Shown here piece after piece: positions 1-64,000 of a stretch of DNA of 64,000 nucleotides (position 1 is its first letter; each line of letters opens with the position of its first letter). Source of the DNA: Gemmatimonadaceae bacterium. GTDB taxonomy: Bacteria; Gemmatimonadota; Gemmatimonadetes; Gemmatimonadales; Gemmatimonadaceae. Below the pieces are notes generated by a model that was given only the letters and a program-made list of their open reading frames with translations, was not told where the DNA came from and made no database searches. The position numbers and the translations under genes are program-made. The stretch covers positions 1 through 64,000 of the forward strand of contig DATNEW010000050.1 of the NCBI GenBank assembly GCA_035606695.1, in the 5' to 3' direction.

Positions 1-421
1 CGATTTTCATTCGCGCGGCACGCAACGCTCGCACGACCTCGTCGAGCACGGCCCGATCGAACGTCGCACCCCACGGCGTACCATCGCGACCGTGATGCAC
101 CTCCGCAACGACGAGCGGCGTTCCCGTCGACAGAAAAAATGCCTGATGATTCTCGCGCACGAGCTGATCGATCAGCGCCGGTTGTTTGAGATTCGGCAAC
201 CCGTACAGCGGCTTTACCTGACACCACGCCGGTCCGATGGCGACGACCGTTCGCGCGCCCGCCGCCGACTTCGGCATCCGCGCCACGAGCGCCGCAATCG
301 CTGTCGACAACCGCCGCGCATCATCGTGCGGTTCGGCACCATGCCAGCGAACCACGCCCGAGCGAACCACGACCGCACGGACGTCCTGCACGCCAATCGC
401 GAATCCGCACGCGGTGGTCAT
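1..421 (-). CDS. GspL/PilM-like pseudopilus assembly protein, N-terminal part (truncated by window edge)
   Basis: An open frame of 140 codons starts at an ATG whose bases overlap the stop of the preceding prepilin gene (ATGA, 4 nt) and runs off the window without a stop. The protein begins MTTACGFAIGVQDVRAVVVR, which looks like the first strand pair of an actin-like (ASKHA) fold: a small residue-rich start with a 'AIGVQDVRAVVV' strand and later 'VVAIGPAWCQVKPL'. GspL and PilM, cytoplasmic platform proteins of type II secretion and type IV pili, start this way, and the position at the end of a gspE-G-F-prepilin operon supports it. The family call is an inference from context plus weak fold resemblance; the C-terminal membrane part lies outside the window. 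Confidence 0.55.
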   Translation of the reverse strand, partial: MTTACGFAIGVQDVRAVVVRSGVVRWHGAEPHDDARRLSTAIAALVARMPKSAAGARTVVAIGPAWCQVKPLYGLPNLKQPALIDQLVRENHQAFFLSTGTPLVVAEVHHGRDGTPWGATFDRAVLDEVVRALRAARMKI

Positions 422-780
422 CGCGGTCCACCCGCATCAGTCGTGTCCAGGCGATAGAACGTTGTTCTCAGCAACGGCGCGGCGCCGTCGCGGGAGATCG
501 CGACGTCGAATAGCTCCGGCGCCGGTTGCGTGACATCCAACGTCCACCCGCGCACCATTGATCGCCCGACGAACGCAATGAGCTTCGCCCGATCATACAT
601 CACGAATCGGTCGAGCTCCGCCGACGCCTGCGTCACCTCTCGCTCGGTATCGCGCGCGCTGCGCATCGTACGCGAGGTTTGCCCGAGCACCGCGAGCATC
701 GCAACGCCGCTCGAGCCCAGCACCACGAGCGAAATCATTACCTCGAGCAACGCGCTCCCGCGACGCCGTCTATCGCGCAT
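418..780 (-). CDS. Type II secretion prepilin-like protein (GspI/GspJ-like minor pseudopilin)
   Basis: The 120-residue product carries a short basic leader (MRDRRRR) followed by a prepilin peptidase site and hydrophobic helix, GSALLEVMISLVVLG, with the characteristic Glu at position +5 of the mature form. This is the class III signal of type II secretion pseudopilins and type IV pilins, cleaved and N-methylated by PilD/GspO. The remaining ~80 residues are a small soluble domain. The gene overlaps the prepilin gene upstream by 11 nt and the GspL-like gene downstream by 4 nt, so it is translationally coupled. Position after a GspH-like gene suggests GspI, but the soluble domain is too short and diverged to decide between I and J. 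Confidence 0.75.
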   Translation of the reverse strand: MRDRRRRGSALLEVMISLVVLGSSGVAMLAVLGQTSRTMRSARDTEREVTQASAELDRFVMYDRAKLIAFVGRSMVRGWTLDVTQPAPELFDVAISRDGAAPLLRTTFYRLDTTDAGGPR

Positions 781-1075
781 CGGCGCTGTGCCCGGTCAGG
801 CGATCGACGTGCAGCGCGGAATCGGCGACGACGCTCCCGTCTGGATTCAACGTCGCCATCGCAACGCTGCCGCCAACCGTGAATTGCACTGTCAGCGCGC
901 GTCCGGTCCTCACGACCATCGGCAATGAATCCGCAAGCACGGTTGCCGGAGCGTTCGGCGGCGGCGTATATCGCCGGACCGCAAGCGTCGCCACCGACGC
1001 CAGGATGCCGACCAACACGATCGTGATCAGCAATTCGACCATCGTGGATCCAGCGGGCCTTTCGCGCGCCGGCAT
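770..1075 (-). CDS. Type II secretion prepilin-like protein (GspH-like minor pseudopilin)
   Basis: A 101-residue protein with a basic leader (MPARERPAG) and the prepilin motif GSTMVELLITIVLVGILAS, that is, a class III signal peptide with Glu+5 and a hydrophobic helix. The ATG shares one base with the gspF stop (TGATG), which fixes the start. The remainder, with 'VQFTVGGSVAMATLNPDGSV', looks like the beta-rich domain of GspH/FimT minor pseudopilins. Expected role: a minor subunit in the periplasmic pseudopilus. It lies inside the compact E-G-F-H-I-L operon and is shorter than most GspH proteins (about 150-200 residues), so the domain may be minimal. Confidence 0.72.
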   Translation of the reverse strand: MPARERPAGSTMVELLITIVLVGILASVATLAVRRYTPPPNAPATVLADSLPMVVRTGRALTVQFTVGGSVAMATLNPDGSVVADSALHVDRLTGHSADAR

Positions 1076-2262
1076 CACGACGGCCGAACACTGTAGATGG
1101 CCTGCAACAGTGCCGCCGCGATCAACGCGACGACCGAGGCAAACGTGAGCAGCAACATCGGCTCGAGCATTCGTACCGCCGTTCGCACCACCCGATCGGC
1201 ATGCTCCTGCTCGATACGCGCGGCATGCGCGAGCATCGACGCCACTCGGCCCGACTCCTCGCCGGCCCGCACCAATCTCACGGCCGTCGCGGTCGCGCCT
1301 CTGGTTGCTTCCAACGCACGCGAGAGCGGCTCGCCCGCCGCGACACTCTCCCGAGCGCGCAGCAATCGATACTCGAGCTCCATGTCGGCAGTCGCACGCG
1401 CGGCGAACACCAGGCCGGCCGCGATGGTCACGCCGCTGTCGAGCAATGCCGAAAGCGAGTGCGCCATCCGCGCCGCCCCCGCACTCGCGCGCACCGGCCC
1501 TATCATCGGAATCGACAACAACAATCGGTGCCACGCACGCCGGCCCCGCTCAGTCTGCGTCCATGACCGCCATCCCGCGATTCCAACTCCAAGCGCAACG
1601 ACACCGGGTATGAAGCCGGCGTGCAAGGCCGCCGCGCCATGGAGCACTGCACGCGTCGACGCGGGCAACGTTTGTCCGAGATCGGCCAGTATCCTCGCAA
1701 ACCGTGGCAACACGACGGTTATGAGAATTGTGACGGCCAATACCCCGGCCGCGGCAACAACCAGGGGATACGCGAGCGCGGCTCGCACCGACGCACGCAT
1801 CTGCGCCGACGATTCCATGAGATCCGCCGCCCGGCGAATCGCCGGCCCAATGCCGCCGCCCGCTTCGCCCGCCTGCGCAATACCAGTCACGAGCGCCGGT
1901 ATCTCGACGGGCGCCGACGCCAGCGCGGCAGCCAGACTCTGCCCCTCGCGCACCGACTGCCGAATGTGCGGCAGCGCCGGCCGCCAACCGCGCGGCGCCA
2001 ATTCCTCGAACGCCTGCAACGCGCGCCCCACCGGCAATCCGGCATCGAGCAAGTCGGCGAGAATTCGAAGCCCCAACGCCAATTCCGCGATCGGCAGCGG
2101 ACGGCGGCGCGCCTGTCCGCGCTCACGACTCTCGAGGGCCAGCACATACAACCCCCGCGACGCGAGCACCTCGCGCGCCTCGCGCGACGACTCGGCATCG
2201 ACGACGCCCGAATCCAGGTCGCCGTCGGCGCGCGCCGCCCGATACGCAAACACTGTCTGCAC
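1075..2262 (-). CDS. gspF: Type II secretion system inner-membrane platform protein GspF
   Basis: 395 residues, the usual GspF/PilC length. The N-terminus (YRAARADGDLDSGVVDAESS) matches the family pattern 'Y.A....G....G...A.S'. Two T2SSF domains follow (about residues 60-185 and 265-385), each a four-helix bundle ending in hydrophobic segments; membrane helices are visible around 165-190 (LVVAAAGVLAVTILITVVL), 215-235 and 370-390 (LLLTFASVVALIAAALLQ). The conserved 'GE.SG' appears as RAGEESGRVASML and as QAGEAGGGIG. Role: polytopic platform that couples the GspE ATPase to pseudopilus assembly. It follows gspG by 22 nt and overlaps the GspH-like gene by 1 nt. Confidence 0.92.
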   Translation of the reverse strand: MQTVFAYRAARADGDLDSGVVDAESSREAREVLASRGLYVLALESRERGQARRRPLPIAELALGLRILADLLDAGLPVGRALQAFEELAPRGWRPALPHIRQSVREGQSLAAALASAPVEIPALVTGIAQAGEAGGGIGPAIRRAADLMESSAQMRASVRAALAYPLVVAAAGVLAVTILITVVLPRFARILADLGQTLPASTRAVLHGAAALHAGFIPGVVALGVGIAGWRSWTQTERGRRAWHRLLLSIPMIGPVRASAGAARMAHSLSALLDSGVTIAAGLVFAARATADMELEYRLLRARESVAAGEPLSRALEATRGATATAVRLVRAGEESGRVASMLAHAARIEQEHADRVVRTAVRMLEPMLLLTFASVVALIAAALLQAIYSVRPS

Positions 2263-2284
2263 GCACTCGCTCCATTGAAAGTCG

Positions 2285-2773
2285 CTATTGATGAACGGGC
2301 CCGTTCCACGACGTCATGTCCGCATCTTCACCATCACCGCCCGGGCGCCCATCCTTGCCCAAGGTGTACAAGTCGTACGCATTGGGATTCGCGACCCCGG
2401 GCGAGACGTACACGTACGGCCGGCCCCACGGATCGAGCGGCACGATCTGGCGGAGATACGGGCCCTTCCAGTTCGGCGGCGAATCCGCCACCGGCAATGT
2501 CCGCAGCGCCTCGAGCCCCTGCGCACTCGTCGGAAATCCCTCATTGTCCAGGCGATACGCATCCAGCGCCAATGAGAGAATTTGAATTTGACTCTTCGCG
2601 GTATTTCTCCGCGCTTCGCCGATGTTGCCGAACAGCGACGGCGCCACGATGGCCGCGAGCGTCGCGATGATCGCGATCGTCACCAGCAATTCGATCAGCG
2701 TGAAGCCGCCGGGCGAACGCAGATGCCCGCGCCGGCGCGCGCCGCGCGCGGAACGCTCAGTCCTGCACCACAC
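2285..2773 (-). CDS. gspG: Type II secretion major pseudopilin GspG
   Basis: The mature region FTLIELLVTIAIIATLAAIV is preceded by a Gly, giving the classical G|FTLIE prepilin peptidase site. Further on are the family hallmarks: 'ALDAYRLDNEGFPTSAQGLEAL', 'KGPYLRQIVPLDPWGRPYVY' and the C-terminal calcium-loop region 'DLYTLGKDGRPGGDGEDADM'. The frame stays open far upstream into gspE; I chose GTG at 2773, overlapping the gspE stop by 17 nt, because it gives a leader of normal length (about 22 residues, basic). Role: main subunit of the periplasmic pseudopilus. Start confidence is lower than the family call. Confidence 0.92.
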   Translation of the reverse strand: MWCRTERSARGARRRGHLRSPGGFTLIELLVTIAIIATLAAIVAPSLFGNIGEARRNTAKSQIQILSLALDAYRLDNEGFPTSAQGLEALRTLPVADSPPNWKGPYLRQIVPLDPWGRPYVYVSPGVANPNAYDLYTLGKDGRPGGDGEDADMTSWNGPVHQ

Positions 2774-4229
2774 GCGCCACCTCCTCCACCGTCGTGTGTT
2801 GCGACTCGACCTTGAGCCAGCCGTCCTCTCGCAGCGCGACGAAACCCGCCTCGAGAGCAAGCGCCCGCAGCTCGGCACGCGGCGCACGCGCCGCGATGGC
2901 ATCGCGCAGCGCATCCGTGACGGTCAGCAGCTCGAAGATCCCCACGCGCCCGCGATATCCCGTGCCTCGACAGGCGCGACATCCTTCCCCACGCACCAGC
3001 GTCGCCCGCCGCATATCGCGCCCGGCGACCGCCGCAACCGTCTCCGGATTCGGCTCGTACTCGACGCGACATTCATCACAGATCCGCCGCACGAGCCGCT
3101 GCGCCAACACGCCTTCCAGCGTCGCCGCCACCAGGTAATCCGGAACGCCAAGGTCCAACAGCCTCGGTATCGCACTCACGGCATCATTCGTATGCAGCGT
3201 GCTGAACACGAGATGCCCGGTCATCGACGCTTGCACCGAGATCTCCGCGGTCTCCTTGTCCCGCATTTCGCCGATCATCACGACGTCGGGATCCTGCCGC
3301 AGAATCGCGCGCAACGCGGCACCGAACGTCACGCCCGCCTGGCGGTGCACCGGCATCTGCGTGATGCCCGGCAGTTGATACTCGATCGGATCTTCGACGG
3401 TGATGATCTTCTCGACCGTCGCGTCACGCTGCTGCAGAGCCGCATACAAGGTTGTCGTCTTGCCGCTGCCCGTCGGCCCGGTCACGAGCAGCATCCCATG
3501 CGGCTTCCCCGCCAACCGCGACGTCGCTTGGAATACAGTCGGCGACATCCCCAACTCGCTGAGCGTGACGGGACGCCCGCCGTGATCGAGCAGGCGAAGC
3601 ACGACGCTCTCGCCGAACATCGTCGGCACGGTCGACACGCGGAGATCCAACTCGCGCGCCTCGAGCCGCACGCGAATGCGCCCATCCTGCGGACGCCGCC
3701 GCTCCGCGATGTCCAGCTCCGCGAGCAGCTTGATGCGCGATACCACGGCATGATGCAAATGCGCCGGCGGCTCGGGCGCCGGCACGAGCACACCGTCCAC
3801 CCGAAAGCGAACGGACAATCCCGTCCGCGTCGCCTCGAGATGAATGTCGCTCGCCGCCGCGTCATACGCGTCGCGCACGAGCAAATTGACGTACCGAATG
3901 ACCGGCGGCTGGTTCGCGAGATCGCGCACGTCGGTGGTGAGATCGTCCGCCGCTACGTCGGCGCGCGCAAGCTCGATCGACCGCTCCGACCGTGTCGTGA
4001 GACGCTCGATCAATCGCTCCAGCTCATCCTGCTTCACGGTCTCGAACGTCACCGCGCGCTGATACACGTACGCGAGATCCGACGCGCTGCCGCGCAGCGC
4101 ATGCTCCGCCGCGGCAACGATCAGCGCGCCGTCGTCCCCAATCGCCTTCGGACATACCTTGTGATGCAGCAGATACTCTCGGCTCAGTCCACCGGCGAGC
4201 ATCAACGCATTGGTCGTTTGAATGAGCAT
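2757..4229 (-). CDS. gspE: Type II secretion / type IV pilus assembly ATPase GspE
   Basis: About 490 residues with the chosen ATG at 4229. An N-terminal GspE_N-like region (SREYLLHHKVCPKA...) leads to the ATPase: Walker A GPTGSGKT (about residues 251-258), Asp/His boxes (ITVEDPIEY, STLHTNDA), Walker B region VVMIGEMRD (about 316-324), and a tetracysteine zinc site CDEC ... CRAC (384/387 and 417/420) typical of GspE and PilB. It powers pseudopilus assembly at the cytoplasmic face. The frame is open up to 4400, but the extension would run into the divergent methyltransferase gene and is not protein-like; other candidate ATGs are 4259 and 4202, and none has a convincing ribosome binding site. 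Confidence 0.92.
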   Translation of the reverse strand: MLIQTTNALMLAGGLSREYLLHHKVCPKAIGDDGALIVAAAEHALRGSASDLAYVYQRAVTFETVKQDELERLIERLTTRSERSIELARADVAADDLTTDVRDLANQPPVIRYVNLLVRDAYDAAASDIHLEATRTGLSVRFRVDGVLVPAPEPPAHLHHAVVSRIKLLAELDIAERRRPQDGRIRVRLEARELDLRVSTVPTMFGESVVLRLLDHGGRPVTLSELGMSPTVFQATSRLAGKPHGMLLVTGPTGSGKTTTLYAALQQRDATVEKIITVEDPIEYQLPGITQMPVHRQAGVTFGAALRAILRQDPDVVMIGEMRDKETAEISVQASMTGHLVFSTLHTNDAVSAIPRLLDLGVPDYLVAATLEGVLAQRLVRRICDECRVEYEPNPETVAAVAGRDMRRATLVRGEGCRACRGTGYRGRVGIFELLTVTDALRDAIAARAPRAELRALALEAGFVALREDGWLKVESQHTTVEEVARVVQD

Positions 4230-4390
4230 GCTGCACAGTGCCGTCGCCGACGCCACCATGCGTGACCATTCGAACGCACACCGCGCCATTGCGCCGCGCG
4301 ATCGCTCACGAAAACGGCATTCGTGTTTTTTGATCGCCCACGCAACGAACTGGTCGCGGTCACCGCGCTCGACGTCACTAGAGTCGGCGC

Positions 4391-7300
4391 GTGCCCACAC
4401 TCCACGCAGCCGCGCAACTCCTGCTCGCGGCCAACTCCATCGATGGCCTCGTGCCTCTCGCGCGCGCCATCGGCTGCGCCGGCGACGTCGCCCCGCTCGA
4501 CACGCCTACCCGCCAGTCGCTCGGCATCATTCAAGGAGTTTCGGACGCGCGCATCGCGACCGGGCGCGGTGCGCTGCGTGCCTTGCTCCTGTCGGTAAGC
4601 GACGGCACTCCGCTACGCGACCGTATCCCCCGCCTCGCCGCTCGGCTCGCCTCGCGCGCGCCGCACGTCCTGTGGATCGTACTCGCGGTCCAACCCGAAA
4701 CCGATTCGCTCGCGATCGCCGCGTGGACAGATGACAGACGCCCACCGCGCATCGCGGCCCTCGTGGCGCAACGCAGCCGCCTCGCCGACAGCGATGCGGA
4801 GACGGTGCGTTCCCTCGCCGCCGCCGCCGGCCCGCGCGATCTTCTCACCCACGCGCGCTGGGTCGAGATCCTGGGCCGAGATGCGTTGACGATCCGCTTT
4901 TATCGCGCGCTCGAAGGGGCGATCGGCAAGCTCACCGAGTCATCGCCCGCCGGCAGCGCCGCCGTCCGGCGCGAGCTCGCGCTACTCGATACCTCGCGCC
5001 TGCTCTTCCTCACCTTCCTCGAGGCGAAAGGCTGGCTCGCCGGAGACCACGCGTTCATCGCGCGCCACTATGAGCAATGCGTCGCCAACCGCGGCGGTTT
5101 TCGTAGCCGCATCCTGCGGCCGCTCTTCTTCGGCACGCTCAACACACCACGATCCGCGCGCGCCACGCTCGCCCTCCGATTTGGTAACGTTCCGTTCCTA
5201 AATGGCGGTCTCTTTTCGCGCACGCCACTCGAGCGCCAATCCCGCCACGTCTCATTCTCCGACGACGCCTACGGCGCGCTCCTCTTCGACGTGTTCGGGC
5301 AATACCGATTCACCGCCCACGAAGAATCCGCCTCCTGGAACGAAGCCGCCGTCGACCCCGAGATGCTCGGTCGTGCCTTCGAGTCGCTCATGGCCAATCA
5401 GGAGCGACGAAAGACCGGCGCCTTCTTCACCCCGTTCGCGCTCGTCGAACGCGTCACGCGCTGCGGCCTCGAGGCCACACCAATTCACACGCGGGACGAT
5501 CTCGCGCGCGCCGCCGTGCTCGATCCCGCCTGCGGCTCGGGCGCATTCCTCGTCCACACACTCGAGCGACTCGCCGACCGCGCCCGCGAGCTCGGCGACG
5601 ACGGCCCGATGTCCGAGATTCGCCGCCGTATCCTCACGCGCTCGATCTTCGGCGTGGATGTCAATCCAACCGCCGTCTGGCTGTGTCAGCTCCGCCTCTG
5701 GCTGTCCGTCGTCATCGACAGCGACGAGACCGATCCCGCCGCCGTCATGCCGCTGCCCAATCTCGATCGCAACGTGCGCGTCGGCGACGCTCTCCAGGGC
5801 GCAAGCTTCAACGAGGAATCGACGCCAGTCCGCGGCGACAGATCAGTCGCTCGTCTTCGCGAACGCTATGCGCGCGCGACCGGCCCGCGAAAGGAATCGC
5901 TCGCCCGCGAGCTCGATCACACCGAGCGCGCGCGCGCCCTCGCCGTCATCGACGCCAATCTCGAATCAGTCGCCGCCCGCCGGCGCGATCTTCTCTCCGC
6001 ACGGCGCGGACGCGATCTGTTCGGCGGACGATACCGCCCATCAGCCGCCGAACGTGACGCAGCCGCCGGGTTGCGCCGACATGCCGCAGCGCTTCGAACC
6101 ACGCGTCGTACGATCGCAAACGGCGGTGCGCTGCCCTTCTCATTTCCAACGCACTTCGCCGACGTATGCGCGCGCGGCGGGTTCTCGCTCATCGTCGGCA
6201 ATCCGCCGTGGGTTCGGCTGCATCGAATTCCCGTGCAACAACGTGCCGCCATCCGACGCGACTTCGCCGTCGCGCGTACCGCCGCCTGGGAGGCAGGCGC
6301 AACCTCCGCCGGCGCCGGCGCCGGATTCGCCGCGCAGATCGACGTCGCCTCGCTCTTCATCGAGCGCTCGAGCGAGCTGATCGCGCCAGACGGCGCAATG
6401 GCCCTGCTCGTTCCGTCGAAGCTCTGGCGTTCGCTCGCGGGAGGTGGCGTTCGACACCTCCTGTTCGAGAAGACTCGAGTACTGACGCTCGAAGATTATT
6501 CCGAGGCTCCGGCTGCATTCGACGCGGCCGTCTACCCCTCGCTCATCGTCGCGCGCAGGCCCGCGGACGACACTCCTCGCATCTGCGACACGAAGTTCGC
6601 GGTGCATCACAAAGGACAGCACGCGTTTCGTTGGTGTGCGCCGTGTGACTCGGCGGCATTCGATGAGTCTCGTGGCGCACCGTGGGTGCTGCTTCCACCC
6701 GAAGCGCGGCGCGCCTTCGACCTCATACGCCGGATCGGTCAGCCCCTCGCCGAAAGCGCGCTGGGCCGCCCGTACCTCGGCGTCAAATGCGGTTGCAACG
6801 ATGCATTCATCGTCGAGTGCGTCGATGCGCACGGCGAGCTCGCGGAGGTCGTCACGTCAGACGGTCAGGCGATCACCGTCGAGCGTTCGCGCGTACGCCC
6901 GTTGTTACGCGGCGAAGTGCTTCGTCCGTGGTGCGTGCCGGCGAATTACGAGTCCATTCTTTGGACGCACGATCCCGACGGCACGGCTAGCCACAAGCTC
7001 CCCGCGCTGACGAGTCGTTGGCTCGCGCAGTGGCGGCACGCGCTCGTGAATCGAAGCGATGCACGCAACCGCGCGCGGTGGTGGTCTCTCTTTCGCGTCG
7101 AGAGCGCGCGAAATGATCGGCCGCGCGTCGTGTGGGCCGACGTCGGAAAGGAACTGCGCGCGTCCGTGCTGCCCGCGGGCGACGAACGCATTCCGTTGAA
7201 CACCTGCTACGTCGTTCGCTGTCGCGATGAGTGCGATGCACACGCATTTGCCGCATTGCTCAACGGTCCGCTGGCTCGCGCGTGGTTGAATGCGGTGGCC

Positions 7301-7522
7301 GAACCGGCGCGCGGCGGCTATCACCGCTACCTCGGCTGGACGATGGCGCTCTTGCCGATTCCCACGCCGTGGGACGACGTACGCCACGCACTCGCGAAGA
7401 TCGGCCGACGCGGCGCACTCGGCGCGCGCATCAGCGACGTCGAGTTGCTCGAGGCGGCGACCGAGGCGTACGGTATCGTTCACGACGACGTCGCTCCGCT
7501 CGTGGCGTGGAGCGCGGGGTGA
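4391..7522 (+). CDS. Eco57I-like adenine-N6 DNA methyltransferase with target-recognition domain (type IIG / PglX / DrmMI-like)
   Basis: 1043 residues. An N-terminal alpha-rich domain of about 330 residues includes 'LLFLTFLEAKGWLAGD', seen in large Eco57I-type methylases. The methyltransferase core has motif I DPACGSGAFL (378-387), 'IFGVDVNPTAVWLCQLRLWL' as the adjoining SAM-pocket region, and the amino-methyltransferase motif IV NPPW (604-607), which predicts N6-adenine methylation. The C-terminal ~300 residues show target-recognition-domain signatures: 'GVKCGCNDAFIV', 'RPLLRGEVLRPW' and 'RWWSLFRVESARNDRPRVVW'. I see no PD-(D/E)XK nuclease motif in the N-terminal domain, unlike a complete type IIG enzyme. 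The helicase gene starts 7 nt after its stop. A divergent 161-bp gap separates it from gspE. Confidence 0.88.
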   Translation: MPTLHAAAQLLLAANSIDGLVPLARAIGCAGDVAPLDTPTRQSLGIIQGVSDARIATGRGALRALLLSVSDGTPLRDRIPRLAARLASRAPHVLWIVLAVQPETDSLAIAAWTDDRRPPRIAALVAQRSRLADSDAETVRSLAAAAGPRDLLTHARWVEILGRDALTIRFYRALEGAIGKLTESSPAGSAAVRRELALLDTSRLLFLTFLEAKGWLAGDHAFIARHYEQCVANRGGFRSRILRPLFFGTLNTPRSARATLALRFGNVPFLNGGLFSRTPLERQSRHVSFSDDAYGALLFDVFGQYRFTAHEESASWNEAAVDPEMLGRAFESLMANQERRKTGAFFTPFALVERVTRCGLEATPIHTRDDLARAAVLDPACGSGAFLVHTLERLADRARELGDDGPMSEIRRRILTRSIFGVDVNPTAVWLCQLRLWLSVVIDSDETDPAAVMPLPNLDRNVRVGDALQGASFNEESTPVRGDRSVARLRERYARATGPRKESLARELDHTERARALAVIDANLESVAARRRDLLSARRGRDLFGGRYRPSAAERDAAAGLRRHAAALRTTRRTIANGGALPFSFPTHFADVCARGGFSLIVGNPPWVRLHRIPVQQRAAIRRDFAVARTAAWEAGATSAGAGAGFAAQIDVASLFIERSSELIAPDGAMALLVPSKLWRSLAGGGVRHLLFEKTRVLTLEDYSEAPAAFDAAVYPSLIVARRPADDTPRICDTKFAVHHKGQHAFRWCAPCDSAAFDESRGAPWVLLPPEARRAFDLIRRIGQPLAESALGRPYLGVKCGCNDAFIVECVDAHGELAEVVTSDGQAITVERSRVRPLLRGEVLRPWCVPANYESILWTHDPDGTASHKLPALTSRWLAQWRHALVNRSDARNRARWWSLFRVESARNDRPRVVWADVGKELRASVLPAGDERIPLNTCYVVRCRDECDAHAFAALLNGPLARAWLNAVAEPARGGYHRYLGWTMALLPIPTPWDDVRHALAKIGRRGALGARISDVELLEAATEAYGIVHDDVAPLVAWSAG

Positions 7523-7529
7523 GCCCGGT

Positions 7530-9722
7530 GTGAGCGCCCCCGGCGTACGGGCCCTTATTGCTCATGCAATGCTCGACGCGACCGCGAGCGCGCCGCACAC
7601 GCTGGGCGACGTCACACTCCGACCGCACCAGCGCGCCTCGGCCGACCGGCTGCTGGAGCTCATCGCGCATCACGGCGGCGCGTTGCTCGCCGATCGCGTC
7701 GGCACCGGCAAGACGTACACCGCACTGGCGGTTGCGTCGCGTGAACGTGCGATCATAGTGATCGCCCCGTCGTCGCTTCGAGACATGTGGCGCGACGCAC
7801 TTGCCACGACCGGCGTTGCCGCGCGCATCGTCACGCATGAGAGCTTGAGCCGCGGCGACATTCCTACGCTCGAGCCATCCATCGTTCTCGTCGACGAGGC
7901 GCATCGTTTCCGAAATCCCGCGACACGGCGATACGCCGCGGCTGCCACGCTCTGCCGCCGCGCGAAAGTCCTGTTGGTGTCGGCCACGCCGATTCAAAAC
8001 GCGCGCAACGACCTCGCCGCGCAGCTGGCACTCTTTCTCGGGCGCCGAGCATGGTCGATGGACGAAGCCGAGCTTGCGGCATACGTCGTACGCGATTCCG
8101 AGCCCGAGCGTCTCACGCTGCCCGTGCAGCTCGGCCCCATTCGCATCGAGCTGGACGTCGACGACGATTGCACCGACGATCTGCTCGCGCTTCCGCCGCC
8201 GGTGCCGGCGCGCGATGAGTCGCTCGCCGCGGCGCTGCTGACATGTGGCTTCGTGCACCAGTGGACGTCGAGCCGCGCGGCGTTGGTATCCGCGCTGCGT
8301 CGGCGGCGTACGAAGGCGTTGGCGCTGTCGGACGCGCTGAGTACCGGTGTCATGCCGTCGCGCGCCGAGCTCGCCGCATGGACGCACCTCGGCGACGCCA
8401 TGCAGCTCGCCTTTCCCGAGCTGGTGGTCGCCGCCGGCGACGACGCGTCATCTGATGTCGACGCGCTGCGTGACGCGATCGCCGCGCATCTCGCCGCGCT
8501 CGAGCATCTGCTGGCGCGCTTGCGGTCTGGGCACGATCCGGACGATGCGCGCGCCGACGCACTGCGAATCATTCGTGACCGGCATTCCGGTGAGCGTGTC
8601 ATCGCATTCTGTCATTACGCCGAGACGGTTGCGGCACTCTGGCGTCGGCTGTCGGGCAGTCGAGGCGTTGCCGCGCTGACCGCCGCCGGTGCGCGCGTTG
8701 CCGGCGGCCGCATTTCGCGACGTGACGTGCTCACGCAATTCCAGCCCGGCACCGCCGCCCGACCCATTCGCGATGTCGATCGCATCGATCTACTGCTCAC
8801 GACCGACGTGCTGAGCGAAGGACTGAATCTTCAGGAAGCATCGGTCGTCGTGCATCTCGATCTTCCATGGAACCCCGCGCGTCTTGAGCAGCGGGTCGGT
8901 CGTGTGCGCCGGCTTGGTTCGCGACACGCGACCGTCTCCGTCTACGCGCTTGCGCCGCCCGCCCGCGCTGATGCGTTGCTGCGCATCGACGAGCGGCTGC
9001 GCGCGAAGCTCAGCATCGCACGGCGCACGGTGGGCATCGCCGGCCAGATTCTTCCATCGATGCTCGGCGACGGGGCGGGCGAATCCGGCGCTGCCGAGCT
9101 GCATGCGACGATTCTCACACATCTTCGGCGATGGGCCTCGCCCCGCATTCCTGCCGGAGCCGCCGATCCGCTCTCGGCCGCCGTCGTCTCGAGCACGCGC
9201 GGCTTTCTCGCGCTCATTGCGAATGGAAGCCGATCGCGGCTCGTCGCGAAGATCGACGGACCAATCTCGAGCGACGCGAAAACGGTATTGCGCGCACTCG
9301 CTCTCGCGGAAGGACCTGACATGCCTATCGACGCGAATGCGCTTGCCGACGCGTCCAGGTGTCTGTCGCGCTGGCTGGAACATCAGCGCGGCGCTATCGC
9401 CGTCGATCTGTCCGCGGCCGCCGCTGCCCGTTCGCGCCGCACCGCGCTCGAGCGTGTGCGTCGGGCGCTATCGCATGCACCACGGCATCGCCGAGCGCAG
9501 CTTGCGCCGTTGGCTGACGCCGCGCGCGCTGTTGTCGCCGCGCCACTCGGCGAGGGCGCCGAACGTGTCTTGGAGATGTTGGTGCGGGCGGACTTGCCGG
9601 ACGAGGCGTGGCTGCGATCCATCGCGGCATTCGGAGAATTGAACGCGCGGCCGCCGGCACCGAGCGAGTCGGGGGTCGACCGCGTGGCGGCGATCATCTT
9701 GTTCCAATCCCCCGCGCTTTAG
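7530..9722 (+). CDS. SNF2/RapA-like superfamily 2 helicase paired with the upstream methyltransferase
   Basis: About 730 residues from GTG 7530 (alternative ATG 7569). Motifs: LRPHQRA near the start (Q-motif region), Walker A VGTGKT (K61), motif Ia 'IVIAPSSLRDMW', DEAH box VDEAHRF (D122-H125), motif III VSATPIQN, motif V 'DVLSEGLNLQEA' and motif VI 'RLEQRVGRVRRLG', an order and wording close to RapA/HepA and DrmD-type helicases. The ~200-residue C-terminal tail is alpha-rich and carries no nuclease motif that I can see. Walker A context reads ADRVGTGKT where relatives usually read ADE.G.GKT. Tight coupling to the methyltransferase (7-nt gap) says they act together, most likely as a restriction-like or DISARM-like defence pair. 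Confidence 0.88.
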   Translation: MSAPGVRALIAHAMLDATASAPHTLGDVTLRPHQRASADRLLELIAHHGGALLADRVGTGKTYTALAVASRERAIIVIAPSSLRDMWRDALATTGVAARIVTHESLSRGDIPTLEPSIVLVDEAHRFRNPATRRYAAAATLCRRAKVLLVSATPIQNARNDLAAQLALFLGRRAWSMDEAELAAYVVRDSEPERLTLPVQLGPIRIELDVDDDCTDDLLALPPPVPARDESLAAALLTCGFVHQWTSSRAALVSALRRRRTKALALSDALSTGVMPSRAELAAWTHLGDAMQLAFPELVVAAGDDASSDVDALRDAIAAHLAALEHLLARLRSGHDPDDARADALRIIRDRHSGERVIAFCHYAETVAALWRRLSGSRGVAALTAAGARVAGGRISRRDVLTQFQPGTAARPIRDVDRIDLLLTTDVLSEGLNLQEASVVVHLDLPWNPARLEQRVGRVRRLGSRHATVSVYALAPPARADALLRIDERLRAKLSIARRTVGIAGQILPSMLGDGAGESGAAELHATILTHLRRWASPRIPAGAADPLSAAVVSSTRGFLALIANGSRSRLVAKIDGPISSDAKTVLRALALAEGPDMPIDANALADASRCLSRWLEHQRGAIAVDLSAAAAARSRRTALERVRRALSHAPRHRRAQLAPLADAARAVVAAPLGEGAERVLEMLVRADLPDEAWLRSIAAFGELNARPPAPSESGVDRVAAIILFQSPAL

Positions 9723-9795
9723 TTCGGCGCGCCCCCGCCGACACTCATCATTGGGAAGCTGTTCTCGCAGTCGAACCCGGTAATGAGTACGCACC

Positions 9796-9996
9796 ATGGA
9801 CGAGTCGCTGCCACCTTCTGGCCCAACCGAAACTCCGTCGCGTCCGACGCGACGCGATCTCGACGCGTGGCGTGGCGACATCCGCGAACGTCCGCCGGCG
9901 TGGCGACGCCGTCCGCGCAGCGAGCGCGTGCGCGACCTGTGGCAGTCGACGCGTCCGCTGCTCGCCCATCTCGGCGAAGGCCGTAGCTGGGAATAG
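9796..9996 (+). CDS. Small hypothetical protein (66 aa), Pro/Arg-rich
   Basis: A short frame, MDESLPPSGPTETPSRPTRR then an Arg/Trp-rich stretch ending GEGRSWE. It fills most of the 377-bp gap between the helicase and the cytochrome gene. No family recognised. Composition is protein-like rather than obviously a shadow (acidic start, basic middle, 'RVRDLWQSTRPLLAHLGEG' helix), but no strong ribosome binding site is seen, so it could be non-coding. The rest of the gap (9997-10099) holds nothing I recognise beyond an AT-richer stretch around 10015-10045 that could be a promoter for the cytochrome. Confidence 0.35.
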   Translation: MDESLPPSGPTETPSRPTRRDLDAWRGDIRERPPAWRRRPRSERVRDLWQSTRPLLAHLGEGRSWE

Positions 9997-10099
9997 GCTG
10001 AACCGTCTCCTGTTCGGCCTTTGTAATTCTTGTACGGTCGTTGTGGCGTAATCGCCCGGCACGTTGAGCTTGTGGCACCCCCAACGCCCGAGCCGAATC

Positions 10100-10864
10100 A
10101 TGCGTCGCATCAGCTTCCTGCGATTCACTCGTTTGGTCTTCATGACCTGTGCGGCATCCGCCTCGCTGAGCGCGCAAGCCCCCGGGAAGTTTCCGCCCGA
10201 CTCCCTCGTCAACACGAAGATCATCCCGCGGAACACGCCGCCGATTCAGGTCGTTGGCATCATGCGCAACTTCGCCATCGACCTCGGCGTGCGATGCCAA
10301 TTCTGTCATGTGGGCCGCGAGGGGCAGCCGCTCGCGCAATTCGATTTTGCCTCGGATGAGAAGCAGACGAAGGCGATCGCGCGACAGATGATGCTGATGG
10401 CCCAGGAGATCAACCGTCGCGTCGACACGTTGCCGGGGCATTCGGCGCAAAGCATTCAGGTGACGTGCCGAACGTGCCATCGAGGCGTGAGCAAACCGAC
10501 TCCACTGTCAGCCATTGTCGCCGACGCGGCGATTGCCTCGGGTGCCGACTCGGCGCTGCGTGCGTATCGTGCGCTCAAGGAGCGCTACGTCAACGGCGAC
10601 GCGTATGACTTTCGCGAGGCCTCGTTGAACACCGCCGCCTTCCGCACCGCTCGCGCGAACAAGGTGAGTGACGCGCTGGCACTGCTCGACTTCAACGAGC
10701 AGCTGTTTCCAGGCTCGTCGGCCATGTCGGTGTTCCGCGGCAACATCCTGTTGATGCGCGGCGACACGACGGCCGCCGCCGCCGCGTTCAACGAGGCGAT
10801 CAAACGCGATTCGACCAACACCGAGGCGCGAGGCAGACTGAGGGATATCGGCCGGGCGCGATAG
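10100..10864 (+). CDS. Exported di-heme c-type cytochrome, reaction-centre-cytochrome-like, with TPR-like C-terminus
   Basis: About 254 residues from ATG 10100 (a TTG 36 nt upstream is in frame but would spoil the signal). Signal peptide: MRRISFLRFTRLVFMTCAAS...LSAQA. Two heme-binding CXXCH sites, CQFCH (66-70) and CRTCH (123-127), sit around a helix rich in Met (RQMMLMAQEINRRVD) that can supply an axial ligand; this arrangement is that of the photosynthetic reaction-centre cytochrome family fold, here half-size. The last ~100 residues (SDALALLDFNEQLFPGSS...AAAAFNEAIKRDSTNTEA) form a tetratricopeptide-like repeat. Probable role: periplasmic electron carrier or a sensor of partner proteins; no photosynthesis genes lie nearby. 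Confidence 0.85.
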   Translation: MRRISFLRFTRLVFMTCAASASLSAQAPGKFPPDSLVNTKIIPRNTPPIQVVGIMRNFAIDLGVRCQFCHVGREGQPLAQFDFASDEKQTKAIARQMMLMAQEINRRVDTLPGHSAQSIQVTCRTCHRGVSKPTPLSAIVADAAIASGADSALRAYRALKERYVNGDAYDFREASLNTAAFRTARANKVSDALALLDFNEQLFPGSSAMSVFRGNILLMRGDTTAAAAAFNEAIKRDSTNTEARGRLRDIGRAR

Positions 10865-10915
10865 GTTGCCGTGCGTTGGGCGTGTGAACCGGCCGGAGCG
10901 CTATCTTACCGGCGT

Positions 10916-10949
10916 CGCCCAGCGCCCATCGCCCAACGCCCAACGCCCA

Positions 10950-10950
<1 letters not shown>
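10916..10950 (+). repeat. Five tandem copies of a heptamer CGCCCAN, ending on the start codon of the aldo/keto reductase
   Basis: Units read CGCCCAG, CGCCCAT, then CGCCCAA three times, with the last A serving as the A of the ATG. The tract replaces a normal ribosome binding site: no GGAGG lies in the 20 bases before the start. A change in copy number would shift any upstream signal relative to the ATG without altering the protein. Confidence 0.8.
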
Positions 10951-11918
<968 letters not shown>

Positions 11919-11989
11919 TCGATCGGGTGACTCCGGCGCGCCACGCATAGTTGGGCGGTGAGAGACCTCGCACCAGCCGGAGCGCAGTG

Positions 11990-12676
11990 ATGAAGAGTTT
12001 TGTGGGAGTCACCATCGGAGTCGCCGTGTTCGCCGTCGCTCTCGCGGCGTGCAGCAACGACAATTCCCAGCCGGGTGTCGGCTGCGGCGGATTCATCGTA
12101 CCCGGCACCGTGGTGCTGCGACCAGGCGTCGAACTCACCATCCGCAACGCGCAGGGTCAAGCCGCCGCATCCGGAGACTCGGCATTCGTGGTGCGCGGCA
12201 GCGCCAGCAACCAGGGCGGGCAGGTGCGAGATAGTCTCACGCTCGACCTCTACACCGGGACCGGCACCTTCGACATTCTGTTGAGACGACCTTTCTACCG
12301 CGACACGACACTCAGAAACGTGGTAGTGCAGGCGGGCGACTGCGGCACCGTCCTCACGACGAGCTTGGCCGTGACGCTACAGCCGGTCGCCGGAGCACCG
12401 CCGGTCCGTTCGGTCGCTGTATTCGGCGCCGACTTCCTTCCGAACGCGGGCGCACAGGCGCGACTCGTCGCCGTGGTCGATGCAGATGCCGGCGTCTCGC
12501 ACGCCGTGACGTGGCGCTCGAACGACACCACGCTCGCTCGCATCGACCAAACGGGGCTCGTCACGGCGCAATGCACGACGCGCGGGGGCACCGACAGCGT
12601 GACAGCGAAATCAGTCGTCGATACGACCAAACGCGCGACACTGCTGTTCGGCGTGGCACCGGCAACCAAGTGTTGA
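11990..12676 (+). CDS. Lipoprotein with Ig-like (BIG2-type) domain
   Basis: About 228 residues. A lipoprotein signal MKSFVGVTIGVAVFAVALAAC puts the acylated Cys at 21. The C-terminal half, with 'VSHAVTWRSNDTTLARIDQTGLVTA' and 'GGTDSVTAKSVVDTTKRATLLF', is the usual bacterial Ig-like domain 2 pattern (W.S.D...A.V...G.V.A...G...I.A). The middle is beta-rich and unassigned. Expected at the outer face of the inner or outer membrane, role unknown. The upstream in-frame start at 11951 would bury the signal peptide and is rejected. Confidence 0.8.
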   Translation: MKSFVGVTIGVAVFAVALAACSNDNSQPGVGCGGFIVPGTVVLRPGVELTIRNAQGQAAASGDSAFVVRGSASNQGGQVRDSLTLDLYTGTGTFDILLRRPFYRDTTLRNVVVQAGDCGTVLTTSLAVTLQPVAGAPPVRSVAVFGADFLPNAGAQARLVAVVDADAGVSHAVTWRSNDTTLARIDQTGLVTAQCTTRGGTDSVTAKSVVDTTKRATLLFGVAPATKC

Positions 12677-12682
12677 CGCGCG

Positions 12683-13816
12683 TCAGCTCGCGTTCGTCGG
12701 CAGACGCGACTTCGCGATCTTGACGAGAACGGTGTACTCCGGATCGACGATCTGAATGATCGGCGCGCGCGAATTCTGCGAGACGAACTGATACGCATCG
12801 AGCTCGGAGAGCTTCGCGTTAGCCTGCACCCAGCCGACCATCGCCTTGAACGCGACGCGCGCCGCATCCTCGAGCGGCCGTCCGCTGCCGACGAACATGA
12901 TCTCGTCGGCGTTCTCGATGCGCGGCACCGGCGTGGCCGTGTGCTTCAGCAGCTCGACGTACACCTCCACGTTCATCGCGCCTTCGATCGCGGCGCCCAT
13001 GATCTCGCCTTCGCCCATCGCGTAGTGCCCGTCACCGAATGAGAGCAGCGCGCCGGGTACATTGACGCCGAGGAAGACGGTGTTTCCCGCGCGTACTTCG
13101 GGACAATCCATGTTGCCGCCGAAGTTGCCCGGCACGATCGTCGTGCGCGCTTCCCCGCCCGCCGGCGCCACGCCCAGGCAGCCGAGGAATGGCGCGAGCG
13201 GCACTTCCCAGGCGCGCTTGGCGTCGCGGCTGGTGCTGCGTGCGACGTTGCGCGCGGCATCGACGTCGTATCGCCACGTCGTTTCGGGAAAGTCAGGACC
13301 CAACATCGCGGTTTGATCGGTGCCGACGAGCGCGCCGAATCCAGGACCGAACGACGACACGCCATACGCGCGCGCCGGTTCGAGTTTGCGAATGTGCACC
13401 GCGACCGTATCGCCCGGCTCCGCGCCTTCGACGTAGAACGGACCCGTTTGCGGATTGTCGTGCCCCGCGGGCATGACCTTGGACGGCAAGTCGGCCGCCG
13501 TCTTCACCGCGCCGTCGAAGCAGTCCTCCGTCCACGTCACGATGCGCGTGCCCGACTTGATGCGCTGTCTGGGCGCCGCGCCGCCGAACGTGTATACGAG
13601 CTCTTCGTGCTTCGGGGTCCATCGCAAGACCGCGGCACCGGCGGGCAGCGCGGCAAGCAGCGGCCGCGTCGCGGGAGAGCCGGCCTGCATCGGCGCGGCG
13701 GCGCCGGCTTGCGCGACGGACGCGGTGTCGTGGGCGGCCGACGCCTGGCGGCAGGCGGCGAGCAGTCCGGCAGTGCCCAGCGGCGCGCGAGCGAGGAAGT
13801 GGCGGCGTGAGGTCAT
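12683..13816 (-). CDS. Exported acetamidase/formamidase family protein (Tat signal)
   Basis: 377 residues. The N-terminus has a twin-arginine signal, TSRRHFLARAPLGTAGLLAA, with a Cys right after it (AAC), so it may be a Tat lipoprotein. The body matches the acetamidase/formamidase fold: 'TEDCFDGAVKTAADLP', 'NPQTGPFYVEGAEPGDTVAVHI', 'GNFGGNMDCPEVRAGNTVFLGV', 'GDGHYAMGEGE' and 'MGAAIEGAMNV'. Enzymes of this family release ammonia from formamide or short amides. The gene ends 6 nt from the end of the convergent lipoprotein gene. Exported versions occur in several phyla; the substrate is not deducible here. Confidence 0.88.
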   Translation of the reverse strand: MTSRRHFLARAPLGTAGLLAACRQASAAHDTASVAQAGAAAPMQAGSPATRPLLAALPAGAAVLRWTPKHEELVYTFGGAAPRQRIKSGTRIVTWTEDCFDGAVKTAADLPSKVMPAGHDNPQTGPFYVEGAEPGDTVAVHIRKLEPARAYGVSSFGPGFGALVGTDQTAMLGPDFPETTWRYDVDAARNVARSTSRDAKRAWEVPLAPFLGCLGVAPAGGEARTTIVPGNFGGNMDCPEVRAGNTVFLGVNVPGALLSFGDGHYAMGEGEIMGAAIEGAMNVEVYVELLKHTATPVPRIENADEIMFVGSGRPLEDAARVAFKAMVGWVQANAKLSELDAYQFVSQNSRAPIIQIVDPEYTVLVKIAKSRLPTNAS

Positions 13817-13932
13817 TGGCGGGGACGGGTGAGAGGCTAGCCGATGTACGCCGCCGAGACGGCGATTGTCAAGTTCCCGCCGAGGCGCGCATGACGGCGG
13901 CTTGCGGCTCGAGGCAAGGCGTACGTATTGTT

Positions 13933-13960
13933 AGTTAGCTAATTAGCTAAGTGGCTAACT
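13933..13960. promoter_or_regulatory. Nested palindrome in the promoter of the dehydratase-arsR pair; candidate operator
   Basis: A 16-bp perfect palindrome TTAGCTAATTAGCTAA (13935-13950) sits inside flanking inverted arms AGTTAG (13933-13938) and CTAACT (13955-13960), in an AT-rich island within GC-rich sequence, 16 nt before the dehydratase ATG. Symmetry, position and the ArsR-type regulator two genes on suggest the operator for that regulator; this is inference. Confidence 0.55.
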
Positions 13961-13976
13961 ACTCGTCGAGAAACCG

Positions 13977-14945
13977 ATGCCGCTACCCGCAGTGCCCGAC
14001 GACGTCCGGACGTCCGCGCCGTTCATCACCGCCGACGCTGTTCGCGATACGGCGCGACGCATCGCCCCCTACATTCGCCGCACGCCGGTCATCGAATTGG
14101 ACGCGGCCGGCGCTCCGCCCGCCACGGTCAAGCTCGAGCTGCTGCAACACTCCGGCTCATTCAAGGTGCGCGGCGCATTCGCCAACCTGCTCCTCCGCGA
14201 CATTCCACCCGAAGGCGTCTTCGCCGCGACCGGCGGCAACCACGGCGCCGCCGTCGCGTACGCCGCGCAGCAGCTCGGCATTCCCGCCACGATCTTCGCG
14301 CCGGTCATCTCGTCACCCGCCAAGATCGACCGCATTCGCTCGTACGGCGCGACGCTCGTCCTCGGCGGTGCGTCGTATGCCGACGCACTCGCGGCGAGCG
14401 AAGCCTGGGCGGCGGACCGCGACGTTCTCTCCGTGCACGCCTTCGATCAGCGCGAAACAATGCTCGGCCAGGCGACGGTCGCCGTCGAGCTCGAGGAGCA
14501 AGTTCCCGACGCCGACACGGTGCTCGTCGCCGTCGGCGGCGGCGGATTGCTCGGCGGTGTCGCCGCCTGGTATCAGCACCGGGTACGCGTCTTCGGCGTC
14601 GAGCCCACGGGCGCGCCGACACTGTCCAGGGCGCTCGAGGCCGGACGCCCCGTGAACACCGACATCGACACGACGTGCATCGCGGCCGATTCGCTCGCGC
14701 CGCGCAGCGTCGGCACGCACGTGTTTGACGTCGTGAAGCCGGTGATCGCCGGCGCGGTGCTCGTCTCCGACGACGACATTCGGGCCGCGCAGCATTTCCT
14801 GTGGAACGCGCTGCGCATCGTCGCCGAGCCGGGCGGTGCGACGGCGTTTGCCGCGTTGCTCTCGGGGAAGTACGTGCCGGCCGCGAACGAACGCGTGGCC
14901 GTCGTAATCAGCGGCGGCAATACGACCGCGGTGCAATTCACATGA
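13977..14945 (+). CDS. Threonine/serine dehydratase-like PLP enzyme (fold type II)
   Basis: 322 residues, the length of catabolic threonine dehydratase and serine racemase, without the ACT domain of biosynthetic IlvA. The PLP lysine is K63 in 'HSGSFKVRGAFAN'; the phosphate-binding substrate loop is GGNHG (86-90), and the glycine-rich PLP-phosphate loop is GGGGLLGG (187-194). C-terminal 'VISGGNTTA' (about 314-322) is also typical. Likely reaction: deamination of L-threonine or L-serine to a 2-oxo acid, or Ser/Thr racemisation. It lies behind a strong palindrome and 18 nt before an ArsR-type gene, implying local control. Confidence 0.88.
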   Translation: MPLPAVPDDVRTSAPFITADAVRDTARRIAPYIRRTPVIELDAAGAPPATVKLELLQHSGSFKVRGAFANLLLRDIPPEGVFAATGGNHGAAVAYAAQQLGIPATIFAPVISSPAKIDRIRSYGATLVLGGASYADALAASEAWAADRDVLSVHAFDQRETMLGQATVAVELEEQVPDADTVLVAVGGGGLLGGVAAWYQHRVRVFGVEPTGAPTLSRALEAGRPVNTDIDTTCIAADSLAPRSVGTHVFDVVKPVIAGAVLVSDDDIRAAQHFLWNALRIVAEPGGATAFAALLSGKYVPAANERVAVVISGGNTTAVQFT

Positions 14946-14963
14946 CTTTCACATGAGCTTCAC

Positions 14964-15296
14964 ATGAGCGCCGCGCATCCGCGATTCAGCTCGGCGCATC
15001 TCCTCCGCTGCCTGACCGCCGTCGACAACGAGCGACGCCTTCAGATTCTGCACTGGCTCAAGGAGCCGGCGAAACATTTCCGCGCGCAGATCGACGGCGA
15101 TCTCGAGACCGACGGCGTGTGCGGCGTGTTGATCGCGGAGAAGCTGGGCGTCAGCCAACCGACCGTGAGCCAGCACATGCGCCTGCTCGTCGCGTCGCGG
15201 CTCGTCGACGCAAAACGGATCAAGCAGTGGACGTTCTACAAGCGGAACGAAAAAGCGATCGCGGACTTCAAACGCAACGTTCGCGAGAATCTCTGA
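14964..15296 (+). CDS. ArsR-family winged-helix transcriptional regulator
   Basis: 110 residues with one winged-helix domain. 'LLRCLTAVDNERRLQILHWLKEP' is the N-terminal helix pair, 'VCGVLIAEKLGVSQPTVSQHMRLLVASRLV' the helix-turn-helix, and 'AKRIKQWTFYKRNEKAIADF' the wing. No obvious metal site except Cys in the 'DGVCGV' segment, so the effector is unknown. It follows the dehydratase within 18 nt and both probably share a transcript. The intervening bases carry three copies of TTCACATGA, the last containing the ATG. Confidence 0.87.
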   Translation: MSAAHPRFSSAHLLRCLTAVDNERRLQILHWLKEPAKHFRAQIDGDLETDGVCGVLIAEKLGVSQPTVSQHMRLLVASRLVDAKRIKQWTFYKRNEKAIADFKRNVRENL

Positions 15297-15303
15297 CGAA
15301 CGC

Positions 15304-15798
15304 TCAGTCGTCGAGCGCGGGCTCGTACTCCTGATGCGCCGGTGCCCGCTCGTGACGGCCGAGCATGCGCACGCACGTGTTCCAGCGAAGAATCGCCTCG
15401 TCGTTGCTCGGCGGCCGCATGTGCTCGGCGCGCTCGTAGTGACCCATCGCTTCGCGAAACGCTTCCGACGCCACGTCCGCGGAACCCAGCGCGCCGTGAT
15501 GCAGATAGGCGCGCGCCCGTCGCTCGGAGACGATGCCCGCATAGTAGTGGCGATCGTACTCGTCGCGTAACCGCGGGAGCACCGCGCGCGCGCGCCGCAC
15601 GCCGTCCGACATCTCGTCGACGAATTGATCGGTGATCGACAGCAGCAGCGAGATCAGTGCTTCCTGATTGTCGGGGTCGACGTCGAGCACGTCGAGACAA
15701 ATGCTTTCCGCCGCCGACGAATCGTTGAGCAAGCGATACCGCTCGGCTTTCTCGAGCGCGGCGGGAATGCCTTCGCGAGTGATTGGTTTCAATTGCAT
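15304..15798 (-). CDS. TPR-like protein of unknown function (164 aa)
   Basis: MQLKPITREGIPAALEKAER is followed by helical pairs typical of tetratricopeptide repeats: 'YRLLNDSSAAESICLDVLDVDPDNQEALISLL', 'AREAMGHYERAEHMRPPSND' (the latter with Ala/Tyr/Pro at repeat positions). About three repeats are visible; no enzyme motif. A GAGAGGAG ribosome binding site lies 8-10 nt before the ATG. Soluble, without a signal peptide. The gene converges on arsR with a 7-nt gap. Probably a protein-interaction module; partner unknown. Confidence 0.75.
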   Translation of the reverse strand: MQLKPITREGIPAALEKAERYRLLNDSSAAESICLDVLDVDPDNQEALISLLLSITDQFVDEMSDGVRRARAVLPRLRDEYDRHYYAGIVSERRARAYLHHGALGSADVASEAFREAMGHYERAEHMRPPSNDEAILRWNTCVRMLGRHERAPAHQEYEPALDD

Positions 15799-15919
15799 CC
15801 GGGGTCTCCTCTCACCGGGGTCCGGTGTCATCGTGAAATGTGGCGCGGTGGCGACCGGTTGCAATAGAGGCGACGCGCGCCGTATTCTCAGATCCTTCCA
15901 CTCACGCCTCGAGGGTCGC

Positions 15920-16792
15920 ATGCGCTGGCGCCTGCTCACGAGCCTGACCGTTCTCGCGGCCGCGAACGCCGCCGCACAGAGCACTATTCCATCCACGCCC
16001 GTCGGCAAGGTGTTCGCGGGATGGCTCTCGGCGTTCAACGCGCACGACAGCGCGGCCCTCGCGCAGTACGATCGCCAGTATGTGCCGATCGTCCCGCCGG
16101 GCACGGAGACCGGGATGCGGGCGAACACGGGCGACTTCGAATTCGTGAAGGCGATGACCGACCAGCCCGAGCATCTCGACTTTCTCGTGCGCGCGCAGAA
16201 GTCGGGCATGTATTTCCGAGGGGTGATGGAGGTGACGGGCAGCCCGCCGGTCGCAAAGACGTTTCGCATGCAGGCGGTGCCGCGGGGCGCGCCGCCCGAA
16301 GGATGCAAGACGTACGTAGAGCCGCCGCCGCGCACGACGGCGGATCCGAAAGACGTCGCGACGCAGGACGCGATCGTCGCCGCACTGTACGAGTCGATCT
16401 CAGGTCCGGCGTGCCAGCGACGCGACTGGGATCGCTTTCACTCGCTGTTCGTTCCCGGCGCGCGACTCATTCCGACGCGCATCGGGCCCGACCACAAGGC
16501 GACGACCGTGGTGTACACGCCGGACGAGTACATAGACGCCGTGAAGACGAGCATGGACGAGAATGGCTTCTTCGAGCGCGAGATCAAGCGCACCGCCGAC
16601 ACGTTCGGTACGATCACCGAGGCATTCAGCACGTACGAGTCCCGCCGCCAGGCGAACGACTCGACGCCGTTCGCGCGCGGGATCAACAGCATTCAGATGT
16701 TGAACGACGGCACGCGCTGGTGGGTCGTGACGGTGTACTGGCAAGGCGAGCGGCCGGATATGCCGATCCCCGCACGGTATTTGCCCAAATAA
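15920..16792 (+). CDS. Exported NTF2-like (SnoaL-type) protein
   Basis: About 290 residues with signal peptide MRWRLLTSLTVLAAANAAAQ. Two NTF2-like halves seem present. In the first, 'FAGWLSAFNAHDSAALAQYDRQYVP' is the usual first helix and turn. In the second, 'ALYESISGPACQRRDWDRFHSLFVPGARLIP' and 'GTITEAFSTYESRRQANDSTPFARGINSIQMLNDGTRWWVVTVYWQ' match the SnoaL-like wording of small exported proteins. Function unknown; no catalytic set can be claimed. The start is the ATG that gives a complete signal peptide. Confidence 0.78.
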   Translation: MRWRLLTSLTVLAAANAAAQSTIPSTPVGKVFAGWLSAFNAHDSAALAQYDRQYVPIVPPGTETGMRANTGDFEFVKAMTDQPEHLDFLVRAQKSGMYFRGVMEVTGSPPVAKTFRMQAVPRGAPPEGCKTYVEPPPRTTADPKDVATQDAIVAALYESISGPACQRRDWDRFHSLFVPGARLIPTRIGPDHKATTVVYTPDEYIDAVKTSMDENGFFEREIKRTADTFGTITEAFSTYESRRQANDSTPFARGINSIQMLNDGTRWWVVTVYWQGERPDMPIPARYLPK

Positions 16793-16838
16793 TGTCATCC
16801 CGAGCGGAGGTGCGTAGCGCCGGAGTCGAGGGACCCCC
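16793..16838. repeat. Dispersed short repeat copy (TGTCATCCCGAG... family)
   Basis: Reads TGTCATCCCGAGCGGAGGTG, then a core GCGTAGCGCCGGAG and a tail GTCGAGGGACCCCC. It shares the core with the copies at 19504, 30053 and 39177 and its ends with 28345, 45742 and 49174. Lies between two convergent genes. Confidence 0.7.
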
Positions 16839-16855
16839 GTCCCGACGAAGGAGTC

Positions 16856-17677
16856 CTACTTCTTCCGCCGCGAGTAGATCTTCACCAGCTTGCCGATCGG
16901 ATCGAAGTATTCATCGACGACGCGCTCCTTCAATGGAATGATCGCGTTGTCGGTGATCGTGATGTGCTCGGGACACACCTTGGTGCAGCACTTGGTGATG
17001 TTGCAGTAGCCGATCCCGAACTCCTTGCGCAGCTCGGGCACGCGATCCGCCGTGTCGAGCGGATGCATCTCCATCGCCGCGGTATGGACCAGGAAACGCG
17101 GGCCGATGAACCCATCATGCTTGTGATGGTCGCGCAGGACATGGCAGACATCCTGGCACAGAAAGCATTCGATACATTTTCTGAATTCCTGCACTCGATC
17201 GATGTCGCTCTGCTGCATGCGCCACGTGCCGTCCGCGGCGTCCGGCGGACGCGGCGTGAACTTCTTGATCTTCTTCTTGACCTCGTAGTTCCAGGACACG
17301 TCGGTCACGAGATCGCGCACGTGCGGAAAGGCGCGCATCGGCTCGATCGTCACCGGCGCGTCCACGTCGAGCTCGGCCAGGCGCGTCATGCACATCAGCT
17401 TCGGCATGCCGTTGATTTCCGCCGAGCATGATCCGCATTTGCCGGCCTTGCAGTTCCAGCGGCAGGCCAGGTCGTTCGCCTGGGTCGCCTGGATCTCGTG
17501 GACCGCGTCGAGGACCACCATGCCCTCGACGACGTCCTGCTGGTACTCGACGAATGCGCCCTTGCCCTGATCGCCGCGCCAGATCTTGAACGTGCGCGTC
17601 GTGTGCTTCGCGGCCGCATCCTGTGCTTGCTGCGCGGCGGTGAATGCATCGTTTGGTCGCCCACCCGGAGCCGTCAT
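16856..17677 (-). CDS. sdhB: Succinate dehydrogenase/fumarate reductase iron-sulfur subunit
   Basis: 273 residues. [2Fe-2S] ligands C72, C76, C81, C84 with a fifth Cys at 96 ('CRWNCKAGKCGSC'); [4Fe-4S] ligands CIECFLCQDVC (168-178) followed by C235; [3Fe-4S] ligands around CNITKCCTKVCPE (225-235). It carries electrons from the flavin of SdhA to the membrane quinone site. The gene overlaps sdhA by 4 nt. N-terminal ~30 residues (Ala/Gln-rich) extend beyond the usual start; the ATG is the one coupled to the sdhA stop. Confidence 0.95.
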   Translation of the reverse strand: MTAPGGRPNDAFTAAQQAQDAAAKHTTRTFKIWRGDQGKGAFVEYQQDVVEGMVVLDAVHEIQATQANDLACRWNCKAGKCGSCSAEINGMPKLMCMTRLAELDVDAPVTIEPMRAFPHVRDLVTDVSWNYEVKKKIKKFTPRPPDAADGTWRMQQSDIDRVQEFRKCIECFLCQDVCHVLRDHHKHDGFIGPRFLVHTAAMEMHPLDTADRVPELRKEFGIGYCNITKCCTKVCPEHITITDNAIIPLKERVVDEYFDPIGKLVKIYSRRKK

Positions 17678-19497
17678 TTCATCTCCTCGATCACGGCGTT
17701 CAGATGCTCGGGCATGGACGCGATCGGCTCGCGGCGCAGCTCCATCTCTCCGTCGCCTCCTCGTCCCTTCTGCACGACGAGGTTGAACGTCGCGTACGCC
17801 GGATCCTTCTCCGGATAGTCATCGCGAAAATGTCCGCCGCGGCTTTCCTTGCGTTCGATCGCGCAGCGCGTGATCGCCTCGGACACCGTGAGCAGATTCT
17901 TCAGATCGAGCGCGGTGTGCCAGCCCGGATTGTACTCGCGATTGCCCTTCACACCGACCTGCTCGGCGCGGTGCTTGAGCTTGCCGACCTCGCCGAGCGC
18001 GAATTCCATCTGCTCCTGCGCGCGAACGATGTTGACGTTGTCCTGCATCACTTCCTGCAGGGCTTCCTGCACTTGATACGGTCCTTCCGCGCTCTCACGA
18101 TTGAATGGCGCGAGTGCCATGCGCGCCGCGTCATCCACGTCGGCCTGATTTGGTTTCGCCGCGCCGTTTTGCTTGGCGAACAATGCCGCATGTTCGCCCG
18201 CGCGCTTGCCGAACACGATGAGATCCGACAGCGAGTTGCCGCCGAGTCGATTGGCGCCGTGCAGCCCGGCGGCGACTTCGCCGCACGCAAAGAGTCCGGG
18301 GACGGTCGACATCTGCGATTCACCGTCGACGCGCACGCCGCCCATGATGTAGTGGCACGTCGGGCCGATCTCCATCGGTTCCTTCGTGATGTCGACGCCC
18401 GCCAGCTGCATGAACTGGTGATACATGCTCGGCAGCTTGCGCTTGATGTGCTCCTCGGCGTTCGGGAGCTTTTCCTTGATCCACGAGATGTCGAGGAACA
18501 CGCCGCCGTGCGGTGAGCCGCGTCCTTCGCGCACCTCGCGCACGATCATGCGCGCCACGTGGTCGCGCGTGAGCAGCTCGGGCGGGCGCCGCGAATTCTT
18601 GTCGCCCTGCGTGTACTTCCACCCTTCTTCGGGATTGTCGGCGGTTTGCGCCTTGTAGTTGTCGGGGATGTTCTCGAACATGAATCGCTTGCCATCACGA
18701 TTCTTTAATACGCCGCCTTCGCCGCGCACGCCTTCCGTCACGAGAATGCCGCGCACGCTCGGCGGCCAGATCATGCCGGTGGGATGGAACTGGATGAACT
18801 CCATGTCCTGGAGCGCCGCGCCGGCATGGTAGGCGAGTGAATGGCCGTCGCCCGTGTACTCCCAGCTGTTCGACGTGATCTTGAACGCCCGTCCGACGCC
18901 GCCCGTGGCGAGGATGACCGATTTTGCCTGAAACAGACGAAAACGGCCGCGCTCGCGGTCGTAGGCAAAAGCGCCGGCGATGCGGTCACCGTCCTTGAGG
19001 AGGGTGACGACCGTGACCTCCATGAAGACGTCGATGCCTTGATGGATGCCGTGATCCTGCAGCGTGCGAATCAGCTCGAGGCCGGTGCGGTCGCCGACGT
19101 GCGCCAGACGCGGATACCGGTGGCCGCCGAAGTTGCGCTGCAGAATGCGGCCGTCGGCGGTGCGATCGAACACTGCGCCCCACGCCTCGAGCTCCTTCAC
19201 GCGATCGGGCGCTTCCTTCGCGTGCAGCTCGGCCATGCGCCAGTTGTTGATGTACTGCCCGCCGCGCATGGTGTCGGCGAAGTGCACGCGCCAGTTGTCG
19301 CGATCGTCGACGTTGCCCATCGCCGCGGCCATGCCGCCCTCGGCCATCACGGTGTGCGCTTTGCCGAGCAGCGATTTGCAGACGAGACCGACCTTGACGC
19401 CGTGCGCCGACGCTTCGATCGCCGCGCGCAGGCCGGCGCCGCCCGCGCCGATGACGAGTACGTCGTGTTCAGTAGTTTGATATTCTACAAAACTCAT
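17674..19497 (-). CDS. sdhA: Succinate dehydrogenase/fumarate reductase flavoprotein subunit
   Basis: 607 residues from the ATG of MSFVEYQTTE; an in-frame extension upstream reads through a dispersed repeat and is rejected. Dinucleotide fold GAGGAGLRAA near residues 17-26; the covalent FAD histidine is H48 in 'GKAHTVMAEGGMAAA'. Active-site patterns 'HPTGM', 'RGEGG' and 'CHYIMGGV' are present, and the C-terminal helical domain ends with 'ESRGGHFRDDYPEKD', all standard for SdhA/FrdA. Oxidises succinate to fumarate in the TCA cycle. Order sdhC-A-B on the minus strand. Confidence 0.96.
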   Translation of the reverse strand: MSFVEYQTTEHDVLVIGAGGAGLRAAIEASAHGVKVGLVCKSLLGKAHTVMAEGGMAAAMGNVDDRDNWRVHFADTMRGGQYINNWRMAELHAKEAPDRVKELEAWGAVFDRTADGRILQRNFGGHRYPRLAHVGDRTGLELIRTLQDHGIHQGIDVFMEVTVVTLLKDGDRIAGAFAYDRERGRFRLFQAKSVILATGGVGRAFKITSNSWEYTGDGHSLAYHAGAALQDMEFIQFHPTGMIWPPSVRGILVTEGVRGEGGVLKNRDGKRFMFENIPDNYKAQTADNPEEGWKYTQGDKNSRRPPELLTRDHVARMIVREVREGRGSPHGGVFLDISWIKEKLPNAEEHIKRKLPSMYHQFMQLAGVDITKEPMEIGPTCHYIMGGVRVDGESQMSTVPGLFACGEVAAGLHGANRLGGNSLSDLIVFGKRAGEHAALFAKQNGAAKPNQADVDDAARMALAPFNRESAEGPYQVQEALQEVMQDNVNIVRAQEQMEFALGEVGKLKHRAEQVGVKGNREYNPGWHTALDLKNLLTVSEAITRCAIERKESRGGHFRDDYPEKDPAYATFNLVVQKGRGGDGEMELRREPIASMPEHLNAVIEEMK

Positions 19498-19503
19498 TAT
19501 TGC

Positions 19504-19543
19504 GGAATTCCGAGCGGAGGGGCGTAGCGCCGTAGTGAGGAAC
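19504..19543. repeat. Dispersed short repeat copy between sdhC and sdhA
   Basis: Reads GGAATTCCGAGCGGAGGGGC then GTAGCGCCGTAGTGAGGAAC. Its middle, GAGCGGAGG.GCG.AGCGCCG, matches the copies at 16793, 30053 and 39177. It lies within the sdh operon, 7 nt before the sdhA start, so it is transcribed and may fold just ahead of the sdhA ribosome binding site. Confidence 0.72.
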
Positions 19544-19555
19544 AATCACCAACAA

Positions 19556-20359
19556 TCAAAACAGCCTCCAGTCGTGCCAGATGCCCATCGAGCACAGCCG
19601 AACGTAGAGGTCCGCGAACGCGACGCCGACCAGCGACATCCACGCCCACTTCATGTGCCACCGATTGAGACAGCTCGAGCAGTCGTACGCTTTCTTCCGC
19701 ACGGGGTGGCGCGAGAGCTGATCGAAGAATCCGCCGACGATGTGGCGCATCGAGTGGCAACCGAGCGTGTAGCAGCTCAGGAGCACGGTGTTGAGCGCGA
19801 GGACGAGCGTGCCGACGCCAACGCCGAACTTCACGCCGCCGGCCCCGTCATCGAACCACAGCGCGCGCCACACGTCGTGCGCGAGAATGAACAGGAAGAT
19901 CACCGCGATGTACATGAAATAGCGGTGCACGTTCTGGAGAATCAGCGGAAACGACCGCTCGCCGAGATACGACTTTCTCGGCTCACCGACCGCGCAGTTC
20001 GGCGGATCGGCCCAGAAGGCCTTGTAGTACGCGCCGCGATAGTAGTAGCAGGTGAATCGAAAGAGGCCGGGAAACGGCAGGATGATCAGTGCCGGCGAGA
20101 ACGGCAGCAGTCCCGGCCACCAACCGGGCTTCGCGCCGAACCATGCCGTGCGCGGATCGCCCCAGAGCTCCGGCGAATAAAAGGGCGACAGGTACGGCCC
20201 ATACGTGTAATGAGCGTTTTGAAATGCCGCCCAGGTCGCGTAGACGACGAACGCGCCGAGGATCGTGAAGACGACGACGGGCTGAAGCCACCAGTTGTCG
20301 GGGCGAAGCGTCTCGCCGAAGCTGCGTTGCTCTGGTAGTAGCGGAAGCGGTGCTGCCAT
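19556..20359 (-). CDS. sdhC: Succinate dehydrogenase membrane anchor, cytochrome b-like single subunit
   Basis: 267 residues with five likely membrane helices (about 23-46, 84-107, 143-167, 181-205, 233-255). His residues that could bind heme are in 'NVHRYFMYIAVIFLFILAHDVW' and 'LGCHSMRHIVGG'. No separate sdhD is present, so one long subunit anchors SdhAB, as in several bacterial complexes with a fused or single anchor. It also has Cys pairs ('YDCSSCLNRW') on a loop. The call rests on its place directly ahead of sdhA-sdhB; sequence identity with classical SdhC is low by eye. Confidence 0.78.
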   Translation of the reverse strand: MAAPLPLLPEQRSFGETLRPDNWWLQPVVVFTILGAFVVYATWAAFQNAHYTYGPYLSPFYSPELWGDPRTAWFGAKPGWWPGLLPFSPALIILPFPGLFRFTCYYYRGAYYKAFWADPPNCAVGEPRKSYLGERSFPLILQNVHRYFMYIAVIFLFILAHDVWRALWFDDGAGGVKFGVGVGTLVLALNTVLLSCYTLGCHSMRHIVGGFFDQLSRHPVRKKAYDCSSCLNRWHMKWAWMSLVGVAFADLYVRLCSMGIWHDWRLF

Positions 20360-20431
20360 GGTTCCCGGTCAGAGTGGGGAGGTTGACCAGCCAGCCGGAC
20401 GGGGCAAATGGACAGCCGAAGGCCTCGTCCG

Positions 20432-21286
20432 TCAATGCGTCGGCGGCTCGGGAAGCGAGAATGTCATCGCGTACTCGACCTGCTGCGCGACCGCGCACCC
20501 GCGAATGGTCGCCGGCCGAAAGCGATGCTTCGACAGCGCCACGAGCGCGGCGCGGGTAAAGCTCGCATCCGTCGAGCGAACGAGCTCGATGGTGTCGAAA
20601 TTCGGCAACCCGTCCAGGTCGATGACAAACCGCAGCACGACTTCGCCTTCGTCGAGATCGTTCGCGCGCGCTGCCGGCGGGAATGGAGGTGGTGGGTCGT
20701 TCTCCAGCGCGCTCGCGTCCACCACCGGCATTCGTGGGAATTGCGCGGACGCCAATCGCATGGCGCCGGCCGTCGAGTCGGTGGACCAGACCACGTTGAA
20801 GCTCGTCGTGTAGTCGCCACTCAGCGGTGCGAAGGCGGGATTGGCGACCGCTCCCGTCCGAATGGCATCCACCGCGGCGGAGTCGAACCCCGTCATGAGC
20901 CCGGCGCGCGTGACGAGTATTTCCTCGATGCCCGCGGCTGACGTGGTGACGCGATAGATCGCGGTAACCGTGGGCGCGCGCAGGGTCACTGCCGTGTCCC
21001 CGCCGCGAACACGCAGCGTTCGCGCGAGCGAGGGACCGGAGAACACGTTCAACCGGAATGGCCGCGGTGCGACGAACCCGGACCCGATGCTCGTGAGAAT
21101 GCGGTGTGCTTGCTCGCCGACGAACGGTGGCCCGTCGACTCGGCGAACCGATAGAAACAGCGCCGCCTGGACGCTGTCGGCGCGTGACGCGCCAACGATC
21201 GAGTCGCACCGCGCCGAATCCGATTGTTGCCCCGCGACAGGAAGCGCGTGTACGGCGGCCATGAGCAGGACGCTGAGGGCGCGCAT
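20432..21286 (-). CDS. Exported protein with C-terminal TonB-like domain
   Basis: About 284 residues. Signal peptide MRALSVLLMAAVHALPVAGQ. The last ~80 residues match the TonB C-terminal fold: 'PPPFPPAARANDLDEGEVVLRFVIDLDGLPNFDTIELVRSTDASFTRAALVALSKHRFRPATIRG'; a proline stretch before it is short. Proteins with a lone TonB-like domain and a signal peptide, without the N-terminal anchor helix, are common in Gemmatimonadota and Acidobacteriota and their role is unclear. It starts 5 nt after the APC permease and may belong to the same transcript. Confidence 0.82.
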   Translation of the reverse strand: MRALSVLLMAAVHALPVAGQQSDSARCDSIVGASRADSVQAALFLSVRRVDGPPFVGEQAHRILTSIGSGFVAPRPFRLNVFSGPSLARTLRVRGGDTAVTLRAPTVTAIYRVTTSAAGIEEILVTRAGLMTGFDSAAVDAIRTGAVANPAFAPLSGDYTTSFNVVWSTDSTAGAMRLASAQFPRMPVVDASALENDPPPPFPPAARANDLDEGEVVLRFVIDLDGLPNFDTIELVRSTDASFTRAALVALSKHRFRPATIRGCAVAQQVEYAMTFSLPEPPTH

Positions 21287-21291
21287 GCTGC

Positions 21292-22704
21292 TCACTCGGC
21301 GAACGCCGCCGCGCGAATCGCTCGGCGTCGCGCGGCTGCCACGTAGATCGCCAGTCCGACCGCATTCAATGCGATGACCACGCCAGAGATCTTCGCCGCG
21401 AAGCTCCACCAGCTCGGCACGTCGATGATCGGGAAGATCGACAGCACGACGTACAGGACGCTCACCGCAAATCCCGACGCCGCGGCCACACGCAGCGCGG
21501 GACTCGGCCGCGGTCGCGCGTTCCGAAGACCGAATAGCGGGATGGCGAACATCACGATGTAGGTCAGTCCGTAAAAGATGCCGGCCGCGTTGTCGAGCAA
21601 TTGATAGGCTTCCTGCCGGCCGACACCGGAGATGCCCGCCGCTCCAAACGCGACCGCGATGACGCCCACGAAGAGGATCGAGTTGATCGGTGTGCGGTAT
21701 TTCGGGTGCAACGTCGTGAACCAGCGCGGTAGAAGATCATCCCAGCCGGCGACCATCGGCATGCGCGACGTCGCCGTGAGCAGGATGCTCGTATTGGTGA
21801 TCGTACGGCCGGTGACCAGGAGAATCGCCACCACGGCCAGGACGGCGCCCACGCCCAGCGATCCAATCCCGGCGCGCAACACCTGCGGGATCGGCCCGAC
21901 CAGGTCGATGCGGTCGATCGGAATGAACGCCAGCACCGAGCTCGTTCCAAAGATGAACATGAGCGCAATGATCGGCGCCGCGATCAACGTCGCCTTCGCG
22001 ATCGTGCGTGACGCATCCTTCGTCTCGCCCGCCAGGACCGCGACGTATTCAAATCCACTCAACGCGCCGACCGCGAGCTTGCTGAAGATGTTGATGCTGA
22101 GCAGGGAGAGCGCGGGCATGGCGACCGAGTACGGCGCGGGCTCTGGCGTTCCGCCGCGCGCCATGTGCACCAACGGCAAAATGATCAACGCCGCGAAGGC
22201 CAGCAGCAGCCCGATGCTTCCCGCGTTGTGCAGCCACTTGCTCACACCCAATCCCCGCACGGCCAACACCATCAATGCGGCCAACAGAAACGCGTTGAGC
22301 ACGAGCGTGAACGTCTTGTTCGTGGCCAACCAGCCGGCGCTCGGGCCGAAGGCGTAGGACAACGCCGTGCCGACAATGAGTCCGATCGTCGCGATCAGCA
22401 CGACACCGTACACCCACAAATTCCACGCGACGAGAAATCCGATCAGCTCACCCAACCCCAGGCGCGCCCACTGATACAGTCCACCCTCGAGCGGCATGCG
22501 TCGCGAGAGATCGATCACCACGGCGGCCTGCGGCAAGTAGAACAGGACAATCGCGGCGAGCCAGAAAATAACTTGCGCGTGGCCGAGCTTCGCGGCCGCG
22601 CCCACCCATGTGACGCCGACGACGTACACGATCTGCTGAAGCACGAGATCGCGTAAGCCGAGCTCCTTCTTGAGCTCCGCGCCGTGAGCGGCCGCCGACG
22701 TCAC
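21292..22704 (-). CDS. APC-family amino acid permease
   Basis: About 470 residues from GTG 22704, which overlaps the upstream stop as GTGA. Around twelve hydrophobic segments are visible. APC signatures include 'LPQAAVVIDLSRRMPLEGGLYQWARLGLGELIGFLVAWNLW' (unwound-helix region with GG.Y.W) and 'KLAVGALSGFEYVAVLAGETKDASRTI', the conserved F/Y...GE.K.P/A loop after TM6. 'ATSRMPMVAGWDDLLPRWFTTLHPKYRTPINSI' is the typical TM8-9 loop. Substrate is probably an amino acid or polyamine, not deducible. The longer frame upstream overlaps the isomerase gene and is not used. Confidence 0.92.
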   Translation of the reverse strand: MTSAAAHGAELKKELGLRDLVLQQIVYVVGVTWVGAAAKLGHAQVIFWLAAIVLFYLPQAAVVIDLSRRMPLEGGLYQWARLGLGELIGFLVAWNLWVYGVVLIATIGLIVGTALSYAFGPSAGWLATNKTFTLVLNAFLLAALMVLAVRGLGVSKWLHNAGSIGLLLAFAALIILPLVHMARGGTPEPAPYSVAMPALSLLSINIFSKLAVGALSGFEYVAVLAGETKDASRTIAKATLIAAPIIALMFIFGTSSVLAFIPIDRIDLVGPIPQVLRAGIGSLGVGAVLAVVAILLVTGRTITNTSILLTATSRMPMVAGWDDLLPRWFTTLHPKYRTPINSILFVGVIAVAFGAAGISGVGRQEAYQLLDNAAGIFYGLTYIVMFAIPLFGLRNARPRPSPALRVAAASGFAVSVLYVVLSIFPIIDVPSWWSFAAKISGVVIALNAVGLAIYVAAARRRAIRAAAFAE

Positions 22705-23390
22705 GGCTCGTCCGCTCCACGCCACTCGTGCACGATACGCGCGCGCTTGATGTAATCGAGCTTTGGCCACCCACGTTGGAGATAGACGTTGCCCTGGCGT
22801 CCGATCGAATCCTGCGACGGACCCGAGCGCCCCGCGATCGCGCCGGTGCGCGGCGTCGCTTCGCCGTAGCCCGAATACAACGAGTCGACGACGTCCATGC
22901 CCGATACGACTTCAGCGATGGGTGGGAATCCAAAGCCGTTCAACGTGTCGAGCCGCGCATTGTCCTTGAGATTGATGAACAGCTGCGTCGAGCGCGTGCC
23001 CGGCCCGCCACGCGCGTAGGCGATGACGCCGCGCGCGTTGGTGTGCTTCACCGGCTCATCGGCGATCGCACGCAAACGCCACGCGGCCGTTCGTTCGGGA
23101 TCGGCGGCAAGACCGAACTGCGCGACGAAATTCTTGACGACGCGAAAGAAGCGCGCGCCGTCATAGTATCGATTGCCGACCAGCGTGTAAAAGTGATCGA
23201 CGCCATTCGGCGCCCACGCCTTCCGCGCCATCACGTCGAATCGTCCTCGGCTCGTCTCGAACGAGACGAGAAAGCTGTCCGGGACCGGACGATTGGGATC
23301 GGGCGCACCGCGGTGCGCGAACGGTATCGTGCACGACGTGCCGGCGACGACCGCCACGGCGAAAACGACGACTCGTGCGCCGGCTCTCAT
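22701..23390 (-). CDS. Peptidyl-prolyl cis-trans isomerase, cyclophilin type, lipoprotein
   Basis: 229 residues. Signal 'VVVFAVAVVAGTSC' gives an acylated Cys at 20. Cyclophilin features: 'FETSRGRFDVMARKAWAPNGVDHFYTLVGNRYYDGARFFRVVKNFVAQFG', and 'GVIAYARGGPGTRSTQLFINLKDNARLDTLNGFGFPPIAEVVSGMDVVD'. The catalytic Arg region R.VKNF, the Gln in 'STQLFIN' and the 'FPPIAEVV.G' segment are kept. A folding helper in the periplasm. ATG 23390 overlaps the lipoprotein stop by 4 nt, and its own stop overlaps the APC gene by 4 nt. Confidence 0.92.
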   Translation of the reverse strand: MRAGARVVVFAVAVVAGTSCTIPFAHRGAPDPNRPVPDSFLVSFETSRGRFDVMARKAWAPNGVDHFYTLVGNRYYDGARFFRVVKNFVAQFGLAADPERTAAWRLRAIADEPVKHTNARGVIAYARGGPGTRSTQLFINLKDNARLDTLNGFGFPPIAEVVSGMDVVDSLYSGYGEATPRTGAIAGRSGPSQDSIGRQGNVYLQRGWPKLDYIKRARIVHEWRGADEP

Positions 23391-23893
23391 TGCGACCCCG
23401 GCTGCGGCGCGCCGGCGCCCAACGCGTTTGCGACGCGCTCGCGTTGGCGTTCGTTGAGACTCGTCAGCAGCGCGATGAGATTGCCGTTCTGAATCAACGT
23501 TCGCTCGCGGCGAATGGTTTGTGTTGCCTGTCCATCGACGAATTGCGTCGTATCGAGCTTGGCGCCGTCGACGCGGCGCGCCATCGAGTCGGGGTAGATG
23601 AAGACGTCGAGCGATGCGATGCGGCCGATCTTCACCAGGAAGCTCGTTCCCGTGAGCCGCTTTTCCTCGGGCTTCGCCGTGGAATCGAGGCGAGGCGCGA
23701 CACCGGCGCGATCGAGACGATACAAGACCGAGCATTGCGCCCAGAGACCGGTCGACGGGCACTGCGAGCTGCCGACCGCGGCGATGGCCGGCGCGGATGA
23801 TGACGCGACCGCCTGCTTCGTCGCGGCATTGTCCGATGTGCCACATGCCGCGGCCAGCGGTATCGCGACGGCCAGCGAGCGGACGCGGTTCAC
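23387..23893 (-). CDS. Lipoprotein of unknown function (168 aa)
   Basis: GTG start overlapping the upstream TMEM175-like stop as GTGA. Lipoprotein signal MNRVRSLAVAIPLAAAC puts the acylated Cys at 17. Then a low-complexity Ala/Ser linker and a small domain with 'CPSTGLWAQCSVLYRLDRAGVAPRLDSTAKPEEKRLTGTSFLVKIGRIASLDVFIYPDSMARRVDGAKLDT', ending in an alpha-helical tail. Two Cys (in 'QCPSTGLWAQC') could form a disulfide. No family recognised. Sits in a tightly overlapped operon with the isomerase and channel genes. Confidence 0.72.
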   Translation of the reverse strand: MNRVRSLAVAIPLAAACGTSDNAATKQAVASSSAPAIAAVGSSQCPSTGLWAQCSVLYRLDRAGVAPRLDSTAKPEEKRLTGTSFLVKIGRIASLDVFIYPDSMARRVDGAKLDTTQFVDGQATQTIRRERTLIQNGNLIALLTSLNERQRERVANALGAGAPQPGSQ

Positions 23894-24627
23894 GTCGATG
23901 CCTGCGCCATGGTGGCGAGAATCGCGCGGCGGCCCGTGACGCGCTGCCGGCGAAACCGCACCTGCCGGAAAATGAGGCCGAACATCGCGACGATCGTGGC
24001 GTAGGCGATCGCGTCGTTGTCCGGCCCGACGAGCACCATGGCGGCATTGGACGCCGCCACCACGACCCCGATGACCGTCGCGTTCCGCGTCGCGCGCATG
24101 GCGCCTTCCGTGTCGTACACCTCGACGGGATTGAGCTTCAGGTGGTCGCGCAGCCGGTAGGCGTGTGCGTACATCATCGAGAACACGCCGAAGACGGCGG
24201 CGAAGCCCAGGCCGAACGCAACCGTCAACAGCAGCATGCCACGGCTGTTGAAGCTCTCCGGCTGCACTCGGCCTCGGAGCGCCGTGTGCCAGAGCAGGCG
24301 CTCGACGATCGTCGAGAAGACGAACTTCAGCGGATAGACGAAGAACAGCACCGTGAACATCAGCACGGCGTTGAGGAACACCGTCCTATTGTCCTCGAGC
24401 CCATACCGGCGAAAGAACGTGAACTGCGTTCGCCAGATCATGAACAGCAGAAAGAACGTCGCGGCGAACGCCAGCAACCCGCGCATCGCGTACAACACTT
24501 CGTCGGCCGACTTCGGAACTTCGAGCGAGATCACGAGCAAGGTGATGGCGAATCCGAACACGGCGTCGCTCAACCCCTCGACGCGGGAGATCTCCTTGCC
24601 CCGAACATGAAAGTCTCCGTCACGCAT
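23890..24627 (-). CDS. TMEM175-family (DUF1211) potassium channel-like membrane protein
   Basis: About 245 residues with six hydrophobic segments. The first helix holds the family signature R-x3-(F)SD-x-VF-x-x-AIT: here 'SRVEGLSDAVFGFAITLLVI', with Leu in place of the usual Phe before Ser-Asp. Then 'RTQFTFFRRYGLEDNRTVFLNAVLMFTVLFFVYPL' fits TM2-TM3 of bacterial TMEM175. Bacterial homologues form tetrameric, weakly selective K+ channels. The ATG at 24627 overlaps the symporter stop by 8 nt; a longer frame to 24663 is less likely. Leucine at the gate position may alter gating or may be neutral. Confidence 0.85.
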   Translation of the reverse strand: MRDGDFHVRGKEISRVEGLSDAVFGFAITLLVISLEVPKSADEVLYAMRGLLAFAATFFLLFMIWRTQFTFFRRYGLEDNRTVFLNAVLMFTVLFFVYPLKFVFSTIVERLLWHTALRGRVQPESFNSRGMLLLTVAFGLGFAAVFGVFSMMYAHAYRLRDHLKLNPVEVYDTEGAMRATRNATVIGVVVAASNAAMVLVGPDNDAIAYATIVAMFGLIFRQVRFRRQRVTGRRAILATMAQAST

Positions 24628-25888
24628 GAACAGATGATGCGGTCGCGTCCACGGTGTCCGCAACCGCGTGTCGTCCGACGACCGTGCCGACGATCAGATC
24701 GCCGGTGACGTTCGTCATCGTGCCAAAGAGATCTGGAATCGTGTCGACCGCAATCAGCAGCGCGATGCCTTCGGCAGGAATGCCGTAGCTCACGAGGACC
24801 GGCGCCAGGAGCAGCTGAGCGCCCTGCGGAACGCCGGGAATGGTGAGGCTCAGCGCCACGGACGTGAGCGCGAGCGTGACGAGCGCGCCGGTGCCGAGCG
24901 TGACGCCATACAGCTTGGCCAGGAACAACGTGCCCATCATCCACGTGATCGGCGTCGCCACCTTGAACGCGGATACCGCCAGCGGTAACACGAAGCCGCC
25001 CACCTGCACCGGCAGGCCGAGTGCGCGCGATCCTTCGACGAGCGCGGGCAGCGATGCGAGCGAGGAGCTCGAGCTCAGCGCCACCGCTTGCGCCGGAAAC
25101 ACGCCGCGCGTAAACCAGCCCAGGGGAATGCGGCCGACGAACGTCGCGATCGGATACATGAGCAGTGCGAACAGCACGAGCAGCGCGGAGATCGCAAGCA
25201 CGTAGTACGCCATCGCCCCGGCGAGCGCCACTCCGGCCCGGCTCGCCGCGCCGAGCACGAGCGCAAAGATGCCGATCGGCGCAACGTAGATGATCCAGTC
25301 GACGATCGTCGTCGTTGCGGCGGCGACGGCGCCGAAGAATTCGACGAGGGCGGCACGCAGTGCGTCGTCGATGCGGCGGCTCGCGAGCGCAAAGAGGAGT
25401 GTGAAGACGATGAGCGGCAGCATCGCGCCGTCGGCCGCCACTTTGAGCGCGTTCACCGGCACGAGTCCAGTGACCCATGCCCCGAATCCTGGCAGTTGCG
25501 TGACCTGCTGCGAGGTCTGTGTCGCGCTCGACTGCGCGGCGGCGCGCAACGTGGCGGCCACATTGGGGTCGAGCTTCATGTCGGCGATGAGCGACGGCGC
25601 GAGGGCCAGCGCGACCGCCGCGGCGAACACGAGGAGCGCGAAGAACGTGACGATGGTGGCGCCGCCGATGCGCCCAACGTCGTCCGCGGCGTGATGCGAC
25701 GCGATGCCGACGAACAGGAGCGAGACGACGAGCGGCACGATCGTCATCCGGATCGCGTTGACCCACAGCTGGCCAACTGGCTGGAAGGCGTCGGCAACGC
25801 GAAGCGCGATCGGGTTGCCTGAGCTCCCGATCGCGCTTCCGATGATGAATCCCGCTACGAGGCCGATGACTACGCGACGGACGCGCAT
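24620..25888 (-). CDS. Dicarboxylate/amino acid:cation symporter (DAACS/SLC1 family)
   Basis: 422 residues. Family landmarks: the serine-rich re-entrant loop 'AQAVALSSSSSLASLPAL', the 'VATPITWMMGTLFLAKLYGV' TM7 region (usually NMDGT; here TWMMGT), re-entrant loop 2 with 'TIPGVPQGAQLL', and the TM8 'DTIPDLFGTMTNVTGDLIVGTVVGR' (family 'D...D..RT..NV.GD...A'). These transporters take up C4-dicarboxylates, Glu/Asp or Ser/Thr with Na+ or H+. Because NMDGT and DRxRT are both altered, substrate or ion coupling may differ from GltP. It heads the operon running to the APC permease. Confidence 0.92.
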   Translation of the reverse strand: MRVRRVVIGLVAGFIIGSAIGSSGNPIALRVADAFQPVGQLWVNAIRMTIVPLVVSLLFVGIASHHAADDVGRIGGATIVTFFALLVFAAAVALALAPSLIADMKLDPNVAATLRAAAQSSATQTSQQVTQLPGFGAWVTGLVPVNALKVAADGAMLPLIVFTLLFALASRRIDDALRAALVEFFGAVAAATTTIVDWIIYVAPIGIFALVLGAASRAGVALAGAMAYYVLAISALLVLFALLMYPIATFVGRIPLGWFTRGVFPAQAVALSSSSSLASLPALVEGSRALGLPVQVGGFVLPLAVSAFKVATPITWMMGTLFLAKLYGVTLGTGALVTLALTSVALSLTIPGVPQGAQLLLAPVLVSYGIPAEGIALLIAVDTIPDLFGTMTNVTGDLIVGTVVGRHAVADTVDATASSVHA

Positions 25889-25900
25889 CGGCCGAAGAAA

Positions 25901-26374
25901 CTACCGCTTCTTCGTCGGTTTCGTACGAGCGAGCGGTTTCTTCGCGCGTGCCTGCGCGGGCGCGACCTTCTTCGCCGGCTTCTTGGCGGAGACTTTCACC
26001 GGCTGGGCACGCTTGGCGGTGACGCGAACCTTGGTCGCCGACGCCTTCTTGGCCGGGACCGCCTTGAGCTTGGTAGCCTCGGGCTTGGCCTTTGGTTGCA
26101 CCACCTTCACCGCGGCGGCTTTCACCGGAACGGCCTTTTTGGCAGGCGCCGGAGCCACGGCAACGGGCTTTGGCGCAGCTGGTTTGGCGGCGGCACCCGG
26201 TGCGTTGGGATTGCTCTTCGGCCGGCCGCCCTTACGGGCTAACTGCGCGTCGGCCAACATCTTAGCGAATGCTTCCTTTGCTTCGGCCATCAGCTGCGCG
26301 TGGGAAATCCGACGTTCCTGAAGCGCGCGAGCCTTTTCTTCGCGATAAATCGCCTGGGCGGTAGTGCCGTCCAT
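25901..26374 (-). CDS. Histone H1-like Lys/Ala/Pro-rich DNA-binding protein
   Basis: 157 residues. The first ~45 residues are a helical domain (MDGTTAQAIYREEKARALQE...AFAKMLADAQLARKGGRPKS), and the rest is a low-complexity tail of Lys, Ala, Pro and Val built on KKA/PAKK repeats, as in bacterial histone H1-like proteins (Hc1, AlgP) and the tail of some HU proteins. The 'KGGRPKS' segment resembles an AT-hook core (RP). Expected to bind DNA non-specifically in the nucleoid. The tail is likely prone to length variation between strains. Separate from the symporter operon by a 12-nt gap but on the same strand. Confidence 0.82.
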   Translation of the reverse strand: MDGTTAQAIYREEKARALQERRISHAQLMAEAKEAFAKMLADAQLARKGGRPKSNPNAPGAAAKPAAPKPVAVAPAPAKKAVPVKAAAVKVVQPKAKPEATKLKAVPAKKASATKVRVTAKRAQPVKVSAKKPAKKVAPAQARAKKPLARTKPTKKR

Positions 26375-26507
26375 TATGTCAGGGGGCGAAGGGAATAAGG
26401 AGCTTGCTGGTTACTGCTCGTTACCCATGCAATTTAGCCGGTGAACCGGGGGATTGCGAGAGCAGGCTCGCGGAGAGCCGGATACTTGCTTCCTACATTG
26501 GACACGT

Positions 26508-27896
26508 ATGCACCGAACGACCAATAAGGCGGACGTCGTCATCATCGGCGCGGGCGCGGCGGGACTGGCCGCCGCACATGCGCTTGACGAACGCGGATAC
26601 GACGTGCTCGTCATCGAGGCGCGGGAACGCGTCGGCGGCCGCGTCTTCACGCTGCGCGACCGCAGCACTCCCATACCGATCGAGCTGGGCGCCGAATTCA
26701 TTCACGGCAGCGCGACCGAAACCCAGAGCATTCTGCATCGCGCGCGCCTGGCCTCGTACGACATCAGCGGACGCCGGTGGCAGATCGCCGGTGACAGCAT
26801 TCGGCGCATGGATGATTTCTGGCGGCGGCTCGACACGGTCATGCGGCGGCTCGATGCCAAGCGAACACCCGATCGCTCGCTTGATGATTTTCTAAAGACA
26901 CGCCCTGGAGGCAGGCGGCTGGCGAACGAACGCCGCTTGACGCTGCAGTTCGTGCAGGGCTTTCACGCGGCGGATCCCGCGCGCATCAGCGAGCGTGCCC
27001 TCGCCGATGGCGGCAGCCCCCGCGGCGACGTGCGCGAACGACGCATCGGCCGCGTCCTCGACGGCTACGACCGCGTCATCGAATGGCTCGCATCACCACT
27101 TGGCGACCGCATTCGGACGTCGGCGATCGCGACGCGAGTGCGATGGGCCCCGGGGAACGTGTCGGTCGAGGCGGCGCATCCCGACGGTCGTGCCCGTCCG
27201 GCGATCGATGCGCGCGCCGCGATCGTCGCCGTCCCGGCGAGCGTGCTCCAAGCGTCGCCCGGCGAAACAGGCGCCATCGAATTCGATCCCGATCTGCGAG
27301 CGAAACGGCCGGCCCTGGACCAGATAGACATGGGCGCGGTCGTTCGCATCACGCTACGCTTCACCGAACGCTTCTGGGCGACGGAGTGGTTCGCGAAACA
27401 GGTCGGCACCGAGGATTTTGACACTGCGAGCTTCGTCCACACGAACGACGAACAATTTCCGATTTGGTGGACGTCGTATCCCGTCACCGCGCCGATCATG
27501 GTCGGTTGGCACGGCGGTCCGGGCGCGCGCGAGCTCTCACAATTGGCCTCGGAACAGATCGAGGACGCCGCGATCAACGCGCTGTCACGACAATTCAAGA
27601 TTCCCGCGCGCCGCATGCGCGGGCTGGTCGAGGCGGCATGGACGCACGACTGGATTCACGATCCCTTCTCGCGCGGCGCGTACAGCTACCAAACCGTCGG
27701 GGGCGCGAACGCGCCTGACGCGCTCGCCAAACCGCTTCGCGGCACGTTGTTCTTCGCCGGCGAAGCAACGGGCGCCGACGGTGCGACCGGCACCGTCGAA
27801 GGCGCGATCACCAGCGGCCAGCGTGCCGCCGGCGAAGTGGAACGGTCGCTTACGACTCGGGGCTCTGCTGCCGCGCGGCGCGCCGAACCTGATTGA
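26508..27896 (+). CDS. FAD-dependent amine oxidase family protein
   Basis: 462 residues from ATG of MHRTTNKADVV. FAD fold IIGAGAAGLAAAHAL near residues 11-25, with the 'VIEARERVGGRVFTLR' motif and the C-terminal FAD motif 'LFFAGEATGADGATGTVEGAITSGQRAA', standard for monoamine/polyamine oxidases and related desaturases. 'SRGAYSYQTVGG' just before the FAD motif is the aromatic-cage region. No signal peptide. Substrate unknown. The 3' end overlaps the convergent hypothetical gene by 47 bp. Confidence 0.92.
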   Translation: MHRTTNKADVVIIGAGAAGLAAAHALDERGYDVLVIEARERVGGRVFTLRDRSTPIPIELGAEFIHGSATETQSILHRARLASYDISGRRWQIAGDSIRRMDDFWRRLDTVMRRLDAKRTPDRSLDDFLKTRPGGRRLANERRLTLQFVQGFHAADPARISERALADGGSPRGDVRERRIGRVLDGYDRVIEWLASPLGDRIRTSAIATRVRWAPGNVSVEAAHPDGRARPAIDARAAIVAVPASVLQASPGETGAIEFDPDLRAKRPALDQIDMGAVVRITLRFTERFWATEWFAKQVGTEDFDTASFVHTNDEQFPIWWTSYPVTAPIMVGWHGGPGARELSQLASEQIEDAAINALSRQFKIPARRMRGLVEAAWTHDWIHDPFSRGAYSYQTVGGANAPDALAKPLRGTLFFAGEATGADGATGTVEGAITSGQRAAGEVERSLTTRGSAAARRAEPD

Positions 27897-28266
27897 TCTT
27901 GTTGATCATCATCGCGAGCTCCGGCTGCTTGTCCGGATTGTCGCGAATGATGTCGTCGAGCAGGGCCGACGCTTCATCGTCGGTGATGCGCATGGGATCC
28001 GCGGTGAAGCGGCGCGCGTTGAGATGGCGCTCCGGATCGACGTGCACCGGCGTCTCCAGCACGATGTCGTGATCGTCGTACTGAACGCGGACGGCGTAGA
28101 ATTTCTTCCCCGACCGTTCCATGTAGCCGACGCGCACGCCGTCGATCTTGTCCGGCCACACCAGCGGACGGGTCGAGCCGTCGGTGCTCGTGTACGACGT
28201 GGTGCCTGGCTTGAGCCCGTTGTAATTGGACTCGTAGGCGCCGCTGTAGAGGAGTGCGTGACGCAT
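27850..28266 (-). CDS. Hypothetical protein (138 aa)
   Basis: Begins MRHALLYSGAYESNYNGLKP; the middle 'KFYAVRVQYDDHDIVLETPVHVDPERHLNA' looks like a small beta-sheet domain, followed by an acidic helical tail 'ITDDEASALLDDIIRDNPDKQPELAMMINKINQ'. No family recognised and no signal peptide. It overlaps the end of the amine oxidase on the other strand by 47 bp, which is unusual but both frames look protein-like. It may end the FRG/barstar operon, since it lies downstream on the same strand, separated by a dispersed repeat. Confidence 0.6.
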   Translation of the reverse strand: MRHALLYSGAYESNYNGLKPGTTSYTSTDGSTRPLVWPDKIDGVRVGYMERSGKKFYAVRVQYDDHDIVLETPVHVDPERHLNARRFTADPMRITDDEASALLDDIIRDNPDKQPELAMMINKINQVRRAARQQSPES

Positions 28267-28344
28267 CTCGGAGGCGATGGTGAAGTGGGTGGACGAACGC
28301 CGTGTCTAAACTTCCCCGCCGTCGCGGCGAAAGCAACTGGCGCC

Positions 28345-28384
28345 TGTCATCCCGAGCGAGCGTTAGCGAGTCGAGGGACCCCCT
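28345..28384. repeat. Dispersed short repeat copy (TGTCATCCCGAG family)
   Basis: TGTCATCCCGAGCGAGCGTT followed by AGCGAGTCGAGGGACCCCC. Shares its first 12 bases with 16793 and 45742 and its GTCGAGGGACCCCC tail with 16793. Lies between the barstar-like gene and the hypothetical gene downstream. Confidence 0.7.
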
Positions 28385-28401
28385 TTCGCCGAGGAGAACG
28401 A

Positions 28402-28938
28402 CTAGTCCCCGCGGCCCAGTCCGCGGTCTGTCTCGAGCCATTCGCGCGGATTCCAGGTGACGGGCAGCGCACCGACACGCTCGAAGCGAATGCGTGGATC
28501 GTCGGATTGCACCAGGGCGATGAGCCGGCGCCCGGTGAGCAGAAAGCGCCGCGAGGTGGATTCGATGCTGTCCAGGATCGTCTGTGCAAGCTGCGGCTGC
28601 GCCTTCGCGAACACGTCGTAGCGCCGGAAGACGAGGAGCATTCCGCCTTCATCCGGCACCTCGAGCTCCGGCAGGCAATCGACCCACGACGCGAGATTCC
28701 GCGAGTAGTAGTCGGGAAATCCGAGTACGCGTTTGACGTCGTCGTGAAATGCATCGGGCGTGGCCCACGTCGCCGCGTTCAGCTCATGCACGACGTACGT
28801 CTGCTGCTTGAACCACCCGATGTCGGCGGAGAGCACCGCGGACCGATAGTACAACGCGATCGCGCCCCGCTCCATCAGCTTCCAATCGAGGCGCTGAACC
28901 TCCTCTGGCGCCTTCTTCTTTCTTTTGAAAAAAACCAT
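28402..28938 (-). CDS. Barstar-like (RNase inhibitor) protein
   Basis: 178 residues, about twice barstar itself. The barstar signature lies at 64-90: 'FHDDVKRVLGFPDYYSRNLASWVDCL', matching the family pattern F...+...L.FP.YYG.NLDA..DCL, and the preceding 'YVVHELNAATWAT' corresponds to the first strand and helix. The C-terminal ~70 residues ('VFAKAQPQLAQTILDSIESTSRRFLLTGRRLIALVQSDDPRIRFE') are an added domain. Known barstars bind and block barnase-type RNases; no barnase gene is visible nearby, but an FRG-domain gene lies 45 bp upstream on the same strand and may be the partner. Confidence 0.82.
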   Translation of the reverse strand: MVFFKRKKKAPEEVQRLDWKLMERGAIALYYRSAVLSADIGWFKQQTYVVHELNAATWATPDAFHDDVKRVLGFPDYYSRNLASWVDCLPELEVPDEGGMLLVFRRYDVFAKAQPQLAQTILDSIESTSRRFLLTGRRLIALVQSDDPRIRFERVGALPVTWNPREWLETDRGLGRGD

Positions 28939-28983
28939 GGCGAGAAGATAACATCGGCGCGCGCCGAACTTCCCACCGCGGCG

Positions 28984-29817
28984 CTAGGCGTAGTAACGCC
29001 TGATTGCCGCGGCGACACCATCCAGATCGGGGAAGAGCCGGCGCTCATCGACGCCCACCAGATCCAGCTGATCACGCATGAGATCGACGACGTCCGCGGG
29101 GATGATGTACTTCGTGAGCGCGTCGGCCAGATCGTGCGCTCGAAGGAATTCGTCGAACGAGCGCGTGCGATCACTGCACATCGTGAACACCGCGGCCTGC
29201 GCGACGATGCGCTGGTCGAGCGACGGCGGCTCGACCAGCAGGGCGAATGCGTCTTTGTCCGACTTGCGGTTGAAGAGTTGCCACGGCGTCGCGTGCTTGC
29301 CTTCGCCGAAGATGTCGTCGAGGTCCCGCGGCAGCAGCGCGAGCGGTGGCAGCTTGAATCCGCGATGCACCCGCTGCCAGTCCAGCCGCCACACCGCGCG
29401 ATCGTGCTCGTCCTGGCGGCTCGGCCGCGTGGCGAAGAACGCGGCGACGAGCGGCGAGTACGTCCAGTCGAGCAGTCGCGTCGGCACCCCGTGGTGCTGC
29501 GCGGAGAACAGCTCCTCCCAATCGTTCGTCGAGCTGCCGTCGACGTGCGGCCGTGCGTAGCGAATGTAGTTGCGCAGCACGTGCTCCTCGAGCTCCGCCT
29601 TGGTGTGCGGCGGATGCGTGCCTCCCAGTCGATCCAACGACGTGAGGATCGGCGCGTTGGCATGCGGCGCGCCGCGATACACGCCCGTGTCGCGGCGGCG
29701 GCCCGACACGGCGTCGGGTTCGGCCGGCGTCACGCGGTCGACGAATTCACCGAGGCTGCGAATGACGATCTCGGTGAATGCCGCGTGCGTGCGTTTGGGT
29801 TGGTTCGTCTGCGTCAT
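28984..29817 (-). CDS. FRG-domain protein
   Basis: About 277 residues from ATG of MTQTNQPKRT. The FRG domain is clear: an F/Y-R-G start 'GVYRGAPHANAPILTSLDR' (YRG at 47-49), then 'WEELFSAQHHGVPTRLLDWTYSPLVAAFFA' (QHHG 107-110, RLLDW 114-118), the most conserved block of the family, and 'DAFALLVEPPSLDQRIVAQAAVFTM' near residue 190. FRG proteins recur in defence islands and toxin-like contexts and their biochemical activity is unsettled. It sits between a small membrane protein (16 nt upstream) and the barstar-like gene, suggesting a three-gene unit. Confidence 0.87.
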   Translation of the reverse strand: MTQTNQPKRTHAAFTEIVIRSLGEFVDRVTPAEPDAVSGRRRDTGVYRGAPHANAPILTSLDRLGGTHPPHTKAELEEHVLRNYIRYARPHVDGSSTNDWEELFSAQHHGVPTRLLDWTYSPLVAAFFATRPSRQDEHDRAVWRLDWQRVHRGFKLPPLALLPRDLDDIFGEGKHATPWQLFNRKSDKDAFALLVEPPSLDQRIVAQAAVFTMCSDRTRSFDEFLRAHDLADALTKYIIPADVVDLMRDQLDLVGVDERRLFPDLDGVAAAIRRYYA

Positions 29818-29833
29818 ACGCCGCGGCTGGTAG

Positions 29834-30040
29834 CTAGCCCTGTGCCAACGCCTTCGCGCGCCGTTGAAGCGCGGTCTTGATGTTGAGGTAGCCGCGGAAA
29901 ATGAAGACGAACGCAAAGGTTACGTCGAGCCACCGCGGCCCCGTGAGCGTCGCGAAATGCGTGAACAACGGCCGCAGCGCGATGAACGCGCCAAGCAGAA
30001 CCAGTGCAACGCCCAGGACCAGCGGAGTTATCCAGCGCAC
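29834..30040 (-). CDS. Small membrane protein (68 aa)
   Basis: MRWITPLVLGVALVLLGAFI is a first membrane helix; 'WLDVTFAFVFIFRGYLNI' a second, shorter one, with a basic tail KTALQRRAKALAQG. No family recognised. It lies 16 nt ahead of the FRG gene on the same strand, a spacing that suggests one transcript. Short length leaves some doubt that it is real, but the hydrophobic pattern and lack of a better frame favour it. Confidence 0.6.
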   Translation of the reverse strand: MRWITPLVLGVALVLLGAFIALRPLFTHFATLTGPRWLDVTFAFVFIFRGYLNIKTALQRRAKALAQG

Positions 30041-30052
30041 ACTTTCTCAGCG

Positions 30053-30091
30053 GAGTTCCGACCGGAGGTGCGAAGCGCCGCAGCGAGGAAC
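30053..30091. repeat. Dispersed short repeat copy (GAGCGGAGGTGCGAAGCGCC family)
   Basis: GAGTTCCGACCGGAGGTGCG then AAGCGCCGCAGCGAGGAAC. Matches 39177 at 33 of 39 positions by eye and shares the GAAGCGCCGCAGCGAGGAA end with the hairpin at 43989. Lies 13 nt from the end of the ADOP permease gene. Confidence 0.72.
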
Positions 30092-30104
30092 CATCCCCAA
30101 CAAT

Positions 30105-32756
30105 TCATGATGCTCGCAAGGCTTCGAGTGGATCGATGCGGGTGGCGCGTCGCGCGGGAATATAACCCGCGACGATGGCCACGACCGCGAGCAGTCCAGC
30201 CACGATGACGAACGTCGCCGGATCGCGCACGGTCACACCAAACACGAACGATTGGAGAAGACGTGTCGCGGCAAGCGCTGCCGGAACGCCGACGAGAATG
30301 CCAATGGCCGTCAACACCAGTCCCTGGCGCACCACGAGCCAGTGCACGGAGGCGCCGGACGCGCCGAGCGCGATGCGCACGCCCATCTCGTGATGCCGCT
30401 GCGTGACGAAGTACGAGATCACGCCGTAGATGCCGACCACGGCCAGCACCAGACCCGTGGCGCCGAGGAGTGTGAGGAGCCAGCGCATGAATCGGTCGAG
30501 CGCGAAGAGGTTGCCCACCGCCTCGTCCATCGTCGAGACCCCGGATATCGCGAGCAGCGGGTCGACCGATTTCACCGCGTTGCGAATCGCGGGCATCAGG
30601 GTCGTCACGGGAACGCCGCCGCGCACGATGAACGTCACGCCGCTGTTGCCCGACTGCGCCGCGGGCATGTACATCACTTCAGGAACGGCGTTCTGCGGTC
30701 CGTTGGAATGCACGTCCGCGGCGAGACCGACGACCTCGCGCCACCGATCGCCGCCATTCGAGATTCGTCGTCCCACCGGATCCTGCCCCGGCCACAGCTT
30801 GTCCGCGAGTCCGCGCGAGACGATCGCGACGAGTGGCGCCTTGGCGCCGTCGGCCGCGGTGAACGAGCGGCCGCGCAACACCGGAAGCTCGAGCGTCGTG
30901 AAGTACGCCGGACTCACGAAGCGCATGTCGGCGACCACCGCGCCTGCGTCGTGCCCGTCGCTGCCTTCGCGCTTCGCGGTCCAGTTCCATCCGCCGCCGT
31001 AGATCGGCGCGGTTTGCGTCCAGGTCACCCCACGCACGCCGGGAATGGCGCCGATGCCGGCCGTCAACTGCTCGAGTCCCGCCTCCAACCGTTCCGGACC
31101 GTCGTATCGCGCGCTCGGCAATCCGGTGCTGAACAGCAGCAGATTCTTCGTGTTGAAGCCGACGTCGACCGCGTTCACGGCTATCGCGCTGCGAATGAGC
31201 AGGCCGGCGCCCACCAACAGCACTTGAGTAAGGCACAGCTGTGCGATGACGAGTGCGTGGCGCACGCGATAGTTGCCGCCGCCTCGCGACTCGCGGCCGC
31301 CGTCGCGCAATGTCTGCTGCAGGTCGAGGCGTGCCGCACGGATGGCCGGAATGAGTCCGAACACGATCGCGCAGAACACCGCGAGTCCGAGCGTGAACAG
31401 CACCACCGGCCAATCGAGCCGAGCGTCGTGCAGACGTGGCACGGGCAGCGGACTGCTCACGAGGAAGCGCGTTCCAGCATACGCGACGGCTAGACCGAGC
31501 ACCGCGCCGCCGATCGCAAGCAGCACGCTTTCGACGAGCAGCTGCGCGATGATGCGACGACGGCTCGCGCCCAGGGCACCGCGCACGGCGATCTCGGTGC
31601 GGCGCACGGTGGCGCGGGCGAGCAGCAGGTTCGCGATGTTCGCGCAGGCGATGAGCAGCACGACCGCGACGGCGCCCATCAACAGATACAGGCTCTTGCG
31701 ATAATCGCCGAACAGCGCGTCCTCGAGCGTGCGCGCGATGATGCCGCCGTCGTAGAACGAATGTGGATGCTCGTGCGCGAGCCGCGTATCGATCTGCTGG
31801 AGCTGCGCGACGGCGGCGGTCGGAGCGACGCCGCGCTTGACGAGACCATAGACCCTGAGCTCGTGGTCGCCAAAATCGCTGAGGCGCGCGGCAGACGCCG
31901 CAAGCGGTACCCACGCGGCTTCGTCGGGTGGCTGCAGGAGATACTGCGACGGCGCGACACCGATGACCTGATACGACTGTCCGCTCAGCGTGATGCTGCG
32001 GCCGAGGATGTCGCGGGCTCCGCCGAAGCGGTTTCGCCACAGCGCCTCGGACAACACCACGACTTGCGGTCCACCGTCGCGGTCTTCGGCCTCCGTGAAG
32101 TACCGGCCGACGACGGGATTGATCTTTAGAACTTTCCAATAGCCGGCGCTGGCGTTGTACGTGAGGATGGGTGTTGGATCGCCGTGACCGGTCAGCGTGC
32201 GCCGTCCACCGCCGAACAGGGCGCCAATCTCCTCGAAGCCCGACGCCTCGCGCCGCCAGGTGTCGTAGTTGCCGAACGGCACGCTCCACATCTCGTCGTT
32301 GCCGTTGCGCTGCGACAGACGCAACACGCGGTCGGTGTTGGCGAACGGCAGCGGGCGAAGGAGCACCGTATTGACCACGCTGAAGATCGCGGCGTTGGCG
32401 CCGATGCCCAGCGCGAGTGTGATCAGCGCGATGCACGTGAATCCCGGCGCCTTCTTCAGCTGGCGCAGCCCGAACGCGACGTCCTGCTTCAGCGCATCCA
32501 TCCATTCCGCTCGCGTCATGTGTCGCTCCCGTTGTTGACTCAGCGAATACAACGTTTTGCTGATGCCTTCTACGTCGCCGAACTTCGCACGCGCCGCGGC
32601 GCATGCTCCGTCGAGTGTCATGCCGGCGGCAAGCAATTCATCGATCGTGGACTGCAGGTGAAACGACAGCTCGTCGTCGACGTCGCGCGCGGGATTCTCG
32701 CGGGCGAGTCGCAGATAGCGGCGCCATGGCGGCGGACGATCGTCGTCGAGCGTCAT
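30105..32756 (-). CDS. ADOP-type orphan ABC permease (MacB/FtsX-like), cassette 1
   Basis: 883 residues. An N-terminal cytoplasmic 'permease prefix' (about 1-90) includes 'DVDDELSFHLQSTIDELLAAGMT...ARAKFGDVEGI', the hallmark of acidobacterial duplicated orphan permeases. TM1 is near 105-130 (CIALITLALGIGANAAIFSVVNTVLL), followed by the MacB periplasmic core, an FtsX domain near 365-480, a second core and a last FtsX domain (about 755-875) ending in 'ARRATRIDPLEALRAS'. No ATP-binding subunit is adjacent, as usual for ADOPs. The preceding PadR gene ends 6 nt before its ATG, so the regulator and permease are one transcript. Substrate unknown. Confidence 0.9.
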   Translation of the reverse strand: MTLDDDRPPPWRRYLRLARENPARDVDDELSFHLQSTIDELLAAGMTLDGACAAARAKFGDVEGISKTLYSLSQQRERHMTRAEWMDALKQDVAFGLRQLKKAPGFTCIALITLALGIGANAAIFSVVNTVLLRPLPFANTDRVLRLSQRNGNDEMWSVPFGNYDTWRREASGFEEIGALFGGGRRTLTGHGDPTPILTYNASAGYWKVLKINPVVGRYFTEAEDRDGGPQVVVLSEALWRNRFGGARDILGRSITLSGQSYQVIGVAPSQYLLQPPDEAAWVPLAASAARLSDFGDHELRVYGLVKRGVAPTAAVAQLQQIDTRLAHEHPHSFYDGGIIARTLEDALFGDYRKSLYLLMGAVAVVLLIACANIANLLLARATVRRTEIAVRGALGASRRRIIAQLLVESVLLAIGGAVLGLAVAYAGTRFLVSSPLPVPRLHDARLDWPVVLFTLGLAVFCAIVFGLIPAIRAARLDLQQTLRDGGRESRGGGNYRVRHALVIAQLCLTQVLLVGAGLLIRSAIAVNAVDVGFNTKNLLLFSTGLPSARYDGPERLEAGLEQLTAGIGAIPGVRGVTWTQTAPIYGGGWNWTAKREGSDGHDAGAVVADMRFVSPAYFTTLELPVLRGRSFTAADGAKAPLVAIVSRGLADKLWPGQDPVGRRISNGGDRWREVVGLAADVHSNGPQNAVPEVMYMPAAQSGNSGVTFIVRGGVPVTTLMPAIRNAVKSVDPLLAISGVSTMDEAVGNLFALDRFMRWLLTLLGATGLVLAVVGIYGVISYFVTQRHHEMGVRIALGASGASVHWLVVRQGLVLTAIGILVGVPAALAATRLLQSFVFGVTVRDPATFVIVAGLLAVVAIVAGYIPARRATRIDPLEALRAS

Positions 32757-32762
32757 GGGCCG

Positions 32763-33107
32763 TCAGCCCGGCGCGTCGGTGGCCGCGACGATCTTTCCCA
32801 TCGCCGCGCTCATGCGCGCCCACGTCGCCAGCTCGGCGGCGAGCTGCCTTTTGCCCGCGGCCGTGAGCTTGTAATACTTGGCGCGGCGGCCGTTCTCGGT
32901 GAGCGCCCACTGCGCCTTGATCCACGCGCGATTCTCCATGCGATAGAGCGCCGGATACAACGAGCCCTCTTCCACCTGAAGCGCGTCCTCGGTCGTGCGC
33001 TGAATCCAGCGGGCAAGGCCGAAGCCGTGCATCGGCCCCCAGGAGAGGGCCTTGAGCACGATCAGGTCGAGGGTCCCCTGAAGCAGATCGACGTTCGTAC
33101 GCGCCAT
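32763..33107 (-). CDS. PadR-family transcriptional regulator, cassette 1
   Basis: 114 residues with the PadR winged helix: 'LLQGTLDLIVLKALSWGPMHGFGLARWIQ', 'EGSLYPALYRMENRAWI' (recognition helix start) and 'WALTENGRRAKYYKLTAAGKRQL' (wing), then a C-terminal dimer helix. PadR proteins are mostly repressors released by small molecules. It sits directly before an ADOP permease and 5 nt behind a perfect 21-bp palindrome, which points to autoregulation. Same gene pairing occurs at 53182 and 53645 in this window. Confidence 0.93.
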   Translation of the reverse strand: MARTNVDLLQGTLDLIVLKALSWGPMHGFGLARWIQRTTEDALQVEEGSLYPALYRMENRAWIKAQWALTENGRRAKYYKLTAAGKRQLAAELATWARMSAAMGKIVAATDAPG

Positions 33108-33112
33108 GATGC

Positions 33113-33133
33113 TCCCTTAGACGTTCTAAGGGA
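33113..33133. promoter_or_regulatory. Perfect 9-3-9 palindrome before the padR of cassette 1; candidate PadR operator
   Basis: Arms TCCCTTAGA and TCTAAGGGA are separated by CGT. The palindrome ends 5 nt before the padR start codon (read on the minus strand), so a bound dimer would block translation initiation or promoter clearance. Position and symmetry fit PadR autorepression; binding is inferred. Confidence 0.7.
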
Positions 33134-33186
33134 CAAGATGGTTGGAATGCGCCGTGGCGTCCAGCCTGTCGTCATGTCGTCGTGTC

Positions 33187-33225
33187 GTCATCCCGAGCCG
33201 AAGCGGTGCGTAGGCCGAGAATGAC
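33187..33225. repeat. Dispersed short repeat copy with terminal inverted repeats
   Basis: Begins GTCATCCCGAG and ends CCGAGAATGAC, so the ends are inverted (GTCATYCYCGG). The inner bases CCGAAGCGGTGCGTAGG keep a GCGTAG core. Related to the elements at 45742 and 49174 but short. Confidence 0.6.
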
Positions 33226-33237
33226 GAATTTCCCGGA

Positions 33238-33510
33238 TTATCGCAGGAAGCGTCGCGCGAGCGTCTCGAGCCGATCGTCGCCCTGCGCCTGCGCGCGAAG
33301 CAGAATCTTTCGGACGTGATCCTCGAGCTTCGGCTCGCCCCAGTAGTAGCCGGTCGCGCGCTCGGCGCTTTCCGTGTCGCCCTCGCGGGCAGCCTCGAGC
33401 AGCACTTCGGCGGCCACGGCGTCATATGAGGGATCGCCGCGCTCCGGCAGCACATATCGTTTGAGCGGAGCACCCGATCCCGCATCTTCATTGACGAACG
33501 CTCTCGACAC
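33238..33510 (-). CDS. Small protein of unknown function, N-terminus like that of some GreB-related proteins
   Basis: 90 residues from a GTG. It begins MSRAFVNEDAGSGAPLKRYV, resembling the MSRAFVKED... start seen in some Gre-factor-like proteins, but the coiled-coil and C-terminal Gre domains are absent. The rest, 'DPSYDAVAAEVLLEAAREGDTESAERATGYYWGEPKLEDHVRKILLRAQAQGDDRLETLARRFLR', is helical. Function unknown. The start resemblance is from memory and may be chance. No neighbour on the same strand is close. Confidence 0.6.
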   Translation of the reverse strand: MSRAFVNEDAGSGAPLKRYVLPERGDPSYDAVAAEVLLEAAREGDTESAERATGYYWGEPKLEDHVRKILLRAQAQGDDRLETLARRFLR

Positions 33511-33721
33511 GCCGCGATCTCCCGGTTCCGAACCCCGCAGGTCCCTGATCCGAAGCTACGCGATGAAACAGGGTTCGCCACCTGGCCTCGGCTCAGTCCG
33601 CCAGACGTTTATTGCGCGTGGAAACCAAACCCACTAAGTTGGGCGGCACTGTAACTGTGGGTCGGTATGTACGGTTCCCCCGATACTCCGACGACACATC
33701 AACATTCTTAGGAGTATTGGT

Positions 33722-33937
33722 ATGGCACGCACTACCGGCACCGTGAAGTGGTTCAATGACGCGAAGGGCTTCGGCTTCATCACGCCCGAGGGTGGTCAGA
33801 AGGATTGCTTCGTCCACCATTCGGCGATCCAGGGCGGCGGCTTCCGCACCCTCGCCGAAGGCGAGCGCGTCGAATTCGACATCGTCCAGGGCGCCAAGGG
33901 CCCCGCGGCCGAGAACGTAACGAAGATCGGCCGCTAA
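33722..33937 (+). CDS. cspA: Cold-shock domain protein
   Basis: 71 residues, normal length. Nucleic-acid-binding motifs RNP1 KGFGFI (15-20) and RNP2 DCFVHHS (28-34), with '[20 protein letters not shown]' at the start and '[24 protein letters not shown]' at the end. An OB-fold RNA/DNA chaperone. The leader from about 33600 to 33721 is long and AT-richer than its surroundings, with 'AGGAG' 8 nt before the ATG, as in csp genes controlled through the mRNA leader. A strong intrinsic terminator follows, so the gene is monocistronic. Confidence 0.96.
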
Positions 33938-33960
33938 TTCACGGTTCCACAGAACAACGA

Positions 33961-33991
33961 GAGCCCGACCGAAAGGTCGGGCTCTTTTGTT
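33961..33991 (+). terminator. Rho-independent terminator of the cold-shock gene
   Basis: A perfect 10-bp stem, GAGCCCGACC with GGTCGGGCTC, closes a GAAA tetraloop and is followed by TTTTGTT. It starts 23 nt after the csp stop. Confidence 0.95.
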
Positions 33992-34006
33992 ACTACGACA
34001 AACGGT

Positions 34007-34251
34007 ACCACGGACAAGCGGTACGGCGGACAAACGGCGGACAACGGCGGACAACGGCGGACGGGCACGGAGACGGCGTGAACTGCAGTCAACTGCCGGT
34101 GAGAGGAGCTTTTTGAGAACACCCTCGAGATGCTTCATGAACGAAGCGTCCCGAGGGTGTTCTCAAATAAGCAGGCAACTTGAAACGCCGTTCAGACTGT
34201 TTTCAACGCCATCTCCGTGCCTGTCCGTGAACGTCCGCCATTGTCCGTGGT
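34007..34251. repeat. Large imperfect palindromic element (~245 bp, MITE-like), with central hairpin and decamer repeats
   Basis: The outer ends are inverted: ACCACGGAC (34007-34015) and GTCCGTGGT (34243-34251). Further in, GGCACGGAGACGGCGTGAA on the left (about 34064-34082) pairs with the complement of TTCAACGCCATCTCCGTGCC on the right (34202-34221). The core is a strong hairpin: 16-bp perfect arms TTTGAGAACACCCTCG (34112-34127) and CGAGGGTGTTCTCAAA (34152-34167) enclosing an inner GATGCTTC/GAAGCGTC stem. The left arm also carries tandem AACGGCGGAC units (34033-34062, three copies, plus a diverged one before). This accounts for most of the 322-bp gap after the csp gene. No T-run follows the hairpin on either strand. 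Confidence 0.75.
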
Positions 34252-34259
34252 CAATGCAG

Positions 34260-34484
34260 TTACCGCGGACGCCGAAACTTCCGAATCTCCTTCATCTGCG
34301 TCACCACCACCAACAACGTGAGCACCACCCACACCGCCACGAACGTCTCCTGCGTCTTCAGCGGCCGCTCACGAATGTGCAGAGCGTAGTAGATCGCGAT
34401 CACGACCACGTCCAGGCCGACGATGGACGCGACGAGAATCAACGTGCGGCGCCGAAGCTCCGTCGGGACAGGCATGCGGTGCAT
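34260..34484 (-). CDS. Small membrane protein (about 74 aa)
   Basis: From ATG 34484 the product reads MHRMPVPTELRRRTLILVAS; two membrane helices are visible, 'LILVASIVGLDVVVIAIYYAL' and 'FVAVWVVLTLLVVVTQ', with a basic tail 'KEIRKFRRPR'. No family recognised. An alternative ATG lies 9 nt downstream; the frame also stays open to 34514, which would overlap the divergent HAD gene. Its stop borders the palindromic element. Topology suggests both ends inside. Confidence 0.65.
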   Translation of the reverse strand: MHRMPVPTELRRRTLILVASIVGLDVVVIAIYYALHIRERPLKTQETFVAVWVVLTLLVVVTQMKEIRKFRRPR

Positions 34485-34504
34485 CCTAGCAGCTAGCTTC
34501 CGTG

Positions 34505-35173
34505 ATGGCCACACGAGCGCGCGCCGCCATCCTCTTCGACCTCGACGGAACCTTGGTCGATTCGATCACGCTCATCGTCAACTCGGCGCGATACGCCTTC
34601 GAAAAGCTCGGCCGCGAGTGGATCTCGGACGCCGCGTGGCGCGAAGGGATCGGGATTCCACTGCCGACCATGTTCATGCGCTTCGCCCGCGACGAAGCCG
34701 ATCGCGACGCGCTCATCGCCGCGTATCGCGAATACCAGCTCGAGCATCATGACCGGTTGATCAGCTGCTACGAGCACGTCGTCGAGACCGTGCATGAGCT
34801 TCGGGCGCACGGACACGAGCTCGCCGTCGTCACGAGCAAGTCCGAATGGCTGGCGTATCGCGCGCTTGCGCTCGTTGGCCTCGCCTCATGCATGGAAACG
34901 GTGGTCGGCCTCGACGCGTCTACTCGACATAAGCCCGATCCCGAGCCCGTATGGATAGCACTGCAGCGGCTCAACTGTCCGCCCGAACAAGCGCTCTTCG
35001 TGGGGGACTCGGTGCACGACGTGATGGCGGGAAATGCCGCCGGCGTGGCCACCGTGGCGGCCACCTGGGGCGCATTCCACCGGACCGAGCTCGAACCCGG
35101 TAACCCAAGTCATTGGCTGGAAAGCATTTCCGACCTGCCTCAGCTGATTCGAGACACCGTTCAAACCTTCTGA
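34505..35173 (+). CDS. HAD-family phosphatase, phosphoglycolate-phosphatase-like
   Basis: 222 residues. Motif I 'ILFDLDGTLVDS' carries the nucleophile and acid/base Asp pair; a helical cap follows; motif II is the Thr/Ser of 'LAVVTSKSE'; the Lys of motif III is in 'TRHKPDPEPV' and motif IV is 'ALFVGDSVHDVMAGNAAG'. This is the Gph/PpaX/beta-PGM subfamily. Substrate is probably a small phosphoester such as 2-phosphoglycolate or pyrophosphate, not proven. ATG 34505 chosen over the GTG three bases earlier. The 34485-34504 gap holds a divergent start region. Confidence 0.9.
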   Translation: MATRARAAILFDLDGTLVDSITLIVNSARYAFEKLGREWISDAAWREGIGIPLPTMFMRFARDEADRDALIAAYREYQLEHHDRLISCYEHVVETVHELRAHGHELAVVTSKSEWLAYRALALVGLASCMETVVGLDASTRHKPDPEPVWIALQRLNCPPEQALFVGDSVHDVMAGNAAGVATVAATWGAFHRTELEPGNPSHWLESISDLPQLIRDTVQTF

Positions 35174-35219
35174 CCCGCGGAACCATCCAAGTGATTGTCT
35201 GGATGGAGTTTCCGAACAC

Positions 35220-35798
35220 ATGGCTGCTGTGGCCATTATCGAAGCATCTTCAAATCACATCGGCAACGGCGATTCGGACGTCGCGCGCGCGGCGGCCGGA
35301 GATCGAGTCGCGTTCGAGCGACTATATCGACAACATGTAAACAAGGTGTATTCTCTCTGCGCTCGCATGGTCAACGACCGCACGCGCGCCGAGGAGCTCA
35401 CGCAGGACGTCTTCGTCCGTGCGTGGCAAAAGCTGAATCTCTTTCGCGGCGAAAGCTCGTTCGCGACGTGGCTTCATCGACTCACGGTCAACGTCGTGCT
35501 CAACGCGCGAAAGACGGATGGACGGCAACGCACACGCTTCGAGGAGAACGATGACGAAGCAGGCGGCATGGATGCCCACGCTGGTGTGGTCGGCATGCCG
35601 CTCGCCCCGGGCGATCTCCTCGATCTCGAGGAAGCGATCACCCGGCTTCCTCCAGGCGCGCGCCGCGTCTTCGTCCTCCACGACGTCGAAGGCTACAAAC
35701 ACGAGGAAATCGCCGAGATGCTCGGCGTGACATCAGGGGCCACGAAAGCGCAGTTGCACCGTGCGCGACTCCTGTTGCGGGAGGCACTGAACCGATGA
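35220..35798 (+). CDS. ECF-type RNA polymerase sigma factor
   Basis: 192 residues with sigma-2 ('RVAFERLYRQHVNKVYSLCARMV', 'AEELTQDVFVRAWQKLNLFRGESSFATWLHRL') and sigma-4 ('LEEAITRLPPGARRVFVLHDVEGYKHEEIAEMLGVTSGATKAQLHRARLLLREAL') and no sigma-3, as in ECF/group 4 factors. The 'GATK' before the recognition helix replaces the common 'GTVKSRL'. The stop overlaps the anti-sigma ATG by 4 nt, so the pair is coupled. Likely targets include the DUF4097 genes downstream; no promoter consensus can be given from one copy. Confidence 0.96.
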   Translation: MAAVAIIEASSNHIGNGDSDVARAAAGDRVAFERLYRQHVNKVYSLCARMVNDRTRAEELTQDVFVRAWQKLNLFRGESSFATWLHRLTVNVVLNARKTDGRQRTRFEENDDEAGGMDAHAGVVGMPLAPGDLLDLEEAITRLPPGARRVFVLHDVEGYKHEEIAEMLGVTSGATKAQLHRARLLLREALNR

Positions 35799-36598
35799 CG
35801 ACACCAAACTCGAGCCAGTTCGATTGTGGTCAATTCGCCGACGCGCTCGCGGATGTTCTCGAGCGTGAGGTGAGCGAGCCGACACGCTCCGCCGTGGAAG
35901 CGCATGCGCTGGCGTGCGCCGAGTGTGGCGCTCTGCTCGCTGACTTGCGCAAGCTGCGTATCGACGCGGCGAATTTGCCGGCGCTTACGCCATCGCGTGA
36001 TTTGTGGAATGGGATCGCGGATCGGATCGAGACGCCGGTGGTTGAATTGGGCGTCGGGGCGTCGGGGCGTCGGGGCGTCGGGGCGTGGAAACGGCGTGTG
36101 GCGTTCGGTATCGCTGCGGCGGCGTTGGTCGCGGTCACGGCGACCATCACGCACGAGCTGACAAAGCGTTCAATGGCGTCTGTTGCGCCGCCGGTTGCCG
36201 TGACGCCATCGAAGTCGCCAACGCAGCCGACTCAGGTCGCAACGATCTCTCCGCCAACCGCCTCGACGCCTCGACGCCTCGACGCCTCGACGCCTCGACA
36301 CCCCGACGCCTCGACGCCCATACGCCCCGTCTCAACCAAACCCTCCATCGAACAGACCTACAGCTCCGAGATCAAGCGGCTTCGCACCATCGTGAATTCG
36401 CGCCGCGGCGATCTCGATTCGGGGACGGTGGCCGTCATCGACAAGAATCTCGCGATCATCGACAATGCGATCGTGCAGTGCCGGATCGCGCTCGCGAAAG
36501 ATCCGCACAGCCGCTTCCTCATCGAGTCGCTGAACGACGCGCTCGATACCAAGGTTCAACTGCTCCGCACGGCGGCCGCGCTGCCGACGAGGATGTGA
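35795..36598 (+). CDS. Membrane anti-sigma factor with ZAS zinc motif
   Basis: 267 residues. The N-terminal cytoplasmic domain has the zinc-binding anti-sigma motif H37-x3-C41-x2-C44 ('HALACAECGALLADL'). One membrane helix lies near 101-119 ('RVAFGIAAAALVAVTATIT'). A Pro/Thr/Ser-rich periplasmic linker and a helical C-terminal domain ('YSSEIKRLRTIVNSRRGDLDSGTVAVIDKNLAIIDNAIVQCR') follow. Two octanucleotide tandem repeats lie in the coding sequence, on either side of the membrane helix (encoding about residues 85-98 and 156-177); since 8 is not a multiple of 3, slippage would shift the frame. It should hold the ECF sigma inactive until a signal. Confidence 0.9.
   Translation: MTTPNSSQFDCGQFADALADVLEREVSEPTRSAVEAHALACAECGALLADLRKLRIDAANLPALTPSRDLWNGIADRIETPVVELGVGASGRRGVGAWKRRVAFGIAAAALVAVTATITHELTKRSMASVAPPVAVTPSKSPTQPTQVATISPPTASTPRRLDASTPRHPDASTPIRPVSTKPSIEQTYSSEIKRLRTIVNSRRGDLDSGTVAVIDKNLAIIDNAIVQCRIALAKDPHSRFLIESLNDALDTKVQLLRTAAALPTRM
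36048..36087 (+). repeat. Octanucleotide tandem repeat GGGGCGTC in the anti-sigma gene (5 units)
   Basis: Units: TGGGCGTC, three exact GGGGCGTC, then GGGGCGTG. It encodes the Gly/Val/Arg-rich stretch just before the membrane helix. The unit is nearly the reverse complement of the octamer at 36261-36324. Confidence 0.85.
36261..36324 (+). repeat. Octanucleotide tandem repeat CCTCGACG in the anti-sigma gene (about 8 units)
   Basis: Units: CCTCGACG four times, CCTCGACA, CCCCGACG, CCTCGACG, CCCATACG. Three units make 24 nt, giving an 8-residue periodicity (DASTPRRL, DASTPRHP) in the protein. Lies in the periplasmic linker region. Confidence 0.85.
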
Positions 36599-36605
36599 GC
36601 GCTTC

Positions 36606-37535
36606 ATGAAACGCATTTCGGTAGTCCTGTCGCTGGCGCTGGGGCTCGGTCTCACGACCGGCCTGGCACGCGACGCCGCGGCGCAGCGGCACACGATTCG
36701 GAGCGACGCGCGGTCGCGCATCGACACGACCGTCGCGTTCGATCGCAACGGAACCGTGACGGTCACCGCGGGCAACGGCGACATCCTCGTCACCGGCTCG
36801 CAGGCGGGCACCGTTCACGTGCGCGCGTCGAGCGACAACAACAACCTGCAATTTGAATCGTCGCCCGCGCGCATGAGCATCGAAATCACCAACCGGCACG
36901 GAGGCGACAACCGCATCGAGCTCGCGGTGCCGATCGGCGTGCGCGTGATTCTACGCTCGCAGTCGGGCGACATCTCGGTGCGCGGGACGCGTGGAGAAAT
37001 CGAGGCGTACGCGCAGAGCGGCGACGTTCTCGTCGAAGACGCGACTCGCCTCGCGGTGAACACGCTGTCGGGCGGCATCAGCGCCGGCGCGATCAACGGC
37101 GACGTGTCGATTCAATCGACGAGCGGCGACGTGAAGCTGTCCGACGTGCGCGGCGACGTCGACGTGCAGACCGTGAGCGGCGACGTCGACATGCGCGGCG
37201 TCACGGCCAAAGTCGTCCGTGCCAAGACGACGAGCGGCGACGTGACCTATGACGGAACGATCGACAAGGCCGGCCGATACGATCTCTCGACGAATTCGGG
37301 AGACGTCGGCCTGCACATCCCGCGCGATGCGAGCGCGCAGCTCACCGTATCGACCTGGAACGGCGAGATCCAGAGCGATTTCCCGATCACGCTGCGGCCG
37401 GGCGAGCACGGCATCGGATCGTCCAACTCCAAGCGGCTCACGTTCGAGATCAACGGCGGCGGCGCGCGCATTTCGGCTGAAACCTTCAGTGGCGATGTGA
37501 CTGTCTCATCCAACGGACGCGGGGCTCGGCCCTGA
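36606..37535 (+). CDS. Exported DUF4097-family protein, copy 1 (SGD repeats)
   Basis: 309 residues with a signal peptide MKRISVVLSLALGLGLTTGLA. The body is the right-handed beta-helix-like DUF4097 fold, seen as a regular series of short strands each ending in a turn: 'TAGNGDILVTG', 'SQSGDISVRG', 'AQSGDVLVED', 'TLSGGISAG', 'STSGDVKLSD', 'TVSGDVDMRG', 'TTSGDVTYDG', 'TNSGDVGLHI', 'TFSGDVTVSS'. The SGD turn recurs about every 20 residues. Biochemical role of DUF4097 is not established. It begins 8 nt after the anti-sigma stop and is probably in the same transcript. Confidence 0.9.
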   Translation: MKRISVVLSLALGLGLTTGLARDAAAQRHTIRSDARSRIDTTVAFDRNGTVTVTAGNGDILVTGSQAGTVHVRASSDNNNLQFESSPARMSIEITNRHGGDNRIELAVPIGVRVILRSQSGDISVRGTRGEIEAYAQSGDVLVEDATRLAVNTLSGGISAGAINGDVSIQSTSGDVKLSDVRGDVDVQTVSGDVDMRGVTAKVVRAKTTSGDVTYDGTIDKAGRYDLSTNSGDVGLHIPRDASAQLTVSTWNGEIQSDFPITLRPGEHGIGSSNSKRLTFEINGGGARISAETFSGDVTVSSNGRGARP

Positions 37536-37573
37536 CCGGTCCGACACCGCACACTACGAACAGGATCCCCACC

Positions 37574-38359
37574 ATGCCTCGGTTTACTTCGGTTGTCTTG
37601 CTCGCGGCGCTGGCCGCACCCGCGTTCGCGCAGGGCGGAGACTTTCACTGGGAAAAGGCGCTGGCCGCCGGCAGCAATGTTTCCATCAGCAACATCAATG
37701 GCGACGTGAGAGTCATCCCCTCGACGAGCGGAAAGGTGGAGGTGATCGGCACCAAGCGCGGCAACAGCAGCAGCTTCGGCCGAATTCACGCGGAAGTGCA
37801 CGAGTCCTCGCGCGGCATCAACGTGTGCGTGCTGCGTGACGACAGCGATGACAGCTGCGACGAAGACGGCATCCACAGTCACAGCCACAACGGCCGCGAC
37901 TGGGATCATGTGAGCATGACGCTCGATGTGGCGGTTCCCGCGAACGTGGTCGTCGCCGCCAACACGGTGAGCGGAGACATCGACATGAACGGCGCGCATG
38001 GCGACGTCTCCGCGAACAGCGTGAGCGGCGATCTCAAGCTTCAACATTTGCATGCGTCGGCGGTTCGCGCGAACACCGTGAGCGGCGACATCGACGTCGC
38101 GGTGGACGAGCTCACCGGCAACGGCGCCTTCAACTTTCATTCGGTGAGCGGTGACATCACGCTCGAAGTGCCGCGCGACTTCGGCGCCGATCTCACGATG
38201 TCCACGGTGAGCGGCGACATGAACAGCGACTTTCCGGTGACGCTCGGCAACGGACGTATGAGCAGGCGGTCGCTGAGTGCCCGGATCGGCGGCGGTGGAC
38301 GGCGCCTCGACGTAAGCACCGTCAGCGGCGATCTTAGGTTGCGTCAGGGAAGCCGGTGA
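37574..38359 (+). CDS. Exported DUF4097-family protein, copy 2 (TVSGD repeats)
   Basis: 261 residues with signal peptide MPRFTSVVLLAALAAPAFAQ. Turns read 'NINGDVRVIP', 'TVSGDIDMNG', 'SVSGDLKLQH', 'TVSGDIDVAV', 'SVSGDITLEV', 'TVSGDMNSDF', 'TVSGDLRLRQ', so nearly every rung carries V-S-G-D. An internal insert ('CVLRDDSDDSCDEDGIHSHSHNGRDWD') is rich in Asp, His and Cys and may bind metal. Same predicted beta-helix as the neighbours. It follows copy 1 by 38 nt and its stop lies 8 nt before copy 3. Confidence 0.9.
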   Translation: MPRFTSVVLLAALAAPAFAQGGDFHWEKALAAGSNVSISNINGDVRVIPSTSGKVEVIGTKRGNSSSFGRIHAEVHESSRGINVCVLRDDSDDSCDEDGIHSHSHNGRDWDHVSMTLDVAVPANVVVAANTVSGDIDMNGAHGDVSANSVSGDLKLQHLHASAVRANTVSGDIDVAVDELTGNGAFNFHSVSGDITLEVPRDFGADLTMSTVSGDMNSDFPVTLGNGRMSRRSLSARIGGGGRRLDVSTVSGDLRLRQGSR

Positions 38360-38367
38360 GAAACTCC

Positions 38368-39156
38368 ATGAAACGCTCTCTTGCAGCACTCACGCTCATC
38401 GCGACCATTGGGCTGCCCGCGGCCGGGCAGACGCGTCAGAGCGGAGACGGATTCAACTGGACCGGCCGTGTTCCGGCCGGGCGCTGGATTCACGTCAAGA
38501 ATTTGAACGGACCGATCACCGTCGGTGCGTCGACCAGCGACAACGTCGAAGTCGTCGCGACCAAGCACTGGCGACGCGGCGATCCATCCGTCGTGCACTT
38601 CTTCAACGAGAAGAATGGCGACGACGTGACGATCTGCGCCGTCTGGGGCGATGCCACGCGCTGCAACGATGACCACAACAACAACTCGGGCGGCCGGCGC
38701 AATCGGAACAATGACGTGAGCGTCGAGTTTCGCGTGCTCGTGCCGCGCGGCGTGAAGGTCGAGATGGAAACCGTGAACGGCGACGTGACGGTCGACGGCG
38801 CCACTTCTGAAGTGCGCGCTGAGAGCGTGAATGGTGAAGTGAGCGTCGGGACGAGCGGCGGGCGCGTCAACGCGGAGAGCGTGAACGGCAGCGTCCGCGC
38901 ACAATTGGGCAAGCTCGACTCGGACGGGGACATGAAGTTCGAGACCGTCAACGGCAACGTGATCGTCGAGTTTACGGGTGAATTCGGCGGCGACGTCGAT
39001 CTCGAGACCGTGAACGGTTCGCTGAACACGAACTTCGAGATGACGGTGAGCGGCCGGCTCGACCCAAAGCACATTCGCGCCCATATCGGCCGCGCGGGCG
39101 GCCCGCACATCAAGCTCGAGACAGTGAACGGCAACGTGGAGCTTAGAAAGCGCTAG
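38368..39156 (+). CDS. Exported DUF4097-family protein, copy 3 (TVNG repeats)
   Basis: 262 residues from ATG 38368, giving the signal peptide MKRSLAALTLIATIGLPAAGQ; a GTG 12 nt upstream overlaps the previous stop and is the alternative. The turns here are N-G rather than S-G-D: 'NLNGPITVG', 'TVNGDVTVDG', 'SVNGEVSVG', 'SVNGSVRAQ', 'TVNGNVIVEF', 'TVNGSLNTNF', 'TVNGNVELRK'. An insert 'CAVWGDATRCNDDHNNNSGGRRNRNND' sits where copy 2 has its Asp/His/Cys insert, with two Cys. Function unknown. Repeat wording is uniform within the copy. Confidence 0.9.
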   Translation: MKRSLAALTLIATIGLPAAGQTRQSGDGFNWTGRVPAGRWIHVKNLNGPITVGASTSDNVEVVATKHWRRGDPSVVHFFNEKNGDDVTICAVWGDATRCNDDHNNNSGGRRNRNNDVSVEFRVLVPRGVKVEMETVNGDVTVDGATSEVRAESVNGEVSVGTSGGRVNAESVNGSVRAQLGKLDSDGDMKFETVNGNVIVEFTGEFGGDVDLETVNGSLNTNFEMTVSGRLDPKHIRAHIGRAGGPHIKLETVNGNVELRKR

Positions 39157-39176
39157 CCTGAATCGCTTGAACCGGG

Positions 39177-39215
39177 GAATTCCGAGCGGAGGTGCGAAGC
39201 GCCGAAGTGAGGAAC
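39177..39215. repeat. Dispersed short repeat copy (GAGCGGAGGTGCGAAGCGCC family)
   Basis: GAATTCCGAGCGGAGGTGCG then AAGCGCCGAAGTGAGGAAC. The closest match is at 19504. It separates DUF4097 copy 3 from copy 4. Confidence 0.75.
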
Positions 39216-39298
39216 GATAAACCGCCGGTAAACGGCCGGTCGCAGCACAAGTAACTTTGGCGGGTGATCGCGCGTATTCTCCAACAGGAGGATATGCC

Positions 39299-40129
39299 AT
39301 GATCACCCGCCGTGTTTTCACGCTCGCCGTTGCCGCCGCCGCCATGTCCGGGTGCAGTCGCGCCGGCTCGAACGATGACGCATTTCGTTGGACACAACCG
39401 ATGCAACCCGGCGCAGTCGTGCACATCCTCGACGGCTCGGGCAACGTCACCGTCCATCGCGCCGCGGGCAACGAAGTCGTCGTGAGCGGCAGCACGAGAT
39501 GGCGCCGCGGCCGCCAAAGCGACATCCATTTCGCCGTGACGCGAGCCGGCAACGACTACTACGTGTGCGCCATGTGGCGCTCGAGCGGCCGGTGCGGCGC
39601 GCGCGGGTATCGCGGCGCGCGAAGCGGCGGCTTCCTGGCAATGTTCAGCCTGTTCCATCGCTCGAGCGACGCCGTCGCGAACATGGTCGTCGCAGTCCCG
39701 CCGGGCGTCGCCGTGGACGGCCAGGCCACCAACGGATCCGTTGACGCGGACGGCGTCACCGGCGGCATTCGCGCTCACACGCTCAACGGGAACGTGCGCG
39801 CGACGAACGTGTCCGGCCCGCTCTCGCTCAAGACCATGAACGGCGACGTGCATTTGTCGACCGACTCGCTCGCGCCGAGCGATTCGATTTCGGTCGAGAC
39901 GATGAACGGCGGCATCTTCGCGGACCTGCCGGCGACCATGCAAGGCGCGTTCGACTTGCGTGTCACCAACGGTTCCGTCCATAGCGACTTTACGCCGAGT
40001 GGCGGATCGAGCACCGTCACACGGGGGCACCTCGTCGCGCAGATCGGGAGCTCGAGCCGCGTCGTGCGTATGCACACCATGAACGGCGACGTGACCGTGA
40101 CCGCGCGCGGCGGACCCTCGTCGCATTAG
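39299..40129 (+). CDS. DUF4097-family lipoprotein, copy 4
   Basis: About 276 residues. ATG 39299 follows an AGGAGGA ribosome binding site; the signal MITRRVFTLAVAAAAMSGC is of lipoprotein type with the acylated Cys at 19 and a twin-Arg start. Rungs read 'DGSGNVTVHR', 'ATNGSVDADG', 'TLNGNVRATN', 'TMNGDVHLST', 'TMNGGIFADL', 'VTNGSVHSDF', 'TMNGDVTVTA'. So the family is extended by a membrane-anchored member. It lies behind a dispersed repeat and a 143-bp gap with its own promoter possible, so may not be co-transcribed with copies 1-3. Confidence 0.87.
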   Translation: MITRRVFTLAVAAAAMSGCSRAGSNDDAFRWTQPMQPGAVVHILDGSGNVTVHRAAGNEVVVSGSTRWRRGRQSDIHFAVTRAGNDYYVCAMWRSSGRCGARGYRGARSGGFLAMFSLFHRSSDAVANMVVAVPPGVAVDGQATNGSVDADGVTGGIRAHTLNGNVRATNVSGPLSLKTMNGDVHLSTDSLAPSDSISVETMNGGIFADLPATMQGAFDLRVTNGSVHSDFTPSGGSSTVTRGHLVAQIGSSSRVVRMHTMNGDVTVTARGGPSSH

Positions 40130-40245
40130 GGGCCCGGCACCCGGCGCCAAGCATCAGGCGCCCAGCGCCCTCAGCCGCTGGCACCGCCGCCCCGCGTCAG
40201 GGTATTATTTCGATAAGGTCTACTCCAACGGAGTTCTTCGACATC

Positions 40246-40926
40246 ATGGGTTTCTCCTACGCACCCGCCATTCAGGTTCGCACGGGCGCGGAACGCGCGA
40301 CGCTCGTTCGCCGCACCTACGGCCTGGTTTTCCTGAGCATTCTCGTCACCATGCTCGGCTCGGCCTTCGCGTTCACGCAGCCGGCGCTGATGCAAGGCGT
40401 GATGCAGCATCCCTTCATCACGTTCATCTGCATGTTCATCCCGCTGATCATGGCGCAGCGCGCCGCGCGGGATTTTCCGAAGAACGTCATCCTCACTCTG
40501 CTGTTCACGTTCATCGAAGGCATCTGGCTGGCGCCCATCCTCGCGCTCACCGAAGCGCGCGCACCGGGCACCGTCACGTCGGCCGCCGCGCTGACTCTCG
40601 TCGCCTTCGGCGGATTGACGCTGTACGCGCTCGTGAGCCGGCGCGATTTCAGCGCGTGGGGCAGCTTCTTCATGATCGGGCTGCTCGTGCTGTTCGCGGC
40701 GTTGATCATCAACATGTTCGTGCAGAGCGTCGCGGCCGGTCTGTGGATCGCCTCCGTCGGCGTGCTGATCTTCTCGGGCCTGCTGGTGTTCGATACGTGG
40801 CGTATCCTGCGCAGCGGCACGTTCGGCCAGGATGACTACGTCATCGCCGCGGTGCAGATCTATCTCGATCTGCTCAACATGTTCATGTTCATTCTCATGC
40901 TCCTGGGCGGCGGCAAGCGCCGGTAA
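40246..40926 (+). CDS. Bax inhibitor-1 / YccA-family membrane protein
   Basis: 226 residues with seven hydrophobic helices. Family features: N-terminal 'RATLVRRTYGLVFLSILVTMLGS', the middle 'LFTFIEGIWLAPILALTEARAPGTVTSAAALTLVAFGGLTLYALVSRRDFS' and the C-terminal 'VFDTWRILRSGTFGQDDYVIAAVQIYLDLLNMFMFILMLL', with the Asp pair that forms the Ca2+/pH-gating site. Bacterial BI-1 proteins (YccA, YetJ) act as leak channels or modulators of FtsH. An AT-rich 'GGGTATTATTTCGATAAGG' (about 40199-40217) is a candidate -10 region. Single gene. Confidence 0.95.
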   Translation: MGFSYAPAIQVRTGAERATLVRRTYGLVFLSILVTMLGSAFAFTQPALMQGVMQHPFITFICMFIPLIMAQRAARDFPKNVILTLLFTFIEGIWLAPILALTEARAPGTVTSAAALTLVAFGGLTLYALVSRRDFSAWGSFFMIGLLVLFAALIINMFVQSVAAGLWIASVGVLIFSGLLVFDTWRILRSGTFGQDDYVIAAVQIYLDLLNMFMFILMLLGGGKRR

Positions 40927-40950
40927 GCTCGGTCAACGCGGGCGTCGACG

Positions 40951-41670
40951 TTGGGCCGAATCGCGCTGATCTTCGCGCATCCCGACGACGAGACGTTCTG
41001 TGTCGGCGGCATCGTCGCGAAGTACGCCAGCGCCGGCCATCAGATAAGCCTGTGGTGTGCAACGAACGGGGACGCCGGCAAATCAGCCGCCGTCCCCGTT
41101 TCGTCTCGTGAAGAGCTCGCGGCTCTGCGCCGCAATGAAGTGCTCGTCGCCTGCCGGCTGCTCGGCATCGATCCCGTCGAAATGCCCGGCTATCGCGACG
41201 GCGCGCTCGAGCAAGCCGATCCAATTGAGCTGACGAACGACATTGTCTCGTTCATCCGCCGCCAACGACCCGACGTCGTCATCACGTTCGGACCCGAAGG
41301 CGCGCCCACCGGGCATCGCGATCATTCCGCGATCTCGCGCGTCGCGACGGCCGCATTCTTTCTGTCGGGCCTGACGGCGTTCGACGCACAGCATCTCGCG
41401 CCGCACGCGGCGAAGCGGCTGTTCTACCACGCCTGGACGATGCCGCAGCCCGATCCTCGCCTCACGATCGAGAGCGTGCCGCCGACGTGCGCGATCGGCG
41501 TGCGCGAATTCAAGGCGGTGAAGGACGCCGCGTTCAAGGCGCACGCCACGCAACAAGGATCAGCGCACGCATTCTATTCGAGCGCATTGAAGGACGTCGA
41601 ACATCTGGCGTTCGCGGCCGGCGTGGCGCAACCGCAGGCGATGATCGCCGATCTCTTCGCGGGATTGTGA
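40951..41670 (+). CDS. PIG-L/LmbE-family N-deacetylase
   Basis: 239 residues from a TTG, the only start available since the frame is closed by the in-frame stop of the preceding gene. Zinc motif 'AHPDDETF' (9-16) with His and Asp ligands and 'GHRDHSAISR' (about 121-130) providing the third ligand, as in MshB, BshB and LmbE. These hydrolyse N-acetyl groups from GlcNAc-containing small molecules, so roles in thiol cofactor or glycolipid synthesis are possible. TTG plus no clear ribosome binding site suggests low expression or coupling to the BI-1 gene 25 nt upstream. Confidence 0.93.
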   Translation: MGRIALIFAHPDDETFCVGGIVAKYASAGHQISLWCATNGDAGKSAAVPVSSREELAALRRNEVLVACRLLGIDPVEMPGYRDGALEQADPIELTNDIVSFIRRQRPDVVITFGPEGAPTGHRDHSAISRVATAAFFLSGLTAFDAQHLAPHAAKRLFYHAWTMPQPDPRLTIESVPPTCAIGVREFKAVKDAAFKAHATQQGSAHAFYSSALKDVEHLAFAAGVAQPQAMIADLFAGL

Positions 41671-41689
41671 TCGCGGCTCGCTACGGCAC

Positions 41690-41971
41690 TTACCGCACGC
41701 CTTCGATCCGTTCCGCCAGTGTCAGATCCGATTGCGTGATGCCGCCCGCGTCGTGCGTCGACAGCACGATCGTGATCTTCGTGTACCGAATGTCGATGTC
41801 GGGATGATGATCCATCTCGTCGGCGATCTTCGCGATGCGATCGACGAACGCGATGCCGTCCGCGAAGCGATCGAACGCGAACGTCTTGGTCAGCGCATCG
41901 CCGCGGCGCGACCAACCCGACAGTCCGCCGAGGGCACGCTGGATCTCGAGGTCCGACAGTTTCTGGCGCAT
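41690..41971 (-). CDS. phhB: Pterin-4a-carbinolamine dehydratase
   Basis: 93 residues, typical length. The active-site block is 'IADEMDHHPDIDIRYTKITIVLSTHDAGGITQSD', with the conserved HHP and the later H.AGG.T..D. Dehydrates 4a-hydroxytetrahydrobiopterin to quinonoid dihydropterin. No aromatic amino-acid hydroxylase is nearby, and in many bacteria this gene is separate. Converges on the PIG-L gene and diverges from the HEMGH-motif gene. Confidence 0.95.
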   Translation of the reverse strand: MRQKLSDLEIQRALGGLSGWSRRGDALTKTFAFDRFADGIAFVDRIAKIADEMDHHPDIDIRYTKITIVLSTHDAGGITQSDLTLAERIEGVR

Positions 41972-41991
41972 GCGATAGATTCTACAGCCGT

Positions 41992-42579
41992 ATGCTGAAG
42001 CGAGCCATCGTCGCCTTCGGATTTTTCTGTTCGGCGCCGGGGCTCGGCGCCCAGCAGCCCGACTCGGCGTCCGTTCACGGCCCGCATTACGTGCGCGACT
42101 TCAGCTTGGGCGTCGCGACCAGCATTCTCCTCCATGAGATGGGCCACATCGGGACCTCAATCGCCGAGGGTGCGCATCCCACGTTCGGCTTCGACACGTT
42201 TCGGCCGACCGTCTTCTCGGGCATCAGCGCACGACGCGAGCCGCGCAAGCAGTTCTGGTTCTCCTCGGCCGGTCTCAACGTGCAGACGGTTCTGGACGAG
42301 GCGATTCTCGACATCCCCCACGCGCGAGGCAGCGCGTTCGAGCGCGGGATCCTCGGCGGCGGGATCGGGACGACGGTCTTCTATCTGACCATCGGCCGCT
42401 GGGGCTCGGTGAGCGACGTCGATTTCATGGCGCGCACGCACGTCATGACGAAGACCGAGGTGACGCTGCTGTATGGCAGCATCGCGGCGCTGCAGACGTG
42501 GCGGATCAGCCGGAATCCGGCGTATGCGCACTTCTTCGCGGCGCCGACCGGGCATGGGTTCGTCGTCGGCTGGAGGTAA
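41992..42579 (+). CDS. Predicted exported/membrane protein with HEMGH zinc motif
   Basis: 195 residues. A signal or anchor helix MLKRAIVAFGFFCSAPGLGA is followed by 'FSLGVATSILLHEMGHIGTSIAEG', where HEMGH is a zinc-metallopeptidase-like motif in a hydrophobic segment. Later hydrophobic stretches: 'ILGGGIGTTVFYLTIG' and 'EVTLLYGSIAALQTW'. No known family assigned. The second ligand set expected of a peptidase (for example a downstream D or E with NxxPD) is not obvious, so activity is doubtful. Confidence 0.72.
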   Translation: MLKRAIVAFGFFCSAPGLGAQQPDSASVHGPHYVRDFSLGVATSILLHEMGHIGTSIAEGAHPTFGFDTFRPTVFSGISARREPRKQFWFSSAGLNVQTVLDEAILDIPHARGSAFERGILGGGIGTTVFYLTIGRWGSVSDVDFMARTHVMTKTEVTLLYGSIAALQTWRISRNPAYAHFFAAPTGHGFVVGWR

Positions 42580-42646
42580 CTGCTCGGCTCGCGACCTCTT
42601 GCGTCTTCGGTCTTTGTTCGGTACGATCCATGCCCCTCGGAGGCGC

Positions 42647-43822
42647 ATGGGCGTACCGCAGACGCAGTTTCAGCAGACCGCAATGTTCGGAGCCGACGTG
42701 CTCGGCAAGCCGCTGCCCGTCGTCGGCGAACAGAAGGACATTCGCTACTTCGGCACCATCGCGAAGAACGTCCTGAACCCACCGGATGTGACGCAGATGG
42801 GGTTCTGGTCGGTGAACCCGTACATCGGCTGCGCCTTCGGGTGTGCGTACTGCTACGCGCGATACGCGCATCGCTGGGTGGTCGATCGCCACGCCACCGC
42901 CAATCCCGAGCACGCCGATCTTCAGGCCGCGCGCGACACGATGGTCCCGTGGCTCGCGTTCGAGCGGCGGATCTTCGTCAAGACCAACGCGGCCGACGTG
43001 CTGCGGCGTACGCTGCGCCATGGATCGGACAAGCATTTAGCGTTGTTGAAAGATGAAACTATCGTAATCGGCACGGCGACCGATCCCTTTCAGCCGGCCG
43101 AGCGGCGCTTTCGCGTCACGCGCGCGTGTCTCGAGGTGCTGGCCGAGCATCCGGGACTCTCGGTCACCATCATCACCAAGAGTCCGCTCGTGACGCGCGA
43201 CATCGACGTGCTCAAGCGCATCAAGCGCCACTCATCGCTCACGGTGCACCTCTCGCTCATCTCCACCGACCGCGAGCTGGCGCGCACGGTCGAGCCGCGC
43301 GCACCGACTCCCGAGGCGCGTCTCCGCGCGCTCGCGCGATTGAGCGAAGCGGGCATCGACGTCGGCATCAACGTCATGCCGGTGCTGCCGGCGATCACCG
43401 ATCATCCCGCGGCGCTCGAGCACCTCGTGAAGTCGGTGGCCGAGCGCGGCGCGGCGTACGTGAATGCATGTGCGCTGCGTCTGCGATCGTCGGCGCGTCA
43501 GCGGTATCTGCCATTCATCGAGCAGGAGTTTCCGCATCTCGCGAAACGCTACTGGGCGACGTACGCGTTCGATCACAAGGTGAGCGGCACGTACAGCGCG
43601 CGATTGAAGCGGCGGATGACGGAGCTCTGCGCCAGGCACGGCGTGCCGTACGGCCGGTGGGGCGCCGCCGACGAGCGCGCGTCCGAAGCGATCGAAGAAC
43701 GATTCGCCGGCACCGAGCAGCTCGAGCTCACGCTTGGCGCGAATGGGGCCGATGCGGCCGATGTGTCCAGTGCGGCCAATCCGGCTACGGCTACGGCGTT
43801 GCCGATGTCGAGGCTGTCCTGA
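42647..43822 (+). CDS. Radical SAM protein (SPL/Rv2578c-like)
   Basis: 391 residues. The [4Fe-4S] motif is CAFGCAYC (C62, C66, C69), within 'NPYIGCAFGCAYCYAR', of the CxxxCxxC radical-SAM type. 'VKTNAADVLRRTL', 'IVIGTATDPFQPAERRFRVTRACLEVL' and 'VTIITKSPLVTRDIDVLKRI' are the TIM-barrel segments seen in the spore-photoproduct-lyase-like family. A GGAGG motif 4-5 nt before the ATG supports this start. The C-terminal ~40 residues are Ala-rich and poorly conserved. Its reaction is unknown; DNA-photorepair roles have been proposed for relatives. Lies ahead of the mutagenesis cassette. Confidence 0.9.
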   Translation: MGVPQTQFQQTAMFGADVLGKPLPVVGEQKDIRYFGTIAKNVLNPPDVTQMGFWSVNPYIGCAFGCAYCYARYAHRWVVDRHATANPEHADLQAARDTMVPWLAFERRIFVKTNAADVLRRTLRHGSDKHLALLKDETIVIGTATDPFQPAERRFRVTRACLEVLAEHPGLSVTIITKSPLVTRDIDVLKRIKRHSSLTVHLSLISTDRELARTVEPRAPTPEARLRALARLSEAGIDVGINVMPVLPAITDHPAALEHLVKSVAERGAAYVNACALRLRSSARQRYLPFIEQEFPHLAKRYWATYAFDHKVSGTYSARLKRRMTELCARHGVPYGRWGAADERASEAIEERFAGTEQLELTLGANGADAADVSSAANPATATALPMSRLS

Positions 43823-43988
43823 TGCACCGCTAAGTCCTTCCAGCCACTCGGCTTCGCCGTGTGGAAATCATCATCTACATCACAAACGTGAGATTCTCCT
43901 CTGAATAACGCGTACAAAATCCGAGGTTTGGTTCTTGCTTTCGGTTTCTGTTCGGGGTAGCTTCCCTCCCCCCGCAAGGTCGGGGTGC

Positions 43989-44025
43989 ATTCCTCGCTGC
44001 GGCGCGAAGCGCCGCAGCGAGGAAT
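43989..44025. repeat. Perfect 17-bp hairpin from the dispersed-repeat family, upstream of imuA
   Basis: Arms ATTCCTCGCTGCGGCGC and GCGCCGCAGCGAGGAAT around a GAA loop, followed by AAAAAA on the plus strand. The right arm equals the end of the repeat at 30053 (GCGCCGCAGCGAGGAA). It lies 38 nt before the imuA ATG, so it is likely to be in the mRNA leader. Confidence 0.85.
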
Positions 44026-44062
44026 AAAAAATTGGACTGGACCTCTACGCGTTTCAGGCTCG

Positions 44063-44803
44063 ATGTCGTCCCAGGTTGCCGCGCTCCGCGCACTCATCCA
44101 GCAGCGCTTTCCCGACGCTACGCCGCTTACCAGTACCTCTGGTACCGCTGGCGGGGCGCAGACGACGGAGCACGTCGCCACCGGAATTGCCGCGCTCGAT
44201 TGCATCCTGCCCAACGGCGGGCTCCCGCGCGGACGGCTCTCGGTGTGGCAGCCGCGCGGCGGTGCCACGGCCATCCTTCGTGCCGCCTGCCATGCCGCGG
44301 CGGCGCAGGGCGAACGCGCGGCGTGGATCGACGGCGATAGCACGGTCGCGGGCGCGTTCTGGACGCGCGACAACACGTTTCGAGTCGCCGAGTCCGACGG
44401 GCTCTTTCTCGTCCGGCCGTCGTCGCGGCTGCACGCGCTGCGCGCCGCCGAAGAGCTGCTGCGGTCGGGCGGATTTTCACTTCTGGTATTAGCAGGTTGT
44501 GATCCCCACGGCACCGAGACCGTGCGCCTCACGCGCACGGCCCGCGAGGGCGGCTCGGCGCTGGTCACGATCGGCGACGCGACGTCGATGGCGAGCCTCC
44601 GTCTCACGTCGCGCCTCGTCCGCTACCGCTGGCGGCACACGCCGTTCGGCGAGCCGGCGGAAGCGATCGACGCCACGGTACGCGTGCACGCGCGCACCGT
44701 GGGACACAACGCGCATGCGGAATTTCCTTTGCCGGTGATGAATCATGAGCTACGTCTGTCTCTGGAGTCCGAGCTGGCCGACCGGCGCGGACTTCCCCGC
44801 TGA
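44063..44803 (+). CDS. imuA: ImuA-like protein of the mutagenesis cassette
   Basis: 246 residues. A RecA/SulA-like fold is suggested by 'TGIAALDCILPNGGLPRGRLSVWQPRGGATAILRAACHAAAAQGERAAWIDGD', where the Walker A site is degenerate (no GKT/S), and by 'FSLLVLAGCDPHGTETVRLTRTAREGGSALVTI'. This is the ImuA/SulA-like member that precedes ImuB and DnaE2 in bacterial translesion operons. It helps recruit the error-prone polymerase. It overlaps imuB by 59 bp. The start is ATG 44063, behind the hairpin leader; a longer frame would translate the repeat. Confidence 0.85.
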   Translation: MSSQVAALRALIQQRFPDATPLTSTSGTAGGAQTTEHVATGIAALDCILPNGGLPRGRLSVWQPRGGATAILRAACHAAAAQGERAAWIDGDSTVAGAFWTRDNTFRVAESDGLFLVRPSSRLHALRAAEELLRSGGFSLLVLAGCDPHGTETVRLTRTAREGGSALVTIGDATSMASLRLTSRLVRYRWRHTPFGEPAEAIDATVRVHARTVGHNAHAEFPLPVMNHELRLSLESELADRRGLPR

Positions 44804-46148
44804 TCTGGCGGCGTCGCTGCTCGGTGTGGCGCCGCGTGTGGCCGTCGGCGAGCGCTCGCTCGTCTGGGGCGACGCACGCGGTCTGCACGGCGGCAAGCTC
44901 GCCGAAGAGATGCTGCGCATCGCGAGCGACTACGGCTACGACGACGTGCACGCCGGCGTGGCGATGACGCCGGTCGCGGCCGAAGTCGCGGCCACCCACA
45001 GCGCAACGCGAAGCGAGACGCGGCTCATCATCGTGAAGCCCGGCACCGACGCGAGCTTCATCGCGCCGTACAAGCTCTCCGTTCTCTCTCCGTCCGAGCA
45101 TCTCGCGGCGCTGCTCCAAGGGCTCGGCATCGAAACCTGCGGTGCGCTCGGTGCGCTCGACGCCGAGTCCATCGAAGTGCGCCTCGGCGTGGAAGGTGTT
45201 CGGTTCTGGCAGCGCGCGCGAGCGGAGGAGGCGCGCTGGTTGTTCAAGACGCCGCCGCGCGAGTTGCCGAGCGCGGGCGTCGAGTGGGTGGAGTACGGGC
45301 TGAAGGATCCGGAGCGATTGCTGTTTGTCATCAACTCGCTCGCCGGAACGGTGTGCACGGCGCTCGCGGCGCGAGGCGAGAAGGCGCGCGAGATGTCGCT
45401 CGTCTTCTCACTCGGCAACCGGATGCAGCGGTCGCATCTCGTGCGATCGTCGCGGCCGAGCGCGGAGCAGAAGCGGTGGATGCGGCTGGTGCGCGAGGCG
45501 TTGGACGTCATCACGCTGCCCGACGCGGTGATGGGTGTGGTGTTGCGCGTGGAGTCGGTGGTGGGGAGTCATGGCGCGCAGGGCGATTTGTTCGATCGCG
45601 GCTTCGCGAGCGCGCCGGCGGTCGAAGATGCGATCGTGCAGCTCACCGACGATCAGGGCGACGTCGTCGTGCAGCCGGTGAACGACGAGCATCCGTTGTT
45701 GGAGCTCAGGACGCAGTGGAAGTCGCGGGCGCGTGCCGGTGTGTCATCCCGAGGGAGCGCAGCGACCGAGGGATCTGCCATCACGATCGAACGGCAGGCC
45801 ACGCGCAAAGGACGTCAGATTCCTCGCTTCGCTCGGAATGACAAAGCAGCGCGCGATGACAAACGCGACAGCTCGCTCACGCTCCAGCTCCTGCCCACAC
45901 CGAAAGTGGTGACGGTCGACACCGCGCCGCGCCGCGATCACGAAATACCAACACGCTATCTCGACGACAACGAATGGCATGATCTCGTGGAGGTCGCGGG
46001 CCCCGATCGCGTGTCGGGCGGCCAATGGAATGCGGCGTATGCGCGCGAGTATTTCCGCTGCGTGCGCGAGGACGGGATGATGGTGTGGTTGTTCCGCGGT
46101 GCGAGGCAGCAGACGTCGGACTGGTTTCTTCACGGCTGGTGGGACTGA
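44745..46148 (+). CDS. imuB: ImuB-like inactive Y-family polymerase, with in-frame repeat insertion
   Basis: 467 residues. N-terminal palm/fingers remnants ('GVAPRVAVGERSLVWGDARGLHGGKLAEEMLRIASDYGYDDVHAGVAMTPVAAEVAATHS') lack the acidic catalytic pair of DinB, as in ImuB. Then an HhH/thumb ('LLQGLGIETCGALGALDAESIEVRLG') and little-finger region. C-terminal region 'DRVSGGQWNAAYAREYFRCVREDGMMVWLFR' is the usual ImuB tail. Residues about 333-367, 'VSSRGSAATEGSAITIERQA...', come from a 102-bp palindromic repeat inserted without breaking the frame. ImuB binds the beta clamp and DnaE2. Confidence 0.9.
   Translation: MSYVCLWSPSWPTGADFPADLAASLLGVAPRVAVGERSLVWGDARGLHGGKLAEEMLRIASDYGYDDVHAGVAMTPVAAEVAATHSATRSETRLIIVKPGTDASFIAPYKLSVLSPSEHLAALLQGLGIETCGALGALDAESIEVRLGVEGVRFWQRARAEEARWLFKTPPRELPSAGVEWVEYGLKDPERLLFVINSLAGTVCTALAARGEKAREMSLVFSLGNRMQRSHLVRSSRPSAEQKRWMRLVREALDVITLPDAVMGVVLRVESVVGSHGAQGDLFDRGFASAPAVEDAIVQLTDDQGDVVVQPVNDEHPLLELRTQWKSRARAGVSSRGSAATEGSAITIERQATRKGRQIPRFARNDKAARDDKRDSSLTLQLLPTPKVVTVDTAPRRDHEIPTRYLDDNEWHDLVEVAGPDRVSGGQWNAAYAREYFRCVREDGMMVWLFRGARQQTSDWFLHGWWD
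45742..45843. repeat. 102-bp dispersed repeat with inverted ends, inside imuB
   Basis: Left end TGTCATCCCGAGGGAGCGCA; right end CAGATTCCTCGCTTCGCTCG then GAATGACA, whose complement TGTCATTCCGAGCGAAGCGA matches the left end. Length 102 is a multiple of three, so the reading frame of imuB is kept. The repeat family occurs elsewhere in this window outside genes. Confidence 0.85.
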
Positions 46149-46197
46149 GCGGTATCGCGCATCGGCGCATCGGGATCAATCGTACGAGGACTGGATC

Positions 46198-46584
46198 ATG
46201 GCGCAGCTCGAGGGAGCGTTCGACGTAGTGAGTTGGGATGAAGAACCGTACGACCGCATCGAGGGACAACCGCGATTCTCGCATGTCCGCTCGGTGTACG
46301 AGATGAAGGGGAGCATTCAGGGCGAGGCATCGCTGTGCTATCTGCTCGCGTACGCCGACGACATCGCGCATTTCGTGGGCTTTGCGCTCGTCACCGGCAC
46401 GGTGAATGGCAAGAGCGGCAGCTTCGTGATGAACGACGTCGGCACGTACGACAACGACGTGGCGAAGGGGCGGTGGATGATCATCCCCGGCCTGGGCCGC
46501 GGCGCGCTCAGCAACATTCGCGGCTACGGCCATTTCGCGACGGGGCCTTCGGGGTCGTCGTATCTGCTCGAAGTGAGTTTCTGA
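46198..46584 (+). CDS. DUF3224-family protein, copy 1 (within the mutagenesis cassette)
   Basis: 128 residues from ATG 46198, preceded by a GAGG ribosome binding site. Pattern of the DUF3224 beta-barrel fold: 'GAFDVVSWDEEPYD', 'RSVYEMKGSIQGEASLCYLLAY', 'FVGFALVTGTVNGKSGSFVMNDVGTYDNDVAKGRWMII' and 'LSNIRGYGHFATGPSGSSYLLEV'. No known activity. It sits between imuB and dnaE2, 6 nt before dnaE2. A second DUF3224 gene follows dnaE2, so the polymerase is flanked by two family members. Possibly a product of local duplication. Confidence 0.85.
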   Translation: MAQLEGAFDVVSWDEEPYDRIEGQPRFSHVRSVYEMKGSIQGEASLCYLLAYADDIAHFVGFALVTGTVNGKSGSFVMNDVGTYDNDVAKGRWMIIPGLGRGALSNIRGYGHFATGPSGSSYLLEVSF

Positions 46585-46590
46585 CGGCGC

Positions 46591-49500
46591 ATGTACGTCG
46601 AGCTTCGCGCGCACACCTGCTTCTCGTTTTCCGACGGCGCCATCTCCGCCGAGGCGCTGGCGCATCACGCGCGGACGTTAGGATATACTCATTTAGGGAT
46701 TACTGATACCGCCGATCTGGGCGGCCTCGCCCGATTCGCCGTCGAGGCGATGGCGCCGACCAAACACGCATTGTGCGCGCTCGCCGAGCAGCACGACGAG
46801 CTTGACGATGGCGACTGTCCCGAGTGCCAGCGCCCGGTGCAGCCGATCGTCGGCGCGGAGCTCGTCGTCGACGGACATCCGGCGGCGTTTCTGGCGCGTA
46901 CCGAGCGTGGCTATCAGAACCTCGCCGCACTGGTGACGCTCGCGCGTGTGGGACAATGGGAGGAGTGGGACAAGAAGGTGCAGGGCAAGCGTCGTGGACG
47001 GCCGAAGGTGACGTGGACCCATGTCGCCGAGCATGCGGAAGGATTGCATGCGTTGACCGGACCCGCGACGGGAGCGCTCGCGTCGTTGCTTCGAGCCGGC
47101 AAGGGTATCACGTCGAGCGAAGCGAAGCGATGCTTGGCGCAATGGCGCGAGTGCTTCGCCCCCGGATCGTTGTCCATCGAAGTACAGCTGCACTACACCG
47201 GCGGCCACGAAGCGGCGCTGGCGTCGGAACTGATCGAGCTCGCCGAATCGAACGGTATACCGTGGGTGGCGACGCAGGATCCGCGGTACGTCGACGACGC
47301 CGGCCGACTCGTGCACGACATGTTGACCGCGCTGCGCTACGATCTCACGATCGACGATGCGGCCAAGCGCGGACTGCTGCATCCGAACGCGGAATGGCGG
47401 CTGCTCTCACCGCACGAGATGGCGCAGCGCTGGCGCGGCCGCGAGGAGGGATTGCGTGAGAGCGCGCGCATCGCCGGCGAGTGCGAGATCTTCAAGCTCG
47501 ACTGGATGCGCCCTCCCCTGCCCGACTTTCGGAAAGCGAAGCTCGGCGCCGGCATGAGCTCGGTCGACGACGTCGCCGCCCTGCGCGCGTTGACGGAAGA
47601 AGGCGCACGGAAGCGGTGGGGGAATGTCTCGCAAAAACAGAAGGATCAGATCGAGCACGAGCTGGATCTCATCGGCCGCCTGGGATTCGCGGGCTTCTTT
47701 CTGGTGATGGCCGACGCGGTACGCTACGCGAAGAGCATCGGCATTCTGTGTCAGGGGCGCGGCAGCGCGGCCAACTCGGTGGTGGCGTTCTGCACGGAGA
47801 TCACGGCGGTCGATCCCGTGAAGCACGGCCTGCTCTTCGAGCGTTTTCTGTCCGACGCGCGCGTGCATGGGCGCGCCGAGCCGCCGGACATCGACGTGGA
47901 CTTCGAGCACGAGCGGCGCGAGGAAGTGTTGAACTACATGTACGAGAACTACGATCGCAAGCATGCCGCGATCACGGCGGTGACGCAGCTGTTCCACGCG
48001 CCGACGGCGATTCAGGACGCCATGCGCGCGCTGGGCTACGCGCCGGAACAGGCATTAGAGATTTCGAAACGCGTCCACGGCGACGAACCGGGCGAATGCG
48101 TCGGTGCGGTCATGGAAGTGGCGGATGGGCGCGGCATGGACCTCGACAATGCGCGCGGCCGGGCGCTCCTCGCGGCGCTGCCCGCGTTTGACGGGTTGGC
48201 GCGGCTGCGGTCCACGCACGTCGGCGGCTTCGTGCTCTCGGCGGCGCCGCTCGGGAATTATTTGCCGGTGGAGCAGACGACGATGGGCCGCACGATCGTG
48301 CAGTTCGACAAGGACGATCTCGACATGATCGGCGTGCCGAAGTTCGACTTCCTGGGATTGGGTGCGCTGGCGATGGTGCGCATCGCGTACGACGTGATCG
48401 AGAAGCGCACGGGAACGCGGCCGAACATGTACGAGGTGAAGGATCGCGACGCGAAGGCGTACGATCTCATTCAGCGCGGCGAGACGATCGGCATGTTTCA
48501 GATCGAGAGCCGCGCGCAGATCAATTCGATATTACACACGAAGCCTGACCACTTGTACGATCTGGTCGTGCAAGTGGCGTTGATACGACCCGGCCCGATT
48601 CAGGCGAGCTTCGTGCATCCGTACACACAGCGGCGATTGGGGTTGGAGCCGGTGGTGTATGCGCATCCGGATCTCGAGGAGCCGCTGGCGCGCACGCAGG
48701 GCATCCCGATTTTTCAGGAGCAGGCGATGGCGATCGCCATGAAGCTCGGCGGCTATACCGCGACGCAGGCGGATCTGTTGCGGCGAACGATGGGGAACAT
48801 TCGCAAGAAGGAAAAGCTCGAGCGCGCGCTCGTGGATTTGAAGCGGGCGATGTTGACGCGCGGCATCGAGGACGCGGTGGCGGCGAAGATCTGCAGCGAT
48901 CTCGTGAGCTTCGCGAATTATGGGTTTCCTGAATCGCATGCATGGAGCTTTGCGCTGATCGCCTATGTGACGGCGTATCTCAAGGCGCATCATCCGACGG
49001 AGTTTTTCATCGGGCTGCTCAACGCGCAGCCGATGGGGTTCTATCCCATCTCGACGTTGATTCACGATGCCAAGCGGCATGGGGTCGAGGTCAGGCCGCC
49101 GTGTTTGGCGACGGGGGATTGGGAGTGTACGGCGGAAGAGGTTGAAGCGCGCGAAGAACAAGAAGCGCTAATGTGTCATCCTGAGCGCGAAGCGCGAAGG
49201 ACCCCTTTCGCTGCGGGGGGCTTCTCCGCGGCAGAGAGAGGTCCTTCGCCTTCGGCTCAGGACGACACGAAGCGCTGCGCGCTTCGTGTCGGGTGGAAGT
49301 TTGTCAGAGGCATCGGCGACAAATACATCGACCAACTCCGCGCCGCGCGCGACAAGGGTGGGCCGTTCACGTCGATCGGCGACGTCGTGCGCCGCGGCGG
49401 GCTCACGCGCGGCGAGGTGATTGCGTTCGCGCAGGCCGATGCGTTCGCGGTGTGGGCGAAGGACCGGCGGCACGCGGCGTGGGAAGGGTTGCGCGCATGC

Positions 49501-49971
49501 GGCGACGTGCTGCCGCTCGCGCCCGCGAAGGTGTCGTATCACGATCCCGTTCCGCTCGACCGGCAGCAGCTCGTGTTCATGGATTATCACGCCGTGGGCA
49601 TGAGCATCTACGGGCATCCCATGGAGTCCGTGCGCGAGATGTTGCAACACGGTGGCGCGATCGACAGCAAGCAATTGATGGAAACGCCCAATGGCCGCAT
49701 GGTGACGGTCGGCGGTCTCGTCACCGTGCGCCAACGTCCCGCGACCGCCGGCGGTACGATCTTCCTGTTGCTCGAGGACGAGCATGGTTATATGAACATC
49801 GTGGTGCCGCAGCCTCTTGTGGCGCCGAATGAAGAAGTGGTGAAGCGCGCGCCGTTCGTGCTGGTGCAGGGCCGTGTGGAGAACGACGGCGCGTCGATCT
49901 CGGTGGTGGGCCGCCGATTCCGCGAGCTCGAGGTGGGACAGCTGACGCATTCCGCGCATGAATTCCGCTAA
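46591..49971 (+). CDS. dnaE2: Error-prone DNA polymerase DnaE2, with in-frame repeat insertion
   Basis: 1126 residues. N-terminal PHP domain 'YVELRAHTCFSFSDGAISAEALAHHARTLGYTHLGITD'. C-family polymerase catalytic motif PDIDVDF (D433, D435, D437) in 'EPPDIDVDFEHERREEVLNYMYENYDRKHAAITAV'; 'CQGRGSAANSVVAFC' is the palm gly-rich loop. The HhH region 'ALRVGWKFVRGIGDKYIDQLRAA' and OB fold ('MVTVGGLVTVRQRPATAGGTIFLLLEDEHG') follow. Residues about 862-900 come from a 117-bp repeat. DnaE2 works with ImuA/B in damage tolerance and SOS mutagenesis. No convincing LexA box is visible upstream. Confidence 0.96.
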   Translation: MYVELRAHTCFSFSDGAISAEALAHHARTLGYTHLGITDTADLGGLARFAVEAMAPTKHALCALAEQHDELDDGDCPECQRPVQPIVGAELVVDGHPAAFLARTERGYQNLAALVTLARVGQWEEWDKKVQGKRRGRPKVTWTHVAEHAEGLHALTGPATGALASLLRAGKGITSSEAKRCLAQWRECFAPGSLSIEVQLHYTGGHEAALASELIELAESNGIPWVATQDPRYVDDAGRLVHDMLTALRYDLTIDDAAKRGLLHPNAEWRLLSPHEMAQRWRGREEGLRESARIAGECEIFKLDWMRPPLPDFRKAKLGAGMSSVDDVAALRALTEEGARKRWGNVSQKQKDQIEHELDLIGRLGFAGFFLVMADAVRYAKSIGILCQGRGSAANSVVAFCTEITAVDPVKHGLLFERFLSDARVHGRAEPPDIDVDFEHERREEVLNYMYENYDRKHAAITAVTQLFHAPTAIQDAMRALGYAPEQALEISKRVHGDEPGECVGAVMEVADGRGMDLDNARGRALLAALPAFDGLARLRSTHVGGFVLSAAPLGNYLPVEQTTMGRTIVQFDKDDLDMIGVPKFDFLGLGALAMVRIAYDVIEKRTGTRPNMYEVKDRDAKAYDLIQRGETIGMFQIESRAQINSILHTKPDHLYDLVVQVALIRPGPIQASFVHPYTQRRLGLEPVVYAHPDLEEPLARTQGIPIFQEQAMAIAMKLGGYTATQADLLRRTMGNIRKKEKLERALVDLKRAMLTRGIEDAVAAKICSDLVSFANYGFPESHAWSFALIAYVTAYLKAHHPTEFFIGLLNAQPMGFYPISTLIHDAKRHGVEVRPPCLATGDWECTAEEVEAREEQEALMCHPEREARRTPFAAGGFSAAERGPSPSAQDDTKRCALRVGWKFVRGIGDKYIDQLRAARDKGGPFTSIGDVVRRGGLTRGEVIAFAQADAFAVWAKDRRHAAWEGLRACGDVLPLAPAKVSYHDPVPLDRQQLVFMDYHAVGMSIYGHPMESVREMLQHGGAIDSKQLMETPNGRMVTVGGLVTVRQRPATAGGTIFLLLEDEHGYMNIVVPQPLVAPNEEVVKRAPFVLVQGRVENDGASISVVGRRFRELEVGQLTHSAHEFR
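49174..49290. repeat. 117-bp dispersed repeat with hairpins, inside dnaE2
   Basis: Left end TGTCATCCTGAGCGCGAAGC; right end of the main part CTCAGGACGACA, complement TGTCGTCCTGAG. A second perfect hairpin follows at 49264-49290 with arms GACACGAAGCGC and GCGCTTCGTGTC around a TGC loop. The whole segment is 39 codons and inserts residues beginning CHPEREARRTP between the 'DWECTAEE' and 'GWKFVRGIG' segments. Confidence 0.85.
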
Positions 49972-49995
49972 TCCGATAAATCAGGAGAACGACTC

Positions 49996-50391
49996 GTGAC
50001 GACGCATGCGAAGGGAACGTTCGACGTGCAGCTCCACGCACTCGCGATGGAAGACATCGCGAACGACGCGATGCTTGGCCGCATGTCGAGCGACAAACAG
50101 CTACACGGCGATCTGACCGGTACGACGCAGGGCCAGATGCTCACCGTCGGCACGACGACGAGCGGCTCGCAGGTGTATGTCGCCGTCGAGCGCGTGACCG
50201 CGACACTCGGCGGCAAGCACGGAACGTTCGCGCTGCATCATCGCGGCGTGATGAATCGCGGAAAGGCGACTTTAGAGATTAGTGTCGTGCCGGATTCTGG
50301 CACCGGTGAACTGGCCGGGATTACCGGCACGCTCGCGATCGACGTGAAGGACGGCGAGCACCTGTATGATTTCGAATACACGCTGCCCTGA
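49996..50391 (+). CDS. DUF3224-family protein, copy 2 (after dnaE2)
   Basis: 131 residues from GTG 49996 with AGGAGA 8 nt upstream. DUF3224 pattern: 'KGTFDVQLHALAMEDIANDAMLGRMSSDKQLHGDLTGTTQGQML', 'SQVYVAVERVTATLGGKHGTFALHHRGVMNRG' and 'PDSGTGELAGITGTLAIDVKDGEHLYDFEYTLP', the C-terminal 'SGTGEL.GI.G...I....G.H.Y.FEY.L' being the most characteristic of the family. Diverges from the copy before dnaE2 but shares the barrel layout. Function unknown. Confidence 0.9.
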   Translation: MTTHAKGTFDVQLHALAMEDIANDAMLGRMSSDKQLHGDLTGTTQGQMLTVGTTTSGSQVYVAVERVTATLGGKHGTFALHHRGVMNRGKATLEISVVPDSGTGELAGITGTLAIDVKDGEHLYDFEYTLP

Positions 50392-50462
50392 GATACAAAA
50401 CGGCAGCGCTGTTGCGCCGCCGTTCTCGCGGTCGCGTCTCGCGGCGTGACGCGGCAACCCAC

Positions 50463-53174
50463 TCAATCCGAGCGAAGCGATACGCTCGGATCCGCTCGCA
50501 CCGCTCGCGCGGCGGGAATCACGCTCGCGAGCACCGCCGCGACGAGCATCGTCGCACCGACAAGCGCATATGTCGTCGCATCGACCGCCGACTGCCTGAA
50601 CAAGAGCGGCTGCACGCGGGGCGCAAGCATCCACGCCGCGGCGAGGCCAATCGCAATGGCGGCCGCGATCGGACGAATCCCCTGCAGTACCACGAGACGC
50701 ACGACGTCGCTGCCGCGTGCGCCGAGTGCGACGCGCACACCCATTTCGTGCATTCGTTGCGCCACGGAGTAGCTCACGACGCCGTACAATCCAACAATCG
50801 CCACCGCCAACGCCAATCCTCCAAAGGCCACGAACAGCGTCGCACCCAATCGCCAGGATCGACTTTGATCGTCGACCGCGGCCTGGAGCGGTCGCACGAC
50901 GACAAACCCATCACCCGGCATGGCTCGCGTCACGCCGCGACGTATGCGCTCGAGGTCGCCGCGCACGTCGGCGTGTGCCATGCGCACGTACATCGTCGAC
51001 ACCTGGTGCGGCGCGACCTGATCGACGGGCAGATAATACATGAAGCGCGGATCGTCCGAGATGTTCTGCTGCGCGGTATTTTCGGCGATGCCGATCACGG
51101 TCGTGCACGGCGCGGTGGCGGCCTTGGGGTGGGCCCCGATTCCAACGCGCATGCATTGGCCGAGTGCGTCGCGACCCGGCCAGAGCGCGCGCGCCATGGC
51201 ATCGCTCACCACGGCGACGAGCGGCCTGCCGTCGCGATCGCCCTCCGTGAACGCACGCCCGCGCAAGAGACGCGTCTGCATGACGCGAAAATACTCCGGC
51301 GACGTGATCTGCATGTTGAATCGCCCCAGCGCTTCGACGGAATCGATGCCCTCGACGAGCACCTGAGCGGTGTTGGTTCCAAACAGCATGCTATTCACGC
51401 GCGCCGCGCTGACGACGCCAGGCAGCGCTTGTACCTGCGCGAGCAGCCGGTGCCGAACGAGCACCGACGCCGCGCTGTCCATCGAGTAACCGCGAAAGTC
51501 GGGCACCACTTCGATCACCGGCCGCGCATCGTACCCGAGCGGCACGGCGCGCGCGTTGGCGAAGCTCCGCACGAAGAGTCCTGCGCCGACGAGCAGCACC
51601 ACCGACAATGCGCCCTGAGCGACGACCAGCATCGTCCGCATGCGAGATCTCTGAACGGTTCCTTCTCGCGCCCCCGCTTTGAGCGTCGCCGCCAAATCAG
51701 TCCGCGCGGCCGCGAGCGCCGGGCCGATCGCCGTCAACAGCGCGGCGAGGGTGGCGCATCCGAACGCGACGGCCAGCGTTCGCCAATCAGTCGCGACGTT
51801 GAACGGTGCATTCTGCGGCAGCAACATCGTTCGGATGACCGCCCCGCCCCACTGGGCCACGGCGACGCCCGCCACGGCCCCCAACACAGCGAGCAGCATG
51901 GCCTCGGTAAGGAACTGCGCGATCAATCGGCCGCGCCCGACGCCAAGCGCAAGGCGCACCGTGATCTCGCGACGTCGACGAATGACTCTGGCGATCATCA
52001 GGTTCGCGACGTTCGCGCACGCGATGACGAGCACGATGATCGCCACGCCCATCACCCAAAGGAGGACGCGTGACTCGGGTCCGGCGTCAGGACCGGCCGC
52101 AAGGTTGACGGGACCGGCGATCGCGATCGGATGCGCCAGCGAGTCGGCCAGCACACGAGGATTCAACGCCCGCGACGCGGCGCGACTTCTCCGGTACGCA
52201 ACCGTGAGCTCGTCGGACGCCGCCCGGACGCTCACGCCGGCCCTGCGCCGCACCAACATCTGTACCCAATCCCAGTTGTAATCGCGGCGGAACGACTCGA
52301 CGCTCCACGACCCGAGATTTGGCGGAATGGTCGTGAGCGGCACGAAAATGTCAGGTGCCGCGCCTTCGGTGGTGCCCACGAAGTCGCTCGGCGCGACGCC
52401 GATGATCGTGTAGTCGATCACCCCGATCTTGAGGTGCCGGCCCACCACGTTCGCCGAATTGAATTCGGTCGCCCACAGTTGGTGGCTCAAGACCGCGACG
52501 GGAACTCCCGTCGCTCCCGAGTCTTCCGCCGCGACGAAGTAGCGGCCGAGCACGGGCGGCGCATTAAAGAAGTTGAAAAACGACGGTGTGACGCCGACGA
52601 CCTTCCGCACCGTGGACGCGTCGCCGCTGCCGACGGCGAAGCGCCACTCGGAGTACGCGGCGACGCCCGCGACGCTGTGCGAGGCGGCCAGGAGATCCTG
52701 GTAGCGGAGGTAGGGGAAGATGGGGTTCGCGCTGGTATGGCCGCGGTACGTCGTCTGGAGATAGACGCGATTGACCGTTGCCGGGGACTCGAGGTACGCC
52801 GGCGGCCGCAGCATCAGGCGATCGATGACGGCGAACATCGCGGCGTTGGCCCCGATGCCGAGTGCGAAGGTCAGAATCACCGTGGTCGCGAAACCGGGGG
52901 CGCGGCGAATACCGCGAACCGCGTAGTTGAGATCCTGAACGACCGTCTCGATCGCGGGCACGGTCCACGCATCCCGGCTTTCTTCGCGAAGCGCGCCGGC
53001 GTGGCCGACCTGTCGTCGCGCGGTCGCGAGTGCATCGGCCGGGGACATTCCGCCCAGCTCGAGATCGCGTACGAGCAGCCGCACATGCTCCTCGAGCTCG
53101 TCGTCGAGCTCGCGGAGCAGCGCATCGCGCCGGCGCCACGCCACGATGCGCCCGATCAGTTCGCGCCACGTCAT
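50463..53174 (-). CDS. ADOP-type orphan ABC permease (MacB/FtsX-like), cassette 2
   Basis: 903 residues. The permease prefix 'LLRELDDELEEHVRLLVRDLELGGMSPADALATARRQVG' lies within residues 19-60, then TM1 near 95-120 (TVILTFALGIGANAAMFAVIDRL), MacB periplasmic core, an FtsX domain near 380-460 ('RVLLWVMGVAIIVLVIACANVANLMIARVIRRRREITVRLALG'), a second core and a final FtsX domain ending in 'ARAVRADPSVSLRSD'. No ATPase neighbour. Preceded on its strand by a PadR gene 7 nt away. The pairing repeats cassette 1; sequence similarity between cassettes is moderate by eye. Confidence 0.9.
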   Translation of the reverse strand: MTWRELIGRIVAWRRRDALLRELDDELEEHVRLLVRDLELGGMSPADALATARRQVGHAGALREESRDAWTVPAIETVVQDLNYAVRGIRRAPGFATTVILTFALGIGANAAMFAVIDRLMLRPPAYLESPATVNRVYLQTTYRGHTSANPIFPYLRYQDLLAASHSVAGVAAYSEWRFAVGSGDASTVRKVVGVTPSFFNFFNAPPVLGRYFVAAEDSGATGVPVAVLSHQLWATEFNSANVVGRHLKIGVIDYTIIGVAPSDFVGTTEGAAPDIFVPLTTIPPNLGSWSVESFRRDYNWDWVQMLVRRRAGVSVRAASDELTVAYRRSRAASRALNPRVLADSLAHPIAIAGPVNLAAGPDAGPESRVLLWVMGVAIIVLVIACANVANLMIARVIRRRREITVRLALGVGRGRLIAQFLTEAMLLAVLGAVAGVAVAQWGGAVIRTMLLPQNAPFNVATDWRTLAVAFGCATLAALLTAIGPALAAARTDLAATLKAGAREGTVQRSRMRTMLVVAQGALSVVLLVGAGLFVRSFANARAVPLGYDARPVIEVVPDFRGYSMDSAASVLVRHRLLAQVQALPGVVSAARVNSMLFGTNTAQVLVEGIDSVEALGRFNMQITSPEYFRVMQTRLLRGRAFTEGDRDGRPLVAVVSDAMARALWPGRDALGQCMRVGIGAHPKAATAPCTTVIGIAENTAQQNISDDPRFMYYLPVDQVAPHQVSTMYVRMAHADVRGDLERIRRGVTRAMPGDGFVVVRPLQAAVDDQSRSWRLGATLFVAFGGLALAVAIVGLYGVVSYSVAQRMHEMGVRVALGARGSDVVRLVVLQGIRPIAAAIAIGLAAAWMLAPRVQPLLFRQSAVDATTYALVGATMLVAAVLASVIPAARAVRADPSVSLRSD

Positions 53175-53181
53175 GGGAGTG

Positions 53182-53517
53182 TCATCGTTCCGACCCGCGC
53201 AGCACGCGCGCCGTGACCGCCACGGATTGCTTGAACACTTCCTCCTCTTCCGAGAGCTGGCGCCGGCCCGCGGTGGTGAGCCGGTAGTAGCGCGCCTGCC
53301 GTCCGGTCGGCGTGCGTTTGATCTCGGACGTCACCCAGCCCTTCACCTGCATGCGCTTGAGCGCCGGATAGAGCGAGCCTTCCTCGATGCGAAGCGCGTC
53401 GTTCGACAGACGGTGGATGTGCTGCGCGACGCTGTAGCCGTGCATCGGCCCCAGCGACAGGGTTTTGAGGATCAGCAGGTCGAGCGTGCCGGCGAGCAGG
53501 CGCGGGGATTCTGGCAT
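53182..53517 (-). CDS. PadR-family transcriptional regulator, cassette 2
   Basis: 111 residues from ATG 53517. PadR domain: 'LLAGTLDLLILKTLSLGPMHGYSVAQHIHRLS', 'RIEEGSLYPALKRMQVKGWV', 'IKRTPTGRQARYYRLTTAGRRQLSEEEE'. A longer frame would start within the divergent promoter region and is rejected. An inverted repeat lies 6 nt behind its start (53524-53550). Controls its own operon with the ADOP permease, by analogy with cassette 1. Diverges from the PadR of cassette 3. Confidence 0.93.
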   Translation of the reverse strand: MPESPRLLAGTLDLLILKTLSLGPMHGYSVAQHIHRLSNDALRIEEGSLYPALKRMQVKGWVTSEIKRTPTGRQARYYRLTTAGRRQLSEEEEVFKQSVAVTARVLRGSER

Positions 53518-53523
53518 CGGATC

Positions 53524-53550
53524 TCTATACTGTTCACATCTATGTATAGA
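53524..53550. promoter_or_regulatory. Inverted repeat TCTATAC-N13-GTATAGA; candidate operator of PadR cassette 2
   Basis: Arms TCTATAC (53524-53530) and GTATAGA (53544-53550) in an AT-rich patch between the divergent padR genes, closest to the minus-strand one. PadR family sites commonly have such ATAC/GTAT half-sites 10-14 nt apart; binding is inferred. Confidence 0.55.
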
Positions 53551-53598
53551 CCTGACACTGCCGTCGGCGCAAGGGCCCGCGAACGCTCCTATTGACAT

Positions 53599-53640
53599 TC
53601 GGGAGGAGCGGTATCATGTTCCTCCCGACATCCGGGAGGA
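53599..53640. promoter_or_regulatory. Three half-sites TCCGGGAGGA-type before the plus-strand padR; candidate operator overlapping its ribosome binding site
   Basis: TCGGGAGGA (53599-53607) and its inverse TCCTCCCGA (53620-53628), then TCCGGGAGGA (53631-53640). The last copy contains the ribosome binding site, 5 nt before the GTG start. The first and third form a 33-bp-spaced direct repeat, ACAT.CGGGAGGA. A regulator bound here could also block ribosome loading, or the inverse copy could base-pair with and hide the ribosome site in mRNA. Confidence 0.65.
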
Positions 53641-53644
53641 ACGC

Positions 53645-53983
53645 GTGGCCAAGCCCGCCGCCAACGAACAGGTTCTGCAAGGCACCTTGGACCTGCTCAT
53701 TCTCAAGACGCTCTCGCTCGCGCCGATGCACGGCTGGGGACTCACCCACCGCATCGAACAGCTTTCCCGCGACGCCCTGCAGGTCGGCCAGGGTTCCATC
53801 TACCCCGCCCTCGTCCGGCTCGAGCAGCGCGGGTGGATCGACACCGAGTGGCGCATCACCGAGAACAGCCGCCGCGCCAAGTACTATCGGCTCACCGCGG
53901 CGGGACGGCGCGCGCTGGGGCAGGAGCGCGCGTCCTGGGATCGCTTCGTTACCGCCGTCGCGCTCGTGCTCGCCGCGGAGTGA
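53645..53983 (+). CDS. PadR-family transcriptional regulator, cassette 3
   Basis: 112 residues from GTG 53645, preceded by GGGAGGA. PadR domain: 'VLQGTLDLLILKTLSLAPMHGWGLTHRIEQLS', 'QVGQGSIYPALVRLEQRGWI', 'WRITENSRRAKYYRLTAAGRRALGQE'. Shares its key phrases with the other two PadR proteins (LLILKTLSL, YPAL.R, RRAKYYRLTAAGRR). The permease ATG follows 4 nt after its stop. It should repress its own operon through the three-half-site region. Confidence 0.93.
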   Translation: MAKPAANEQVLQGTLDLLILKTLSLAPMHGWGLTHRIEQLSRDALQVGQGSIYPALVRLEQRGWIDTEWRITENSRRAKYYRLTAAGRRALGQERASWDRFVTAVALVLAAE

Positions 53984-53987
53984 CGAC

Positions 53988-56690
53988 ATGATACTGACCC
54001 GCGTGCGTGCCGCGCTCATTCGCGCCCGAGAAATGTTCCGCCGCCGCTCCCGCGTTGCGACGGAACAGGACGAGGAATTTTCCTTTCATCTCGACATGGA
54101 AACGGCGGAGAACGTTCGCCGAGGAATGAGCGAAGCTGACGCTCGGCGGGCCGCACTGCTCCGCTTCGGCGGTACGCAGCGCTTCCGCGAGGAAACGAGC
54201 GACGCGCGCGGAGTCGTCGCACTCGACCATCTCGCGCGCGACGCACGCTTCGCGCTTCGGCGCCTCCGTCGCGCGCCGGCATTCACCATCGGCGTCGTCG
54301 CGACGCTCGGCATCGGAATCGGCGCGGCGGCCGGCATCGGCGCCATCGTGTACGGTGTGCTGTTGCGCGACTTGCCGTATCGCGACCCCGATCGCCTCGT
54401 GCGCGTGAGCTTCCATACGGACGCCATCGCCGGATCGGGCGATCTGAATTCGGCGGCCACGGTTTTCCATTTCATGAAGAGCGCGCACTCGTTCACCGAG
54501 CTTGGCGCGTATTTCACCAACGACAGCTTCATCCTCACGGACGGCGACACGCCCGAGCGTGTCACCGTCGCCCTGATGACCCCGAGTGTGTTCACGCTGC
54601 TCGGTGTGCGCCCAGTCCTTGGCCAGCTGTTCCTACCAAGCGACACGTCGTGGTACGGCGAACGCCTGCTTCCCATTCTCATTTCACAGGAGCTCTGGGA
54701 ACGACGTTATGGTGCTGACCCGAAAATCATCGGACGGCGTGTCGACATCAACCGCGGAGAGCGAATGGTCATTGGCGTGCTACCGCGCACGTTCGATTTT
54801 CCGTCGCCATCCGTGAGCGTTTACTATCCCGCGCCGATTCCGGTGCGCCGACCCGACATCACGGTGCGCGGATTGACCGTTGTCGGCCGCTTGCGAGACG
54901 GCGTCGATCTGCGCGCCGCCGAGGCGGAATTGAACGCGCTCGTTCCGACACTCGCCATTCGCTTCCCGACGATCACCGCGGAGCAGCTCCGACAGAGCCA
55001 CGCTCGTGTTTCGGTGGCGTCGCTCAAGGCGGCGACTGTTGGGCCCGTGCGAGCGCAACTCGTTCTGCTCGGCTGTCTCGTCGCTGTCGTCCTGCTCGTT
55101 GCGACGACGAACGTGGTCAATCTGTTCCTGCTGCGAACAGAGCGCTCCGCTTTGGAAATCGCCATCGCGCTCTCGCTCGGCGCCACGCGTGTGGCGCTCG
55201 CGCAGAGGTTCATCATCGAAGGAGTGGTGCTTGGGCTCGCGTCGGCCGTTGTCGCGCTTCCCATAGCCGTGCTGGCGTTGTCGACCAAGTTCGGCTTCAC
55301 CGATCGCGAGATTCCGCGCCTTCACGAAGTCACTTTCACGACGGGCACGATGGGTTTGGTCGTCGCCGGCGCCACGCTGATTGGCGGCATCGTTGGTTTT
55401 ACCGCGATGACCCGCGCGGGTTTCGCAGGTTTGGTGGATCGCCTGCGCGCGTCGCGATCGACATCAAGCCGGGCGTGGCGGCGCGCGCAGAGTGGTCTCG
55501 TGACATTTCAGGTCGCGATCGCGCTGGTGCTGCTCGTCGCCGCGGCGCTACTCGGCCGCAGCTTCTGGAATCTGCGCAACGCGAAGATCGGGTTCAAACC
55601 CGAGCACGCTATGACCTTCCAGGTGTCGTTGCCCTGGGATGGGTACACGTCCTATGGCGCGGACGCGGCGTTTCACGCGAAAGTGCTCGATCGCCTGAGC
55701 GCGCTGCCCGGCGTGACGTCGGTCGGCGTTGCGTTGCGGCTTCCGCTCGCGAGCCACGGCGCGCCGTTGCTCGAGTCGCAGCTTCGGCCGAGCGATGATG
55801 TGGCGCGGTCACCGGTGGCGGCATCCGGTAACATGGCGAGTGCCGAATATTTCCACACGATGGGAATTCCGCTGCTCGCCGGACGCAGCTTCCGGTCCGG
55901 CGACCTGCGGGGCGCGCCGGCGGTGGTCCTGAGTGCGCGCGTTGCGATGAGTCTTTTCGGAACGACGGACGTCGTTGGCCGGCGTATCACGAGAACGCGC
56001 GAGAATGAGCCACCGTCGATATTCACGATCGTTGGCGTGGTCGGTGACGTCCACTGGGAGCGTATCGAGGACGGCTATGTGCCGACGGTGTATTTCCCAC
56101 TCCTGCGCGACGGCGACGGTCTCCCGCCCGACAATCACGCCGTGCCATTCCGCCCGCAGGACGTGCAATATGCGATACACGGGACACGACTTCCGAGCGC
56201 GTCGGATCTTCAGGAAATGCTCAAGCAGCTGGACCGCCGCGTACCTGCATCGAGAGTCAGCTCGCTTGGCGCTTTGGTCGATGATGCGACGGCACGGGTG
56301 CGACTCACGATGCTGCTCATCGCGTTCGCCGGCGCCGCCGCGTTGTTGCTTGGCGTGATCGGCGTGTATAGCGTGGTGTCGTATGCGGCGAGCGGGCGCG
56401 TGCGAGAGTTTGGAATTCGTCTTGCGCTCGGTGCTGCGCCGTCGCGCGTCGCCGGCCTGGTCCTGAATGACGGAGTCAAGCTCGTTGCGATCGGCACCTG
56501 CATCGGCGTCGTCGTCGCGCTCGGCACGACGAGATTCTTGCGCACGCTCTTGTATGAGGTCAGGCCGAACAGCATCGCGGAGCTCGGCGGCGCCACGGCG
56601 GTACTCGTGATGGTGACGCTCGTTGCGACGTTCGTTCCGGCGCGGAGAGCGGCGCGGACGCATCCGGCGCTCGTGCTGCGCGGCGAGTAG
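53988..56690 (+). CDS. ADOP-type orphan ABC permease (MacB/FtsX-like), cassette 3
   Basis: 900 residues from ATG 53988 with the prefix 'QDEEFSFHLDMETAENVRRGMSEADARRAALLRFGG' (within about 28-63), TM1 near 97-120 ('FTIGVVATLGIGIGAAAGIGAIVYGVLL'), MacB core, FtsX segment 'AQLVLLGCLVAVVLLVATTNVVNLFLLRTERSALEIAIALSLGATR', and a final FtsX domain ending 'VPARRAARTHPALVLRGE'. Divergent from cassette 2, with about 127 bp between the two padR starts. No ATPase neighbour. Substrate unknown. Confidence 0.9.
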   Translation: MILTRVRAALIRAREMFRRRSRVATEQDEEFSFHLDMETAENVRRGMSEADARRAALLRFGGTQRFREETSDARGVVALDHLARDARFALRRLRRAPAFTIGVVATLGIGIGAAAGIGAIVYGVLLRDLPYRDPDRLVRVSFHTDAIAGSGDLNSAATVFHFMKSAHSFTELGAYFTNDSFILTDGDTPERVTVALMTPSVFTLLGVRPVLGQLFLPSDTSWYGERLLPILISQELWERRYGADPKIIGRRVDINRGERMVIGVLPRTFDFPSPSVSVYYPAPIPVRRPDITVRGLTVVGRLRDGVDLRAAEAELNALVPTLAIRFPTITAEQLRQSHARVSVASLKAATVGPVRAQLVLLGCLVAVVLLVATTNVVNLFLLRTERSALEIAIALSLGATRVALAQRFIIEGVVLGLASAVVALPIAVLALSTKFGFTDREIPRLHEVTFTTGTMGLVVAGATLIGGIVGFTAMTRAGFAGLVDRLRASRSTSSRAWRRAQSGLVTFQVAIALVLLVAAALLGRSFWNLRNAKIGFKPEHAMTFQVSLPWDGYTSYGADAAFHAKVLDRLSALPGVTSVGVALRLPLASHGAPLLESQLRPSDDVARSPVAASGNMASAEYFHTMGIPLLAGRSFRSGDLRGAPAVVLSARVAMSLFGTTDVVGRRITRTRENEPPSIFTIVGVVGDVHWERIEDGYVPTVYFPLLRDGDGLPPDNHAVPFRPQDVQYAIHGTRLPSASDLQEMLKQLDRRVPASRVSSLGALVDDATARVRLTMLLIAFAGAAALLLGVIGVYSVVSYAASGRVREFGIRLALGAAPSRVAGLVLNDGVKLVAIGTCIGVVVALGTTRFLRTLLYEVRPNSIAELGGATAVLVMVTLVATFVPARRAARTHPALVLRGE

Positions 56691-56699
56691 CTTGTCCTC

Positions 56700-56960
56700 A
56701 TGACTGATGCCGAGCTCGCGCTTTGCGATCGTTACATGCCGCTCATCACTGCGGAATACCTTCGCATCGGTTTCACCGAGGACGACTTCCGCTATCTGGG
56801 ATCCGGCGGCGCTCTCACGGAAGAGCGATTCGAGGAAGCGCTGCGCGATCTGCGCTCGACACCGAGTGGGATTGGAGCACAGGGGTACTATGCGCGACAT
56901 GGAATGGACTTCGCGGCGATGAAAGCCGAGGTCGCCGCGCGCATCGCCCGCGAAGGGTGA
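56700..56960 (+). CDS. Small hypothetical protein (86 aa), acidic
   Basis: MTDAELALCDRYMPLITAEY starts the frame, with helices 'TEDDFRYLGSGGALTEERFEEALRDLRSTP' and 'HGMDFAAMKAEVAARIAREG'. No family recognised, no signal peptide. It lies 9 nt after the permease gene and may be on the same transcript. A long bidirectional hairpin follows immediately, so it is a terminal gene of that transcript. Protein-like composition makes it likely real. Confidence 0.6.
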   Translation: MTDAELALCDRYMPLITAEYLRIGFTEDDFRYLGSGGALTEERFEEALRDLRSTPSGIGAQGYYARHGMDFAAMKAEVAARIAREG

Positions 56961-56961
56961 A

Positions 56962-57018
56962 ATCGAGGCGGCGAAGCGCCGCGGCGGCAATACCGTCGCG
57001 GCGCTTCGCCGCCTCGAT
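56962..57018. terminator. Large hairpin between convergent genes; candidate bidirectional terminator
   Basis: Perfect 22-bp arms (56962-56983 and 56997-57018), left arm beginning ATCGAGGCGGCGAAGCGCCG, with a 13-nt loop. It starts 2 nt after the small-gene stop and ends 4 nt before the lipoprotein stop. No T-run follows, so termination may be Rho-assisted or the hairpin may just protect both 3' ends. Confidence 0.75.
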
Positions 57019-57022
57019 CGAA

Positions 57023-57850
57023 TTACTGCACGACCGCGGAAATCGGCGGAGCTTCGTGGCCTGCGGCGTCAACCGCGGTGACGATCACCGCGATGTAGTT
57101 TGCGACGCCGGCGCTCGGCGCCACCGTTGGGTTTTGGTTGACGAGAGGAATGTTCAACGTCTGCGTGTCGGTCGTCGTCGCGATCACGTCGCACTGCGAC
57201 GGCTGCGTGCGGAGGTTCGCCGTGCGGTAACACGCCTGCACTGTGTACGTGACTGTGCCGACGCCGCCGATCGAGGCCGTCCACCGCGCCTCGATGTGAT
57301 CGCCCGCGCTCGTCGCGGTGAGGTTCGAGACTGGCGACGGCGCTTCCTGCACGGTGCCGAACGACAGCGTGGCCGGCGTCGCGAGCGCCGCGTTCGCGCT
57401 GCTCGTCGCGACGAAGGTGGCGATTTCTAGGCTGCCGATCTGATCGCGCGACGGCAAGTATGTGTAGATGTTCACCGTGCTGCCCGGACCGCCACCGTGC
57501 GGATTATTCCCGACAGCCGATGAAACGAGCGTCAGTCTCGCGGGGCCATTGAAGGTCACGGTCGGGGCGAGACGATTACCGGCTTCGCTCGTTGCGACCA
57601 CTTCGATCGTCACCGGCTGGCTCACGAGCACATTGGTGCCTGGAAACAGCGTCGAGGTGACCGTGATCGTCGGTGCGAGGGTCGAAGGTGGTGGCGTGGG
57701 AATGGCCGTGCCGCCACCACCACCGCCGCCACCCTTGGCGAATGACGGTGCGACCGTCGTGGGATTGGTCGGGGAATCCGAGTTCGAGCATCCAGTAGTC
57801 AGAGCGGCGACCGTCATGGCCGCGGCGAGACCGTGCATCCATCTTTTCAT
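57023..57850 (-). CDS. Lipoprotein with Gly-rich linker and fibronectin/Ig-like region
   Basis: 275 residues. Signal MKRWMHGLAAAMTVAALTTGC puts an acylated Cys at 21. A polyglycine stretch (about eight Gly near residues 40-48) and Pro/Thr linker follow, then beta-rich domains: 'VSQPVTIEVVATSEAGNRLAPTVTFNGPARLTLVS' and the FnIII-like 'APSPVSNLTATSAGDHIEARWTASIGGVGTVTYTVQACYRT' (P-x-N-L-x-A-x...W). Surface-exposed in outer or inner membrane, role unknown. Convergent with the small gene across the 22-bp hairpin. Confidence 0.8.
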   Translation of the reverse strand: MKRWMHGLAAAMTVAALTTGCSNSDSPTNPTTVAPSFAKGGGGGGGGTAIPTPPPSTLAPTITVTSTLFPGTNVLVSQPVTIEVVATSEAGNRLAPTVTFNGPARLTLVSSAVGNNPHGGGPGSTVNIYTYLPSRDQIGSLEIATFVATSSANAALATPATLSFGTVQEAPSPVSNLTATSAGDHIEARWTASIGGVGTVTYTVQACYRTANLRTQPSQCDVIATTTDTQTLNIPLVNQNPTVAPSAGVANYIAVIVTAVDAAGHEAPPISAVVQ

Positions 57851-58105
57851 ACTGACCTCGAGTCCTGATGTGGGAGATTCTACTGACGCTGCGGCGCCGG
57901 GGGTGGCGAAGAAGTCGTGTCGTCGAGCGTGAAGTATCCAAGTGCCATGCCCGCCGTTCCCACATCGAAGAGCGTGTCATTTCTCCTATGAAAACGCCTT
58001 CGAGACACAACTCGGCGTGATATCGCGGGAACTTATTTTTTGTAGTAAAGCACTGCGATGCCGCCTCGATTCACTACATCGACTCAATGATCATTGGGAG
58101 CGCGC

Positions 58106-58633
58106 ATGTTCCTGCCTCGTGTATTTGCATCGATGCTCGTTATCTCGTTGTTCTGTGCGGCATGTCACGAAAAAACGGCCGCGGACGACGATCAGGGCGA
58201 TCAACACGTCGTCACGTATGACTCGACGACGATTCGACTGACGACCGGGCGCGACACGCTTCCGCTGCGCGTGCAACTCGCGATGAGCGACACGCAGCAC
58301 ACGATGGGATTGATGCAGCGGCATCACCTGGATGAGAATGCGGGAATGCTGTTCGCGTTCGACTCGACGCAGTCGGCCGACGCGGGCTTCTGGATGTTTC
58401 GCACACTGCTTCCGCTCGACATCGCGTACATCGATTCAGCGGGAGTCATTCGCGCCATTCGCGCCATGACGCCATGCACGGCGATGTTGATCCAGGGCTG
58501 CCCTCCGTACCCGCCCGGCGTTCCGTACCGCTACGCGCTCGAGGTGAACGGCGGCTACTTCCAGCGCCACAATCTGGGTGTCGGTGCACTGGTGCTGATT
58601 CCCGACCTATCGCCGTTTCATCGCGCGAAGTAG
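58106..58633 (+). CDS. DUF192-family lipoprotein
   Basis: About 175 residues from ATG 58106, with 'GGGAG' 7 nt upstream. Signal 'MLVISLFCAAC' gives an acylated Cys near 19. The DUF192 domain: 'LPLRVQLAMSDTQHTMGLMQRHHLDENAGMLFAFDSTQSADAGFWMFRTLLPLDIAYIDSAGVIRAIRAMTPC', where relatives read 'V.V.LA.T...R.+GLM.R..L....GMLF.F......FWM+NT..PLDI.+....G.I......+..' and 'RYALEVNGGYFQRHNLGVGALV'. Function unknown. Gap before it (57851-58105) holds a promoter-like 'TTATTTTTTGTAGTAAAG' region. Confidence 0.87.
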   Translation: MFLPRVFASMLVISLFCAACHEKTAADDDQGDQHVVTYDSTTIRLTTGRDTLPLRVQLAMSDTQHTMGLMQRHHLDENAGMLFAFDSTQSADAGFWMFRTLLPLDIAYIDSAGVIRAIRAMTPCTAMLIQGCPPYPPGVPYRYALEVNGGYFQRHNLGVGALVLIPDLSPFHRAK

Positions 58634-58667
58634 GATCGAGCACACCGCGTTACGGGGAGAGAGAGCG

Positions 58668-60392
58668 ATGACCGACCGCCAGACGCGCCGAGAGTTCATG
58701 GGCCTGACCGCGACTGGGGTCGTGGGTGTGCTCGCGCACTCGCGAAGGCACGATGTGAGATCGACGCTCGCGCGACTGCTCGAGCGGACCGTCGATCCCG
58801 ATCTCGTCGTGCTCAACGCGAAAGTCTACACGATGGACGCTGCCGCTCCGCGCGCGGACGCATTCGCGGTGAGCGGTGGACGATTCGTCGCGCTGGGGAA
58901 GACGAGCGACATCAAAGCGCTCGCCGGCAAGCGCACGCAGACACTCGACGCGAAGGGAATGACCGTGGTGCCAGGATTCGCCGACTGCCACAACCACGCG
59001 GGCGGCACCCTGCTGCTGTACGAGGTGCTCGTCGGCAATCCGTTCGAGGTGGAGTTCGTCACGATCGACAGCATCGTCGAGAAGTTGCGGGCACGCGCGG
59101 CGACGACGCCCGCCGGCACGTGGGTCAACGGCTACTTCTTCGACGACACGAAGCTCAAGGACAATCGTCCGCTCACGCGACACGATCTCGATCGGGTCTC
59201 GAGCGAGCACCCCGTGGCCGTTCGTCATCGCGGCGGACATACCACCTTCTACAACAGCAAGGCGTTGGAGTTGGCGGGGATCACTCGTGACACGCCGAAT
59301 CCCGCGGGCGGGACGTTCGACCGCGACGCGACCGGCGACCTCACGGGCCGAGTGACCGACCGTGCGCGGGCCGCGCTCGACCGCGTTGGCCGCGCTCCGT
59401 CGTACTCGCCCGACGAGCGCGCGCAGCGGGAGCGCGACGGCCTATCACATATCTCTAAACAATTCGTGCGCTACGGCCTCACGACCGTGCATCATGAGGG
59501 CGGCGACCTGACGGCGTTGCAGGAGGTGCGCGATCGTGGCGAGCTGCTGCACCGGGTCAGCTACGAAGCGAGCGGGCGCGTGCTCGACGCAATGGTCTCC
59601 AGCGGCATCCGGTCGGGATTCGGCGACGACTGGATCAAGTTCGGCGCCACCTCCGAGCATACGGTGGATGGATCGTTTTCGGAACGCACGATGGCGCTGA
59701 GCAAGCCGTACCCGGGCACGAGCTACACCGGGAACGTGACCGAAACGCAAGCCGACCTCAACGCGTGGGTCGAGCGCATGCATCGCGCCGGCATTCAAGT
59801 GAACTGTCACGCGAACGGCGACGTCGCCATCGAGATGTACCTGACCGCGTTCGAGCGGGCGCAACAGTTGGCGCCGCGCGCCGACGCGCGGCCTAAGATC
59901 ACGCACTGCACGCTGATCAACGACGACCTGGTTCGGCGCATCAAGGCGCTCGGGGCCGTACCCGCGATGTTCACGACGTATGCGTACTACAACAGCGACA
60001 AGTTCGTCTACTATGGCGAGGAGCTGATGACGCGCAGCATGGCGTATCGCACCATGCTCGACGCCGGCATCCACGCCGCCGCGGGCTCCGACTTTCAGCC
60101 GGGACCCTTCGCCCCGCTGATGGGCATGCAAGGCATGGTCACGCGCACCGGCTGGGATCGAAAGACGTGGGGAGCGAACCAGCGCATCACGGTGGACGAA
60201 GCGCTCGCCGTCAACACGATCAACGGCGCCTATGCGTCGCACGAGGAAGCGCTCAAGGGATCGATCACGCCCGGCAAGCTCGCGGACTTCGTGCTGCTCG
60301 CGGACGATCCGCACACGGTGAAGGCGGATCGGATCAAGGACATTACGATCGTGCGCACCGTCGTGGACGGAAAAACGGTGTACCAGGCCTGA
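58668..60392 (+). CDS. Tat-exported amidohydrolase (YtcJ-like)
   Basis: 574 residues. Twin-arginine signal 'TDRQTRREFMGLTATGVVGVLA'. Metal-binding motif 'VVPGFADCHNHAGGTLL' (HxH region), a later His pair 'CHANGDVAIEMYLTAFERAQ' and 'KITHCTLINDDLVRRI', and 'HAAAGSDFQPGPFAPLMGMQ' with the catalytic Asp. The C-terminus 'TPGKLADFVLLADDPHTVKADRIKDITIVRTVVDGKTVY' is the standard amidohydrolase ending. YtcJ-type enzymes hydrolyse amides or related bonds; substrate unknown. ATG follows a GGGGAGAGAGAG ribosome site. Ends in a strong hairpin. Confidence 0.92.
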   Translation: MTDRQTRREFMGLTATGVVGVLAHSRRHDVRSTLARLLERTVDPDLVVLNAKVYTMDAAAPRADAFAVSGGRFVALGKTSDIKALAGKRTQTLDAKGMTVVPGFADCHNHAGGTLLLYEVLVGNPFEVEFVTIDSIVEKLRARAATTPAGTWVNGYFFDDTKLKDNRPLTRHDLDRVSSEHPVAVRHRGGHTTFYNSKALELAGITRDTPNPAGGTFDRDATGDLTGRVTDRARAALDRVGRAPSYSPDERAQRERDGLSHISKQFVRYGLTTVHHEGGDLTALQEVRDRGELLHRVSYEASGRVLDAMVSSGIRSGFGDDWIKFGATSEHTVDGSFSERTMALSKPYPGTSYTGNVTETQADLNAWVERMHRAGIQVNCHANGDVAIEMYLTAFERAQQLAPRADARPKITHCTLINDDLVRRIKALGAVPAMFTTYAYYNSDKFVYYGEELMTRSMAYRTMLDAGIHAAAGSDFQPGPFAPLMGMQGMVTRTGWDRKTWGANQRITVDEALAVNTINGAYASHEEALKGSITPGKLADFVLLADDPHTVKADRIKDITIVRTVVDGKTVYQA

Positions 60393-60409
60393 GCCGGTAC
60401 ACCGTTTTT
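60371..60409. terminator. Bidirectional intrinsic terminator overlapping the amidohydrolase stop
   Basis: Perfect 14-bp arms AAAAACGGTGTACC and GGTACACCGTTTTT around an 11-nt loop containing the TGA stop. The T-run is part of the stem, so it can terminate both convergent genes. Confidence 0.9.
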
Positions 60410-60431
60410 CAAGACAGCCGCGGCTCTTTCC

Positions 60432-61178
60432 TTACCGCGGGTTGTTCGTGCTCTGATAGTGGCCGGGATTGTACGTGATGCCGAACAGGTAGCGAACGGA
60501 GGTCATCCAGAAACGCGTTCCCGTCGCGATGTTGGCCGGACCGCTCTGTGAGAACGCGACCATGTTCGTGCGCATCGCGGCGATGCCGGTAGAAAGCGCG
60601 ATCGTATTCGTGAGCGTATACTCGAAGCCACCACCCGCAACGGCGCCGACACCGCGGCTATACCGGGCCTCCTGCGCGAACTGCGACGAATTTCCGACGG
60701 GATCGATGACGCTCCCCGCTTCGAGCGGTGCACTGTACACGTCGTACATTCGGAGGTAGGCGCCGCGCAGATCGAGATACGGACGAATCTCGGCGTCGAG
60801 GCCGAGCGGTTTGTATCTACCGCCAATCTCCGCTGTCGTCAGGATCGGTCCGCCCAGGGGCGAGTACGTAAGATCCACCGTGGCGGACGATCGGTCGCTG
60901 ACGCGATAATCAGCATGCGTGCCTGAGCCGAGGGTCGAGTAGCGCGACAGCGTCCCGACGCCCGTGGGCACCATCATGCTGCTGACCATCGTGTACGCTT
61001 CGCCCGACCAACGGGAGCGCTGATACGCCAACGCCCGTGCAACCGGCTCCGCGGTGGGTTCAGGCTCTGACCGAGGCTGAGGCTGTGCCGGTCTGACACG
61101 CGGCAGTGGAATGCGCTGCGCTCCGAGCGCGAGAGGCAGTGTCAGCAGCGCCGCGGCAAGGGCGGTACAAGTGCGCAT
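60432..61178 (-). CDS. Predicted outer-membrane beta-barrel protein
   Basis: About 248 residues from ATG 61178 with signal peptide MRTCTALAAALLTLPLALGA. After a Pro-rich linker, alternating strands such as 'STLGSGTHADYRVSDRSSATVDLTYSPLGGPILTTAEIGGRYKPL', 'EIRPYLDLRGAYLRMYDVYS', 'VAGGGFEYTLTNTIALSTGIAAMRTNMVAF' and the terminal 'TRFWMTSVRYLFGITYNPGHY' give a small barrel (about 8 strands). Not in a known family. Convergent with the amidohydrolase. Confidence 0.75.
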   Translation of the reverse strand: MRTCTALAAALLTLPLALGAQRIPLPRVRPAQPQPRSEPEPTAEPVARALAYQRSRWSGEAYTMVSSMMVPTGVGTLSRYSTLGSGTHADYRVSDRSSATVDLTYSPLGGPILTTAEIGGRYKPLGLDAEIRPYLDLRGAYLRMYDVYSAPLEAGSVIDPVGNSSQFAQEARYSRGVGAVAGGGFEYTLTNTIALSTGIAAMRTNMVAFSQSGPANIATGTRFWMTSVRYLFGITYNPGHYQSTNNPR

Positions 61179-61374
61179 AGGGTACCTCGGTGACGACGTT
61201 CCGTTCGCGGCGGGATTGTCGTGGGGGCGAGCCGGCTCCGCGAACACGTTCACTCTGATGTGTCATCAAAGAAATAGCAAGAGGGTCGATGTTTCGGCCC
61301 AGATACAACCGCTTGATCCGTCCTGTACATTTTCACATTCGAGCGCGCGAGCGTGCCCCCGTTGGAGGATTCGC

Positions 61375-61878
61375 ATGGCCGAAACGGAGTGGTGGCAGCG
61401 CGGCCCAATCGACGGTGTACCAGCCGTCCTGCAGCCGGTCGCGCACATTCTACTACAGGTTCGCGAGAGCGTTCACGAGATGGTCGGTGGCCTGACCGAC
61501 GACCAATGGAACGCGCGTCCAGCAGGCGTCGCCTCGGCAGCGTTCCATGTCCGCCACATGGCCGGGGTGATCGACCGGCTGTTCACGTACGCGCGCGGCG
61601 AGGGATTGTCCGCCGAGCAGTTCGCGGCGATTCAACGCGAACGTGAACCGCTCGCCGCGGCCGATGTGTCGAATGCACTCGATGCACTGGATGCGCGCGT
61701 CGATACGGCCATCGATCAGCTCCGCGCGACCGACGCCGCGACGCTCGGAGATTTTCGCGGCGTTGGTCGCGCGCAACTGCCGTCGACGGTCATCGGCTGT
61801 CTCGTGCACGGGGCAGAGCACTCCATGCGCCACGTCGGCCAACTGTCGGTGACCGTCCGCGTCGTGCGAGCTGGTTGA
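61375..61878 (+). CDS. DinB-superfamily protein
   Basis: 167 residues from ATG 61375, with GGAGGA 7 nt upstream. Four-helix-bundle pattern: 'LQPVAHILLQVRESVHEMVGGLTDDQWNARPAGVASAAFHVRHMAGVIDRLFTY' with the first metal His in 'FHVRHMAG', and 'LVHGAEHSMRHVGQLSVTVRV' with the C-terminal His pair; these bind a divalent metal in DinB/YfiT proteins. Function is often thiol-dependent detoxification, here unproven. Its stop overlaps the methyltransferase ATG (TGATG). Confidence 0.9.
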   Translation: MAETEWWQRGPIDGVPAVLQPVAHILLQVRESVHEMVGGLTDDQWNARPAGVASAAFHVRHMAGVIDRLFTYARGEGLSAEQFAAIQREREPLAAADVSNALDALDARVDTAIDQLRATDAATLGDFRGVGRAQLPSTVIGCLVHGAEHSMRHVGQLSVTVRVVRAG

Positions 61879-62726
61879 TGACCTATAACGCCGATTCCGT
61901 TCGACAGTACTTCGACACGTTCGCGGATCGCGAGTGGCTGCGACTCGAGTCCACTGTGCAGGGACGAACCAACTATGCCGTGCACAAACGGTTTCTCGAC
62001 GAGTACGCGCGACCCGGCATGCGCGTGCTCGACATCGGCTCGGGCCCAGGCCGCTTCGCCATCGACCTCGCCCTGCTCGGCGCCGACGTCACGGTCGCCG
62101 ACTTGTCGCCGGTGCAGCTCGAACTCGCGCGCGCACGATTCGCCGAGCGCGGCGTGCTCGACAAGATTGCCGCTGTGCGCGAGCTCGATGTGACGAATCT
62201 CGAATCAATCGACGACGCGTCGTATGATCTCATCGTGTGTTACGGCGGTGTGCTTTCGTACACGCGCGACCGACACCCGGTGGCTTTACGAGAGTTGGCG
62301 CGTGTCGTGCGACCGGGCGGTGTCGTGCTGCTCAGCGTCATCTCGTTGTATGGAACATTGCGCCTGGTAGGTCCGCTCGACGCGGCCAAAGTGCTGGACG
62401 AATTCGATCTGCACATGGACCTGGCGGCGGTGCTCGGCGGCGCGGATGTCATCTACACGCGCGAACGCAGCGCCGAGTTCCATCATCCGATCGCGCTGTT
62501 CACTTCGCGCGGGCTGCGGTCGGCGATCGAAGATGCCGGCCTGGCAGTGGAGAAGTTGGCGTCGGCCAACCCGCTTTTGCCGCAGTATTCGAGAGTGCCG
62601 AACATCGAGGTGAACGCGCATGCCGCGGACCGTCTGCGCGATCTGGAAGTCGCGGTGTGCGACAATCCGGGGCTAGTCGATGCCGGAGGGCACATGATCG
62701 CCGTAGCGCGTCGCCCGGTCCCGTGA
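61878..62726 (+). CDS. Class I SAM-dependent methyltransferase
   Basis: 282 residues. Motif I 'RVLDIGSGPGRFAIDLALLGADVTVADLSPVQLELARARF', motif II 'YDLIVCYGGVLSYTRD', and 'ELARVVRPGGVVLLSVISLYG' (motif III). A typical ubiE/methyltransf_11-type fold with an added C-terminal region. Substrate not deducible. Start at ATG sharing its A with the DinB stop. It is translationally coupled to dinB and lies 16 nt before a GNAT gene, suggesting a three-gene unit. Confidence 0.92.
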   Translation: MTYNADSVRQYFDTFADREWLRLESTVQGRTNYAVHKRFLDEYARPGMRVLDIGSGPGRFAIDLALLGADVTVADLSPVQLELARARFAERGVLDKIAAVRELDVTNLESIDDASYDLIVCYGGVLSYTRDRHPVALRELARVVRPGGVVLLSVISLYGTLRLVGPLDAAKVLDEFDLHMDLAAVLGGADVIYTRERSAEFHHPIALFTSRGLRSAIEDAGLAVEKLASANPLLPQYSRVPNIEVNAHAADRLRDLEVAVCDNPGLVDAGGHMIAVARRPVP

Positions 62727-62742
62727 TGGATTCTCTCGCGGC

Positions 62743-63618
62743 ATGAGCATCGAGCCGAGCGCGCGGGAGATCGAACGCGTCGAGGGTGAGGCCTGGACGA
62801 AGCTGTTGTTCGCCACGCCGAACAAGTTTCGCGAACGACACGGTATTCAGGTGCATCGCGGCGGAGCGGTGGTGACGCTGCTCGCGTCGCGCGCCGACGT
62901 CGCGACGATCAACCGAACGATCGGCCTGGGCCTCGAGCAACCATTGACCGACGACGAGCTCCGACGTGTGACGGCGTCGTATGTCGACGCCGGCGTGCCG
63001 CGCTGGTTGATCGAGTGGACTCCCGGGGCGCAGCCTTCCGACGTTGCGGAGCTGCTCAGTCGTTACGGCGGCACGCTGCGTTCACCGACGGTGAAGTTCT
63101 GGCGCGCGATCGGCGACGATTTGCCGAATGCCGAGACTCCGCTCGACATCGTGGAAATCGACGCATCGCACGCCGCCGAATTTCAGGCGACGGTCGCGCC
63201 GCCGCTCGGCGTGCCATCCGACATTTCACCGATGATCGCTTCGGCGGTCGGCGACGACGGATGGCACTATTATCTCGCGCGCGACGGCGACAGAGCGGTA
63301 GCCGGCGCCGCGATGTTCGTTCACGGCCGCGCCGCGTGGATGGGCATCGCGGGCACCGCAGCCGATGCGCGGGGCCGCGGCGCGCAGTCGGCGCTCATCG
63401 CTCGGCGCGTGCGTGACGCAGGACGCCTTGGATGCGATTGGGTCAGTGCCGACACGTCGGTCGATACCGCGGAACGACCGAACCCATCATACCGCAACAT
63501 GCAACGAGCGGGACTGCGTCCGTTGTATCATCGAGCGAAGTATCTCTTTGAGCTCACTTCCGCGAAATCGCTGCTTGCCGCGCGAAGCATTCAGCACCAG
63601 ACGAATGAACATGAATAG
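62743..63618 (+). CDS. GNAT-family N-acetyltransferase
   Basis: 291 residues. The C-terminal half is a GNAT fold: 'GWHYYLARDGDRAVAGAAMFVHGRAAWMGIAGTAADARGRGAQSALIARRVRDAGRLGCDWVSADT', including the acetyl-CoA loop 'ARGRGAQSAL' (Q/RxxGxG/A form). The N-terminal half may be a second, degenerate GNAT-like domain ('VVTLLASRADVATINRTIGLGLEQPLTDDELRRVTASYVDAGVP'). Substrate unknown. The stop overlaps the next ATG by 8 nt. Confidence 0.9.
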   Translation: MSIEPSAREIERVEGEAWTKLLFATPNKFRERHGIQVHRGGAVVTLLASRADVATINRTIGLGLEQPLTDDELRRVTASYVDAGVPRWLIEWTPGAQPSDVAELLSRYGGTLRSPTVKFWRAIGDDLPNAETPLDIVEIDASHAAEFQATVAPPLGVPSDISPMIASAVGDDGWHYYLARDGDRAVAGAAMFVHGRAAWMGIAGTAADARGRGAQSALIARRVRDAGRLGCDWVSADTSVDTAERPNPSYRNMQRAGLRPLYHRAKYLFELTSAKSLLAARSIQHQTNEHE

Positions 63619-64000
63619 CCCGTGGCCCGACCCGAAGTTCGCCGTATTGACACCTGAGCTCCTGTCGTCGCTTTCGGCGGACGACGTCGCGAGCGCAATC
63701 GTGCAACACGTCGAGCTGCGGCTCATTGCGCCAGGCATCAGCCGTGATGCGATCGTCAGCTTGCTGCCGCCGGGCACCGCCGCGATCTACACCACGTGGC
63801 TCGTGGACGTCGAGGTGAACAACGGCGGCTTCAATCAGTTCTTTTTCAATCCGTACGGTAAACTCGCCGGAAACGCGCTTGCCGGATACGAGCTCATTGG
63901 CGCCGAGGAGTACGCGTCGGTCATGCGCGCCGCGATCGCGACGCACGAGAGCGAACGCGCGCGCATACTGCCACACTACGAAGAGCACACCGCGCAATCG
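63611..64000 (+). CDS. DMP19/DUF4375-like protein, 5' part (truncated by window end)
   Basis: 130 codons are open to the window end from ATG 63611, overlapping the GNAT stop by 8 nt. The product starts MNSPWPDPKFAVLTPELLSS and carries the DUF4375 (DMP19-like) block 'TTWLVDVEVNNGGFNQFFFNPYGKLAGNALAGYELIGAEEYA', whose V.NGGF.QFF.N is the family hallmark. DMP19 of Neisseria is a DNA mimic; most relatives are uncharacterised. Fourth member of the DinB run. Confidence 0.82.
   Translation, partial: MNSPWPDPKFAVLTPELLSSLSADDVASAIVQHVELRLIAPGISRDAIVSLLPPGTAAIYTTWLVDVEVNNGGFNQFFFNPYGKLAGNALAGYELIGAEEYASVMRAAIATHESERARILPHYEEHTAQS

What the first reader, a model, noticed from the sequence alone, without database searches (positions are those of the whole stretch)
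4391..9722. Two-gene methyltransferase + SNF2-like helicase module without a visible nuclease
A 1043-residue Eco57I-type N6-adenine methyltransferase with a target-recognition domain is followed after 7 nt by a 730-residue RapA/DrmD-like helicase. DISARM (drmD + drmMI with drmA/B/C), BREX (pglX) and type ISP enzymes combine such parts, but with nuclease or additional subunits. Here the neighbours are a secretion operon and a cytochrome, and neither protein shows a nuclease motif. It may be a minimal defence or phage-sensing system, or a remnant of DISARM. The helicase Walker A context ADRVGTGKT (Arg for the usual Glu) and motif wording are unusual.
Basis: partly seen in the sequence, partly recalled or inferred. 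Interest (0 to 1): 0.82.

Follow-up and report, generated by a model that had tools for sequence, protein, structure and literature searches.

The report
Core methylase-helicase pair without nuclease
Nearly all members of one order of soil and water bacteria carry, mostly at a fixed chromosomal place, a DNA-marking enzyme paired with a DNA motor; the pair looks like an ancient restriction (anti-virus) system that lost its DNA-cutting part and became a permanent part of the genome.

Summary
In detail: a 1043-aa gamma-class m6A methyltransferase (MTase) at 4391-7522 and a 730-aa SNF2 helicase at 7530-9722, with no nuclease. The 'minimal defence / DISARM remnant' reading is not the best one. The pair is close to core in its order: MTase in 156/172 and helicase in 151/172 sampled genomes, adjacent and same-strand wherever both were called in one fetched locus, mostly among the same housekeeping neighbours. 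MTase and helicase trees follow rpoB. The nearest relatives in other phyla are restriction-like pairs whose helicase carries an N-terminal PLD/HKD nuclease. Two families of the window's class keep that domain dead (no HxK): fused in one, a separate small protein in the other. The order itself has lost it. The target-recognition domain is as conserved as the catalytic core here, but far less so in the nuclease-bearing relatives. So this is most likely a restriction-derived methylation module, fixed in the chromosome with fixed target specificity, probably making an epigenetic mark with a dedicated SNF2 motor. Non-cutting, BREX-like immunity is the main rival. Methylated motif and helicase role are untested. 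Gemmatimonas phototrophica (G039) has no other m6A MTase in the families searched, so its methylome would decide.

The parts
4391..7522 (+). N6-adenine DNA methyltransferase, 1043 aa (gamma class, MmeI/BrxX-like layout)
   Evidence: AF2 model pLDDT 90.8; best structural match CamA Z 30, also M.BseCI, MmeI, BrxX
4391..4870 (+). MTase N-terminal domain, residues 1-160; occupies the place of the nuclease in type IIG/IIL enzymes but has no conserved catalytic residues
   Evidence: conservation; not covered by the structural matches (fold not identified)
5522..5542 (+). MTase motif I (SAM binding) DPACGSG, residues 378-384
   Evidence: D378, P379, A380, G382, S383 and G384 >=95% invariant
6200..6211 (+). 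MTase motif IV NPPW, residues 604-607 (catalytic)
   Evidence: present in 61 of 61 sequences
6581..7390 (+). target-recognition domain, residues 731-1000; conserved about as strongly as the catalytic core
   Evidence: TaqI_C-like (weak); TRD/core identity ratio 0.99
7530..9722 (+). SNF2-family helicase/translocase, 730 aa, without the N-terminal PLD nuclease of its relatives
7701..7715 (+). helicase motif I (Walker A) GTGKT, residues 58-62
   Evidence: G58, G60, K61 invariant
7893..7904 (+). helicase motif II (Walker B) DEAH, residues 122-125
   Evidence: 52 of 54 sequences
8889..8912 (+). helicase motif VI QRVGRVRR, residues 454-461
   Evidence: Q454, R455, G457, R458, R461 invariant
9030..9719 (+). 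helicase C-terminal region, residues 501-730, fast-evolving, no conserved catalytic residues

Best explanation
The pair is a domesticated restriction-modification system. Its ancestor was a two-gene ATP-dependent system: an m6A MTase that marked self DNA, plus a PLD-nuclease-SNF2 translocase that cut unmarked DNA. In the lineage leading to the window, the PLD nuclease lost its HxK active site, then disappeared, and MTase plus naked SNF2 motor became fixed in the chromosome of an entire order. Shown by sequence and structure comparison: ancestry, loss of the nuclease, vertical inheritance, intact catalytic motifs in both proteins, purifying selection, a non-diversifying target domain. Inferred: the MTase marks one fixed sequence genome-wide as an epigenetic/housekeeping signal, and the SNF2 motor translocates on dsDNA to clear or remodel bound proteins (or nascent DNA) so that marking or its read-out works. 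The helicase step is the least certain.
For: Near-core and co-inherited: MTase 156/172, helicase 151/172 genomes of the order; both 150, neither 15 (Fisher p 6e-16; tallies counted by hand from the lists). Same-strand and adjacent in every fetched locus where both were called, with recurrent NUDIX, LD-carboxypeptidase, glycosyltransferase, HAD phosphatase and ECF-sigma neighbours. MTase and helicase trees share 13 and 14 of 24 splits with rpoB (random mean 0.27, max 3; distance rho 0.88-0.89). All 27 nuclease-bearing relatives examined outside the phylum have an HxK motif, 24 followed by GS-x-N. The nuclease-less rows form a 36-row clade, SH-aLRT 100. Dead PLD: the family f9 N-terminal domain folds as PLD (top 32 Foldseek hits all PLD superfamily) without HxK; the f4 small-ORF profile hits PLD-helicases at E 4e-9. 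TRD/core identity ratio 0.99 in 30 disjoint pairs against 0.64 in 8 nuclease-bearing pairs (p 8e-8). dN/dS 0.10-0.28 (MTase) and 0.18-0.41 (helicase). Catalytic motifs kept. Closest structure is CamA, a core orphan MTase (PMC8187626).
Against: No methylome ties a motif to this MTase. In Gemmatirosa (G080) four m6A MTase candidates compete for three reported motifs (PMC3974934). RGATCY and ATGCAC show no unusual genome frequency. Absence from small genomes (median 2.4 against 3.8 Mb, p 3e-4) shows it is dispensable. G080 keeps the MTase without the helicase, so the motor is not always needed.
Confidence: 0.55

Rival explanations
1. Lineage-fixed innate immunity without cutting: the MTase marks self, the SNF2 motor recognises or blocks unmarked invading DNA without a nuclease, as thought for BREX.
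For: All relatives outside the clade look like restriction systems; MTase structure resembles BrxX; helicase resembles DrmD/DpdE/BrxH defence helicases; lost in small genomes, as dispensable defence would be.
Against: Near-core, vertically inherited, housekeeping neighbourhood and a target domain that does not diversify are unusual for defence; only distant relatives (about 25% identity) in plasmid and phage records and no close viral copy.
Confidence: 0.3
2. Functional restriction system whose nuclease is supplied in trans from elsewhere in the genome.
For: The helicase kept its ATPase motifs although the nuclease is gone.
Against: No nuclease recurs near the pair in 60 loci; the TRD does not diversify. 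The genome-wide content of nucleases was not screened.
Confidence: 0.07
3. Broken-off remnant of DISARM.
For: DrmD is the best NCBIfam hit of the helicase (120 bits).
Against: 120 bits against a cut-off of 610; no drmA/B/C-like neighbour recurs in the loci fetched; open, selected, widely conserved genes are not a remnant; nearest relatives are PLD-SNF2 pairs.
Confidence: 0.03
4. The MTase acts as a solitary epigenetic enzyme and the helicase is a functionally separate, hitch-hiking gene (for example transcription recycling like RapA).
For: Gemmatirosa keeps the MTase alone (locus L078); the helicase evolves faster.
Against: Co-occurrence is nearly perfect (150 both, 1 helicase alone, 6 MTase alone) and the ORFs overlap by a few bases in many relatives.
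Confidence: 0.05

Closest known systems
PLD-SNF2 helicase + Eco57I-type MTase restriction-like pairs (helicase: PADLOC candidate C3a139 'HKD+Snf2'; Nostoc, Thermus, Chloroflexota, Archaea and others)
   Same: Homologous MTase and SNF2 helicase, same two-gene core
   Different: They carry an intact PLD nuclease, some are plasmid-borne, gene order and accessory genes vary, and their target domains diversify; the window's pair has no nuclease and a conserved target domain
CamA of Clostridioides difficile (orphan core m6A MTase)
   Same: Closest solved structure (Z 30 over 518 residues); core to its lineage, no nuclease; epigenetic role shown there (PMC8187626)
   Different: CamA is about 580 aa, one species, no helicase partner reported in its abstract; here a whole order, extra N-terminal domains, SNF2 partner; sequence identity only 16%
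Type IIL/IIG enzymes (MmeI, BpuSI, DrdV)
   Same: Helical spacer, MTase core and TRD in the same order (MmeI Z 25.7 over 638 residues)
   Different: They have an active N-terminal PD-(D/E)XK nuclease (established knowledge); the window's MTase has no conserved catalytic residues there
BREX (PglX/BrxX with BrxH helicases)
   Same: MTase resembles BrxX (Z 23.4), helicase resembles BrxH
   Different: No further brx gene recurs near the pair; PglX equivalog cut-offs missed by far
DISARM class 1 (DrmD + DrmMI)
   Same: SNF2 helicase plus m6A MTase
   Different: No DrmA/B/C-like neighbour recurs; scores far below cut-off

Membership tests
DISARM class 1 | drmA, drmB and drmC next to drmD/drmMI | tested here: not met
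   60 homologous loci clustered by gene family: the recurrent neighbours are housekeeping genes, none a DISARM gene; window neighbours
DISARM class 1 | helicase above the DrmD equivalog cut-off | tested here: not met
   120.5 bits against 610
BREX | pglZ, brxC and further brx genes present with pglX | tested here: inconclusive
   no such gene family recurs within about 6 kb of the pair, but the genome was not searched for them
BREX | MTase above a BREX PglX equivalog cut-off | tested here: not met
   54 bits against 400 for BREX-2
MTase + PLD-SNF2 restriction-like pair | common ancestry of the MTase | tested here: met
   MTase tree; tblastn-confirmed relatives
MTase + PLD-SNF2 restriction-like pair | N-terminal PLD nuclease with HxK in the helicase | tested here: not met
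   absent from the window and from all f1-f3 loci; dead in f4 and f9
Type IIG/IIL restriction enzyme | active N-terminal nuclease fused to the MTase | tested here: not met
   no conserved catalytic set in residues 1-160; by conservation only, the fold of this part was not identified
Orphan (solitary) core DNA methyltransferase | conserved across the lineage by descent | tested here: met
   156/172 genomes of the order; congruent with rpoB
Orphan (solitary) core DNA methyltransferase | no cognate nuclease beside it | tested here: met
Orphan (solitary) core DNA methyltransferase | fixed target specificity | tested here: inconclusive
   TRD/core identity ratio 0.99 against 0.64 in nuclease-bearing relatives points to it; no methylomes compared
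Orphan (solitary) core DNA methyltransferase | genome-wide methylation of a motif, with a regulatory effect | not testable with these tools
   the only methylome found (Gemmatirosa, PMC3974934) has four candidate MTases for three motifs

The most novel reading that the evidence does not exclude
An order-wide bacterial epigenetic system in which a methyltransferase works with its own SNF2 chromatin-remodeller-like motor, both recycled from a restriction system, to write and maintain one conserved m6A mark across the genome.
Probability: 0.3. Interest if true: 0.85.

Novelty: new variant of a known kind. Interest (0 to 1): 0.68.

Why it matters
Domestication of restriction systems into regulators is often assumed but rarely caught with intermediates. 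Here one clade shows an active nuclease outside it, a dead fused nuclease domain in one family, a dead split-off one in another, and none in the order of the window, while MTase and motor stay under selection. It also gives a poorly studied phylum a candidate lineage-wide epigenetic enzyme, with a retained SNF2 motor that known orphan MTases lack. It is directly testable in cultured Gemmatimonas strains.

Tried and rejected
Motif statistics: RGATCY and ATGCAC are neither clearly avoided nor enriched in genomes with or without the pair. Motif assignment in Gemmatirosa by elimination: at first it pointed to ATGCAC, then to RGATCY, but a fourth m6A MTase (MT-A70 family, G080:C2:1636583) turned up, so no assignment is claimed. 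Hidden nuclease in the MTase N-terminus or helicase C-terminus: no conserved catalytic set; the N-terminal fold is untested because the structural matches covered residues 163-1031. Profile comparison of the f9+f4 alignment with the PLD domain by hhalign was weak (probability 5.6%, E 0.007); the point was settled by structure and by the f4-only profile. Viral collection: no close relative; with the family profile one contig (L311) has a nuclease-less pair beside a pseudopilin-like and an integrase-like gene, probably a prophage boundary. Literature: no paper on this pair found, in a partial library.
Full report
What is there. The window holds two adjacent genes on the + strand: a 1043-aa MTase (4391-7522) and, 7 nt on, a 730-aa SNF2 helicase (7530-9722). 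Pfam, NCBIfam and PADLOC place them in the Eco57I/N6_Mtase and SNF2 families, but every equivalog cut-off is missed widely (DrmD 120 of 610 bits, PglX 54 of 400). Upstream lies a divergent T2SS operon (E, G, F), downstream a reaction-centre-type cytochrome C gene and an aldo/keto reductase gene. The window's assembly (G000, 5.9 Mb) has one copy.

Distribution. The helicase is found in 206 of 298 sampled genomes of the phylum (E <= 1e-10; the more distant families contribute weaker hits that are probably other SNF2 helicases) and the MTase in 167 (E <= 1e-20). Counted by hand from those lists, the MTase is in 92 of 103 genomes of the window's family and 64 of 69 of the two other families of the order; the helicase in 89 of 103 and 62 of 69. 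Record titles name the group Gemmatimonadaceae/Gemmatimonadales. Presence of the two genes is tightly linked (150 both, 6 MTase only, 1 helicase only, 15 neither; p 6e-16), and family genomes lacking the MTase are small (median 2.4 against 3.8 Mb, p 3e-4). These tests treat genomes as independent, which relatives are not.

Synteny and descent. In 60 fetched loci plus the window, an MTase was called in all 61 and a helicase in 54; wherever both were called they are same-strand, and adjacent apart from the small gene in between in f4. The rows without a called helicase include contigs that end early, loci where the frame caller picked another frame although one search places the helicase there, and one real loss (G080). 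Most loci sit inside a recurring housekeeping neighbourhood: NUDIX, rhodanese, LD-carboxypeptidase, symporter and glycosyltransferase on one side, HAD phosphatase, ECF sigma, anti-sigma and a DUF4097-like gene on the other (identities of these clusters read from representative sequences, not by a database search). The window's copy has moved out of that neighbourhood. Trees of MTase and helicase share 13 and 14 of 24 splits with rpoB, against a random mean of 0.27 (maximum 3), with distance correlations 0.88-0.89. dN/dS in close pairs is 0.10-0.28 for the MTase and 0.18-0.41 for the helicase. This is vertical inheritance under purifying selection.

Where it came from. Outside the phylum, relatives on Nostoc and Thermus plasmids and in many phyla pair the MTase with a helicase of about 1020-1170 aa carrying an N-terminal PLD nuclease. 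All 27 examined have HxK, 24 of them followed by GS-x-N. The nuclease-less pairs, including a few MAGs labelled Myxococcales, Acidobacteriota and Proteobacteria, form one clade with SH-aLRT 100 (a quick tree, and letter composition differs between rows). Within it, family f9 keeps a ~190-aa N-terminal domain without HxK. Its AlphaFold2 model, from five f9 sequences only (pLDDT 70-92 in most blocks between residues 11 and 130), has the PLD superfamily as its top 32 Foldseek hits (PLD3, TrmBL2, NucT, Zucchini, Nuc). Family f4 encodes a separate ~190-aa protein between the two genes; a profile of two such sequences finds the PLD domain of Chloroflexota PLD-helicases (E 4e-9, 4e-6), again without HxK. 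In f1-f3, including the window, no trace of it was found. The dead intermediates make loss of the nuclease the likelier direction.

Why it looks domesticated. If the MTase still served restriction, its target-recognition domain should diversify. In the nuclease-bearing relatives it does: two Nostoc MTases are 90% identical in the core and 45% in the TRD; the ratio averages 0.64 over 8 disjoint pairs with full TRDs. In the phylum of the window the ratio is 0.99 over 30 disjoint pairs (p 8e-8), with no pair below 0.69 among 886 with at least 40% core identity. Target specificity thus appears fixed. Active sites stay intact: NPPW in 61 of 61, DEAH in 52 of 54. The MTase model (pLDDT 90.8) matches CamA best (Z 30, 518 residues, 16% identity), then MmeI, M.BseCI and BrxX. 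CamA is itself a core orphan MTase with an epigenetic role (PMC8187626).

What is not shown. No motif is assigned. Gemmatirosa kalamazoonensis (G080, recognised by its 5,311,527-bp chromosome and the 5,312-kb figure in PMC3974934) has RGATCY, ATGCAC and CCAGN7TCA methylated, but it has four m6A MTase candidates: type I HsdM with HsdS, an MmeI-like enzyme, an MT-A70 enzyme and this one. It also lacks the helicase. Neither of the two motifs tested (RGATCY, ATGCAC) deviates clearly in frequency. The helicase's role is inference from its family. Strain names for G019, G039 and G074 rest on chromosome length and memory. The trees are quick ones, and many genomes are MAGs.

Verdict. A core, vertically inherited, nuclease-less descendant of an MTase + PLD-SNF2 restriction-like system (about 0.8). 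Its present role is most likely epigenetic housekeeping with a dedicated motor (0.55), with non-cutting defence as the main rival (0.3).

Noticed in passing
window 2757-4400 and 4391: The longest gspE frame and the MTase gene start divergently with overlapping 5' ends; the pair may have its promoter inside gspE or use a very short shared region.
   Followed up: no
L311 (IMG/VR contig IMGVR_UViG_3300003315_000001): A contig filed as viral carries a nuclease-less MTase + minimal 520-aa helicase next to a pseudopilin-like gene and near an integrase-like gene, probably a prophage boundary.
   Followed up: partly
L092 13547-22970 (Deinococcus radiophilus pRadio5): MTase - GmrSD-like (DUF262) protein - hypothetical - PLD-SNF2 helicase gene cluster, a possible hybrid restriction system.
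   Followed up: partly
L090 11255-12574, L093 11550-12806, L091 8608-9846: Plasmid-borne relatives have a ~410-440-aa protein without any Pfam match between MTase and PLD-helicase.
   Followed up: partly
L251 6599-9883 (G000:C34): The window's genome has a separate MmeI-like enzyme whose N-terminus reads FLDCHRTNHFAIEAKD, a likely intact nuclease motif; a useful active counterpart to the window MTase.
   Followed up: partly
L078 (G080, Gemmatirosa): The helicase is missing from the locus while the MTase has intact motifs and the ECF-sigma-type gene follows directly: a natural helicase deletion.
   Followed up: partly

Follow-up and report, generated by a model that had tools for sequence, protein, structure and literature searches.

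An ECF sigma operon of Gemmatimonadaceae with tandem, predicted exported Toastrack proteins and block-wise turn ladders

We analysed a 64,000-nucleotide stretch of DNA from a Gemmatimonadaceae bacterium (contig DATNEW010000050.1, positions 1 to 64,000; the window) together with related loci. An operon in the window probably encodes an autoregulated envelope switch, in which an ECF sigma factor and a membrane anti-sigma control exported Toastrack (DUF4097) beta-helices as their main products, with selection acting on side-chain ladders in the helix turns. The first-pass annotation had described a sigma/anti-sigma pair driving four consecutive exported DUF4097 proteins with turn motifs specific to each paralogue; this observation is partly confirmed and stands with small corrections.

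An ECF sigma/anti-sigma pair is followed by tandem Toastracks

The operon consists of six genes, the Toastrack copies being called C1 to C4:

35220..35798, + strand: ECF sigma factor, regions 2 and 4 (Pfam PF04542 and PF08281; orthologue identity)
35795..36598, + strand: anti-sigma with a zf-HC2 domain, one hydrophobic segment and a C-terminal part past that segment
36606..37535, + strand: C1, predicted exported Toastrack (DUF4097), Ser ladder SGD (Pfam, AlphaFold2, ladder statistics)
37574..38359, + strand: C2, predicted exported Toastrack, VSGD turns (Pfam, motif shuffles, tree and synteny)
38368..39156, + strand: C3, predicted exported Toastrack, [TS]VNG turns, conserved core copy (Pfam, AlphaFold2, alignments)
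39299..40129, + strand: C4, predicted exported Toastrack, possible lipoprotein, TMNG/TLNG/ATNG/VTNG turns (Pfam, shuffles, tree)

The genes and their Pfam matches agree with the original description. The sigma and anti-sigma genes overlap by 4 nt, and gaps of 38 nt (C1-C2) and 8 nt (C2-C3) are as first given; the spacing from anti-sigma to C1 is 7 nt rather than 8. C3 and C4 are separated by 142 nt. The start of C3 was taken as ATG 38368 (the longest open reading frame begins at GTG 38356) and that of C4 is ATG 39299. The repeat reported 5' of C4 is a real, dispersed element:

39176..39218, + strand: 43-nt dispersed genomic repeat in the C3/C4 interval (own-genome matches)

It has 60 matches in its own genome including the query, several of them as closely spaced pairs.

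Sigma (192 residues) exceeds the cut-off of both Pfam families (PF04542, 61.7 bits; PF08281, 64.7 bits). It contains sigma-70 regions 2 and 4 alone in about 190 residues, the architecture that defines ECF sigmas, and its orthologues share 48-90% identity. The anti-sigma matches PF13490 at 23.1 bits (cut-off 22.2) and combines the two features of class I zinc anti-sigmas, an N-terminal HxxxCxxC motif (HALACAEC at residue 37) and a membrane segment (hydropathy 1.85 at residue 102). Among 92 anti-sigma ORFs from the relatives and the window, 87 contain HxxxCxxC and 73 contain a hydrophobic segment above 1.6. Its gene also carries two tandem arrays, both detected by TRF:

36049..36086, + strand: 8-bp tandem array, 4.8 copies, between the zinc domain and the hydrophobic segment
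36259..36318, + strand: 8-bp tandem array, 7.5 copies, in the linker past the hydrophobic segment

Of the 82 distinct relative loci that have sigma, 73 were complete, and every one of these keeps sigma, anti-sigma, C1 and C3. The presence of C3 follows from the construction of the search, which did not impose the position of C1 as the first copy. Toastracks come as 2-4 tandem copies behind sigma/anti-sigma, and the four-copy form is restricted, among the relative loci, to the window and its closest relatives (five loci were listed, one of which, L140, resembles a frame-split gene, leaving four true cases). Among the loci examined, C2 occurs only in the window, in its closest relatives and in L041. 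In the tree, C4 groups with third copies from other Gemmatimonadaceae.

A conserved promoter motif links sigma to Toastrack genes

A predicted operon promoter overlaps the HAD gene that lies upstream, at its stop codon:

35160..35190, + strand: predicted ECF promoter of the operon, TTCAAACC-N17-ATCCAA (exact match to the conserved pattern)

Its PWM score of 35.5 was the best among 155,511 bases scanned. We collected sequences upstream of sigma from 89 loci with sigma, 7 of which lacked a cutting anchor, and reduced the remainder to 75 distinct sequences. The pattern CA(A)ACC-N17-RTC was present in 69 of the 75 (shuffled mean 0.71, maximum 4). The long exact form of the promoter occurs at 82 sites in 67 family genomes, versus 1 for the reversed pattern. 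Among 30 orthologues of an unlinked Toastrack gene, 22 likewise have a matching site upstream, compared with 1 of 356 control segments; the fixed cut used here was misplaced in three loci with short flanks (L174, L191 and L193). The genome's own unlinked copy is outside the 22 and has a site with one mismatch.

Other promoter types gave little. A GGAAC-type -35 element at 35179 has the wrong spacing and was rejected, GGAAC with N15-18 occurring at the shuffled level (5 of 75 versus 5.46). A sigma-70-type scan returned just two weak sites, both within genes, and a terminator scan returned a single terminator-like site, at chance level.

These comparisons lend strong support to the claim of the first-pass annotation that sigma controls the DUF4097 genes, here the operon and probably also the unlinked Toastrack gene, and the 69 conserved upstream regions argue for putative autoregulation of sigma from an AAC-type -35 promoter. 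It is distinctly improbable that the motif is instead recognised by another ECF sigma, or by several, with the adjacent sigma controlling something else. The genome does contain a second sigma/anti-sigma/DUF4097 cluster (L080), so that the motif could serve another sigma too, and the PadR promoters bearing the motif are scattered. Yet the conserved sites lie upstream of this very sigma, and the motif tracks the sigma clade (CAAACC in one family, CAACC in most others). ECF sigmas are usually autoregulated, which also speaks for the adjacent sigma.

We inspected the genes downstream of 40 of the 82 long-form sites, those not obviously at the operon. Nine were at sigma operons, 3-4 upstream of other Toastracks, 8 upstream of PadR or MacB/FtsX genes and 4 upstream of genes for PF00144-type serine hydrolases, the remaining sites preceding assorted genes. 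The sites upstream of PadR/MacB-FtsX permease or serine-hydrolase genes suggest an envelope-stress regulon, though MacB-type genes are very common (at least 150 scored MacB_PCD matches) and some sites upstream of them may therefore be chance. The window holds a comparable arrangement:

33117..33147, - strand: possible second target promoter, one mismatch, directly 5' of the PadR gene
32763..33107, - strand: PadR-type regulator gene 3' of the possible site (similar to PadR-like genes of relatives; family by reading)
30105..32756, - strand: MacB/FtsX-type permease, downstream of PadR (PF12704 141 bits, PF02687 108 bits)

The site at 33117..33147 is weak alone, because chance would give 1.28 matches in the window when as many as two mismatches are allowed; in the whole genome, 5 of 11 promoter near-matches resemble chance.

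The Toastracks are predicted exported beta-helices

All four copies exceed the PF13349 cut-off of 22.9 bits (C1 90.6, C2 67.3, C3 24.9, C4 43.6). By hydropathy, each has a signal-peptide-like N-terminus and no strong later hydrophobic segment. C4 had been called a lipoprotein; it has a weak lipobox, MSGC, after a Tat-like TRRVF start, which makes C4 a possible lipoprotein. Structure prediction, which had been proposed as a check, was run for C1 and C3 and gave confident AlphaFold2 models of an ordered single-strand beta-helix (pLDDT 87.4 and 90.1). Together with the N-termini, these models support the earlier reading of exported beta-helices. The best PDB match of both models was 4qrk (E 5.8e-10 for C3, 9e-9 for C1), with modest Foldseek TM-scores; a PDB sequence search with the C1 and C3 profiles found no credible relative.

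The structure matches include DUF4097/DUF2807-type crystal entries titled putative adhesins. Such titles, and the export-like features of all four copies, would fit Toastracks that serve as a surface adhesin or coat, with sigma setting their amount alone and envelope stress playing no part. We consider this unlikely: the titles are annotation with no test seen behind them, and the sites upstream of MacB/FtsX permeases and serine hydrolases better fit envelope stress. A joint Toastrack surface assembly, proposed earlier as undescribed, would not be new in fold or family, the Toastrack having been published.

Turn residues form ladders that change as a block

The turns of each protein are far more alike than composition predicts. 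SGD occurs 7 times in C1 (shuffled mean 0.33), VSGD 6 times in C2 (0.04), [TS]VNG 6 times in C3 (0.05) and TMNG 3 times in C4 (0.01), counts reached by none of 2000 shuffles per protein. The first description had every turn uniform within each protein; the motifs hold and "every" overstates them, since C1 also has NGD, NGE, SGG and RGD, C2 has INGD, TSGK and AHGD, and C4 is mixed (TMNG, TLNG, ATNG, VTNG).

Expansion of rungs within each gene had been offered as one cause. A recent expansion, or gene conversion within each gene, would account for the uniform motifs, and TRF detects a 27-bp imperfect repeat in C1 (37121-37194). The comparison of rung number among relatives, also suggested at the outset, showed that the number is constant: a residue is present at all ten turn columns in 97 of 99 C1 rows, and NNNNNN was read in 80 of 86 C3 rows. 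Outside the turns, a rung is no closer to other rungs of its own protein (identity 0.210) than to other rungs of other proteins (0.203), and the same rung in a protein from another ladder class is closer (0.292). Orthologous copies cluster by operon position, not by genome. The rungs are thus old and their number is fixed; with this constancy and without homogenisation of the rungs, expansion is largely refuted and we give it almost no weight.

The other cause offered, selection on the turn face, is supported by the C1 alignment, whose later additions came from 40 extra regions (30 with a C1-type gene, 25 distinct and aligned). The turn residues of C1 are 57, 120, 138, 155, 173, 191, 210, 231, 252 and 295. 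Across 99 orthologues, the residue preceding each turn glycine is in most proteins of one kind throughout (Ser, Asn/Gln or Asp/Glu), 13 sequences being mixed. Concordance between rungs at this position (offset 0) had an excess of 0.561 (z 38.9, from rows that are not independent because the ladder switched seldom and the switches lie close together on the tree), versus at most 0.069 at other offsets from -8 to +8. With Ser-type rows excluded, the excess for exact residues fell to 0.302 (next offset 0.112). Scored as chemistry over 9 rungs, concordance was 0.84 versus 0.43 expected; leaving out the Ser type, the 46 other sequences gave 0.75 versus 0.39.

Turn propensity combined with common descent could produce a similar picture. 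Turns often contain Asn, Asp, Ser or Gly; if Ser, Asn and Asp all fit, each clade may have drifted to one of them, and the switches are few (7 on a C1 tree made without the turn columns, 3 on the sigma plus C3 tree). We regard this explanation as rather unlikely. Other turn positions on the same tree have almost no concordance (0.069 at +2, 0.061 at -1). Rungs 155 and 191 are acid-acid in 19 of the 46 sequences, amide-amide in 7 and crossed acid/amide in 9; Glu or Gln at rung 155 accompanies Asp or Asn at rung 191, so it is chemistry, not a single residue, that is kept. In C3, Thr replaces Val at position -1 of every one of the six rungs in L043, and L142 shows this replacement on five of its six. 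Ladder chemistry thus changes as a block between lineages and paralogues, and we infer that the turn side chains stack rung over rung under selection on the turn face.

A proposed envelope switch

In unstressed cells, the zinc-motif domain of the anti-sigma would keep sigma at the inner membrane, as its family suggests. The outer part of the anti-sigma may sense envelope damage and thereby release sigma, which would bind the conserved CA(A)ACC-N17-RTC promoter and transcribe its own operon. Sigma, anti-sigma and Toastracks would then increase jointly from one operon. Further targets of sigma would be the unlinked Toastrack and, for several species, genes for PadR/MacB-FtsX permeases and for serine hydrolases. 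The Toastracks are predicted to be exported and to fold as rigid single-strand beta-helices. At the periplasmic face or on the cell surface, they might act as scaffolds for protection or sensing, perhaps with a feedback on the anti-sigma like that of LiaX on LiaFSR. Each turn residue would sit over its equivalent one rung off, with selection keeping the stack of one chemistry (hydroxyl, amide or acid).

A broader reading, which we put forward tentatively and think rather unlikely, is a Gemmatimonadota-wide regulon in which an ECF sigma deploys exported Toastracks, each with a chemically pure ladder that is a functional binding face swapped as a unit. If so, a hydroxyl, amide or acidic rail would run along the helix, the acidic rail could bind divalent cations, and the turn face would encode, in tunable form, which ligands or partners the system binds. 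DUF4097 occurs widely, mostly in proteins whose function has yet to be established; a promoter legible across a whole order would tie it to one sigma, and the resulting regulon could be put to the test in a group where genetic work is scarce. In the ladder, six to nine far-apart positions of one protein would evolve together, a clean case that could inform both beta-solenoid design and theory on how repeat proteins evolve.

Comparison with known systems

Our search of the available literature found no publication joining DUF4097 and Gemmatimonad-. The available text of an mSystems 2024 paper defines the Toastrack domain (DUF4097/DUF2154/DUF2807) with PSP/Lia systems, infers it to be intracellular, which speaks against the export proposed here, and mentions an operonically linked sigma factor in the context of DUF2089; the terms ECF and Gemmatimon- are absent from its main text (PMC11237479). 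The operon proteins share with these Toastracks the Pfam family, the fold and the tie to an envelope-stress operon. They differ from the cytoplasmic PSP/Lia form in their signal-peptide-like N-termini (judged by hydropathy only), in having no other domain and in their place behind an ECF sigma and a zinc-type anti-sigma. PspA, PspC, LiaI-LiaF-TM and two-component genes had no Pfam match among the six operon genes and four neighbours.

LiaX of Enterococcus is described in the available text of PMC11601895 as a main product of a regulator of envelope stress, and the system turns on when LiaX loses its C-terminus. The C-terminal part of the NCBIfam LiaX model matches the Toastracks, so that the match is partial rather than full-length (28.1, 20.5, 34.3 and 14.9 bits versus a cut-off of 350); LiaFSR is a three-component system, whereas the operon here is of ECF type. 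LiaG is likewise a DUF4097 protein in an envelope-stress operon (the lia operon), but the best match to the LiaG model reached 57.3 bits versus a cut-off of 285.

Pairs of ECF sigma and class I anti-sigma are overabundant in Gemmatimonadetes, at about 79%, according to the available text of PMC7406223, in whose main text the terms DUF4097 and adhesin are absent. The operon resembles such pairs in its adjoining genes and its zinc-type motif.

The parallel beta-helix of PL6 alginate lyase has a nearly invariant Asn ladder in its T2 turns (PMC6879350, available text). As in that ladder, the operon Toastracks repeat a single type of residue from rung to rung at a given turn position; unlike it, the C1 ladder switches block-wise between Ser, Asn/Gln and Asp/Glu among orthologues.

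Organization and conservation of the operon

The window comes from an assembly of 5.9 Mb (G000); its closest named relatives are MAGs of Gemmatimonadaceae/Gemmatimonadota. The gene order is HAD hydrolase, ECF sigma, zinc-motif anti-sigma, four DUF4097 (Toastrack) proteins (C1–C4) and a Bax1-I gene. The gene coordinates and short gaps from which a first-pass annotation had described a nearly contiguous operon are correct to within about one base.

A search with C3 across 151 genomes of the order gave a match in 140. Merging 40 neighbourhoods with 66 named loci yielded 82 distinct loci with the sigma gene, 73 of them complete downstream. All 73 complete loci have a C1-type Toastrack first and also a C3-type copy; 47 contain two copies, 21 three and five four, one of the five (L140) being apparently frame-split. 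The C1-C2-C3-C4 form was found in the window and in loci L038, L082 and L089. In a sigma+C3 tree the window forms a clade with L082, L089 and L088, the last lying on the same contig as L038. C2 is present in L041 too, and C4 clusters with third copies from other Gemmatimonadaceae. This distribution of copies marks sigma, anti-sigma, C1 and C3 as the core, with C2 and C4 as additions. The HAD gene is upstream in 23 of the complete loci and the Bax1-I gene downstream in 27. In a class-level sample the C3 profile matched 156 of 198 genomes, a figure that counts any sufficiently similar Toastrack and not the operon.

Two cases depart from this pattern. On a Gemmatimonas sp. UKL202c contig (L145, 3515–6716) the operon's sigma, C1 and C3 are present as short ORF fragments alone, possibly through decay or sequencing error. 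G068, a genome of the same family (L235, L236), has a sigma gene and two promoter sites and gave no C3 match in the 151-genome search; its sigma site is near a contig end, so that the absence would make no firm case for loss.

Two kinds of repeat occur within the operon. Between C3 and C4 (window 39176–39218) lies a 43-nt element with 60 genome matches, itself included; copies are often paired, ~57 nt apart, and we take them to resemble REP-type repeats. The anti-sigma gene contains two internal 8-bp tandem arrays (window 36049–36086 and 36259–36318) flanking the membrane segment; gaining or losing a single unit would cause a frameshift. L082 carries two other 8-bp arrays in roughly these positions, L038 and L089 lack such arrays, and G000 contains similar ones at ~20 sites (40 overlapping hits, against 0 for the reversed control). 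Possible readings are phase variation of the switch or simply repeat-prone linkers.

A predicted promoter upstream of sigma and its other sites

The predicted promoter upstream of sigma consists of TTCAAACC, 17 bases and RTCYNA. Among 75 distinct sigma upstream regions, TTCAAACC occurs in 51 (shuffled mean 0.13), the exact long form (TTCAAACC-N17-RTCYNA) in 48, and a relaxed CA(A)ACC-N17-RTC-N2-A in 69 (shuffled mean 0.17, maximum 2). In other families of the order, most sequences have CAACC instead of CAAACC. The exact form gave 82 listed sites in 67 family genomes (reversed pattern, 1).

At no more than one mismatch, G000 contains 11 sites (reversed pattern, 1): one at the operon, one at an unlinked Toastrack gene, four before PadR or MacB/FtsX genes, and five that look like chance. 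Features of G000 outside the operon are as follows.

Window 33117–33147, minus strand: promoter motif with one mismatch, directly ahead of a PadR gene that heads a MacB/FtsX permease (G000 has three further sites of this kind)
Contig C13, 61076–62125: unlinked Toastrack gene (PF13349, 74 bits), motif site just upstream
Locus L080 (on contig C14), 5092–7167 of the locus: second cluster of ECF sigma, anti-sigma and borderline DUF4097 (22.0 bits vs cut-off 22.9), then PadR-like and MacB-type genes

Relatives of the unlinked Toastrack gene were found across the family, and CAAACC or TTC[CG]AACC, N16-18, RTC-N2-A lies upstream in 22 of the 30 loci listed; control segments taken from these loci gave 1 match in 356.

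We inspected 40 of the 82 family sites, picked as not obviously operon sites. Nine were sigma operons after all (L251 was recognised from the anti-sigma and C1 genes present there), three precede Toastracks, and a fourth, L264, is doubtful (no Pfam match). Eight, across five genera, precede PadR or MacB/FtsX genes; four precede PF00144-type serine hydrolases (L236 assigned by likeness to L233), three DUF5916 proteins (L261 assigned by likeness) and the remaining 12 assorted genes. All permeases behind the four PadR/MacB sites of G000 are among its MacB_PCD (PF12704) matches, of which at least 150 were scored; with MacB/FtsX genes so common there, the link between motif and permeases is suggestive only. 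The L080 cluster, which joins an ECF sigma/anti-sigma/DUF4097 set to PadR-MacB-like genes, points the same way.

Uniform turn chemistry in the Toastracks

AlphaFold2 gave confident models of C1 and C3 (pLDDT 87.4 and 90.1), nearly all strand outside the signal region, in line with the proposed beta-helices. The modelled C1 strands terminate at or beside the residue before each turn glycine, and turns are spaced ~18 residues apart in mid-protein. The turn motifs described for each copy are real, at frequencies well beyond composition, though some turns do not fit.

We compared the residue before the turn glycine (the ladder) on six central rungs of 99 distinct C1 orthologues. Ser predominates in 53, Asp in 18 and Asn in 15; the other 13 are mixed. 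Between-rung agreement within a protein is 0.561 of the possible range above the column-shuffled value (z 38.9); the excess at other offsets from −8 to +8 is at most 0.069. In the 46 non-Ser-type proteins the exact-residue excess is 0.302 (next offset, 0.112). When residues on nine rungs are grouped by chemistry (acid, amide, hydroxyl), agreement reaches 0.84 vs 0.43 expected, and 0.75 vs 0.39 in the non-Ser-type proteins; where Asp or Asn stands on outer rungs, inner rungs often carry the longer Glu or Gln. A C1 tree built without turn columns has seven changes among Ser, Asn and Asp, and the sigma+C3 tree (71 rows) needs three. Ladder switches are thus few, and the rows cannot be counted as independent; the argument draws its strength from the contrast with every other position on the same tree.

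The C3 ladder Asn is almost fixed (NNNNNN in 80 of 86 rows). Directly before it, Val is replaced by Thr on every one of the six rungs in L043 and on five of the six in L142; several other loci show the change on some rungs, mostly adjacent ones. The unlinked Toastrack has a different uniform turn, GSG. One of five named Asp-type loci is plainly marine by title (L131); an acidic rail that binds cations is no more than an idea.

Uniform turns had been attributed to expansion of rungs within each gene or to selection on the turn face. Rung multiplication or conversion would make rungs of one protein alike outside the turn. Non-turn identity is 0.210 to other rungs of the same C1 protein, 0.203 to other rungs of other C1 proteins and 0.292 to the corresponding rung of proteins from a different ladder class, which disfavours expansion. 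The proposed comparison of rung number among relatives also went against it, the number being constant in 97 of 99 C1 rows. Together, the unlike rungs and constant rung number favour selection on the stacked turn face as the probable source of uniformity.

Comparison with known systems

In Foldseek searches the best PDB match of both C3 and C1 was 4qrk, followed by 3pet, 3lyc and others, mostly titled putative adhesins. TM-scores were modest (C3 on 4qrk, 0.48; C1 on 4qrk, 0.26, and up to 0.51 on 3lyc). The Toastrack paper (PMC11237479) infers that the domain is intracellular; C1–C4 do not fit, since each of them begins with a hydrophobic stretch resembling that of signal peptides.

Asparagine ladders, as described in PMC6879350, are nearly invariant and thought to stabilise beta-helices, whereas the C1 ladder changes chemistry among orthologues. 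Judged against a limited ladder literature, this switching of ladder chemistry as a block between orthologues is the element that we would call new.
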